Source: an uncultured Alphaproteobacteria bacterium (GTDB taxonomy: Bacteria > Pseudomonadota > Alphaproteobacteria > RF32 > CAG-239). Taken from it: a stretch of DNA of 40,641 bases. Of the stretch, positions 1 through 40,641 are shown one piece after another (positions within the stretch are counted from its first letter, which is position 1; each line of letters begins with the position of its first letter). The stretch covers positions 65,683 to 106,323 of the forward strand of contig CALXTP010000020.1 in the NCBI GenBank assembly GCA_944391435.1, given 5' to 3'. A model generated the notes under the pieces. That model was not told the DNA's origin and did not search any database. It worked only from the letters and a program-made list of their open reading frames with translations. A program made the translations under genes and the position numbers.

Positions 1-487
1 GAAAAATCATCTTTGTGTTTTTTTTGCAAAAAGGCTTAGAATAATCAAATAATGTTGTTAATGCGGCCAATGCTCTGGACGTTATGATATCTGCTTTTTC
101 AATTTTTAAATTTTCTATTCTATTGTGGTGAATTGTTACATTTTCCAATTTCAATTCTTCTTTTGATTTCACAAGAAAAGTTGCTTTTTTCCCGATACTT
201 TCTATTAAATTTATTTTTAAATTTGGAAAAAACTGTTTTGATATTATGGCTATCACAATCCCGGGGAAACCTGCACCAGATCCTAAATCTATCAGCTTTT
301 TGTCTTGCTCTGTTATGAATTTACAAAGTTGCAACGAATCCAAAATATGCCGTTCCCAAATTGCATTTTCGGTTGATTTGCTTATCAAATTGAATTTTTG
401 ATTCCAGTCTAAGACAAGCTTACCAAACTCGTCTAAACTTCTGTATGTTTCACGTGAAACATTATATTTTTCTAAAATATCCCTCAT
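1..487 (-). CDS. rsmG: 16S rRNA (guanine-527-N7)-methyltransferase RsmG, partial (C-terminus off the left edge)
   Basis: RsmG (GidB) transfers a methyl group from S-adenosylmethionine to N7 of G527 in 16S rRNA, in the cytoplasm. The minus-strand frame is open from the ATG at 487 to the window edge (162 codons, no stop). It begins MRDILEKYNVSRETY, continues through LVLDWNQKFNLIS and reaches the Rossmann glycine-rich SAM motif LIDLGSGAGFPGIVIAI around residues 71-87, all typical of the family. The full protein is usually about 200 residues, so roughly 40 are missing. It lies downstream of mnmG on the same strand, the classic gidA-gidB order, which in many Alphaproteobacteria continues into parA-parB beyond this edge. 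A perfect parS site lies inside the gene and encodes the VSRET residues. Identification is secure; only the end is unseen. Confidence 0.93.
   Translation of the reverse strand, partial: MRDILEKYNVSRETYRSLDEFGKLVLDWNQKFNLISKSTENAIWERHILDSLQLCKFITEQDKKLIDLGSGAGFPGIVIAIISKQFFPNLKINLIESIGKKATFLVKSKEELKLENVTIHHNRIENLKIEKADIITSRALAALTTLFDYSKPFCKKNTKMIF
446..461. promoter_or_regulatory. parS centromere site 1 (perfect)
   Basis: The sequence is TGTTTCACGTGAAACA, a perfect 16-bp palindrome matching the known ParB/Spo0J consensus TGTTNCACGTGAAACA. It sits in the 5' part of rsmG and encodes VSRET. ParB bound here would nucleate the partition complex and load condensin. parA/parB are not in the window but are expected just to the left. 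Confidence 0.93.
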
Positions 488-568
488 ATGAGTGATGTTA
501 TTTGATTCATCCTTTTTTGGTATAAAAAAATACAGTTATAAACATTCTTTTTGTTATAGCTGTTTCTT

Positions 569-2413
569 TCAATGATTTTTCATATAACCCAAAATGGCTA
601 TAATTGCAGCCGGAGTTATTCCTGATATTCTCGAAGCCTCTCCAATTGTTTCAGGGCGAATTTTTTCTAATTTAGCAACAACTTCTCGCGATAGCCCCCC
701 TATTTTTTTGTAATCAATTTCGGATTTTATTTTTATTCTTTCATCTTTCTTAAATATTTCAATATCGTTATTCTGACGTTTCATGTAACCATCATATTTT
801 GATTCTATGCAAATTTGTTCGTAAACAGCATCAGGTACATTTGCAATTTGCGGAAAAATTTTAGTTATTGTTTCACGTGAAACATCGTTATATCCCAGCA
901 AATTAAACAAGCTTTTCTTTTCGCCTTCTTTCTTTATAGGAAGTTTATATTCATCTATCAAATCAGCTTTTATTATTGTTTCTTTTGAAAAACTTCTTAT
1001 TTTATCCAAGGTTTGTTTTTTATTTTTAAATACAGTGTATCTTTCATCCGAAACACAGCCTATTTCGTACCCTTTTTCCGTTAGTCTTAAATCCGCATTG
1101 TCAGCACGAAGATTAAGGCGATATTCCGAACGCGAAGTAAACATTCTATACGGTTCATCTACGCCTTTTGTAATCAAATCATCAACCATTACCCCAATAT
1201 AGCCTTCGCTTCTGTCAATCACAAATTCTTCATCTCTACCTGTAGCCTGTAACGCGGCATTAACACCGGCCAGCACCCCTTGCGCAGCTGCTTCTTCGTA
1301 CCCTGTTGTACCGTTTATCTGTCCGGCTAAATATAATCCATCAATTTTTTTCACTTTGAGGCAATGATTTAATTCTGTCGGATCAACGAAATCATATTCA
1401 ATAGCATAGGCATAACGTAAAATTTTGACATTCTCTAATCCCTTTATAGTATGAATAAAGTCTTCTTGGACATCAGCCGGAAGAGATGTTGATATACCAT
1501 TTGGATATACAACATTTGTATTGTATCCTTCCGGCTCAAGAAAAATCTGATGGCTCGTCCGATCTGCAAACTTTACAAGTTTGTCTTCAATACTTGGGCA
1601 ATATCTAGGTCCAATTCCGGTAATAAGCCCCGAAAAAAGAGCACACTTAGAAAAATTGTCTCTGATAATTTTATGCGTGTCTTCATTCGTATAAGTTATG
1701 TGGCAATTAATTTGCGGCTGTTTTATTTCCTTTGTCATAAAAGAAAAAGGTACAGGTTGTTTATCTCCGCCTTGTATGTCCAATACATCCCAATTGATTG
1801 TGTTACCATCAAGACGAGCTGGTGTTCCTGTCTTTAAACGCCCTATACTTAACCCTTCTTTCTTTAAATACACCGTTATTCCCGAACAACTTACATCATT
1901 TACTCGTCCGCCTATTGTTTGTTGATGACCGGTAAACATAACCCCATTCAAAAAAGTGCCTGTTGTTAAAACAACAGCCTTGGCAAAAAATTCATTTTCA
2001 TTATCAAGGCGAACACCTTTAATTTTATAATTTTTTATAATCAAATGCTCAACCGCGCCTTCTACTATGTCTAAGTTATCATATTCAGCCAGACTTTCCA
2101 GCATATATTTTTTATATAAATCTCTATCAGCCTGTGCGCGGGGACCTCTGACAGCTGGCCCCTTTGAAGCATTCAGCATTCTGAATTGGATTCCCGCTTT
2201 GTCAATAACTTTTGCCATCAGACCGTCAAGAGCATCTATTTCTCTGACAAGATGGCCTTTTCCTAATCCTCCGATAGCCGGATTGCAAGACATTTCGCCG
2301 ATTGTGTTTATTTTGTGAGTTATAAGGGCGGTGCGCGCACCCATACGCGCAGCAGCAGCACAAGCTTCACATCCGGCATGTCCACCACCAACTACTATGA
2401 CATCGTATTCCAT
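569..2413 (-). CDS. mnmG: tRNA uridine-5-carboxymethylaminomethyl modification enzyme MnmG (GidA)
   Basis: MnmG is the FAD-binding partner of MnmE. The complex adds an aminomethyl or carboxymethylaminomethyl group to C5 of the wobble uridine of certain tRNAs. The 614-residue protein is the normal length for the family. It has the FAD dinucleotide-binding motif GGGHAG at residues 9-14 and the family block [22 protein letters not shown] from C43. The C-terminal helical domain, which contacts MnmE and tRNA, ends in [19 protein letters not shown]. The gene is followed on the same strand by rsmG, about 80 bp downstream. A candidate promoter lies at 2447-2474. A perfect parS site lies inside the C-terminal half and encodes VSRET. 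No sign of damage. Confidence 0.97.
869..884. promoter_or_regulatory. parS centromere site 2 (perfect)
   Basis: This is a second exact TGTTTCACGTGAAACA palindrome, 423 bp from site 1 and inside mnmG (encoding VSRET). Two perfect copies this close cannot be chance and mark the chromosomal centromere region. Confidence 0.93.
1025..1038 (+). repeat. TTTAAATACNNNGT motif, copy 1
   Basis: TTTAAATACAGTGT, inside mnmG. It is identical to the copies at 3893 and 4743. The motif recurs seven times in the window, always in this orientation. Function unknown. Confidence 0.6.
1863..1876 (+). repeat. TTTAAATACNNNGT motif, copy 2
   Basis: TTTAAATACACCGT, inside mnmG. Here it is read in a different codon frame from copy 1, so conservation of the encoded protein does not explain the shared sequence. 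Confidence 0.5.
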
Positions 2414-2431
2414 TTTATTAAACCTTATAGA

Positions 2432-2462
2432 ATTAAGCGCTTAGGAATATTAAGACGCTTAA
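2432..2462. promoter_or_regulatory. Two near-identical dyads over the mnmG promoter
   Basis: TTAAGCGCTTA at 2432-2442 and TTAAGACGCTTAA at 2450-2462 are related imperfect palindromes separated by a few bases. They flank or overlap the proposed mnmG -10 element. They could be a tandem operator for an unidentified regulator. This rests on sequence symmetry only. Confidence 0.3.
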
Positions 2463-2474
2463 AAATTTTTGCAA
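2447..2474 (-). promoter_or_regulatory. Candidate sigma70-type promoter of mnmG
   Basis: Read on the minus strand, TTGCAA (2474-2469) is followed after 16 bp by TAATAT (2452-2447), about 30 bp before the mnmG start. Good match to -35/-10 hexamers. The two dyads at 2432-2462 overlap it. Confidence 0.5.
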
Positions 2475-2508
2475 GATGTATCTTTAACCAGAAAGTTATA
2501 ACATTTTA

Positions 2509-2537
2509 TTGACATTTCAATTTTTTAATTATATTTT
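2509..2537 (+). promoter_or_regulatory. Strong sigma70-type promoter of the unknown gene at 2566
   Basis: A perfect -35 hexamer TTGACA (2509-2514) is followed after 17 bp by TATTTT (2532-2537), which predicts a transcript start near 2544. That start rules out the ATG at 2509 as the translation start of the following gene and supports the ATG at 2566. Confidence 0.6.
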
Positions 2538-2565
2538 TTTTATATTCAATTTTTACGAGGTTAAA

Positions 2566-3897
2566 ATGAAATCAGATATTAACATTATAAAATCCAGGCG
2601 GCATAAAATAATCAGCTCAATATTAAAAGATTCACAAAACCAGCTTTTTTACAAAAAAATGGATACTTTGTTGGTCAAAAAATATTTTGATAATGCTTTT
2701 GAGCTCACTCAGACAGAAAATATTCTTCGCGTAGAAACATCAGACTTAAGTCAAAAAGATGTTTTTGAAATTCTTGATAACTTTTTTGCATCCGTCAATA
2801 ATAAAACTATCTTAAAAACACGCCATCTATATGAAATTGTTAAGTTATCTAACATTTCCGAAAAAAAATTAAAACGCTTTTTGCCACAAGATAAATTAGA
2901 AAGACTTTTTACTTATTTAGAATTTGTTTCACATGAAACATATATGATAAGCCAAGATTTTTTAATTTTACGCATTTATCAAAATTTTGCGGCAAAAAAT
3001 TTATTTAATGATATTAAATGCGACAGTATGCAAAAAAGCCTTCTCAACAAAATGTGTTATTTTCCTTACCAAAGAGAAATAAGAGATAATGAAAATACCT
3101 TTTTATGCTGGATTGATATTGTCCTATACTCTTTATTAAATAAAAAAATTACTGCAGAAGACTTAGTTTTACTGATAAAAAAGATTCTAAACCTAACCCA
3201 ACATACAGTCTACTTATATTGGAAAATCCTTAATTCTGTCAGCTATCTACTGCTTCAGCAAGAGCATAGCGCACATCCGGTATTAAGAAAATATAAAACT
3301 GAGATAGAAAAAACTATCCAAAATAAATATCTCTATGTGCATGTTACACCAGAAGAGTTACGAAACTTATTATTTAGCACTTTAACAAGACAAAATGCTT
3401 TTAAAGAAGATTTTTATTACCTTTTTGATCTTATCGCAATTATGGGACAAACAACAAATGAAAATAGGCTGTTTTGTTTAAAAATATGTGATTACCTCTT
3501 ATTTAATAACCGAAAAAGAGCCCTTTTTAACCATAGGTTCATCAGAAAATATTTTATTGATATTCTTTGCTCTCTACTTAATAAATTTGACAATGACGAA
3601 GTTTGTACTGCGGAACTCCGCCTTTTAATAAAAATATTACACACAGATTCATTCTTTTGTTTTGATCGTGCTAGAATTTTAAATCTGATTATAATGGTAT
3701 TAAATGGAATTTATTTAAGTGAAAGACCGTTATCTTATTATAATTTTTATAAATACTGCGACATTGTAGATTTTGTAATGGAGGAAAATCCTGATATTTT
3801 GCTTTCAGATGTAGAGAAGCGAATTTGCGGTGAAAACAATATTTCAGATAAAGTAAGAAAAAGATTTATTCTATGCCAACAGATGGAAAAAATTTAA
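2566..3897 (+). CDS. Hypothetical protein, 443 residues, probably all-helical
   Basis: Function not recognised. The start at 2566 (MKSDINIIKSRRHK) is chosen because GAGG lies 5 bp upstream and a strong promoter sits at 2509-2537. An upstream in-frame ATG at 2509 would lie within the -35 box. The protein is rich in Leu, Ile, Lys and Asn, with no signal peptide, no clear membrane segment and no nucleotide-binding motif that I can see. Regular amphipathic stretches such as LLIKKILNLTQHTVYLYWKILNSVSYLL and CTAELRLLIKILHTDSFFCF suggest a helical-repeat (solenoid) fold. It interrupts the usual mnmG-mnmE neighbourhood on the opposite strand and carries a parS-like site that encodes VSHET. A cytoplasmic scaffold or RNA-related role near the tRNA-modification genes is possible but is a guess. 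Confidence 0.75.
   Translation: MKSDINIIKSRRHKIISSILKDSQNQLFYKKMDTLLVKKYFDNAFELTQTENILRVETSDLSQKDVFEILDNFFASVNNKTILKTRHLYEIVKLSNISEKKLKRFLPQDKLERLFTYLEFVSHETYMISQDFLILRIYQNFAAKNLFNDIKCDSMQKSLLNKMCYFPYQREIRDNENTFLCWIDIVLYSLLNKKITAEDLVLLIKKILNLTQHTVYLYWKILNSVSYLLLQQEHSAHPVLRKYKTEIEKTIQNKYLYVHVTPEELRNLLFSTLTRQNAFKEDFYYLFDLIAIMGQTTNENRLFCLKICDYLLFNNRKRALFNHRFIRKYFIDILCSLLNKFDNDEVCTAELRLLIKILHTDSFFCFDRARILNLIIMVLNGIYLSERPLSYYNFYKYCDIVDFVMEENPDILLSDVEKRICGENNISDKVRKRFILCQQMEKI
2925..2940. promoter_or_regulatory. parS-like site 3 (one mismatch)
   Basis: TGTTTCACATGAAACA differs from the perfect palindrome only at one central base (CACATG in place of CACGTG). It lies inside the unknown gene at 2566-3897, about 2 kb from site 2. 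ParB would probably bind it more weakly; whether it is functional is inference. Confidence 0.6.
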
Positions 3898-3906
3898 ATA
3901 CAGTGT
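3893..3906 (+). repeat. TTTAAATACNNNGT motif, copy 3
   Basis: TTTAAATACAGTGT, identical to copies 1 and 4. It overlaps the stop codon of the unknown gene ending at 3897. Confidence 0.6.
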
Positions 3907-3995
3907 AATTTTATATATTTTGTGGCAGATATAAAAATAACAGAAAGCTACTTTCAGACTTTTGCATCTTTTATATTCATGCTTTTGTGTTTAAA

Positions 3996-5336
3996 TTATT
4001 TCCCTATACAAAAGCTACCAAAAATATTATCTAAAATTTCGTTTACTTCAACTTCACCCGTTATTTTACCAATGGCACGACAAGCCAAACGAATATCTTC
4101 TGCAGCCAACTCTATTTCTTTTGGCAATGAAAAATTTTCCAGTTCTTCAAGGCATTCCTCTAAAGCCTTACGATAACGAATACGCGTAATTAAATAATTT
4201 GAAGAGGAAGAAAATTTTTCTTGTATAATATTAAAAATACTATCAGTAAGAGCTTCAAGCCCTTGATTATATTTTGCAGAAATTACCAGATGCTTTTTCT
4301 TTTTTATATTTTCTATTTCACTTGCAGACAATTTATCAGCCTTATTAGCTATAAATATCGTTTTTTCTAAAAAATCCTTAAATAATCCATTTTGGACATC
4401 ATCCTCATTGGTTGCATCATACAATGCCAAAACAATGTCTGCTTCTTCTATTTTTTGCTTAGCTATATCAATTCCCTGCTTTTCTATGGGATTACAGGTT
4501 TTACGCAACCCGGCAGTGTCTGTTATAATAACAGGATATCCTTTAATATCCAAATTCAAATCTATGGAATCTCGCGTCGTTCCTGCTATATCAGAGACAA
4601 TAACGGCGTTTCTTTTAATCAGCGCATTTACAAGACTTGATTTCCCTGCATTGGCTTTACCGGCAATAACAACCTTAAAACCATCTCTTAGCCGCTCATT
4701 GACAGCGTTATTTTGCAAGTGTTTGTTTATTTCTCTTTTGACTTTAAATACAGTGTTTAAAATATCATTATTTAAGTCTTCGGGAATATCTTCTTCCGGA
4801 AAATCTATAAAAGCTTCCAGATAAGACAATATCCTAATCAGCTCGCTGCGCCAGGAAGTATACAGGCTTTTTAAATTTCCTTCCATTTGCCTGAGAGCAT
4901 ATTTTTGTTGTTCAGACGTTTCTGCATCTATTAAATCAGCTAAACCATCAGCCTCTGTTAAATCCATTTTTTGATTATAAAAAGATCGTTTTGAAAATTC
5001 TCCCGGTTCGGCCAAACGTACGTTATCAAACAAACTTAATTCATTTAAAACACTGTTTAAAACAGCTTTTGAGCCATGGCATTGTATTTCGGCAACATCT
5101 TCTCCCGTGTAAGAATATGGAGCTTTAAAGTATAAAACGACAGCTTTATCCAAAAGTTCGCTGTTTGTTTTTTTAGTAATTTTTGCCAGATATGCATAAC
5201 GCGGTTTAATATTTTTTGTGTCTATATCGGTCATATCGGAAAGAATTTTTAACACTTCTGTTCCGGAAATGCGTATTACAGCCACACCAGATTTTCCAAA
5301 TATTGTTGATAATGCGTAAATTGTAGATTCTGACAT
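3996..5336 (-). CDS. mnmE: tRNA modification GTPase MnmE (TrmE)
   Basis: MnmE is the GTPase partner of MnmG in wobble-uridine modification. The start is placed at 5336 (MSESTIYALSTIFGKSG, 446 residues) because AGAGGA lies 7 bp upstream. An in-frame ATG at 5384 would add 16 residues not seen in the family. The protein has the N-terminal tetrahydrofolate-binding domain, a helical domain, and an inserted G domain. The G domain shows a P-loop GKANAGKSS near residue 225, then DIAGTTRD, DTAGLR and NKAD. The C-terminal CIGK carries the catalytic cysteine. A hairpin (GCACTTTTCT/AGAAAAAAGTGC, 5363-5395) sits in the 5' leader. The gene is on the same strand as mnmG, but an unknown gene separates the two. 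Confidence 0.97.
   Translation of the reverse strand: MSESTIYALSTIFGKSGVAVIRISGTEVLKILSDMTDIDTKNIKPRYAYLAKITKKTNSELLDKAVVLYFKAPYSYTGEDVAEIQCHGSKAVLNSVLNELSLFDNVRLAEPGEFSKRSFYNQKMDLTEADGLADLIDAETSEQQKYALRQMEGNLKSLYTSWRSELIRILSYLEAFIDFPEEDIPEDLNNDILNTVFKVKREINKHLQNNAVNERLRDGFKVVIAGKANAGKSSLVNALIKRNAVIVSDIAGTTRDSIDLNLDIKGYPVIITDTAGLRKTCNPIEKQGIDIAKQKIEEADIVLALYDATNEDDVQNGLFKDFLEKTIFIANKADKLSASEIENIKKKKHLVISAKYNQGLEALTDSIFNIIQEKFSSSSNYLITRIRYRKALEECLEELENFSLPKEIELAAEDIRLACRAIGKITGEVEVNEILDNIFGSFCIGK
4743..4756 (+). repeat. TTTAAATACNNNGT motif, copy 4
   Basis: TTTAAATACAGTGT inside mnmE. Third exact copy of the same 14-mer within 3.7 kb. Confidence 0.6.
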
Positions 5337-5465
5337 TGATTTATCCTCTGTCTTTAGGCTAGGCACTTTTCTAAGGAATCGCAAGAAAAAAGTGCTTATC
5401 TTATAAAAAAATTAACTTAGCTTCCATTATACTTGCTTATATACAAGAGGAAAGATTAAATATAT

Positions 5466-6479
5466 ATGAAAACCAAAAGAATAGCTTATTTTGATATTGC
5501 AAAATTTATTGCCATGATGATGGTGGTTTTGGGGCATTTTGGTGTTCCGGATATAAATCGTTTTGTTTATATTTTTCACATTCCTTTGTTTTTTTTGATA
5601 AGCGGTTTTTTTTTCAAACCATATAAACAGACCGCAGAATTAATCAAAATTAAATTCAGACAATTAATTATCCCATATCTGCTGGTTGCTGTATCCGTTA
5701 TCTTTATATTTATAGTTTCCAACCTTTGGCATCAAGTGTCTTTTTCAGTATTGATGCAAGGTATCTTAAACTATGCTTTTGGTTTTTTATATGGCAGCGG
5801 TTATATTGATTATGTTTTTGGCTTTAAAATAACAGAAATAGGCCCTATATGGTTTTGTTTAGCATTGTTTTTCGGATTTATTTTTTTAAATTTGCTATTA
5901 AAAACAAAATATCCTGCCGCAGGAGTCCTTTTGGTCTTTTTGACCGGATATTATTCATCTAAATTTTTTTGGCTGCCCTTAAGCATTCAATCTGCAATGA
6001 CGGCTGTTTTGTTTATATTTATCGGTTATAAAGCCAAACAATATAATATTATGAATTTTAGGCCACATGCCGGAAATTTAATTCCGCTATTTTGTATTTG
6101 TTTAATGGGACTGAGCTATGGCAGCCAGTTTTTATTTGTTCATAATTATTCCGTATATCTGGCAACCGATATAATCACGGCTTTAGCAGCGAGTTACCTT
6201 GTGTTGCTTTATTGCCGTTGGCTGGAAGAGAATGTTCAGGCTCATTTTATCCAGTCAATGGCTTTCTTAGGACGGTATACTATTGTGATGCTATGTATTC
6301 ACAGTGTAGATGTCTTAATCCTTCCTTGGAATGACTATTACAAGGTTGCAAACACAAGCAGCAGCATAATAGTTGTCAAGCTATTGATTACACTGTTAAA
6401 ATTTTCTCTTCCGCCTTTAGGGGCTTTTTGTGTGTCAAAATCTTTACGGTTAAAAAAGTTTTTTATGATAAAGGATTAA
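5466..6479 (+). CDS. Membrane acyltransferase, acyltransferase-3 family
   Basis: This is a polytopic inner-membrane protein of 337 residues with about ten hydrophobic segments. It begins with the acyltransferase-3 signature: [23 protein letters not shown], with the family His in the first helix, followed by [20 protein letters not shown]. Family members transfer acetyl or other acyl groups from the cytoplasm to surface polysaccharides, lipids or other acceptors. The substrate here cannot be read from the sequence. The context is not informative: it sits between mnmE and rho, on the strand opposite both. Its 3' end overlaps the rho stop by 4 bp (convergent). The ribosome site AGAGGAAAG is rather far from the ATG. 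It may be a lineage-specific insertion into the conserved ori-proximal block. Confidence 0.85.
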
Positions 6480-7729
6480 CTGTTCATATTATCAAAAAAG
6501 TCTTTGTTATCCTTTGATTGCTTTAATTTATCCAGCAAAAATTCCATTCCGTCCGTCATTCCCATTTGCATAAGTACCCGGCGAAGGACCCACATTTTGC
6601 TCAATGTTACTTTATCTACCAACAATTCCTCTTTTCTTGTTCCAGAGCGGGTAATATCTATCGTCGGGAACAATCTCTTATCAGTTAATTTTCTATCTAA
6701 TATGATCTCGGAATTGCCGGTACCTTTAAATTCTTCAAAAATAACTTCATCCATGCGGGAACCGGTGTCTATCAGAGCTGTAGCAATAATGGTCAAAGAC
6801 CCGCCTTCTTCAACGTTACGGGCAGCGCCTAACAATCTTTTAGGCCGTTGAAGCGCGTTTGCATCAACGCCGCCAGTTAAAACCTTTCCAGATGAAGGCA
6901 AAACGGTATTATATGCACGTCCTAATCTGGTAATAGAATCCAATAAAATGACAACGTCTTTCTTGGTTTCTACCAAACGCTTAGCTTTTTCTATAACCAT
7001 TTCAGCGACTTGAACGTGGCGGATGGCCGGTTCATCAAATGTGGAAGAGATAACTTCACCTTTTACAGATCTAGTCATATCGGTAACTTCTTCCGGACGC
7101 TCATCTATCAATAAAACGATTAGATAGACTTCAGGATGGTTATGTGCAATGGCATAAGCAATATTTTGCAACATAACTGTTTTTCCCGTGCGGGGCGGTG
7201 CAACAATCAATCCCCTTTGTCCCTTTCCCTGCGGGGCAATTAAATCAATTACACGAGTTGTGTAATCTTTTTCACCACAGATGATATCAAAATTCAATTT
7301 TTCGGTGGGATATAACGGGGTAAGATTGTCAAAATTAACACGGAGTTTTGACTTTTCCGGGTCTTCATAGTTAATGGTATTAATTTTGGTTAATGCAAAA
7401 TAACGTTCATTTTCTTTTGGCGCCCTTATTTCACCCTCTACTGTGTCTCCCGTGCGCAATCCATATTTTTTTACCTGTTGGGGTGAAACATAGATGTCAT
7501 CAGCTGATGCCAGGTAATTGGAAAAAGCCGAACGCAAGAATCCAAAACCGTCAGGCATAACTTCTATTACACCATCACCATACAGGATGTTATCATTTTC
7601 AGCAACTTTTTTCATTATGGCGAAAACCAGGTCTTGGACACGCAAAGAGGAAGCGTCTTCAACACCCAATTCTTCAGCTTGCGTTAGCAATTGTTTGGGT
7701 GTTTTGTTTTTTAAATCTTTTAAATGCAT
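6476..7729 (-). CDS. rho: Transcription termination factor Rho
   Basis: Rho is the hexameric RNA-dependent ATPase that terminates transcription at Rho-dependent sites. The 417-residue protein is the typical length. Order: N-terminal helical domain (residues 1-45); cold-shock-like RNA-binding domain with DGFGFLRS near residue 60; and the ATPase core with Walker A APPRTGKT at 177-184 (Lys183), [13 protein letters not shown] with Glu210, and Walker B VVILLDS at 259-265. The conserved [13 protein letters not shown] and [17 protein letters not shown] blocks follow. A clear promoter lies at 7777-7804, inside the proposed origin spacer. Rho next to oriC is the usual alphaproteobacterial arrangement. 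Confidence 0.98.
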
Positions 7730-7776
7730 GGATTTAACCTATTTGGTAAGAAAAAATTAAGATTTATTTGTTAGTT

Positions 7777-7804
7777 GTTATAAAGGCTTTTCAAAAGAAG
7801 TCAA
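7777..7804 (-). promoter_or_regulatory. Promoter of rho
   Basis: On the minus strand, TTGACT (7804-7799) and TATAAC (7782-7777) are separated by 16 bp. This gives a leader of about 40 nt before the rho start at 7729. Confidence 0.6.
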
Positions 7805-8054
7805 TTTAAATGTGATTTTTGGAAAAGAAAATTTGGGCGTTTTGAAAAAAAAGTTATGAACAATTGGTTCGCCCAATTTAAATATAAAAAAAAATTTTTA
7901 GTTATTTGTTTATTCCTGTTTAAAATGTGGATTAAATTTTATTCCCTGATTTATCCAGATTTTTTGGTGGTTGTTTAAAAGCTTGTGCAGGACTCCAAAA
8001 AGTTGTTTTAAAATCAAATTTTTGGTAATTTTTGGTTTATTGTGTATAAACGAT

Positions 8055-8085
8055 TTTATCAACATTATGCCGTGATGTTGATAAA
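8055..8085. repeat. Inverted repeat built from two DnaA-box variants
   Basis: TTTATCAACAT (8055-8065) and ATGTTGATAAA (8075-8085) are perfectly complementary arms around a 9-base centre. Each arm contains TTATCAACA, one base from the DnaA consensus, facing opposite ways. It lies inside the proposed oriC. Confidence 0.65.
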
Positions 8086-8214
8086 TGATATGAACTTGTT
8101 TATAAGTGGTGCTTATATTTTGGCATAATGGTGATAATGTGATAGTCCTTAGCTGTTATAATATAGTTATGCACAGAAACGTTTCAAGGTGTGTATGAAT
8201 TTTTGAGGCAGGTT

Positions 8215-8787
8215 ATGGAGCTGATTGCAATTACAGGGTCTATCGGTTGCGGAAAAACAACTATTTCCAATGTATTACGTTCGTTTGGATTTTTGGTGTA
8301 TGATGTCGATAAATGGGTTAAGTATTTGTATTATAATAAAGATTTTCTAGATACTATCAAAATAAAGTTTCCTCAGGCTTTTAAAGGGGGAAAATTTAAT
8401 AAAAGAGAATTGCGGATGCTTGTTTTTGACAATCCGGATAAATTGCGTGAGCTTGAATCCCTCATCCATCCTTTTTTGACGAGAAAATTACGTGGCATTA
8501 TTCGTAGAGGAAAAGATGAAGGTATGGTCTTTATTGATGTTGCCTTGCTTTTTGAATTGGGATGGGATAAGTTTTGTTCATATGTTGTTTTGGCTGATAC
8601 GGAATATGAAATTCAAAAACAGAGGGTTATGCAGCGCGATAAGATATCGGCGGTTGATTTTGATAAAATAAACAGCCTTCAAATGCCAAGAGAAGAAAAA
8701 AAGAAGAAGGCTGATTTTATTATTGATACCGGAGTTGATATGCAAAAGTTACGAAAAAATATTGTTGATTTGATTAGAAGGATTTAG
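8215..8787 (+). CDS. coaE: Dephospho-CoA kinase
   Basis: CoaE phosphorylates the 3' hydroxyl of dephospho-CoA with ATP, the last step of coenzyme A synthesis. The start at 8215 (MELIAITGSIGCGKTT) is chosen because GAGG lies 6 bp upstream. A GTG at 8191 would add eight residues outside the family. The 190-residue protein has the P-loop GSIGCGKTT at residues 8-16, the substrate-region block LESLIHPFL, FIDVALLFELGWDKFCSYVV, and the lid-region motif QRVMQRD. A -10 hexamer TATAAT is seen at 8157-8162, and a DnaA box directly follows it. dnaQ starts 5 bp after the stop, so the two are probably co-transcribed, as in other Alphaproteobacteria. Confidence 0.95.
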   Translation: MELIAITGSIGCGKTTISNVLRSFGFLVYDVDKWVKYLYYNKDFLDTIKIKFPQAFKGGKFNKRELRMLVFDNPDKLRELESLIHPFLTRKLRGIIRRGKDEGMVFIDVALLFELGWDKFCSYVVLADTEYEIQKQRVMQRDKISAVDFDKINSLQMPREEKKKKADFIIDTGVDMQKLRKNIVDLIRRI

Positions 8788-8792
8788 ATGGT

Positions 8793-9521
8793 ATGCAGAT
8801 TGTAAGAGAAATTGTGTTTGATACGGAAACAACCGGGTTTGACCCGGAAAAAGGCGACAGGCTGGTTGAAATCGGTGCTGTTGAATTGATTAATCACGTT
8901 GCAACAGGGAAGACTTATCATCAATATATCAATCCAGAGAGAGAAGTTCCGGAAGAAGTTGTTAAAGTTCACGGATTAACAACGGAATATTTGAAAGATT
9001 TTCCCGTTTTTGCCGATGTTGCACAGGGATTTATTGATTTTGTCGGCGATGATGGGATTTTGGTGGCACATAACGCAGCATTTGATATTAAATTTATAAA
9101 TTATGAATTAAAGCATCTGGGATATCCCGGATATGGGTGGGATAGAGTTGTAGATACCTTAGAGATAGCAAAGGCAAAATTTCCGGGGCAGCGCAATAAT
9201 TTGGATATTCTTTGTAAACGTTTTGGCATAGATAATTCGGCCAGAACGTTTCACGGTGCATTGCTTGATGCACAATTATTGGCGGAAGTTTATCTTGAAC
9301 TGCTTGGAGGAGCCGAACCATCTATGGAATTTGGCTCTGCACCGATAAAACAGCAACATACAGAGCATTTAAATGAGCAAAAGGCCAGAATATACAGAGA
9401 ACCGAGATTATTTGCCTTAACGGATGAACAGATTGCTGCACATAGGGCTTTTTTGGAAAGCAACATAAAAGATGCTTTGTGGTTTGCCGATGAGAAAAAA
9501 GATAATGAGGGAGTCGGCTAG
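8793..9521 (+). CDS. dnaQ: DNA polymerase III epsilon subunit (3'-5' proofreading exonuclease)
   Basis: Epsilon removes mispaired nucleotides during replication, bound to the alpha subunit. The 242-residue protein shows the DEDDh exonuclease motifs: ExoI DTETTG (Asp10, Glu12), ExoII HNAAFD, and ExoIII HGALLDAQLLAEVY with its His and Asp. After the catalytic domain (about residue 170) the tail KARIYREPRLFALTDEQIAAHRAFL and what follows corresponds to the segment that binds the polymerase subunit in this family. AGAAGGA upstream is the ribosome site, overlapping the coaE stop. The coaE-dnaQ pair next to oriC is conserved in Alphaproteobacteria. Confidence 0.96.
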   Translation: MQIVREIVFDTETTGFDPEKGDRLVEIGAVELINHVATGKTYHQYINPEREVPEEVVKVHGLTTEYLKDFPVFADVAQGFIDFVGDDGILVAHNAAFDIKFINYELKHLGYPGYGWDRVVDTLEIAKAKFPGQRNNLDILCKRFGIDNSARTFHGALLDAQLLAEVYLELLGGAEPSMEFGSAPIKQQHTEHLNEQKARIYREPRLFALTDEQIAAHRAFLESNIKDALWFADEKKDNEGVG

Positions 9522-10225
9522 TGTTTTATTTTGATCTTGCGGGTGACAAGAAAGTTCTCAAATCTGACTTATTGCCAGATGTTATGCACTTTTTTACTAC
9601 GAGGGAATGTTGCCTTTTTTCTAAAGATAGGGATGTTTTGGATAATAAGAGAGAAATTAAAGCTTTTTTAGGAAAAAAAATGGCAACAAATGGTCCGGTG
9701 CACGGATGCCATATTGAAAAAGTTACAAATAAGTTTTTTTATGAAAATACAGATGCTTTGCTTTTGGAAAAGGGGAAAGCGGCTTTTATGAATTTCGGTG
9801 ATTGTGTGCCGTTGCTTTTTTATTGCAATCATGTTGGAATGATTGTCCATGCGGGCTGGCGGGGGACAGTGCAGGAAATTGCGAAAAAAGCATTGGCAAA
9901 AATGGTGTGTGATTACGGATTTTCGGTTGTGGATATAAAGGTGGTTATCGGACCGGCGATTTGTCATAATTGTTATGAGGTGGGGCAGGAAGTTTTTTCA
10001 GCTCTTGCGACAACTATAACTGAAAGAAAAGGCCTTTATGTTAAGAATAATCGTTTTTTTGTGGATTTAAAGGAAATAAATTCAGGACAGTTAAAAGAAT
10101 CCGGAGTTAAATATATTGATGTTTGCCCGTATTGTACGGCATGCGGAGAGGGAAAAAATCTTTTTTATTCATACAGACGTACACATACGGGTGATCGCCA
10201 TAGCGCCGTTTTGGCTGTCAGTTGA
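9521..10225 (+). CDS. pgeF: Peptidoglycan editing factor PgeF (YfiH / multicopper polyphenol oxidase family)
   Basis: Members of this family were long annotated as laccases or polyphenol oxidases. In E. coli the homologue prevents misincorporated L-Ser in cell-wall precursors. The 234-residue protein carries the three metal ligands of the family: His61 (VHG), Cys95 (FGDCVPLLF) and His110 (HAGWRG). CTACGEGKNLFYSYRR near the C-terminus is also typical. It uses a GTG start that overlaps the dnaQ stop by one base, with GAGGGAG upstream, so translation is likely coupled to dnaQ. The usual ADC motif reads GDC here. The 3' end overlaps the convergent outer-membrane gene by 8 bp. Confidence 0.9.
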   Translation: MFYFDLAGDKKVLKSDLLPDVMHFFTTRECCLFSKDRDVLDNKREIKAFLGKKMATNGPVHGCHIEKVTNKFFYENTDALLLEKGKAAFMNFGDCVPLLFYCNHVGMIVHAGWRGTVQEIAKKALAKMVCDYGFSVVDIKVVIGPAICHNCYEVGQEVFSALATTITERKGLYVKNNRFFVDLKEINSGQLKESGVKYIDVCPYCTACGEGKNLFYSYRRTHTGDRHSAVLAVS

Positions 10226-10874
10226 ACATATAACGCAATCCTAAAGACAATTCGGCAACATCATGGATATTGTTGCTGTTAAGCATAATGTATCGTCCCA
10301 TGGCTCTCAGAGCCAAGTGGTTCGTTATGTTGTATTGTAAACCAAGACCTAATCTTGTGCCGAAAACATCCTCAGAGGCCTTTTCATAAAATGTTCTATA
10401 AATAGAAGGAGATGAATTTTCCAGTTCAAGAGAGTAGCTTGCGAATCCAAAAGATAATATTAATTCCAGTTGTTCTTCAAAAGGAATGTATCCTTGTAAA
10501 TCCAGACCGAAGGCATTAAAAGTTGTTGTAAAATTCCTTTTGTGTTGATCGTCTGCCATTTGGTAGAAAGCTTCAAGCCCAATATAAGAACCAAGCTTGA
10601 TTCCTAAAACGGGCATATATGAAGTGTAATTGTTTTCAATAGAGTTTTTACTAAATATCGAATGGTTGGTGGCCATATATATATCGCCGTAGGCTTTGAA
10701 ATTGACATGCGTATAGGCATAATCTATTCCGATATAAGGGCGAATTTTATGGGATACGGCTGTGTTGTTTGCAAATGTGAAACGGGGGGATTGGTAGGGG
10801 TGTCCAAAATCTCGTGCGTTTACAGAAGATGTTGAAAAAAAGAGTATGCCGAGAAGTATAAAAAATTTGCGCAT
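10218..10874 (-). CDS. Small outer-membrane beta-barrel protein
   Basis: This 218-residue protein has a clear signal peptide (MRKFFILLGILFFSTSSVNA, cleavage after about residue 20). The mature part of about 198 residues alternates aromatic and polar residues in short strands, e.g. KIRPYIGIDYAYTHVNFKAYG, LGIKLGSYIGLEAFYQ, FGTRLGLGLQYNITNHLALRAMGRYIM. It ends in ELSLGLRYMFN, close to the terminal aromatic motif recognised by the BAM complex. Size and pattern fit an eight-stranded porin-like or opacity-type barrel (outer-membrane beta-barrel superfamily). The function is unknown. The gene is monocistronic, convergent with pgeF and divergent from ppdK; the 205-bp spacer to ppdK must hold promoters for both. 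Confidence 0.8.
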   Translation of the reverse strand: MRKFFILLGILFFSTSSVNARDFGHPYQSPRFTFANNTAVSHKIRPYIGIDYAYTHVNFKAYGDIYMATNHSIFSKNSIENNYTSYMPVLGIKLGSYIGLEAFYQMADDQHKRNFTTTFNAFGLDLQGYIPFEEQLELILSFGFASYSLELENSSPSIYRTFYEKASEDVFGTRLGLGLQYNITNHLALRAMGRYIMLNSNNIHDVAELSLGLRYMFN

Positions 10875-11012
10875 GATATATTCCTAGGTAAAGAACTATG
10901 CGGCTTATAATAGTATAATGTTGTTAAAATCAAGTAAAAGGAAAAGAGGTAAGTTTTTGCTTGAATATTCTGTTTTACTGTTATAAATTCCCTAACAGAA
11001 TTAATCGTTCTG

Positions 11013-11042
11013 CTGCCACTATGCCAGAAGGTATAAAGGCAG
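11013..11042 (+). promoter_or_regulatory. Hairpin in the ppdK 5' leader
   Basis: CTGCC (11013-11017) pairs with GGCAG (11038-11042), and inside it TATGCC pairs with GGTATA around the loop AGAA. The hairpin lies 38 bp before the ppdK start. There is no U-run, so it is not a simple terminator. It could be a leader element controlling ppdK. It matches no riboswitch class I recognise. Confidence 0.35.
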
Positions 11043-11079
11043 TCGTTTTAACAAATAAGCTAATAGGAGCTGAATAACC

Positions 11080-13776
11080 ATGAGTAAATGGGTATATACA
11101 TTTGGTAATGGCAAAGCTGAAGGTGATGCCACAATGAGAAATCTCCTTGGCGGTAAAGGTGCAAACCTGGCTGAAATGAATAAAGTCGGCTTGCCTGTTC
11201 CTCCGGGATTTACGGTTACAACCGAAGTTTGTACGTATTTTTATAATAATAATCACACGTATCCTGAAGATTTGAAAGAGCAAGTTCGTAGTGCTGTTTC
11301 TTATGTTGAAGGGATTATGGGTAAAAAATTTGCAGATGCAAACAATCCGCTGTTGTTTTCCGTTCGTTCCGGCGCCAGAGTTTCAATGCCGGGCATGATG
11401 GATACGGTTTTGAATCTCGGCTTAAACGATGAAACGGTTAAGGCTTTGGCAAAAGCTTCAGGAAGCGATCGTTTTGCGTATGATTCATATCGTCGTTTTC
11501 TGCAGATGTTTTCTGATGTTGTTTTAGGTGCAGATTTGGATTTGTACGAAGAAGCTTTGGAAAATATGAAGAAATCCAAAGGTTATAAGTCTGATACCGA
11601 TTTGACAGCTGATGATTTGAAAGAATTGGTCAATGAATATAAAGAAATCGGTAAGAAAATCGGCAAGGTTGTCCCTCAGGATCCGTGGGAACAATTGTGG
11701 GCCGGTATCGGCGCCGTGTTTGGTTCCTGGATGGTGGATCGTGCGATTACCTATCGTAAGTTGAACAACATTCCGGGTGATTGGGGTACGGCTGTAAACG
11801 TTCAAACCATGGTGTTTGGTAATGCCGGCGATGACTGTGCTACCGGTGTTTGCTTCTCTCGTGATCCGGCGACCGGTGAAAATGTATATTATGGCGAATA
11901 TCTGGTAAACGCACAAGGTGAAGATGTTGTTGCCGGTATTCGTACGCCGCAACCTATGGGCTCTAAAGGTGATGGTACGTCTTTGGAAGAAAAATGGCCT
12001 CATTTATATGAAGAACTGGTTGATGTTCGTAATAAGCTTGAAGCCCACTATAAAGATATGCAAGATATGGAATTTACTATTGAACACGGTAAACTCTGGA
12101 TGTTGCAATGCCGTAACGGTAAAAGAACCGCTGCAGCTGCGGTCAGAATGGCTGTTGAAATGTATGAAGAAGGCATGTTGACCAAAGAAGAAGCCATTAT
12201 GCGCGTTGGTGCCGATCAATTAGATCAGTTATTGCACCCGATGCTTGATCCGAAAGCCGAAAAGAAGGTTATTGCTACAGGTCTTCCTGCTTCTCCGGGA
12301 GCTGCAGTTGGCCGTGCCGTATTTAATGCGGAAGATGCCGAAGAATGGGCCGGAAGGGGTGAAAAAGTTATTCTTATTCGTAACGAAACATCTCCGGAAG
12401 ATATCGGTGGTATGCATGCTTCACAGGGTGTTATTACGGCTCGTGGCGGTATGACTTCTCATGCGGCGGTTGTTGCCCGTGGTATGGGTACGCCTTGTGT
12501 TTCCGGTTCTACGGATATTGTTATTGATTATAAAGCAAAAACAATGTCTACGAAATCCGGCGTTGTTATTAAAGAAGGCGACTGGGTATCTTTGGACGGT
12601 GCGAAAGGGCAGATTATTGAAGGCCAAGTTCCGACCGTACAAGTTGAAATGACGGGTAATTTCGGTAAACTGATGACATGGGTTGATGAAATTAAAACCA
12701 TGAAAGTTCGTGCAAATGCCGAAACACCGAAAGATGCTAAGCAGGCTCGTGATTTTGGTGCCGAAGGTATTGGTTTGGCTCGTACAGAACATATGTTCTT
12801 TGATGCTAATCGTATTGCCGATATGCGTGCAATGATTTTGTCTGATAATGAAGAAGGCCGCAGAAAAGCTTTGGCTCGTTTGTTGCCGTATCAGAAACAG
12901 GATTTCATTGATTTGTTTACGATTATGGATGGTCTGCCGGTAACTGTTCGCCTGTTGGATCCGCCGTTGCATGAATTCCTGCCGCATACAGATGCTGAAA
13001 TGCAAGAATTGGCGGATAAGATGGGTATGACTTTGGAACAGGTTAAGAATCGTGCTGAAAAATTGCATGAGTTGAACCCGATGCTTGGTCACCGTGGTTG
13101 CCGTCTGGCCGTTACATATCCGGAAATTTGCGAAATGCAAACGCGCGCTATTTTGGAAGCCGCTTTGGAATGTCAAGATAAAGGAATTAAAGTTATTCCT
13201 GAAATTGAAGTTCCGTTGGTTGGCGCTAAGAAGGAATTGGATATTTGCAAGAATATCATTGATACAACAGCACAGCAGATTTTTGCTGAGAAAGGCAAAA
13301 AAATTGACTATCTGGTTGGTACAATGATTGAATTGCCGAGAGCTGCATTGCAAGCTGAAAATATCGCTGAATCTGCAGGATTCTTCGGTTTTGGTACTAA
13401 TGACCTGACACAAACCACGTTAGGTATGAGCCGCGATGATACTGGTGCTATTTTGGATTGCTACAGAGCAAAAGGTATTTATGTGGCTGACCCGTTTGCT
13501 TCTATTGACGTAGAAGGCGTTGGTAAACTGGTTAAACGCGCTTGTGTATACGGACGTAAAACGAATCCGGATATACATTTGGGCGTTTGCGGTGAACATG
13601 GCGGTGATCCTGCATCTATTGAATTCTTCAATTCCTGCGGATTAGATTATGTATCTTGCTCGCCGTTCCGTGTACCTGTTGCACGCTTGGCTGCGGCTCA
13701 GGCTGCCGTAAAGCAGAAAGGACAACCGAAAGCTGTTGATTCTGCAACGGAATGCTGTTGTAAAAAAGCCTGCTAA
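11080..13776 (+). CDS. ppdK: Pyruvate, phosphate dikinase
   Basis: PPDK interconverts pyruvate + ATP + phosphate and phosphoenolpyruvate + AMP + pyrophosphate. It can run glycolytically with pyrophosphate or gluconeogenically. The 898-residue protein is full length. It has the N-terminal ATP-grasp domain (GGKGANLAEM; SRDPATGENVYYGEYLVNAQGEDVVAG), the swivelling phosphohistidine domain GGMTSHAAVVARGMGTPCVSG (His461), and the C-terminal PEP-binding barrel with FGTNDLTQTTLGMSRDD and the catalytic Cys837 in GVCGEHGGDP. The ribosome site TAGGAG lies before the ATG, and a strong terminator follows at 13803-13833. After the usual end (RLAAAQAAVKQ) there is an extra tail of about 20 residues ending ATECCCKKAC, with four cysteines in the last seven residues, which I do not know from the family. 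Confidence 0.97.
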   Translation: MSKWVYTFGNGKAEGDATMRNLLGGKGANLAEMNKVGLPVPPGFTVTTEVCTYFYNNNHTYPEDLKEQVRSAVSYVEGIMGKKFADANNPLLFSVRSGARVSMPGMMDTVLNLGLNDETVKALAKASGSDRFAYDSYRRFLQMFSDVVLGADLDLYEEALENMKKSKGYKSDTDLTADDLKELVNEYKEIGKKIGKVVPQDPWEQLWAGIGAVFGSWMVDRAITYRKLNNIPGDWGTAVNVQTMVFGNAGDDCATGVCFSRDPATGENVYYGEYLVNAQGEDVVAGIRTPQPMGSKGDGTSLEEKWPHLYEELVDVRNKLEAHYKDMQDMEFTIEHGKLWMLQCRNGKRTAAAAVRMAVEMYEEGMLTKEEAIMRVGADQLDQLLHPMLDPKAEKKVIATGLPASPGAAVGRAVFNAEDAEEWAGRGEKVILIRNETSPEDIGGMHASQGVITARGGMTSHAAVVARGMGTPCVSGSTDIVIDYKAKTMSTKSGVVIKEGDWVSLDGAKGQIIEGQVPTVQVEMTGNFGKLMTWVDEIKTMKVRANAETPKDAKQARDFGAEGIGLARTEHMFFDANRIADMRAMILSDNEEGRRKALARLLPYQKQDFIDLFTIMDGLPVTVRLLDPPLHEFLPHTDAEMQELADKMGMTLEQVKNRAEKLHELNPMLGHRGCRLAVTYPEICEMQTRAILEAALECQDKGIKVIPEIEVPLVGAKKELDICKNIIDTTAQQIFAEKGKKIDYLVGTMIELPRAALQAENIAESAGFFGFGTNDLTQTTLGMSRDDTGAILDCYRAKGIYVADPFASIDVEGVGKLVKRACVYGRKTNPDIHLGVCGEHGGDPASIEFFNSCGLDYVSCSPFRVPVARLAAAQAAVKQKGQPKAVDSATECCCKKAC

Positions 13777-13802
13777 ATTTTAAATAATTTAACAGATATT
13801 TT

Positions 13803-13833
13803 CCGCCTGTTGATAGTAACAGGCGGTTTTTTT
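13803..13833 (+). terminator. Intrinsic terminator of ppdK
   Basis: A 9-bp stem (CCGCCTGTT/AACAGGCGG) with a 6-base loop is followed by seven T, 26 bp after the ppdK stop. Confidence 0.9.
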
Positions 13834-13924
13834 GTATATATCTTTTATTTTTGTTTGAATTGCTTAAATATTGTCCGCAAAATGTTTTATGAATTGTTTT
13901 ATATAAATTCCGGAGGTTTGTGTT

Positions 13925-14395
13925 ATGGATTTTAGTACATTAAAAAATATAGATACGTTGAAAAGTTTGGCTAAAGATGTTTGCGGAGATATAGTTACCG
14001 AAGTTAAAAACTTGAAAACAGTTAATGTTGAAAAGGCAAAAACGGCATTGAATGTTTATTTTGTAGACTATTTGAAAAACAATTATTTGAAATTTGATGG
14101 ACGTGTATCCCGTCGGCAATATTGGATGTTTGCATTGTATTCTTCGCTGATAAGCATTATTATCAGTTTTTTGGCTTGTATACTGCCATTTTTAAGTATT
14201 TTATCTTTGTTATATGTTTTGGCTATATTGGTGCCGAGTGTCGGGTTAGGCGTGCGCCGGTTGCACGATATTGATTTGTCCGGATGGTTCTTTTTAATTT
14301 GCTTAATTCCTTTTATTGGTGGAATAGCGCTTATTTTGCTTTTCTGTTTACCGGGCGACGCAGGTAAAAATAAATTCGATTCCGTTGCGAAATAA
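13925..14395 (+). CDS. DUF805 family inner-membrane protein
   Basis: This 156-residue protein carries a complete DUF805 domain from about residue 50: FDGRVSRRQYWMF, then hydrophobic segments SLISIIISFLACILPFLSILSLLYVLAILVPSVGLGVRRLHDIDLSGWFFLICLIPFIGGIALILLFCLPG and the closing GDAGKNKFD. The signature RRLHD is present. Four hydrophobic stretches suggest three or four membrane passes. The family is widespread and its function is unknown. An N-terminal extension of about 45 residues, mostly charged and helical (TLKNIDTLKSLAKDVCGDIVTEVKNLKTV), precedes the domain. GGAGG lies 8 bp before the ATG. A bidirectional terminator follows. Confidence 0.88.
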   Translation: MDFSTLKNIDTLKSLAKDVCGDIVTEVKNLKTVNVEKAKTALNVYFVDYLKNNYLKFDGRVSRRQYWMFALYSSLISIIISFLACILPFLSILSLLYVLAILVPSVGLGVRRLHDIDLSGWFFLICLIPFIGGIALILLFCLPGDAGKNKFDSVAK

Positions 14396-14416
14396 AATTT
14401 GCAAAACGTATGTTTT

Positions 14417-14446
14417 AAAGCAGGCTTAAAAGCCTGCTTTAATTTT
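14417..14446. terminator. Bidirectional terminator between DUF805 gene and prepilin peptidase
   Basis: AAAGCAGGCTT (14417-14427) and AAGCCTGCTTT (14430-14440) form a long stem. TTTAATTTTT follows on the plus strand, and a T-rich run follows the hairpin on the minus strand. It lies between convergent genes. Confidence 0.8.
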
Positions 14447-15147
14447 TAGTAGATATTTAAGAATAAAATAATCAGTGTTGATAGGACAATGGCCGGACCG
14501 AAAGCGCCTTGACGTTGTTTGTTGATGAAACAGGTTGTGGCAAAAATAAGACAAGACAACAAAACAATATAAGGAATGTTAATTATTCCCATCCATGCAC
14601 CGACGGCGGCTAATAATTTTATATCTCCTCCGCCGAAAGCATCCGGATATTTTTTTATTAGAAATAAAGAGGCTATAACGGGAATAAAATATCCTGCGAC
14701 GGCACCCAGAGAACTGTTTTCTGCGGCTGATACGGTATCGTAGCCCAGTAACCCGCCGGACAATGATGCGTAAAGAAAACCAACTATCAAAAGCGGAACT
14801 GTTAAAATATCTGGCAATAAAAACATCCGTTTATCTATTTCCATTAAAATCAGAAGAATTATAACAAAAAAAGACAGCCATGGTTTTTCTGTATCGGGGA
14901 GGGTTTGTGATATCAGAAAAAGTATGGCTGACGTACAAATTCCCCATCCTAAGGAGCGCATGAAATATTTGTGGCGGATTTTTTTGTATTTCAGGTTTTG
15001 TGTACGTTTTTGCTTGGAAATAGATTTGTTTTGTTTTAAAATCCGGTATAAGGCATAGCCAAATGTTGCCGGCATAAATTTTGAAAATCTTCTTGCCAGG
15101 TAAGGAATTGCAAAACCAAAAGCAAAACCAATAAGAATGTAATACAT
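14446..15147 (-). CDS. Type IV prepilin peptidase, A24 family (TadV/CpaA/PilD-like)
   Basis: This is a polytopic inner-membrane aspartyl protease that cleaves the leader of type IV or Tad/Flp prepilins. In 233 residues it has both catalytic aspartates in their family motifs: Asp105 in EIDKRMFLLPDILTVPLL and Asp175 in FGGGDIKLLAAVGAWMG. Six or seven hydrophobic segments surround them. The N-terminal cytosolic region (about residues 20-63) is basic and lacks the CxxC pairs of PilD-type bifunctional enzymes, so N-methyltransferase activity is doubtful. Size lies between short CpaA/TadV enzymes and long PilD. No pilin or secretion ATPase genes are nearby. A response-regulator gene lies 54 bp upstream on the same strand and may be co-transcribed. 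Confidence 0.88.
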   Translation of the reverse strand: MYYILIGFAFGFAIPYLARRFSKFMPATFGYALYRILKQNKSISKQKRTQNLKYKKIRHKYFMRSLGWGICTSAILFLISQTLPDTEKPWLSFFVIILLILMEIDKRMFLLPDILTVPLLIVGFLYASLSGGLLGYDTVSAAENSSLGAVAGYFIPVIASLFLIKKYPDAFGGGDIKLLAAVGAWMGIINIPYIVLLSCLIFATTCFINKQRQGAFGPAIVLSTLIILFLNIY

Positions 15148-15201
15148 ATTCGTCTCCAGTATGATTTTGCGGTTAGTTTACCCGGCAATAGTAAATTTTA
15201 T

Positions 15202-15828
15202 TTAAATAAGCCCCATTTTTTGGGCTGTAATGACAGCTTGCGTACGATTATTTACTTTTAATGAGCGTAAAAGTGCATTTATGTGTAATTTTACCGTGGC
15301 TTCGGAAACACCCATATCGTATGCTATTTGTTTGTTTGATTTGCCTTGTGCAATTAAATCCAGTACCTGCGATTGCCGGTTGGTGAGATTTTTCTTTAAA
15401 GGATAAGCCGGTGTTGTTTTATTGTCAGAGGTATTTTCCAGCATGGCAGGAGGAATGTATGTTCCGCCATCTAATATTAATTTTAGCGCACCGCTTAAAA
15501 TGTTGCTGTCAGAACGTTTCGGAATGTATCCTTTTACGCCGAGAGAGAGTATTTTTTTTATATCTTTTGTTTTTTCAGATGAAGATATGGCGATGATTTT
15601 AATTGACGGCAAAGTGTTTTTTATTTTGTTTATGACGTCTTCTGCGTTGGTTTCTGCCAAATCTATATCCAGTATTAAGATATCCGTATCCGGTTCAGAT
15701 GATAATGTTTGCTGCATTTCCAATAGAGAAGATGATTGGAGAATATTGATATCTTGATTTATTTGTTTTAGCCTTAGCGATAGTCCGTCTCTGAATAAAG
15801 ATTGTTCGTCCGTTATTAAAACTTTCAT
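15202..15828 (-). CDS. Response regulator, NarL/LuxR family
   Basis: This two-domain DNA-binding response regulator has 208 residues. The receiver domain starts MKVLITDEQSLFRDGL, with the phosphoacceptor Asp54 in ILILDIDL, the switch-region serines in IIAISSSE, and Lys in GYIPKRS. The output domain (about 147-205) is a LuxR-type helix-turn-helix: LTNRQSQVLDLIAQGKSNKQIAYDMGVSEATVKLHINALLRSLKVNNRTQAVITAQ. The ribosome site AGGGAG precedes the start. No histidine kinase lies in the window, so it is an orphan here. Adjacency to the prepilin peptidase may hint at control of pilus or surface genes, but that is only inference. Confidence 0.92.
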   Translation of the reverse strand: MKVLITDEQSLFRDGLSLRLKQINQDINILQSSSLLEMQQTLSSEPDTDILILDIDLAETNAEDVINKIKNTLPSIKIIAISSSEKTKDIKKILSLGVKGYIPKRSDSNILSGALKLILDGGTYIPPAMLENTSDNKTTPAYPLKKNLTNRQSQVLDLIAQGKSNKQIAYDMGVSEATVKLHINALLRSLKVNNRTQAVITAQKMGLI

Positions 15829-15915
15829 TTATATCTCCCTAAATTTTAAGGTATTGCTAAATGTAGTTGCAATATAAGTACGGATTGACGGTTTTAAAGA
15901 TATCTGTTTAAGTTT

Positions 15916-16380
15916 TTATTCTTTGGGCGGAAGTATAAGCAATTCAACACCGGCTTCTTGCAGCATCTGTTCCGAGTAGGATATACGGTCACGCCATGTG
16001 TTTTGAGGTGTATTTTTATCAATAACCAAAGGGTTTGTTACAACAAGTTTTATGCCGGATTGAATAATAGCCCGCGTGCAGTCGGTGCAGGGGAAGTGCG
16101 TCGCATATAAAACACAGCCTTTGACTTGTGTTCCGCACAAGCAGGCATTGTAAACGGCATTTCTTTCCGCGTGTTCAAAAAAATCGTATTTTGTCGGACG
16201 CTCAAAACGCTCAAAAACATCATCGTCAACACCTCGGACGAATCCGTTGTATCCTGTGGCGCGGATTTCTTTGTCCGGACCAACAATGACAGCACCTGTT
16301 TTGGTGGAGGTATCTTTTGACCAGGTTGCAATTAGTTTTGCAAGCTCCATAAAACGATAGTGCCACTTCATTGTAAACAT
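15916..16380 (-). CDS. dCMP deaminase / ComEB-like zinc cytidine deaminase
   Basis: The 154-residue protein has the zinc-deaminase signature: HAERNAVYNA, with the His ligand and the catalytic Glu, and PCTDCTRAI, with the two Cys ligands. The family converts dCMP to dUMP, feeding thymidylate synthesis. STKTGAVIVGPDKEIRATGYNGFVRG is the substrate-region block of dCMP deaminases, and the inserted FERFERPTKYDFF before the HAE is typical of that subgroup. The start at 16380 has AGGAG 8 bp upstream; an internal Met at codon 4 is the alternative. It is divergent from eno, with 167 bp between the starts. Confidence 0.88.
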   Translation of the reverse strand: MFTMKWHYRFMELAKLIATWSKDTSTKTGAVIVGPDKEIRATGYNGFVRGVDDDVFERFERPTKYDFFEHAERNAVYNACLCGTQVKGCVLYATHFPCTDCTRAIIQSGIKLVVTNPLVIDKNTPQNTWRDRISYSEQMLQEAGVELLILPPKE

Positions 16381-16484
16381 AGTGTTTTCTCCTTATTTTG
16401 TTGTATTGAGGTCAGTATAATTTTTTTTTATTATTATACAAGGATTTTGTTTTGGCAGACATGCATAAAAAATATAGAAGAATC

Positions 16485-16512
16485 TTGACTTTATAGAGCT
16501 AAAAGCTATATT
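16485..16512 (+). promoter_or_regulatory. Promoter of eno
   Basis: TTGACT (16485-16490) and TATATT (16507-16512) are separated by 16 bp, about 35 bp before the eno start. Confidence 0.6.
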
Positions 16513-16544
16513 GAGTTACACTTTAACCAATTATATAGGAGTAA

Positions 16545-17825
<1,281 letters not shown>

Positions 17826-17847
17826 ACAGTAGAGAAGGAGATATTAA

Positions 17848-18102
17848 ATGAAAGCTCTCTTATCTTTTGTTGTAGCTGTTTTGGTTTTGGCGGGAATCGG
17901 ATCGGGAATTTGGTGGCTGACCGGCGGTCCGGAGCCAATGGCGCAAATAGAGTATTTGAAAGCTACATTTGCTCAAAGTACCGGTGGCACGGCAGCAGGG
18001 AATACTGCCGAATCGGCGTCAAAACTGGGAAAGGTTTTACGCGATAATTTTGAAGAAGCCCAAGATGTCTATCAGAATGGGGCTGAAGCAAAATATGAGT
18101 AA
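17848..18102 (+). CDS. Small single-pass membrane protein, 84 residues, unknown
   Basis: The strong ribosome site AAGGAG lies 8 bp before the ATG, and a terminator follows directly, so the gene looks real. Residues 1-24 (MKALLSFVVAVLVLAGIGSGIWWL) form a membrane anchor or uncleaved signal. The rest is small, Ala/Gly-rich and acidic, ending FEEAQDVYQNGAEAKYE. Many Alphaproteobacteria carry the small division protein FtsB/DivIC just after eno. This protein occupies that position but has no evident coiled coil, so the equivalence is not supported by sequence. Confidence 0.75.
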   Translation: MKALLSFVVAVLVLAGIGSGIWWLTGGPEPMAQIEYLKATFAQSTGGTAAGNTAESASKLGKVLRDNFEEAQDVYQNGAEAKYE

Positions 18103-18125
18103 AAATTATTATATTTAGGCAACAG

Positions 18126-18162
18126 AAAAGACTCGGAGGTGATTCCGAGCCTTTTCTTTTTG
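18126..18162 (+). terminator. Intrinsic terminator after the eno transcript
   Basis: A 12-bp stem with one mismatch (AAAAGACTCGGA/TCCGAGCCTTTT) around a 6-base loop runs into a T-rich tract. Confidence 0.88.
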
Positions 18163-18202
18163 TGAAAAAGGTTGTTTGTTTTATAAAAAATGTTGAGATA
18201 TT

Positions 18203-18232
18203 TTGAAAATCCGGGTACGTTTATCCTATATT
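18203..18232 (+). promoter_or_regulatory. Candidate promoter of dnaE
   Basis: TTGAAA (18203-18208) and TATATT (18227-18232) are separated by 18 bp. The transcript would start near 18239, giving a very short leader before the ATG at 18248. Confidence 0.45.
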
Positions 18233-18247
18233 GTGTCGGAGTATGTG

Positions 18248-21200
18248 ATGAAAGATCCTAAATTTGTACATTTGCGTGTTCATACGGCTTATTCTTTGGC
18301 TGAGGGTGCAATAAAGCTTCCTGATTTAATCCATAGATTGCACGATATGGGAGTGCCGGCCGTTGCCGTGACGGATACGTCAAATATGTTTGGAGGCAAA
18401 GCTTTTTCAAAGTATGCTTCAGATGAAGGGATAAAGCCTATTTTAGGCTGTCAATTTTTACTAAGAAACTCTGATTCAGATGATTTAATGCGCTCCAAAG
18501 GCAGAGAACTTGAGCCTGATAAAATTGTATTGCTGGTTATGAATGCCGAAGGATATGGCAATATAATGAAATTGATGAAGCGCTTTTATTTGGATAATAC
18601 CGAAACAGGTTGGGTTCCGCAGCTGACAATGCAAAATTTGCAAGATTTTAATGCCGGGCTTATTGCCTTGACGGGAGGTGTGGATGGGACAATAGGCCGG
18701 TTGTTACTTGAAAACAGAAAAGAAGAGGCCGAAAATTTTGCGTTAAAACTTAAAGAGATTTTTCAAGACCGGCTGTATATGGAAATATCGCGTTTGGGTT
18801 TGGAAAAAGAGCGTTTAACAGAGGATAGCTTTATAGATATAGCCTATAAATATGATATTCCGCTGGTAGCTACCAATGAAGTGTTTTTTATGGATGAGGA
18901 TATGTATGAGGCTCATGATGCATTGGTATGTATAGCCGAGGGGGAGTATGTTGCAAATGAGAATCGGCGTAAGTTTTCCATTAATAACAGATTGCGTTCC
19001 GAAGATGAAATGGTTGCTTTATTTGCAGACCTTCCCGAGGCTGTTAATAATACGGTCAGAATAGCTAAGTTATGTAATTTTCTTTCTAAAAAGGTTAATC
19101 CTTTATTGCCTATTTTTGAATGTCCGGAAGGGAAAACGCAAGATGAGTTTATTACGGAGGAAGCTTATAAAGGGTTAGATGCCCGCATGAAAAAAGCTGT
19201 CTATTTTGAGGGTATGACAGATGAGCAAAAAGCAGAAATAGATGAAAAATATTATGCCCGTTTGGAGTATGAGCTAAGCGTTATAAAAAAAATGGGGTTT
19301 CCCGGATATTTTCTTATCGTTTCCGATTTTATTAAATGGTCAAAGGGACATGGCGTTCCGGTAGGTCCGGGACGTGGTTCCGGGGCCGGTTCTATTGTGG
19401 CGTGGTCTTTGAATGTTACGGAATTGGATCCGCTAAAACTGGATTTGCTGTTTGAACGTTTTTTAAATCCGGAACGTGTTAACATGCCGGACTTTGATGT
19501 CGATTTTTGCCAAGAGAATCGGTATAAGACTATTGAATATGTTCAAAGAAAATACGGTTTTGACCATGTGGCGCAAATTATTACCTATGGCAAGTTGCAA
19601 TCTAAGGCAGTTATTCGCGATGTGGCGCGTGTTTTGCAGATGCCTTATTCACAAGCGGATAAAATATCAAAAATGATACCTGCCGGCGCGCAAGGCAAGA
19701 ATCCGACGTTACCGGAAGCGTTGGAGCAGGTACCGGAATTGGAAGAAATGCGCAAAAACGATCCGCAAGTTAATAAATTGTTTGAAATTGCAATTAAACT
19801 GGAGGGTTTATACAGAAATTCCGGAATGCACGCTGCCGGCGTTGTTATCGGAGATCGCCCGTTGGAAGAATTGGTTCCTCTTTATAAAGATCCGCGAGCA
19901 GATATGCCGGTTACCATGTATGATATGAAGTTTGTGGAAGAAACAGGACTGATTAAATTTGACTTTTTGGGATTAAAAACATTAACGGTTATACAGCGAG
20001 CCGTAGACTGGATAAAAAAGGCTCAGGGAATAGATTTGGATATGGAAGCTGTGCCTTTAGATGATCCGGAAACGTACAAATTATTACAGGATGGTCGGAC
20101 AACTGCGGTGTTTCAGTTTGAATCGGCCGGGATGAAAGATGTTCATAAGCAAATTAAACCAGACAGATTTGAAGATTTGATAGCTATCGTGTCTTTGTAT
20201 CGTCCGGGGCCGATGGATAATATTCCAACATTTATCAAAAGAAAACATGGCGAGGAAGAAATACAATATTTGCATCCTAAATTAGAACCGATTTTGAAAG
20301 AAACTTACGGTATTATGGTTTATCAAGAGCAGGTTATGATGATTGCCCGAGAGCTGGGCGGTTATACAATGGGCGGTGCAGATAAGCTTAGAAAAGTAAT
20401 GGGTAAAAAAATGCGCGATGAAATCCCAAAGCAGCGCAAGATGTTTACCGAAGGTGCTATTAAAAACGGAATTGATGAAGATGTGGCTAAAAGTATTTTT
20501 GACCAGATGGAAAAATTTGCTTCGTACGGTTTTAATAAATCACATGCGGCGGCTTATTCTTTGGTGTCATATCAAACAGCTTATCTGAAAGCCCATTTTC
20601 CTGTTGAGTTTATGTGTGCGGTTATGGATTTGGATATTACCAACACGGATAAATTAGCCGGATTTAAGGCTGAATGTAAAGCGATGGGTATAGAAGTTTT
20701 AAAACCGGATATCAACGAATCTTTAGCTAAATTCAGTGTGCAGGACGGTAAGCTGCGATATGCTCTCGGAGCCATAAAAGGTGTGGGCGAAGCAAATATG
20801 AACGCTATTGTTGAAGAACGCAAAAAAGGCGGCAAGTTTAAAGATATGTCGGATTTTATAAATCGCGTGGACGCAAAGCAACTAAACAGAAAACAACTTG
20901 AACAGCTAATCAAAGCCGGGGCTTTTGATTGTTTGGAAAAAAGGAGAGGAAAACTGTACGCCAATATAGATTTAATTTTGAAAAATATTTCTTCGGCAAC
21001 GGAAATGAAAGTCAGTGCGCAATCATCGCTTTTTGGGGTGGAAGAATATTCATCTAAAGTTAAATTGTCAGATGCGCCGGATTGGCCGGATTTGGAAAAA
21101 TTAAGACTGGAAGCGGGAGCGATAGGTTTTTATTTGTCGGCACATCCGTTGGATGTTTATGCGGACAGTATGAAAAAACTGGGGGTAAGGTCGTGCCAAG

Positions 21201-21721
21201 AGGTTTTAGCGAACATAAGGGCAGGGGACAGCGTGAAGGCCAATATTGCGGGGTGTGTGGAGAATTTTCAAAGAAGGACCAGTAAAAATGGAAACAGATA
21301 TGCTTATGTTGTTATGTCTGATACAACAGGCAGTTTTGAAGGAATGTTGTTTTCTGATGGTTTGGCCAAGTACGGTGATGTAATCGTTTCCGGTGCCCCT
21401 TTGCTTGTAAAAGTAACGGTTAATCAACAATCTGAAGACGAAAAACCGCGGATAATGATTAACAGTGTAATGACTTTGGATGAGGCTATTGCCGAGCAGG
21501 CGAAAGGGCTAGTTATTTCTTTAGATAATATTGCGGCGGTTTCTGAGGTGCGTAAAGTTTTGTCCCGTGACAACCGCGGGGTTAATAAAGTTTATCTGGT
21601 GCCAGAGATTGATGACTGGGATGTGCGTATAGAGCTAAACGGCGGATATGCTTTTTCAGATAATTTAATGTTGACGAAGCTAAAGAATATACCAGGGGTA
21701 ACGTCCGTTAAGGAATTTTAG
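18248..21721 (+). CDS. dnaE: DNA polymerase III alpha subunit DnaE
   Basis: DnaE is the catalytic subunit of the replicative polymerase. The start at 18248 (MKDPKFVHLRVHTAYSLAEGAIK) has GGAG 6 bp upstream. A TTG at 18203 would add 15 non-conserved residues and lies within the -35 hexamer. The 1157-residue protein is the normal DnaE1 length. It has the N-terminal PHP domain (LRVHTAYSLAEG, VAVTDTSNMFG), GPGRGSGAGSIVAW, and the palm motif PDFDVDF at 414-420 with catalytic Asp417 and Asp419. The finger and thumb regions follow (SGMHAAGVVIGD, YGFNKSHAAAYSLVSYQTAYLKAHFPVEF). Near the C-terminus is a helix-hairpin-helix (ALGAIKGVGEANM) and then an OB-fold. A membrane-protein gene starts 11 bp later. 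Confidence 0.97.
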   Translation: MKDPKFVHLRVHTAYSLAEGAIKLPDLIHRLHDMGVPAVAVTDTSNMFGGKAFSKYASDEGIKPILGCQFLLRNSDSDDLMRSKGRELEPDKIVLLVMNAEGYGNIMKLMKRFYLDNTETGWVPQLTMQNLQDFNAGLIALTGGVDGTIGRLLLENRKEEAENFALKLKEIFQDRLYMEISRLGLEKERLTEDSFIDIAYKYDIPLVATNEVFFMDEDMYEAHDALVCIAEGEYVANENRRKFSINNRLRSEDEMVALFADLPEAVNNTVRIAKLCNFLSKKVNPLLPIFECPEGKTQDEFITEEAYKGLDARMKKAVYFEGMTDEQKAEIDEKYYARLEYELSVIKKMGFPGYFLIVSDFIKWSKGHGVPVGPGRGSGAGSIVAWSLNVTELDPLKLDLLFERFLNPERVNMPDFDVDFCQENRYKTIEYVQRKYGFDHVAQIITYGKLQSKAVIRDVARVLQMPYSQADKISKMIPAGAQGKNPTLPEALEQVPELEEMRKNDPQVNKLFEIAIKLEGLYRNSGMHAAGVVIGDRPLEELVPLYKDPRADMPVTMYDMKFVEETGLIKFDFLGLKTLTVIQRAVDWIKKAQGIDLDMEAVPLDDPETYKLLQDGRTTAVFQFESAGMKDVHKQIKPDRFEDLIAIVSLYRPGPMDNIPTFIKRKHGEEEIQYLHPKLEPILKETYGIMVYQEQVMMIARELGGYTMGGADKLRKVMGKKMRDEIPKQRKMFTEGAIKNGIDEDVAKSIFDQMEKFASYGFNKSHAAAYSLVSYQTAYLKAHFPVEFMCAVMDLDITNTDKLAGFKAECKAMGIEVLKPDINESLAKFSVQDGKLRYALGAIKGVGEANMNAIVEERKKGGKFKDMSDFINRVDAKQLNRKQLEQLIKAGAFDCLEKRRGKLYANIDLILKNISSATEMKVSAQSSLFGVEEYSSKVKLSDAPDWPDLEKLRLEAGAIGFYLSAHPLDVYADSMKKLGVRSCQEVLANIRAGDSVKANIAGCVENFQRRTSKNGNRYAYVVMSDTTGSFEGMLFSDGLAKYGDVIVSGAPLLVKVTVNQQSEDEKPRIMINSVMTLDEAIAEQAKGLVISLDNIAAVSEVRKVLSRDNRGVNKVYLVPEIDDWDVRIELNGGYAFSDNLMLTKLKNIPGVTSVKEF

Positions 21722-21732
21722 GAGATTGCAAG

Positions 21733-22533
21733 ATGATGAAAAATACAGCAGATTCAGACAAGGGCGTAGTTATACCGTTTGTGGACGGTTTTGTTTATCC
21801 AATAAAAAAGATAAGTGCAAATTTCAGGGGCTTTTGTATGCTTACCGCTGTTATGGCTTTGGGTAATGCGCTAATTGCGTTGTTATGCGGGAGAGGCTTC
21901 TTTTGTGGAAGGGCAATGGAAATGAGTGGATTCTATTGTTCAATAGGTTTGGCGAATTTGCTTGTATCTGTCATAGCACTTTTGTTTGGAATTGCCATGT
22001 ATGCCAATCGGTGGTTTCAAATAAGTGAAAGCGGAGAGAAAATTGATTTTAAGGTTAAACGTAGCGATATTGTTATGTTGGGTTTTGTGGTGGCATATTT
22101 TGCCTTATGGGGAGGAATCGGCATTGGAGCTTATGTTTTGAATGTTCGGAAGGCTTCTGCAAATTTTTATGAGGAAGTTATTTTCTTTTTGCTGGTTTCT
22201 TTGTGTATGCTTGCTGCGGGGTGGTTGTTGCTTAATTATGTATTGCTTATTTTGAAACTACAGGGGAAAAAATGGTTGCTTTTGGGGCAGACATTTTGGC
22301 CGTTGTTTGATAATATTCATAAGATTTTTGTTTGGTTTTTGTTTTTTTTCTTGATTTTGGCATATTTGCTCAGAAATGTTTTGTCTTTTTTCGGGACTGA
22401 TAAATTTTTATTTTCCGCTTTATCCAATTTGGCGGGTGAATTTTGTTTTTATTTTATAATTTATCTGACTGTTGCCGTATTTGTGTCGTCTATGGCTTAT
22501 CAGGCGCAGTATATTTTTAATAACAAAGGTTAA
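21733..22533 (+). CDS. Polytopic membrane protein, 266 residues, unknown
   Basis: Not recognised as a named family. The start at 21733 (or the adjacent ATG at 21736) has AGGAG upstream, overlapping the end of dnaE. The protein has about six hydrophobic segments, roughly residues 33-52, 70-92, 115-136, 150-178, 200-222 and 236-258. There is a short cytoplasmic N-terminus and a charged loop ISESGEKIDFKVKRSD. Several Cys residues occur near membrane segment 1 (CGRGFFCGRAMEMSGFYC). Translation is probably coupled to dnaE. The 3' end overlaps sufD (convergent) by 4 bp. Nothing links it to replication beyond the position. Confidence 0.75.
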   Translation: MMKNTADSDKGVVIPFVDGFVYPIKKISANFRGFCMLTAVMALGNALIALLCGRGFFCGRAMEMSGFYCSIGLANLLVSVIALLFGIAMYANRWFQISESGEKIDFKVKRSDIVMLGFVVAYFALWGGIGIGAYVLNVRKASANFYEEVIFFLLVSLCMLAAGWLLLNYVLLILKLQGKKWLLLGQTFWPLFDNIHKIFVWFLFFFLILAYLLRNVLSFFGTDKFLFSALSNLAGEFCFYFIIYLTVAVFVSSMAYQAQYIFNNKG

Positions 22534-23768
22534 TAGAAATATTTGTTTTGAATTTTTTCGTTGGGGATAAGCGCGAAAATTTCGTTCAAATGAGCTTCTG
22601 TTAAAATCTTGATGGCTTCTTTTTTACTAATGCCGCGAGATATTAAATAGAATAACTGGTCTTTATTTATTTCACCGCAGCTTGCCCCATGTGAACATTT
22701 TACGTCATCTGCGAAAATTTCCAATTCCGGTTTGCAATTTAAATTTGCATTATCGTTGAGATATAGAGCTTTATGCAATTGTGTGCCGCATGTTTTATCA
22801 GCGTGTGGTGCTATATGTATTTTACCTTGGAAAACAGCAGAAGAGTTTTCTTCCAAAACACCTTTTACATATTGGGAGGAAGTCGTATTTTGCGATAAGT
22901 GATTTATGTTTGTTGTTATATCGTTTAAACACTCTTTTTTGGCCGTATAAGCGGCATATATTTCTGCATTTGCTGATGGCCCTTCCAAGTTGATTAAATT
23001 TTCGTGGCGGCTGATTTTTGCCCCGGATGCTTTATAGTATTGGTGATATGTGCCGCTTTTTTGTATTTTTGCGGCATTAAGGGCTATGTGATAAGCTGAA
23101 TGTGATTCTTTTTGTATAATGTAGTGATTTAATTTTCCGCCCTCTTTTATATAAATTTCATTGACGATATTGTTAAAATAGGTAGCATCCGAATCCGCGG
23201 TATAGTTTTCTACAATTTCAATATCCGCGCCTTTTTCTATTATAAAAATATTGTGCAGGTGTATTTGTCTTCCGTCTGGGCTGTGAGCATTATAATTAAT
23301 TGTTAAAGGTTTGGCAATTTTTGCTGCTTTTTCTACGCAAATGCATAGACCTTCTTCTAGATAAAAACCGTTTAGTGCTGCAAAAGGATGTTTGTCGGCA
23401 TCATAAGCGTGTCCGATGTATGATGTGTATTCTTTATTGTACAAAGCAAGCGGTAGCGGTGTTATGTTTAATCCCGGAGGCGTGTTAAAGTCTTCTATAT
23501 GAAGCTTGCCGTTGCAGAAAAAGATGTTGAGCGCAAAAGAATCGTCCTTTTCAGTCTGGCAATGACAATGATTGCAGAGGTCATTGTGTTCCAAGGTTAA
23601 TTTTTGGTTTAAAATCGGGCGAATATCTGTGTATTTCCATGCCTCACTTTTTAGTGTCGGATAACCTTTTTTAGTGAGGGACAACAATGATTGTTGCCGG
23701 AAAGCGTACACAGACGGCCTGTCGCTTAGAAACATGTTTGCATTTTGTATAAGCGGCAAATCGTTCAT
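22530..23768 (-). CDS. sufD: Fe-S cluster assembly protein SufD
   Basis: SufD is part of the SufBC2D scaffold that builds iron-sulfur clusters under oxidative or iron-poor conditions. The 412-residue protein begins with the typical GYPTLKSEAWKYTDIRPIL. The right-handed beta-helix core follows, and it ends with CSHGASCGEINKDQLFYLISRGISKKEAIKILTEAHLNEIF, in which the conserved DDVKCSHGA block holds the His thought to take part in cluster formation. It overlaps sufC by 4 bp, so the two are translationally coupled. Unusually, no sufB, sufS or sufE gene lies next to it in this window. Confidence 0.95.
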   Translation of the reverse strand: MNDLPLIQNANMFLSDRPSVYAFRQQSLLSLTKKGYPTLKSEAWKYTDIRPILNQKLTLEHNDLCNHCHCQTEKDDSFALNIFFCNGKLHIEDFNTPPGLNITPLPLALYNKEYTSYIGHAYDADKHPFAALNGFYLEEGLCICVEKAAKIAKPLTINYNAHSPDGRQIHLHNIFIIEKGADIEIVENYTADSDATYFNNIVNEIYIKEGGKLNHYIIQKESHSAYHIALNAAKIQKSGTYHQYYKASGAKISRHENLINLEGPSANAEIYAAYTAKKECLNDITTNINHLSQNTTSSQYVKGVLEENSSAVFQGKIHIAPHADKTCGTQLHKALYLNDNANLNCKPELEIFADDVKCSHGASCGEINKDQLFYLISRGISKKEAIKILTEAHLNEIFALIPNEKIQNKYFY

Positions 23769-24529
23769 TGTTTATCCTTTGTAAGAAAGGAGGCGTAGCC
23801 ACTTTTTTCTATTTGGGCAGCTAAAGATTTATCTCCAGTCTTGATTATTTTACCATCTGCGAAAATGTGGACAATGTCAGGCACAATATCTTCCAGCAAA
23901 CGTTGATAATGGGTTATGACGAGAAAAGCATTATCCTGTGTGTGTAAGGAGTTTACGCCTTCTGCCACTATCTTGAGGGCGTCAACGTCCAGACCGGAAT
24001 CTATCTCATCTAAAATACAAAAATCTGGTTTTAAAAGAGACATTTGTAATGTTTCAAAACGTTTTTTTTCGCCACCGGAAAAACCAACATTGACGAATCT
24101 TTTGAGAAACTCCGGCTTAATTCCCAATTTTTCTGCTTCGCTGCGGAGAAGCTTCATAAAATTTATTGTATCAAGCTCTTCCTGTTTTCGGTGTTTTAAA
24201 ACGGAATTCAGAGATTGTTTCAAAAAGTTTGATACAATTACGCCGGGAATTTCAACTGGCGACTGCATGGATAAGAACAAACCGTTTCTGGCTCGCTCTT
24301 CCGCCGGCATGGAAAGCAGGTCTTGTCCCTTGAAAAGGATTGTTCCTGATGTTACTTCATAACCATCTTTTCCGCAAAGAACGTATGATAAGGATGATTT
24401 TCCGGCACCGTTAGGCCCCATTAACGCGTGAATTTCGCCTCTGTTAATGGTTAGATTCAACCCTTTTATTATTTCTTTATCCTGGACACGTGCGTGCAGG
24501 TCTTTTATTTCCAATAAAGGCGTTGCCAT
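23765..24529 (-). CDS. sufC: Fe-S cluster assembly ATPase SufC
   Basis: SufC is the ABC-type ATPase that drives conformational change in the SufBCD scaffold. The 254-residue protein has Walker A GPNGAGKSS (residues 38-46), a Q-loop SMQSPVEIPGV typical of SufC, the signature FSGGEKKRFE, and Walker B FCILDEIDSGLD, followed by the switch His in LVITHYQRLL. It lies 9 bp downstream of secA on the same strand, so it is probably read from the secA transcript, which is not a usual place for suf genes. Confidence 0.96.
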   Translation of the reverse strand: MATPLLEIKDLHARVQDKEIIKGLNLTINRGEIHALMGPNGAGKSSLSYVLCGKDGYEVTSGTILFKGQDLLSMPAEERARNGLFLSMQSPVEIPGVIVSNFLKQSLNSVLKHRKQEELDTINFMKLLRSEAEKLGIKPEFLKRFVNVGFSGGEKKRFETLQMSLLKPDFCILDEIDSGLDVDALKIVAEGVNSLHTQDNAFLVITHYQRLLEDIVPDIVHIFADGKIIKTGDKSLAAQIEKSGYASFLTKDKQ

Positions 24530-24538
24530 GAGTTTTTC

Positions 24539-27223
24539 CTATGCTACTTTTCCGTGACAATGTTTGTATTTTTTGCCGCTTCCACAAGGGCAGGGGCTGT
24601 TGCGCGGAATGTTTTTCCATTCCGGATGTTCAATAATCGTTGCAGATTGTTGTTCTTCTCCTTTTTCATTTAGAGATTCGTGAAAAGCATTCATTTTTTG
24701 ATTTTGGCGGCGTTGTTCCTGTTCTTTTACGTCTTGATCACTGCTTTGCTGGATAACCGTGCGGCATACTAATACGGTTACTTTTTCTTTTAGCAAATCC
24801 AACATGTCAGAGAACATATTAAAGGCTTCTCTTTTGTATTCGTTCAGCGGGTCTTTTTGCCCATAGGCGCGCAGACCAATTGTGTGGCGCATCAAATCCA
24901 AAGTGGCAATATGGTCTTTCCATAATTGGTCAAGAGTTTGCAACATGATGCTTTTTTCTACCAGGCGGATAATGCTTTCCGGAACAGAAGCGTTTTTGGC
25001 CGTAATCTGTGTGTCAATTTCTTTTAGCAATTGCTCTGTCATATCTATGCTGTCAATGCCTTTTTGTTGTGCGAGCTCCTCAACCGGTAAATTTAATCCT
25101 GTTATGTTGAATAAATCCTGTTTTAATTTAGGCAAATCCCATTCATCGGAACTTGTTCCGGCCGGTATACAACTGCCAATTAGCGCAGCGAGATAGTCAT
25201 GACGCATGTCCAAAATTGTTTCGGATATGTCGTCAGAGGACATTAGTTCTTTGCGCTGTTCATAAATAACCTTGCGTTGTTCGTTCATGACATCGTCATA
25301 TTTGAGCAAGTTTTTACGAATATCAAAATTTCTTTCTTCTACTTTTTGTTGAGCTTTTTCAAGAGCTTTGCTGATGAATGGATGAACGAGAGCTTCACCT
25401 TCGGGGAGCCCCAACCGGCGCAAAACTTCTGACATGCGTTCTGAGCCAAAAATCCTCATTAAGTCGTCTTCCAGTGAAAGGAAGAATTTTGAAGTGCCGG
25501 GGTCACCCTGACGACCCGAACGGCCTCGTAATTGGTTATCAATACGACGGCTTTCGTGTCTTTCGGTGCCGAGGATGTATAAACCGCCAGCTTTGAGGAC
25601 TTTTTCTTTATTTTCTGCTATGTCTTTTTTGATTTCTTCTTTTATTTCGGCTATTTCTTCTTCTGTTTCATTGCCGGTTAATCTTTTTTTCAATGCAACA
25701 TCCGGATTTCCGCCGAGTTGAATATCTGTTCCTCGTCCGGCCATGTTTGTGGCAATCGTTACGGCACCGTATCTGCCGGCTTCAGCAACAATTGCAGCTT
25801 CCCGTTCGTGATGTTTGGCGTTTAATACCTCAAATTGTATATCTGTTTGATTTTTCAACATCTTTGCGATGATTTCGGATTTTTCTACAGATGTCGTTCC
25901 AACCAGAACAGGCTGCCCTTTGGCATGGCATTCTTTTATGGTATCAATAATGGCTTTGTATTTCTCTTTTTCGGTACGGTAAATGCAGTCGTGTTCATCT
26001 TTTCTGATAACCGGACGGTTAGTCGGGATTTCAACGCAGGTTAGATTGTAAATGTCGCTGAATTCTGTTTCTTCTGTCATTGCCGTGCCTGTCATACCGG
26101 CTAATTTGGGGTACAGGCGGAAATAATTTTGGAAAGTGATGGATGCCAATGTCTGGTTTTCTGACTGAATATCTACATGCTCTTTTGCTTCCAATGCCTG
26201 GTGCAGGCCGTCACTATAGCGTCTGCCCTCCATAATTCGGCCGGTAAATTCGTCAATTATCAGCACTTTGCCGTCACGAACGAGATAATCTACATCTTTG
26301 GTGAACATAATGTTTGCACGCAAGGCCTGATTTACATGATTAACAAGCTGAACATTTTTTATGTCGTATAATCCACCTTCAACTATCAATCCTGCTTTCT
26401 TTAGTAATTGTTCAACGTGCTCCATTCCTGCTTCGGTTAATGTTACATTTTTGGCTTTTTCGTCTTTTTCATAGTCGGATGGGGTTAGTTGTTTAATGAC
26501 TTCGTTTACCAAAATGTATTTTTCTGAGGAGTCTTCAGCGGCTCCGGAGATTATCAGAGGCGTTCTTGCCTCATCTATCAATATGGAATCGACTTCATCA
26601 ACGATGGCGTAATTAAAGTCGCGTTGAACGCGTTCGCTTAAAGAAAATTTCATATTGTCGCGAAGATAGTCAAAACCAAGCTCGTTGTTTGTTGCATAAG
26701 TGATGTCGGCATCATAAGCCGCTTTGCGCTGTTCATCGTTTTTTTCATGGACGATGTAGTCAACGGTTAAGCCGAGAAAACGGTATACCTGCCCCATCCA
26801 TTCGGCGTCACGTTTGGCAAGATAATCGTTTACGGTGACAACATGTACACCTTTTTGTTCAATGGCGTTTAAATAAGCGGCCAAGGTGGCAACCAAGGTT
26901 TTACCTTCACCGGTTTTCATTTCGGCGATCATGCCTTTGTGCAAGACAATACCTCCAATCAGCTGGACGTCATAATGGCGTTGTCCAAGGGTTCTCTTGG
27001 CAGCTTCGCGGACTGCTGCAAAGGCTTCCGGCAAAATATCGTCCAGCGTTTCACCTTCTTTTATTCGTGAACGGAATTCCAAAGTTTTGTTTTTAAGTTC
27101 TTCGTCTGTTAGGTTTATAAAATCTTTTTCCAATGCGTTGATTTGTTCTACAATTTTATATTGTTTTTTTACAAAACGATTGTTGGCTGTGCCGAAAATT
27201 TTGCGAGCGATATCTGTTAACAT
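24539..27223 (-). CDS. secA: Preprotein translocase ATPase SecA
   Basis: SecA is the motor that pushes preproteins through SecYEG. The second ATG (27223, [11 protein letters not shown]) is preferred because AAGG is 9 bp upstream of it and only 3 bp before the ATG at 27229. The protein of 894 residues is normal in length. Walker A MKTGEGKT lies near residues 104-110, [19 protein letters not shown] is the DEAD-like Walker B, and [35 protein letters not shown] and [12 protein letters not shown] are the helicase blocks. The C-terminal zinc finger [17 protein letters not shown] binds SecB, which is encoded 5 kb away at 29433. A parvulin-type foldase gene is divergent, a pairing seen in other Alphaproteobacteria. 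Confidence 0.98.
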
Positions 27224-27396
27224 TATCATATACCTTAGTGTTCATATTCGTTTAGCTACATTTAGTGTTTATAATGAATAAAGTCAATACTATCAACAGA
27301 AGTTATAAACGCTAAACAAAAAATACTTGGAATATTTTAGAAATAAGTTTATATGATTAAACGAGTATAAGTAAACTTTTTATTTTGGAGGCTTTT

Positions 27397-28245
27397 ATGA
27401 AAAAGAAAATCTTAGGTTTTACGATTTCTGCCGTTGCCGTAATCGTGGTGGCCGTGGCTTCTTTTGTGTCGTTTAAAGTATATAATGCCAATGCCGGTGC
27501 AGACAAGGGCGTTGCGGCAAAAGTTAACGGTGAAATTATTTATGTTAATGATTTGAAACAGAGCTATGCCGATCATCCGCAGATTCAAAACAGAGTACCT
27601 TTTGAGGAATTTTATGCGAAGACGCTAGATGTGTTTGTAAACAGCAAGCTGGTATATCAGGCTGCTCAAAAAGCTAAAATTGAAGAAACACCAGAATATC
27701 AAAGACAACTCGTTACTGCGAAAGAAGATCTGGCGCGTAAGCTGTATCTTGAAAAAGTGGTAGATGAACAAGTCAATGACAAAGCTATTCAGGATTTATA
27801 TGATGAATATAAAGCTAAATTTGAGAGCCAAAAAGAAATTAAGGCAAAGCATATCTTGGTTGATTCGGAAGACAAAGCCGAAGAAGTCATCAATAAGTTG
27901 AAGAAAGGCGAAGATTTTGTAAAATTGGCTAATGAATATTCAAAAGATCAGGTTGAATTGGGCTATTTTACCGAAGATATGATGGTTCCGGAATTTTCAA
28001 AGGCTGCGTTCAGCATGGATAAAGGCGAATTTTCCAAAAAGCCGGTGAAAACGGAATTTGGCTGGCATGTTATTTTAGTTGAGGATGTTCGGGCGTCTAA
28101 ACCTTTGGAACTTAAGGACGTTGAGCCTCAGCTGAGAAATATGGTAACACAGCAGGTTATTGCAAAAACTTTTGAGAATTTGCATAATGATTCAAAAATT
28201 GAAAAGTTCAATTTGGATGGAAATCCTATTCCTGATAAAAAATAA
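27397..28245 (+). CDS. Parvulin-type peptidyl-prolyl cis-trans isomerase, exported
   Basis: This is an exported folding helper of the PrsA/SurA class. The start at 27397 (MKKKILGFTIS) has GGAG 6 bp upstream. Residues 1-36 form a signal peptide or anchor (FTISAVAVIVVAVASFVSF, possible cleavage after NANA). A SurA-like N-terminal helical region follows (AAKVNGEIIYVNDLKQSY, FVNSKLVYQAAQKAKIEETPEYQ). The parvulin domain lies at about residues 148-240: IKAKHILVDSEDKAEEVINKLKKGEDFVKLANEYSKDQ, LGYFTEDMMVPEFSKAAFSMDKGEFS, TEFGWHVILVED. The 282-residue length fits. It is divergent from secA and followed by a terminator. It probably helps outer-membrane proteins fold in the periplasm. Confidence 0.92.
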   Translation: MKKKILGFTISAVAVIVVAVASFVSFKVYNANAGADKGVAAKVNGEIIYVNDLKQSYADHPQIQNRVPFEEFYAKTLDVFVNSKLVYQAAQKAKIEETPEYQRQLVTAKEDLARKLYLEKVVDEQVNDKAIQDLYDEYKAKFESQKEIKAKHILVDSEDKAEEVINKLKKGEDFVKLANEYSKDQVELGYFTEDMMVPEFSKAAFSMDKGEFSKKPVKTEFGWHVILVEDVRASKPLELKDVEPQLRNMVTQQVIAKTFENLHNDSKIEKFNLDGNPIPDKK

Positions 28246-28267
28246 GATGATAACTCTGTAAAAAAAT

Positions 28268-28294
28268 ACCCTCCGTTGCGGAGGGTGTTTTTTT
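28268..28294. terminator. Bidirectional terminator between the parvulin gene and carD
   Basis: An 8-bp stem (ACCCTCCG/CGGAGGGT) with a 3-base loop is followed on the plus strand by GTTTTTTT. On the minus strand it runs into the complement of AAAAAA (28261-28266), so it can serve both convergent genes. Confidence 0.88.
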
Positions 28295-28314
28295 GTTTGA
28301 AGCAGCTAAGATTG

Positions 28315-28818
28315 TTAACGCAGCGCTATTGTTTCCAAAAGCTTTTTGTTTGCTTCTTCTATTGAAATGTTGTCAAAAATGGCGACTTCACTAGCCAAGC
28401 GTTCCAAAGCGTGTTCGTAAATTTGACGTTCGCTGTAGGATTGTTCGGCTAAATTTTCACTGCGGTGAAGATCCCGAATGACTTCTGCGACAGCAATAGG
28501 GTTGCCAGAATTGATTTTATTTTCATATTCCTGGGCGCGTCTGGACCACATTACTTTTTTGACTCTCGGTTTTCCTTTTAAGGTGGCAAGAGCTTCTTTC
28601 ATAGTGTTTTCGTCGGAAATTTTGCGAATGCCGACTTGATCCAGCTTTGCCATAGGAACTCTCAGTGTCATTTTATCTTTATCAAAATTGACAACTAAAA
28701 GCTCAAGCTCGTGCCCGGCGATATTTTGTTTGGTAATGTTAGTTACCTTTCCTACCCCTTGGGTCGGGTAGACGACATATTCACCGGAGCTGAATGTTAC
28801 AGCTGAATTTTTTTTCAT
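28315..28818 (-). CDS. CarD/CdnL family transcriptional regulator
   Basis: CarD-type proteins bind the RNA polymerase beta subunit and stabilise open complexes, especially at rRNA and other weak promoters. The 167-residue protein has the N-terminal RNAP-interaction (Tudor-like) domain FSSGEYVVYPTQGVGKVTNITKQNIAGHELELLVVNFDKDKMTLRVPMAKL. The C-terminal helical DNA-contact domain follows, with the conserved WSRRAQEYENKINSGNPIAVAEVIRDLHR and SERQIYEHALERLASEVA. A perfect AGGAGGT ribosome site lies 9 bp before the start. Phased A-tracts lie upstream (28901-28944), perhaps helping a promoter with a weak -35 element. Confidence 0.95.
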   Translation of the reverse strand: MKKNSAVTFSSGEYVVYPTQGVGKVTNITKQNIAGHELELLVVNFDKDKMTLRVPMAKLDQVGIRKISDENTMKEALATLKGKPRVKKVMWSRRAQEYENKINSGNPIAVAEVIRDLHRSENLAEQSYSERQIYEHALERLASEVAIFDNISIEEANKKLLETIALR

Positions 28819-28900
28819 ATTGATTTGACCTCCTAGGGATTGTTTGTGTTTTTTCTGAAAACGTGTAGACTATATCATATTTTTTGAGATAAATCTATAC

Positions 28901-28944
28901 CCAAAATTAAAAAAAATTAAAAAAAATTGAAAAAAATTGAAATT
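28901..28944. repeat. Phased A-tracts (10-bp period), probable bent DNA
   Basis: Four consecutive 10-mers (CCAAAATTAA, AAAAAATTAA, and AAAAAATTGA twice) repeat an A5-6TT tract exactly once per helical turn. This arrangement is known to curve DNA. It lies upstream of carD and past the 3' end of trmL, so it may act as an upstream activating element for carD. Confidence 0.7.
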
Positions 28945-28954
28945 ATGGCAAATG

Positions 28955-29431
28955 TCAGGATTTTTGAGGCGGAAACAGGTTAGTTTGGCGCAGGGCTTCT
29001 CCTATAACCATGGCGGCAGAAATGGCTACATTTATAGAGCGGGCATCCTTTTTCATCGGTATCAGCAGCCGGGAATCGGCTGATTGATGGACTGCTTCCG
29101 GGACGCCGGCACTTTCACGCCCCATTAAAATGATGTCATTTTTTTGGAATTGGAAATTTGCATATGAGGTTTCGGCATGAGTTGTTAAAAGGATAATGCG
29201 CCCGTATTCTTCAGGGTGTTCTTGGCGAAAGCGTAAAAAATCCTGCCATGAGTTATGACGGTGATAATCGGCAATGTTTAAATAATCCATTCCGGCACGG
29301 CGCATGGCTTTTTCATTAAAAACAAAGCCACAAGGTTCTATAATGTCAACAGGCAGGCCGAGACACGCTCCTAAACGCAGGAGCGTGCCCGTATTTTGAG
29401 GAATATCCGGTTGAAATAGAGCTAAACGCAT
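28955..29431 (-). CDS. trmL: tRNA (cytidine/uridine-34-2'-O)-methyltransferase TrmL
   Basis: TrmL is a SPOUT-class methyltransferase that methylates the ribose of the wobble nucleotide of tRNA-Leu isoacceptors. The start at 29431 (MRLALFQPDIPQNTG, 158 residues) is the family start; an ATG at 29488 lies inside secB. The knotted SAM-binding motifs are present: FQPDIPQNTGTLLRLGACLG, IILMGRESAGVPEAVH and RLLIPMKKDARSINVAISAAMVIGEALRQ. The ATG lies 1 bp after the secB stop, with no clear Shine-Dalgarno, suggesting translational coupling to secB. Confidence 0.92.
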   Translation of the reverse strand: MRLALFQPDIPQNTGTLLRLGACLGLPVDIIEPCGFVFNEKAMRRAGMDYLNIADYHRHNSWQDFLRFRQEHPEEYGRIILLTTHAETSYANFQFQKNDIILMGRESAGVPEAVHQSADSRLLIPMKKDARSINVAISAAMVIGEALRQTNLFPPQKS

Positions 29432-29432
29432 T

Positions 29433-29876
29433 TTAATTCGGCTTTGCCATTTGTTCTTTTTTCTTTTTGTAAACGGCGGCAAAATCAACCGGAGTCAACA
29501 TTAGCGGCGGTAAACCGGCGTTGGCCAGGTTAGAAGAAATAATCTGGCGGGCATAGGGGAATAATAATTTCGGAATTTCAATGAATAAAACCGGCTCAAT
29601 TTGCTCTTCGGGCAATTGTACCGTGCAAGCGGCAGCATACGACAATTCAAAAATGAATAATGCTTCATTGCTTATATCGGCATTGAGGCGTAAATTAAGC
29701 GTTACTTCAAAATTTTTTTCATTTAGTTTGTTAACGTCAATGTTTAAATCAACATTAATCTTTGGCTGCGTATTTAATTTGGAGAAAATTTCCGGTGCAT
29801 GCGGAACTTCTAAAGACATATCACGGATGTATTGCATATTCAGCGATACTTCAGGGTTTTCTTGCTCTGTGCTCAT
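29433..29876 (-). CDS. secB: Protein-export chaperone SecB
   Basis: SecB keeps preproteins unfolded and hands them to SecA. The 147-residue protein shows the family course: LNMQYIRDMSLEVPHAPEIF near the N-terminus, PKINVDLNIDV, VTLNLRLNADISNEALFIFELSYAAACTV, then IEIPKLLFPYARQIISSNLANAGLPPLMLTPVDFAAVYKKK. AGGA precedes the start. It is divergent from the Tim44-like gene, an arrangement conserved in Alphaproteobacteria near dnaQ and oriC. A candidate promoter is TTGACG (29937-29932, minus) with a weak -10 at 29914-29909. Confidence 0.96.
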   Translation of the reverse strand: MSTEQENPEVSLNMQYIRDMSLEVPHAPEIFSKLNTQPKINVDLNIDVNKLNEKNFEVTLNLRLNADISNEALFIFELSYAAACTVQLPEEQIEPVLFIEIPKLLFPYARQIISSNLANAGLPPLMLTPVDFAAVYKKKKEQMAKPN

Positions 29877-29950
29877 TGTTTGATCCTTTCGTTTATGTTT
29901 CTTCTGTCTATTTACAGCTTTTTATTTTATACGTCAAACAAATATAATAG

Positions 29951-29979
29951 TTGATAATAAAGATATTTGACGCTATATT
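29951..29979 (+). promoter_or_regulatory. Promoter of the timA-mltA-smr transcript
   Basis: TTGATA (29951-29956) and TATATT (29974-29979) are separated by 17 bp, 27 bp before the start codon. Confidence 0.6.
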
Positions 29980-30006
29980 ATTTATAATTTTAATAGAGGT
30001 GCAAAG

Positions 30007-30648
30007 ATGTCAGGATATTTGGATATTATATTTTTGTTAGTTTTGGTGGTGGTTATTTTCAGCAAGTTAAAGAGCGTACTCGGAACGGGGGGAGAAGATG
30101 CAAAAGTTATTATGGTTCCGAAAGAACAGTTTGAAAAAGTTTATCAAGAATTGAAAAAGACGACGCATAGCAATGTGAGCGAATCCGTTGATGTCAGCGA
30201 GTTGCCTCCGTTGGACAGAGATTTGGCCAGAATTCCGAATTTTAACAAAAATATTTTTATAAAAGGTGCCCAAAAGGCATTTGAAATGATTTTGATTGCA
30301 TTTAGCAAGGGGGACTTGGCAACATTGGCAAAACTGGTTAGTAAAGAATTGTTTGTTAAGTTTGAAAACGTAATAAAAGACAGGAAAGAACAAGGAATCA
30401 CTGCAGAGACGGATTTGATAGGTTTTGTGGAAACAGAAGTCGAATCGGTTAAGTTTGTTGATGAAGATAAGGTTAATCTGGTTGTTAAGTTTGTCAGCGA
30501 ACAGGTTAATCTGCTTAAAAATGCGCAAGGCGAGGTTATAGAAGGCGACGAAAACTATGTACAGAAAATATCTGATATCTGGACATTTGAAAAGCCTTTG
30601 AATCCACGTGTCAATAATTGGATGTTATGCTCAACGAAGAAATGCTGA
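30007..30648 (+). CDS. Tim44/TimA-like membrane-associated protein
   Basis: This is a 213-residue protein of the Tim44-like family. In Alphaproteobacteria (TimA) it is an inner-membrane protein related to the mitochondrial import component Tim44. A single N-terminal membrane segment (MSGYLDIIFLLVLVVVIFSKLKSVLG) is followed by a charged linker. The Tim44 domain starts around residue 85 (FIKGAQKAFEMILIAFSKGDLATLAKLVSKELFVKFENVIKDRKEQG), continues with LIGFVETEVESVKFVDEDKVNLVVKFVSEQVN and ends with VQKISDIWTFEKPLNPRVNNWMLCS. Ribosome site GAGG upstream. It is the first gene of timA-mltA-smr, with the next start overlapping its stop. Confidence 0.9.
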   Translation: MSGYLDIIFLLVLVVVIFSKLKSVLGTGGEDAKVIMVPKEQFEKVYQELKKTTHSNVSESVDVSELPPLDRDLARIPNFNKNIFIKGAQKAFEMILIAFSKGDLATLAKLVSKELFVKFENVIKDRKEQGITAETDLIGFVETEVESVKFVDEDKVNLVVKFVSEQVNLLKNAQGEVIEGDENYVQKISDIWTFEKPLNPRVNNWMLCSTKKC

Positions 30649-31799
30649 AACGCGGACTGATATTTGTTTTTTGTATTTTTCTTTTTTCTTGTTCGGGTGA
30701 GGATAAGGAAGTTCATCAAATTAGGCCTTTTGAGCTGAAAAAAAGTACATTTGAGCAACTAGAAGGATGGGAAGCAGATAATCTCTGTTCTTTTCAAAAA
30801 GCATTGTCTTTGGTTTGCCGCCAAGTTTGCAGCAAAAAAAGAAATACGATAACAAGTGATGTTGTATCCTATTCTGCGGAAGCGTATTGTGAAAAATGTG
30901 CAGAAATGGCAAAATTTCATAGTGATACGGCTTTAAAGCAATATATACAGAATAATTTTAATCCTTATCTGGTAATTGCAAACGGGCAGGAAAAAGGGAA
31001 ATTTACGGCGTATTATGAAGCAGCTATTAAAGCCAGCTATAAACGTGGAGGGGCATATCAATATCCAATATACGGGAAACCGAAAGACTTGGTTGAAGTA
31101 AGATTGCGCGATTTTGATGAAAGTTTGCCAAATCAACGTATTGTCGGCCGTGTTAAAGATGGGAAGCTGGTAAAATATTATACGAGAGAAGAAATTGATG
31201 CCGGTAAAATTGATGCGCCGGTTATACTTTGGGGTGATAACCCTGTTGATATTTATATAATGCAAATTCAAGGGGCTGCGGTTGCAACTTTGCCCGGAGG
31301 AGAGGAAATCCGGGTTGGGTATGCAGATAATAACGGTCATTCGTTTAGAGGTATAGGGTCTATTTTGTTGGAAAAAGGATTGATAAAGCCCGGGGAAACT
31401 TCTATGTCAAAAATTCGTGACTGGCTGCAGCAAAATGGTTCTACGGCTAAGAAAAATATGCTTTTAAACGATAGATATATTTTTCATAAAATCGTTAAAG
31501 CTGACGGGCCTATCGGTGCCATGGGGCTTCCGCTTGTGGCGGGGAGAAGCCTGGCTGTTGACCGGCAATATATTCCGCTTGGTTCAATTATGTGGTTGGA
31601 AACAACTGCTCCTGACGGAAAACCTTTAAACCGGTTGGTTATGGCTGAAGATGTCGGCGGTGCTATTAAAGGCGGCGTACGCGGCGATTATTTTTGGGGG
31701 CATGGTGAAGAGGCTCTTGAGCAAGCAGGAAAGATGAATTCCTCCGGCCGGTATTTTATATTATTGCCCAAAGGCACAGAGGTGAAAATCCATGAATGA
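30642..31799 (+). CDS. mltA: Membrane-bound lytic murein transglycosylase A
   Basis: MltA cleaves the MurNAc-GlcNAc bond of peptidoglycan, forming 1,6-anhydro ends. The start at 30642 (MLKRGLIFVFCIFLFSC) overlaps the preceding stop and gives a compact lipoprotein signal, with the lipobox Cys near residue 17 in LFSCSG; an ATG at 30627 is the alternative. The 385-residue protein has the MltA domain (GKFTAYYEAAIKASYKRGGAYQYPIYGKP, WGDNPVDIYIMQIQGAAVATLPGGEEIRVGYADNNGHSFRGIGSILLEKG). The 3D domain follows with the catalytic Asp region RLVMAEDVGGAIKGGVRGDYFWGHGEEALEQAGKMNSSGRYFILLPK. It is likely a lipid-anchored outer-membrane enzyme. Confidence 0.95.
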   Translation: MLKRGLIFVFCIFLFSCSGEDKEVHQIRPFELKKSTFEQLEGWEADNLCSFQKALSLVCRQVCSKKRNTITSDVVSYSAEAYCEKCAEMAKFHSDTALKQYIQNNFNPYLVIANGQEKGKFTAYYEAAIKASYKRGGAYQYPIYGKPKDLVEVRLRDFDESLPNQRIVGRVKDGKLVKYYTREEIDAGKIDAPVILWGDNPVDIYIMQIQGAAVATLPGGEEIRVGYADNNGHSFRGIGSILLEKGLIKPGETSMSKIRDWLQQNGSTAKKNMLLNDRYIFHKIVKADGPIGAMGLPLVAGRSLAVDRQYIPLGSIMWLETTAPDGKPLNRLVMAEDVGGAIKGGVRGDYFWGHGEEALEQAGKMNSSGRYFILLPKGTEVKIHE

Positions 31800-32316
31800 C
31801 GCAGATGTTTGGGCGGAAGCGGTTAAAGGGGTTAAACGCTTACAGGTAAATCGTTATGTTGAGGAAATAAAACCCAAAGAAGTAGATATTCGTTCGGATA
31901 AAGAGATTACGGTAACTTTTGAAGTTTTAAAAAACGGCAAAAGCGTTGCAAAAGATGATTTCTCCCAGATGGACGGCATGTTGGCAAAACGCTTTAAACG
32001 GGAAGAGTTCAAAGTAGAGGCGGTGCTTGATTTGCATGGTGTTACGGAGAAAGATGCCGCGGTAAAGGTTTGTGATTTTATAAAAGCGGCTTACGGCGCG
32101 CGAAAAAGATGTGTTTTGATTGTTACCGGCAAAGGCAGCAGTGATGAATTATTCAGCGAAAAAGGCGTGCTGCGCAAAGCCGTTCCGAACTGGCTGGCTC
32201 ATTCGGAGATAAGCCCTCTGATTTTAGCCTATAAGAATCCATCGGAAGAAAAAGGGGGTGCCGGAGCGTTGTATATTTTGTTAAGAAAAAACAGCAGCGT
32301 TAGAAAAGGCTTATGA
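31792..32316 (+). CDS. Smr-domain protein (possible DNA/RNA nuclease)
   Basis: This 174-residue protein consists of a charged N-terminal region and a C-terminal Smr domain (about residues 78-170). The domain shows the diagnostic LDLHGVTEKDAAVKVCDFIKAAY followed by RCVLIVTGKGSS and GVLRKAVPNWLAHSEISPLILAYKNPSEEKGGAGALYILLRK (the LDLHG and TGKG motifs). Smr domains act as nucleases on DNA or RNA in several systems. The start overlaps mltA by 8 bp, completing the timA-mltA-smr order typical of Alphaproteobacteria. Confidence 0.93.
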   Translation: MNDADVWAEAVKGVKRLQVNRYVEEIKPKEVDIRSDKEITVTFEVLKNGKSVAKDDFSQMDGMLAKRFKREEFKVEAVLDLHGVTEKDAAVKVCDFIKAAYGARKRCVLIVTGKGSSDELFSEKGVLRKAVPNWLAHSEISPLILAYKNPSEEKGGAGALYILLRKNSSVRKGL

Positions 32317-32421
32317 TTTTTGAATATTGTATTTGGAATGGTCGTGGATTGTATCTGCAAAATATTCGGGGTTTATATTTTGAATAGCTGTGTTACAGGC
32401 AAAGTGTGTGGTGTACAATAA

Positions 32422-32456
32422 AAATATCCCCCAGAATTTCCGGGGGATATTTTTTG
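32422..32456. terminator. Bidirectional terminator between smr and valS
   Basis: ATATCCCCC (32424-32432) pairs with GGGGGATAT (32442-32450). T-runs lie on both sides, between convergent genes. Confidence 0.88.
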
Positions 32457-32469
32457 ATGCTTTTTGTTT

Positions 32470-35079
32470 TTAACCGACTTTTTTCTTTTCTGGAACAAAG
32501 TTTTGGTCAAGCATAATTTTTTCAACACATAATTCCGGTGCAACCTGGTAGGTGATGCCGTGGTCGGCAATGTTACCGACGTTGATTAAGTCCGAATCGT
32601 TTGCTTTGAGGCAGGAAATTGCCTGTTCGCCAGCTTTAACGACCAAACTTAATACCGGATTTTTTTGTGATTTGTTTTCAAAAGTTTTTTGTTTGCGGAT
32701 TTCTGCCGAGACAGCGGAAATGGTGTCATACAGCAGAGAATCTTTGGCAGAAACCGTTTGTAAGATATCCAGCGAAGTCCAGAGCTCTTTGTGAACAGAG
32801 ATGTCTGAAGGCTGTTTCCAGGGACGTGCCTGGTAAACTTCTTCGGTTATAAACGGGCAAAAAGGTGCGAACAGCTTTACAAATGTATCCAGCGAAAGCT
32901 TTAATGTGGCGATGGCTGAGGCATTATCTTCGGAGTAGGCACGTTTTTTGACGATTTCAACGTAATTATCGCAGAAGTCCCAAAAACGGGTTTCTATAGA
33001 ATCCAAAGCAAGGGCATAATCATAGTTTTCAAAACTGCGGCGAGCTGAATTTACCGTATCTGCCAGTTTTTTGAGCCAGGATTTGTCCAGTGCCGCGGAT
33101 ATGTTTTGAGCGTAGTCTGCCGAAGCGGAATTGCCGACAATCATAAAGACGAATTTGCTGGCATTGTATATTTTGACGATGAGCTTGCGTCCCTGCTGCA
33201 TCATTTTTTCGTCAAAAGCAGTATCTACACCCAGTTTTGCTTTAGCAGCCCAATAACGGACGGCATCGGCAGAATGGGCTTCTATCAAATTCATCGGAGT
33301 AACAACGTTTCCTTTGGATTTGCTCATTTTTTTGCGATCCGGGTCAAGGATAAATCCGCTGATAAGCGTTTTATGCCAAGGAATAGTGTTTTCGTGCATC
33401 AGGCTTTTGGCTATGGTATAAAAAGCCCAGGTACGGATGATATCGTGCGCCTGCGGGCGGATATCAAACGGCAGGGAAAGGTTGGAACCTTTGGGCGCCA
33501 TGGCCATGGCAATTTGCGGTGTCAATGATGATGTTGCCCATGTATCCATAACATCCGGGTCGCCGACGAATCCGTTTGGCTGGTTGCGCTGTGCTTCGGT
33601 GTAACCGTTCGGCGCATCGGCCATCGGATCTATCGGCAGGCGGTCTTTGGACGGCAAAATAACTTGCGAGTAATCAATATTGCCGTTGGCATCAACTTTA
33701 TACCAGACAGGGAAGGGGACGCCGAAATAGCGCTGGCGGCTGATACACCAATCTTGGTTAAGACCTTCGGTCCATGTTTCGTAGCGGTGTTGCATATAGG
33801 ACGGCAGCCATTTAATCTTACGTCCGGCGGAAAGCATTTCATCTTTCATATCCATCAATTTTACAAACCATTGGCGGGATGAAACAAATTCCAACGGCAA
33901 ATTGCCTTTTTCATAAAATTTTACCGGGTGGACAATTTTTTTCGGCTCGCCGATTAAAAAGCCTTGTTCTTTTAGCATTTCTGCTACTTTCTTTTTGGCG
34001 ATGTGGGCAGGCAGGCCGATAATCTGGTTGAAGTTCTTTTGCGCTTCTTCTTTGTTAAGCGTGTTGAAGACGCCTTCGCCGTAGGTAATGTTCATAATTT
34101 TGCCGTCTAAACCGATAATTTGCTTAATCGGCAGGCCGGATTTTTTCCACCAGGTAACGTCGGCGGCGTCACCAAAGGTGCAGACCATCATTATGCCTGT
34201 TCCTTTGTCTTTTTCGGCGTGTTCGGAGGGAACAATCGGTACCGGAATATCAAAAAGCGGAACGATGGCGGTTTTGCCGAATAAGTGTTTGTAACGTTCG
34301 TCATCCGGGTGGGCAACAATAGCCAGGCAGGATGCAAGCAATTCCGGACGCGTGGTGGCGATAATAAATGTTTCATTGCTGTCTTTGACACTGAAACGGA
34401 TGTCGTGGAAAAAGCCTTCCATTTCTTTATCTTCCACTTCTGCTTGGGAAACGGCGGATTTGAATGTTACATCCCACATAATCGGCGCTTCTACGGCGAC
34501 AACTTTGCCTTTTTGGTATAAATCAAGGAATGAGGCCTGGGAAATTTTTATGGAGGTCGGGCTGATGGTGGAATAGGTTAAATTCCAGTCGTAGGAGTGG
34601 CCGATACGGCGGAAAACGTTTTCAAATATTTTTTCATCTTCGGCGATTAACGTTTCACAGGCTTCAATAAAGTTTTTACGAGAGATTTCTCTGCGCTCGT
34701 TTTTGTCGTTATCAATATGAACCGGTTTGAAAGTCTGGTCATAGGGGATTTTGGGGTTGCATGCGATGTTGTAATAATTTTGGACGCGGCGTTCCGTCGG
34801 CAAGCCGTTATCATCCCAGCCGATAGGGTAAAAGACAGATTTGCCCTGCATACGCTGATATCTGGCGATAATATCCGTCTGCGTATAGCTGAAGATATGC
34901 CCGATATGCAGCGAACCCGAGGCGGTTGGCGGCGGCGTATCTATGACAAAGCTGTTATCACGGCTTTGGGTGGCGTCGTATTTATAAATTTCATTAGCGC
35001 TCCAGTAAGCGTCGCAGCGTTTTTCTATTTCTTCGGCATTGAATTGCTTGTCCAGGCCGGGTTCTTCTTTATAAGACAT
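32470..35079 (-). CDS. valS: Valyl-tRNA synthetase, archaeal-like type
   Basis: ValRS is the class I synthetase charging tRNA-Val. The start at 35079 (MSYKEEPGLDKQFN, 869 residues) fits the family; an ATG at 35106 would add nine residues. It has the HIGH motif at 58-61 in PPPTASGSLHIGHIFSYTQTD and KMSKS at 584-588. The CP1 editing domain (FIIATTRPELLASCLAIVAHPDD) and the C-terminal anticodon-binding helical domain are present. VFYPIGWDDNGLPTERRVQNYYNI, in place of the usual bacterial PPPNVTGSLHMGHA/GTDHAGIATQ blocks, and the absence of a long C-terminal coiled coil place it with the archaeal-like ValRS type, also known from Rickettsia and Actinobacteria. Confidence 0.95.
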   Translation of the reverse strand: MSYKEEPGLDKQFNAEEIEKRCDAYWSANEIYKYDATQSRDNSFVIDTPPPTASGSLHIGHIFSYTQTDIIARYQRMQGKSVFYPIGWDDNGLPTERRVQNYYNIACNPKIPYDQTFKPVHIDNDKNERREISRKNFIEACETLIAEDEKIFENVFRRIGHSYDWNLTYSTISPTSIKISQASFLDLYQKGKVVAVEAPIMWDVTFKSAVSQAEVEDKEMEGFFHDIRFSVKDSNETFIIATTRPELLASCLAIVAHPDDERYKHLFGKTAIVPLFDIPVPIVPSEHAEKDKGTGIMMVCTFGDAADVTWWKKSGLPIKQIIGLDGKIMNITYGEGVFNTLNKEEAQKNFNQIIGLPAHIAKKKVAEMLKEQGFLIGEPKKIVHPVKFYEKGNLPLEFVSSRQWFVKLMDMKDEMLSAGRKIKWLPSYMQHRYETWTEGLNQDWCISRQRYFGVPFPVWYKVDANGNIDYSQVILPSKDRLPIDPMADAPNGYTEAQRNQPNGFVGDPDVMDTWATSSLTPQIAMAMAPKGSNLSLPFDIRPQAHDIIRTWAFYTIAKSLMHENTIPWHKTLISGFILDPDRKKMSKSKGNVVTPMNLIEAHSADAVRYWAAKAKLGVDTAFDEKMMQQGRKLIVKIYNASKFVFMIVGNSASADYAQNISAALDKSWLKKLADTVNSARRSFENYDYALALDSIETRFWDFCDNYVEIVKKRAYSEDNASAIATLKLSLDTFVKLFAPFCPFITEEVYQARPWKQPSDISVHKELWTSLDILQTVSAKDSLLYDTISAVSAEIRKQKTFENKSQKNPVLSLVVKAGEQAISCLKANDSDLINVGNIADHGITYQVAPELCVEKIMLDQNFVPEKKKVG

Positions 35080-35332
35080 CTTTTCTTTTACTCCATAAAA
35101 AATCATACCGGGTAACAGTTTAACAAAGCCCGGTTTAAAAGTAAAGAGGATAAAATGCGTATTAGCGGTGTGGCGAAGTGTTTATGGGAGATGTTTTTAC
35201 CGGTATGGGCTGGGGCGTGTGGCGAATCGGGAAAAATGATGCCGAGGTTAGCGAATCGGTTGATTTTAAAGTCTATTTGTTTAAAAAAACGAGTCAAAAA
35301 AGACCGATTTTGACGGAATCCACAAAAAAGTA

Positions 35333-35361
35333 TTGAAAACAAGGAGAAAAAATGTTATAGT
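35333..35361 (+). promoter_or_regulatory. Promoter in leader copy A
   Basis: TTGAAA (35333-35338) and TATAGT (35356-35361) are separated by 17 bp. The predicted transcript has a 5' leader of about 130 nt. Confidence 0.65.
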
Positions 35362-35410
35362 AAGGGTGTGAGAAAATTATTAGGCAGTTTGAAATTATTT
35401 TGAGTATATT

Positions 35411-35500
35411 ATGAATGTGATCCTTTATGGAGTTTGTTCCGGTACACTCAGGGTTTTTCAAGCTGTTATTGTAAAATATTTTAAAAAAATTTTTTTATGA
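35411..35500 (+). other. Upstream leader frame overlapping the outer-membrane gene start (ATGA)
   Basis: A 29-codon frame starts at ATG 35411 (MNVILYGVCSGTLRVF...) and ends at a TGA that overlaps the ATG of the next gene (ATGA at 35497). The main gene has no Shine-Dalgarno sequence, only A/T upstream, so termination of this frame could re-initiate translation. In copy B the A/T tract is one base shorter and the frame does not stop there. Real translation is unproven. Confidence 0.3.
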
Positions 35501-36363
35501 AACAATTGAAAAAAGTAGCCAAGACTATTGCTATATGCGTGGTTTTGGTTTTCTGTGCTTCTAACGTTTGTGCGCAGAAGAGTGTTAAAGAATCCTTAAA
35601 ATGGTCGTCAGGCCAGATTAAGGAGTATCTTGCAGCCAACCCAAAAGACACCTGTCTTTATGATTTGAAAGAGATAGGAAGGGCAACTGGCGGTCAGGTC
35701 GTTGAACGTAGCCGTGTGGCTATGTTTAATGGTCAGGCCAAGCTTTTTAGGGACACGATATTTGTTCCTATAAAACAGTTAAAGGATATGACTCAGGAAG
35801 AGTTCCGGGCTGTCCGTAACGGCGAACTTGTCGCGACTAATGCCGACAGGCAGACGGTGGATGGCAAGAAGATACGGAAAGTTACCATATCAGCTTCTGC
35901 CGGTGCAACTTTCGGCAAAGACGGAGTTGCTCCGATGACAGAAGTCAATCTCGGGTATGAAACTCGGAATTGGCTGGTTGGCGGTGGTGTTGGTTGGACT
36001 CAAGCCTGGTACCCCGACAACGCTGAGTTTGCCAACAGCAGATATTCAATGCCATATGTCCAAATCAATGCTGGGTATAAGGTGTGGAAATCTGTTGACC
36101 ACCGTAGTTATATTGCGGTGGGGGCAAAAGGCCTTCTTGGTAATCTTCAGACTGATTCCAAAGATACAGATCTTTGGGGTGAAAGCTGGGGGTTTGGCGG
36201 CGGCCTAACCTTAGAGGGCATGTGGGGCGTTGGCACGAGAGGCTGGCGTCTCGGCTTCAATGCCGCAGTTCTTTTGATGCCGTATAATGAAAACTATGCG
36301 CATCAGGGAATTACCGGTGATATCAGGGGTTCTCTGATGTTTAAGGTCGGCAAAGCCTTCTAG
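35497..36363 (+). CDS. Outer-membrane beta-barrel protein A with duplicated signal peptide
   Basis: The 288-residue protein has a signal peptide ending VLVFCASNVCA with cleavage before QKSV. Its first 30 codons are identical in DNA to those of the next gene. The mature part has an N-terminal region (about 31-125, containing DLKEIGRATGGQVVERS) and then a barrel-like region of strands rich in Gly and aromatics: VTISASAGATFG, MTEVNLGYETRNWLVGGGVGWTQAW, PYVQINAGYKVW, SYIAVGAKGLLG, SWGFGGGLTLEGMWG, WRLGFNAAVLLMPY. It ends IRGSLMFKVGKAF, with a terminal Phe as in BAM substrates. There is no Shine-Dalgarno. The G+C content looks higher than in neighbouring core genes. The function is unknown; a strong terminator follows. 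Confidence 0.82.
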   Translation: MKQLKKVAKTIAICVVLVFCASNVCAQKSVKESLKWSSGQIKEYLAANPKDTCLYDLKEIGRATGGQVVERSRVAMFNGQAKLFRDTIFVPIKQLKDMTQEEFRAVRNGELVATNADRQTVDGKKIRKVTISASAGATFGKDGVAPMTEVNLGYETRNWLVGGGVGWTQAWYPDNAEFANSRYSMPYVQINAGYKVWKSVDHRSYIAVGAKGLLGNLQTDSKDTDLWGESWGFGGGLTLEGMWGVGTRGWRLGFNAAVLLMPYNENYAHQGITGDIRGSLMFKVGKAF

Positions 36364-36364
36364 G

Positions 36365-36374
36365 AAGGATCACA
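36365..36374 (+). repeat. AAGGATCACA, downstream partner of TGTGATCCTT
   Basis: Directly after the stop of barrel gene A. It is the exact inverse of TGTGATCCTT in that gene's leader (35416-35425). The same pair flanks barrel gene B (36646-36655 and 37756-37765). Confidence 0.6.
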
Positions 36375-36379
36375 AAATA

Positions 36380-36428
36380 GAAACAGCAGACTTTGGGCAA
36401 ACCCAAAAGTTTGCTGTTTCTTTTTTTT
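36380..36428 (+). terminator. Strong terminator after barrel gene A
   Basis: A long stem (GAAACAGCA/TGCTGTTTC extended by about nine inner pairs with one bulge) is followed by eight T. Confidence 0.9.
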
Positions 36429-36817
36429 ATCGGTATGAGCCGGTGAGTGTGGCGAATCGGGAAAAACGATGCTGAGGTTAGCGAATCGGTTGATTTTAAA
36501 GTCTATTTGTTTAAAAAAATGAGTCAAAAAAGACCGATTTTGACGGAATCCACAAAAAAGTATTGAAAACAAGGAGAAAAAATGTTATAGTAAGGGTGTG
36601 AGAAAATTATTAGGCAGTTTGAAATTATTTTGGGTATATTATGAATGTGATCCTTTATGGGGTTTGTTCCGGTACACTCAGGGTTTTTCAAGCTGTTATT
36701 GTAAAATATTTAAAATTTTTTTTTTATGAAACAATTGAAAAAAGTAGCCAAGACTATTGCTATATGCGTGGTTTTGGTTTTCTGTGCTTCTAACGTTTGT
36801 GCGCAGAAGAGTGTTAA
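36427..36817 (+). repeat. Leader module, copy B
   Basis: This is the second copy of the block at 35197-35588, about 1229-1230 bp downstream. It carries the same promoter, leader and signal-peptide codons. It differs mainly in the A/T tract before the ATG: TTTAAAA followed by ten T, versus A7T7 in copy A. Confidence 0.95.
36563..36591 (+). promoter_or_regulatory. Promoter in leader copy B
   Basis: TTGAAA (36563-36568), 17 bp, TATAGT (36586-36591). Identical to the promoter in copy A. Confidence 0.65.
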
Positions 36818-37757
36818 TCTTTCGGCTGATGCTCAAGAAGCGGTGAACCGTTTTTTTGGGGTTGAAGCTGCCAAAGTTTACAAGATTGAAACTTCAGATC
36901 TTCAAGAGATTGGAAAGTTTTTGTTGAGCAATTCCGGAACGGTTTGCTTGACAGGGGAGACTTCTTGGGAAGAAGGAGATAGCCTTTTTGTTCGGAGAAC
37001 CTTTATCGGTTTGACGGATAAAGAGGCCAGAAAGCTTAGCCGCTTTATTTTGACGGAGAAGGAACTTTCTTCTAAAGAGATGACTCGGCGTCAAGAGATT
37101 GATTCTAAAATTGTTGATTTGTCAGACGAATCAACGGTTAAGGAAGAGATTATTGCTGGCGGTGAAGCGCGCCTCGGAAACGTTGCATTTCCGGTTTATG
37201 AAGATGGAAGTGTAGACGCTTCTCAACCCATTGAACTGGGTGCCAAAAATATCTATTACTGGCAAGTTGCGCCGGTGGTGGGTATAAATTATGACTTTGA
37301 CGGTCAGTGGACACCATATTTTGGTGCAGAACTGGCACGTTGGGGACGTCACTTCGGCGGATATATCCAGGGTAAGCTCGGTTGGGCTTATTATCCTGAA
37401 ACCGCTGAAAAGCCGGGAAAGAGCTACTTGAGCGGAGGAGCTCAGATTGGTTTGGGTACTCGTCTATGGGCTAACGATTCAGAGGATAAAAACCTCTGGA
37501 TTGGCGCTTTTGCTGATGCTATGTGGTATAGTACGGATACAAAGCGCCCGGAAAGTGATGAATATCGCTGGGCGACCCAGGACGGGTTGAGTATCGGCCC
37601 TGGGGCATTCATTAAATGGCGTATGCCATTTTTTGAATTGTCACTTAACTATTCGTACACCAAATTACTTGGGTACGAGATGGCAGAGTGGCACCACAAT
37701 GTGGGGCTCTCAGTAGCCGTTCCTTTCTCTATTTGGCGCAACAGTACTGCCAAATAA
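36726..37757 (+). CDS. Outer-membrane beta-barrel protein B with duplicated signal peptide
   Basis: This 343-residue protein shares the signal peptide and residues to QKSV exactly with protein A, then diverges completely in DNA. The N-terminal half (about 31-165) is charged and probably periplasmic. It contains SDLQEIGKFLLSNSGTV, faintly like DLKEIGRATGGQV in protein A, which suggests an old common ancestor. The C-terminal part looks like a barrel: IYYWQVAPVVGINYDF, WTPYFGAELARWG, FGGYIQGKLGWAYY, YLSGGAQIGLGTRLWA, LWIGAFADAMWY, LSIGPGAFIKWRMPFFELSLNYSYTKLLGY, HHNVGLSVAVPFSIWRNSTAK. The last residues do not end in Phe. No Shine-Dalgarno; a stretch of ten T precedes the ATG. Function unknown. 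Confidence 0.82.
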   Translation: MKQLKKVAKTIAICVVLVFCASNVCAQKSVNLSADAQEAVNRFFGVEAAKVYKIETSDLQEIGKFLLSNSGTVCLTGETSWEEGDSLFVRRTFIGLTDKEARKLSRFILTEKELSSKEMTRRQEIDSKIVDLSDESTVKEEIIAGGEARLGNVAFPVYEDGSVDASQPIELGAKNIYYWQVAPVVGINYDFDGQWTPYFGAELARWGRHFGGYIQGKLGWAYYPETAEKPGKSYLSGGAQIGLGTRLWANDSEDKNLWIGAFADAMWYSTDTKRPESDEYRWATQDGLSIGPGAFIKWRMPFFELSLNYSYTKLLGYEMAEWHHNVGLSVAVPFSIWRNSTAK

Positions 37758-37772
37758 GGATCACAACGTAGG

Positions 37773-37820
37773 AAAGCAGAGGAATTGAGGGCAGCAGCTC
37801 TCTCTTTCTCTGCTTTTTTT
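37773..37820 (+). terminator. Terminator after barrel gene B
   Basis: AAAGCAGAG (37773-37781) pairs with CTCTGCTTT (37808-37816), and the run of seven T at 37814-37820 completes it. AAGGATCACA lies just upstream at 37756-37765. Confidence 0.8.
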
Positions 37821-37849
37821 GTGCTTAGAGAGATAGGGTAATAGGCGGA

Positions 37850-38044
37850 ATGTTGCGGATGGGCGTAAATATAACCAGCGAATCGCTTTTTTGTTGCTTT
37901 TGGGGTGGCGTTAACGCTTCTGTTAACCTATCCCGCAGAATATCTTTGTTTGGCGAGGCGCGCTACCAGTCTATTCCCATAGATGGAATGGGCGAGATAA
38001 AGTGGGGCGGCGTTTTTACCGGTGGCATTAAATTTTATTTTTAA
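37850..38044 (+). pseudogene. 3' remnant of a third outer-membrane barrel gene
   Basis: A 64-codon frame encodes NASVNLSRRISLFGEARYQSIPIDGMGEIKWGGVFTGGIKFYF and stops. This looks like the last two or three strands of a barrel, with a textbook C-terminal Phe (GGIKFYF). No signal peptide, ribosome site or promoter precedes it, and it is too short to be a barrel alone. I read it as the tail of a gene that lost its 5' part. It does not closely resemble the ends of proteins A or B. The gap to the next gene (38045-38138) holds nothing else I recognise. Confidence 0.55.
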
Positions 38045-38138
38045 TGTTGTAGGGCCGGTGATTTTACGGCTGGATTCTTCCTGCTGTTTTTTTATGCGGT
38101 GTTTTTTTGCTGAGGTTAAAGTAATTTTATCGGCGGGG

Positions 38139-38168
38139 TTGAAACCTCTTGTGGCGTAATTATATAAA
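38139..38168 (+). promoter_or_regulatory. Promoter of the small secreted protein gene
   Basis: TTGAAA (38139-38144) is followed by TATATA (38161-38166, 16-bp spacing) or TATAAA (38163-38168, 18-bp spacing). Confidence 0.5.
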
Positions 38169-38198
38169 AAACGTCGTTTAATTTTGGAGGAAAAACAG

Positions 38199-38522
38199 AT
38201 GAACAGGCTATTTATGGGGCTTTTGGCGGTGGCTGCTTTGGCTTTGATTGTCAGTCAGGCTACGGCCGGGGCAAACAACGCAGCGAATGCTGCGAATGAG
38301 GCTGATAATGACGGTGTGATGATTATTGAGACATATACGGCGTCTTCGGTGACTTTGCCTGCTGGTAACAATGGCAACAGCAGCGGAAACGGCAGTGCTG
38401 GCGATATGCAGCCTCTGCCGGGCGATCCGGGGGTGGAAGTTGCACCGGTTAATTCTGGGGCACAACAGCCGGCCGTGGTGGAAGAAGATGTGTTGGTGCA
38501 AGAAACTGAAGATGGCGAATAA
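38199..38522 (+). CDS. Small secreted acidic protein, 107 residues, unknown
   Basis: GGAGG lies 8 bp before the ATG at 38199; a TTG at 38184 is rejected because it overlaps that ribosome site. Residues 1-23 (MNRLFMGLLAVAALALIVSQATA) are a clear signal peptide, with cleavage before GANN. The mature part of about 84 residues is low-complexity: Ala/Asn-rich first, then Gly/Ser/Asn (GNNGNSSGNGSAGD), Pro and finally acidic (VVEEDVLVQETEDGE). No cysteine, no repeat domain, no lipobox. It probably stays unfolded in the periplasm or outside the cell. It has its own promoter and terminator. Function unknown. Confidence 0.75.
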   Translation: MNRLFMGLLAVAALALIVSQATAGANNAANAANEADNDGVMIIETYTASSVTLPAGNNGNSSGNGSAGDMQPLPGDPGVEVAPVNSGAQQPAVVEEDVLVQETEDGE

Positions 38523-38524
38523 TG

Positions 38525-38572
38525 TTTAAATACATTGTTTAAATACAGAGTAAAAAAATTTAAATACGCCGT
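38525..38572 (+). repeat. Cluster of three TTTAAATACNNNGT motifs
   Basis: TTTAAATACATTGT (38525-38538), TTTAAATACAGAGT (38538-38551) and TTTAAATACGCCGT (38559-38572) follow the stop of the secreted-protein gene almost in tandem. All have the same orientation as the four copies at 1025-4756. The last overlaps the terminator stem. Confidence 0.65.
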
Positions 38573-38603
38573 TCTTTTAAAAATAAAAAGGGCGGCGTTT
38601 TTT
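38566..38603 (+). terminator. Terminator of the small secreted protein gene
   Basis: ACGCCGTTCTTTT (38566-38578) pairs with AAAAGGGCGGCGT (38586-38598), including two G-U pairs, followed by a T-run. Confidence 0.82.
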
Positions 38604-38639
38604 ATGGTCGGCTGTCGTGTGGATATAAAACAGCGGATA

Positions 38640-38669
38640 TAAAAAATGCCCCGTTTTTATACGGGGCAT
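38640..38669 (-). terminator. Terminator of rpsA
   Basis: On the minus strand a 9-bp stem (ATGCCCCGT/ACGGGGCAT) with a 6-base loop is followed by a run of T (complement of the A-run at 38640-38646). Confidence 0.88.
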
Positions 38670-38689
38670 CGTTTTGAAAAAAGAGTGAA

Positions 38690-40375
38690 TTATTCTTCTT
38701 TCTTCTTCAAAGCTTCACCTAAAGCTTCACCCAAAGTTGAACCGGAAGAGTTAGCTGCGGAATATTCTTCCAGAGCTTTCTTTTCTTCTTCAATTTCATA
38801 AGCTTTTACAGAAACGCCGAGTTTTGCGTTTTTGCGGTCAACGGAGGTTAATTTTGCTTCCAAAATGTCACCTTCTTTGTAGCTCATCGGGTCATTGTTT
38901 TCTTTGGATAAATCAGCTTTTTTGATGGTGGCGGCAATGCCCTGAACCGTTACATGAACGCCTTTTTCATCTGCGCCGGTAACAACGGCTTTGACAATAT
39001 CGCCTTTCTTTAAGGACTCTAAAGTCATGGCAATGTTGTTTTCGGACATTTGCTTGATGCCTAAGCTGATGCGCTCTTTTTCTACATCAACATCAATGAT
39101 TTTGGCTTGGATGGTCTGCCCTTTGGTGTAGTCCTTAACGGCTTCTTCGCCGGACTTTTCCCAAGAAATATCGGACAGGTGAATCATCCCGTCAATTTCA
39201 TCAGAGAGGCCGATAAACAAACCGAATTCGGTGATGTTTTTAATCTTGCCTTCAATGACGGAGCCAAGCGGATGCTCTTCAATGTATGCAGCCCACGGAT
39301 TTGGCGTGCACTGCTTGATGCCCAGGCTGATACGGCGTTTTTCCGGATCAACTTCCAAAACCTTAACTTCAACTTCTTGTGAAGTAGAAACGATTTTTCC
39401 GGGGTGGACGTTTTTGCGTGTCCAGCTCATTTCAGAAACGTGGACGAGGCCTTCAATGCCGTCTTCAAGCTCAATGAATGCACCGTAATCGGTGATGTTG
39501 GTTACTTTTCCTTTGTAGATTTCGCCGACTTTGTATTTGTCAGCAACGGTCTGCCAAGGATCATTTTCCAACTGCTTCATGCCAAGGCTGATGCGTTGTG
39601 TGTCTTCGTTGAATTTGATAACCTGGACTTTAACCGTCTGGCCTAATGTTAAAACTTCTGCCGGATGGTTGATTCTCTTCCATGAAATGTCGGTTACATG
39701 CAGTAAACCGTCTACACCGCCCAAGTCAATGAATGCACCGTAATCTGTCAAATTCTTGACGATACCTTCCAGTACGGCGCCTTCTTTGATATTATCCATC
39801 AATTCTGCACGGGCAGAGGCTCTGGTTTCTTCAAGAACCACACGACGTGATACAACAATGTTGCCACGTATTTTATCCATCTTTAAAATCTGGAAAGGTT
39901 GGGAAATTCCCATTAAAGGCGTAATGTCTTTAATCGGGCGAATATCAATTTGTGAACCCGGCAAGAAGGCAATTGCACCGTTCAAATCAACGGTAAAGCC
40001 GCCTTTAACACGGCCGAAGATAATGCCGTTTACTCTTTCGTTGTTGTTCATCATCTTTTCAAGATCATGCCACACTTCTTCGCGACGTGCTTTTTCACGC
40101 GATAAGACAATGTTGCCGTCTTTGTCTTCGTATCTGTCAACCAAAACTTCTACGGTGTCGCCGACTTTTAATTCGTCATTTTTACCAAATTCACGAAGCG
40201 GAATGCGACCCTCAGATTTCAATCCGACATCAACTGTTGCATAATCATCCGTTAAACGAATGATGGTTCCTTTCATGACTGTGCCGACAATGCCTTTGCC
40301 GCCAAACTGTTCATTTAACAGTTCTTCAAAATTTTCAGTCATTTCCGGGATTTTTACTTCTGCAGTATTTGCCAT
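38690..40375 (-). CDS. rpsA: 30S ribosomal protein S1
   Basis: S1 binds mRNA at the small ribosomal subunit and helps translation start. The start at 40375 (MANTAEVKIPEMTENFEELL, 561 residues) matches the family; an in-frame ATG at 40456 would add 27 unrelated residues. Six S1 domains are seen in order: VGTVMKGTIIRLTDDYATVDVGLKSEG, NGIIFGRVKGGFTVDL, GIVKNLTDYGAFIDLGGVDGLLHVTDISW, GKVTNITDYGAFIELEDGIEGLVHVSEMSW, GKIKNITEFGLFIGLSDEIDGMIHLSDISW, and a degenerate sixth (VVTGADEKGVHVTVQGIAATIKK). The C-terminus is Lys/Glu-rich. No Shine-Dalgarno lies before the start, as is common for rpsA. Confidence 0.97.
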   Translation of the reverse strand: MANTAEVKIPEMTENFEELLNEQFGGKGIVGTVMKGTIIRLTDDYATVDVGLKSEGRIPLREFGKNDELKVGDTVEVLVDRYEDKDGNIVLSREKARREEVWHDLEKMMNNNERVNGIIFGRVKGGFTVDLNGAIAFLPGSQIDIRPIKDITPLMGISQPFQILKMDKIRGNIVVSRRVVLEETRASARAELMDNIKEGAVLEGIVKNLTDYGAFIDLGGVDGLLHVTDISWKRINHPAEVLTLGQTVKVQVIKFNEDTQRISLGMKQLENDPWQTVADKYKVGEIYKGKVTNITDYGAFIELEDGIEGLVHVSEMSWTRKNVHPGKIVSTSQEVEVKVLEVDPEKRRISLGIKQCTPNPWAAYIEEHPLGSVIEGKIKNITEFGLFIGLSDEIDGMIHLSDISWEKSGEEAVKDYTKGQTIQAKIIDVDVEKERISLGIKQMSENNIAMTLESLKKGDIVKAVVTGADEKGVHVTVQGIAATIKKADLSKENNDPMSYKEGDILEAKLTSVDRKNAKLGVSVKAYEIEEEKKALEEYSAANSSGSTLGEALGEALKKKEE

Positions 40376-40471
40376 TATATTATTTTTCAAAAATGCCAGA
40401 CCCTCAACGGAGGCGGACTTGTGCATATACAATAACCTTTTTTCATACTGCACCATATGAAAACCGCTGTC

Positions 40472-40500
40472 TTATTAGCTTTAAATATCCGAAAAGTCAA
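40472..40500 (-). promoter_or_regulatory. Promoter of rpsA
   Basis: On the minus strand TTGACT (40500-40495), 17 bp, TAATAA (40477-40472). The leader before rpsA would be about 90 nt. Confidence 0.65.
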
Positions 40501-40539
40501 GAAAAAATTCAACAGGTAAGGTATGGAGACGAAATTTTG

Positions 40540-40641
40540 CTAAACTTTGTACGGGAGTATTTTATAGATGTAGTCGCTGAGGCGATTGGGCAAAATGCTT
40601 CCAAGCCAGACGGCGAGCCGCATCGGCCAAGGAAAGGCTAT
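40540..40641 (-). CDS. C-terminal end of a probable short-chain dehydrogenase, partial
   Basis: The minus-strand frame runs from the window edge to a TAG at 40540-40542 and gives 33 residues: IAFPWPMRLAVWLGSILPNRLSD and on to ILPYKV. The FPWP...LP..LSD.. pattern resembles the C-terminus of short-chain dehydrogenase/reductase family members. With only the last 33 residues and none of the catalytic motifs visible, the assignment is tentative. It lies upstream of rpsA on the same strand, but rpsA has its own promoter. A frame on the other strand is also open over this stretch but has no start or ribosome site. Confidence 0.4.
   Translation of the reverse strand: MAFPWPMRLAVWLGSILPNRLSDYIYKILPYKV

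Follow-up and report, generated by a model that had tools for sequence, protein, structure and literature searches.

Concerted evolution of a promoter and signal-peptide leader shared by two predicted outer-membrane barrel genes in an uncultured alphaproteobacterial genus

Two adjacent genes for predicted outer-membrane proteins, referred to here as A and B, begin with nearly the same promoter, 5' untranslated region (UTR) and signal peptide in an uncultured alphaproteobacterium and then continue into different mature coding regions. Comparison among species of the same genus demonstrates that this leader undergoes concerted evolution, that the shared sequence ends sharply near the predicted signal-peptidase site, that pieces of the signal peptide are exchanged in mosaic fashion between A and B in close species, and that the leader is homogenized even where the two genes are unlinked. 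The most probable explanation, held at roughly 85%, is that ectopic gene conversion has recurrently copied the leader between old paralogs whose bodies keep diverging, a reading that is based on sequence comparison and in which we infer the conversion events from the differences among species.

The duplicated leader and the genes that follow it

The window, which denotes the whole analyzed stretch of 40,641 nucleotides, contains two copies of the leader module on its forward strand. Copy 1 (35194..35588) comprises the promoter, the 5' UTR, the signal-peptide codons and three further codons of gene A, and is 95-97% identical to copy 2 (36424..36817), which belongs to gene B. A repeat search of the window recovered the module as two pairs of direct repeats, namely 35194-35493/36424-36723, with 95% identity over 300 nt at a spacing of ~1230, and 35480-35588/36709-36817, with 97% identity over 109 nt. 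Over 35217-35586 the copies differ by a handful of scattered substitutions and one 1-nt indel. The near-identical block of ~390 bp, with promoter, 5' leader and 30 codons, that had been described in the original prediction is borne out by these repeats, whose length and identity are not attributable to chance. The signal-peptide stretches of A (35497..35577, ending VCA-Q) and B (36726..36806) are identical at all 81 of 81 nt, the two open reading frames have 30 N-terminal residues in common (MKQLKKVAKTIAICVVLVFCASNVCAQKSV), and the identity ends 3-4 codons past the predicted A-Q signal-peptidase site. This site is invariant in the alignments of both A and B, and no Cys follows it, as a lipoprotein leader would have at position +1. 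In the host genome (G000; 1.53 Mb in 88 contigs, 92% complete), the leader block occurs in two copies only. A shufflon or silent-cassette antigenic-variation locus was considered and rejected, given the two copies and the finding of no inverted-repeat pairs of ≥25 bases at 33000-40641.

Gene A (35497..36363, forward strand) encodes a 288-aa protein composed of an N-terminal domain and an eight-stranded barrel (residues 128-287), while gene B (36726..37757, forward strand) encodes a 343-aa protein with an N-terminal region and a similar barrel at about residues 173-342. The AlphaFold model of A (pLDDT 72.7) has eight strands, with Legionella porin III, NspA and OmpA as its best PDB matches at Z about 16, and the model of B, in which the barrel is mostly at pLDDT 70-90 and the remainder is low and poorly modeled, matches Legionella porin III, OmpW and NspA, also at Z about 16. 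Both proteins are therefore predicted, at Z 14-16, to be eight-stranded outer-membrane beta-barrels of the OmpA/NspA/OmpW fold. No Pfam match exceeded its cut-off; OMP_b-brl (PF13505) reached 15.9 bits for A against a gathering cut-off of 28.7 and was not listed for B.

The downstream bodies had been described beforehand as completely different, a description that holds for the DNA and fails for the mature proteins. Compared without their signal peptides, A and B are matched by hhalign with a probability of 97.6% (E 4.6e-12), and the mature N-termini of their relatives align by BLASTP with up to 42% identity over 81 aa (E 2e-11), which indicates that the two bodies are distant paralogs of each other. 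At their 3' ends, the genes carry different terminator hairpins, each followed by a T-run: the A-type (36380..36430, forward strand) is orthologous from one A gene of the genus to the next and does not occur in B, and the B-type (37775..37822, forward strand) is B-specific and conserved across species, so that homogenization is confined to the 5' end.

Histories of leaders and bodies across the genus

The comparison set consisted of 18 genomes of the genus, one per species, mostly or all of them metagenome-assembled genomes (MAGs). A tandem A-B pair with two leaders is present in at least eight of these species, in the order (valS)-A-B-(third barrel gene)-small gene-rpsA, and the position beside rpsA is conserved in all but one genome (G012). 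The A orthologs of G000 and G014 are 61% identical, as are the B orthologs, and within the cluster G003/G006/G008/G016 the orthologs of both genes are 80-90% identical. Outside the genus, a search of 152 genomes yielded two weak profile matches to the family, in one other genus only. The leader was not found ahead of any third gene in the 18 species; signal-peptide DNA of two species types gave strong matches at A and B genes only, and no convincing candidate for a donor signal peptide was detected elsewhere in the genome. As a separate observation, the gene at 184-1200 of L046 (G017) and that at 8742-9758 of L047 (G002) each combine an A-like barrel with a B-like N-terminal stretch ahead of it, and this natural A/B chimera is the sole body chimera seen in the genus.

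The histories of leader and body are clearly separated in the quartet of A and B from G000 and G014. Informative sites grouping by genome, by gene and crosswise, respectively, number 44:0:1 in the UTR and 25:0:0 in the signal peptide, while for the mature gene the counts are 11:50:5 and 9:125:6. In the leader tree, A and B are paired by genome in G000 (100/99), G014 (88/80) and G012 (100/100), and forcing the A leaders of G000 and G014 together is rejected (AU p ~1e-83). In the mature-protein tree, all A sequences are set apart from all B sequences at 100/99 by a single change, and genome-wise pairs are rejected. The same boundary can be read directly in G015, where the signal peptides of A and B are identical at 75/75 nt and the next ~60 nt are 39% identical. 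Against such grouping by genome, G001 has similar promoters at A and B but distinct signal peptides.

These relationships bear on the possibility that the leader was duplicated once, recently, ahead of an existing gene. The high identity of both copies in the host genome fits such an event, but the two-leader tandem is found in at least eight species, and leader identity within a genome exceeds that between species across them, a pattern that a single duplication cannot explain; this account is accordingly regarded as extremely improbable. The original prediction had proposed a search for further copies, with a simple old duplication as the outcome that would speak against it. The search returned two copies per genome, at A and B only, and the duplication does appear old, but the history of the leader is not simple.

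In the close cluster (G003, G006, G008, G011 and G016), the leader tree has no resolution and does not pair the leaders by genome, which likewise counts against conversion. Here, the signal peptides form an A/B patchwork, in which stretches of 24-27 bases that are identical in one pair of species adjoin stretches differing by about half, and each of two broad signal-peptide types is found at A as well as at B. The B genes of G003 and G008, for example, are identical at codons 10-18 and 54% identical at codons 19-26, while those of G003 and G016 are 74% identical at codons 10-18 and 100% identical at codons 19-26. Between the A genes of G003 and G016, the signal peptide is 41% identical at the nucleotide level, the flanking UTR about 88%, and the body 84% at the amino acid level; divergence of the signal peptide between species that exceeds that of both UTR and body is expected if pieces are exchanged.

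The unlinked pair in G012 adds an independent configuration. There, contig C16 (192 kb) carries A, and B is found on C11 (109 kb) at a distance of more than 10 kb from the contig end; the leaders are nevertheless 95.4% identical over 328 bp and the signal peptides 98.6%, compared with 33% at the mature start, which means that unequal crossing-over within a tandem is not required. Leaders that group by genome beside bodies that group by gene, mosaic signal peptides, and this unlinked pair with a common leader lend good support to the suggestion, already made in the original prediction, of gene conversion restricted to the leader. The G012 contigs also contain, downstream of both genes, a 67-bp stretch that is 84% alike (L196 on C16, L188 on C11), probably a terminator region.

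Since repeated sequence in MAGs may be mis-assembled in places, collapsed or mis-joined repeats might be suspected of creating the identity. Several MAG contigs do break inside the leader, namely C1/C7 of G005, C48/C13 of G017 and C4/C55 of G009 (L044/L048, L049/L046 and L042/L151, respectively); in G005 and G017 the two broken ends lie within the leader and overlap each other, and in G002, G009, G013 and G015 contigs terminate inside the leader or at its edge. Contig ends of this kind are expected from near-identical repeats, and repeats of the leader type can be recognized as a cause of fragmentation of MAG assemblies at outer-membrane loci. Against an artifact, the two copies of a genome are told apart by differences scattered along them, MAGs assembled independently in different projects give the same picture, and the G012 copies lie inside separate long contigs, so that this explanation has very little probability.

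In the proposed mechanism of recurrent conversion, A and B would represent an old pair of paralogous eight-stranded-barrel outer-membrane genes, whose 5' module, consisting of the upstream box, promoter, structured 5' UTR and signal peptide, would be repeatedly homogenized within each genome. The route would be ectopic homologous recombination, most simply gene conversion of the RecA type between the copies, the enzyme pathway being presumed. The mature halves and terminators would evolve as separate orthologous lineages, and any tract of conversion that extends into the mature part would probably be eliminated by selection or halted by sequence divergence. As a consequence, A and B may keep the same promoter strength, the same control of mRNA through the 5' hairpin, and the same export signal, and would be co-expressed while their surface parts specialize.

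Upstream elements and the 5'-UTR hairpin

Each leader copy starts with a genus-conserved upstream box, TTTAAAGTCTATTTGTTTAAAAAA (35265..35288 and 36495..36518, forward strand), which is possibly a regulator site. In eight congeneric genomes the box is found at two places per genome, exactly or with at most one mismatch, at the A and B leaders; elsewhere in the 18 genomes, it matches once each in G005 and G009, where a contig breaks off, and the only other matches are weak ones with three mismatches. Among GTDB contigs, the pattern matched the same genus and isolated places in scattered unrelated taxa, the latter being taken as chance matches to an AT-rich 20-base pattern. An inverted repeat of the form GTCAAAA...TTTTGAC (GAGTCAAA...TTTGACNGAAT) lies upstream of the -35 box at 35290-35325 and 36520-36555, is recognizable in several congeners, and is a possible operator. 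The predicted sigma-70-type promoter (TTGAAA-17-TATAGT) is located at 35333..35361 in copy 1, where it is conserved in the alignment of congeners, and at 36563..36591 in copy 2.

From the predicted promoter, the 5' UTR would extend for ~135 nt, and it is predicted to fold into one long hairpin at 35383..35467 (z -2.8) and 36613..36697 (z -3.1). Across species, z ranges from -2.8 to -6.6 in most of the sequences tested and is -1.6 in G001B. The consensus fold, obtained from a sequence-based alignment, comprises 31 pairs, with 96.3% of cells paired and five pairs with two-sided changes, compared with 41-53% paired in slid controls. In a test with 500 shuffles, none attained the observed paired percentage or covariation score, whereas 35 attained the observed number of covarying pairs, which provides good, not overwhelming, sequence-based support for a conserved hairpin. 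A covariance model built from 5' UTR sequences other than those of G012 matched exactly the A and B leaders of eight species and nothing else in the 18 genomes at an E value of 0.05; its matches include both G012 leaders (E 9e-6 and 5e-5). No Rfam match was obtained for the leader or its hairpin. A leader peptide within the UTR, encoded by a reading frame ending in ATGA at the start of A, was rejected, since neither copy B nor G014 preserves it.

Escherichia coli ompA, likewise a gene for an eight-stranded outer-membrane barrel, also has a structured 5' UTR, in which the stem-loop stabilizes the mRNA and the mRNA is additionally a target of MicA with Hfq (PMC2777011). By analogy, the hairpin of A and B may act in mRNA stability or regulation; it differs from that of ompA in being a single long stem and has no Rfam match. 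This RNA element of outer-membrane genes constitutes a testable candidate.

The conserved fold raises the question of how far selection, rather than copying, maintains the identity. If a single small RNA or regulator served both mRNAs, selection for matched leaders could be the main force, with conversion merely supplying the copies, an account that overlaps with the preferred one. The compensatory changes in a hairpin found at A and B only are consistent with this view, but synonymous sites are identical as well (81/81 nt in G000 and 75/75 nt in G015), which copying explains more simply, and no regulator or small RNA has been identified; we consider a leading role for selection possible but rather unlikely. 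A further, tentative and somewhat doubtful idea is that the leader forms a co-evolving control cassette, in which a hairpin absent from Rfam and used by the A/B pair only is kept matched together with a fast-turnover signal peptide, a common regulator sets the balance of the two proteins, and selection and conversion jointly keep the copies identical even when unlinked.

Relation to known systems and neighboring genes

The upstream homology box lipoprotein genes (erp; ospE/ospF/elp) of Borrelia burgdorferi combine a common promoter/operator and leader peptide with divergent bodies and are co-expressed (PMC10016077; PMC6719511). They are described as numerous, carried on cp32 prophage plasmids, and having bodies of many independent origins (PMC10016077). 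A and B resemble them in that divergent bodies follow a common promoter and leader, but they are two genes among chromosomal housekeeping neighbors, their signals are signal-peptidase-I-like with no Cys after the cleavage site, their bodies are paralogous barrels of two types instead of many independent origins, and their common leader turns over species by species. A fixed expression and export cassette with swappable surface-protein bodies, as in the erp loci, would fit the different histories of leader and body, the chimeric genes of G002 and G017, and the G012 leader and B gene located away from A. Each genome, however, has two leader copies and two body types, which are orthologous, stand in a mostly fixed order across the genus, and are themselves homologous. 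Such a cassette with swapped bodies, as had been envisaged in the original prediction, is therefore improbable, the leader preceding only A and B in 18 congeneric genomes with synteny kept except in G012. The associated idea of a system for diversifying surface proteins fares no better, as the bodies stay put, with the G002/G017 chimera as a partial exception.

A second parallel is offered by the outer-membrane paralogs babA/babB and homA/homB of Helicobacter pylori, in which one segment is homogenized within strains and the other keeps gene identity, and for which RecA-dependent intragenomic conversion has been proposed (PMC3960876). In A and B, likewise, the leader segments of the two genes in one genome resemble each other more than orthologs do, and the adjacent mature segment tracks gene orthology, which points to the same process of segmental homogenization. 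In the Helicobacter genes, the 3' segment is homogenized and the 5' segment is divergent, whereas in A and B the situation is reversed, homogenization affecting the regulatory and export sequence and the mature protein diverging; moreover, no expression switching has been seen for A and B in the genome comparison. The locus is best read as a variant of known concerted evolution rather than a diversification system. It provides a genus-wide natural experiment, including an unlinked pair, in which the regulatory and export sequences of paralogs are homogenized while the exported proteins diverge, and it warns that the ancestry of a signal peptide or promoter cannot safely be assumed to be that of the gene body.

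Two further observations concern the genes downstream of B. In G014, G011, G016, G003, G006 and G009, B and the small gene are separated by an intact third gene for a barrel protein, 'C' (~202 aa), which was not seen in G008; in the window, only a remnant is left at 37907-38041, which corresponds to the last 45 residues with 76% identity to G014. The small gene at 38199-38522 encodes an acidic, secreted-looking protein without a Pfam match, beginning MNRLFMGLLAVAALALIVSQA and ending VLVQETEDGE, which is kept beside rpsA in nearly all congeners in which the locus was read.
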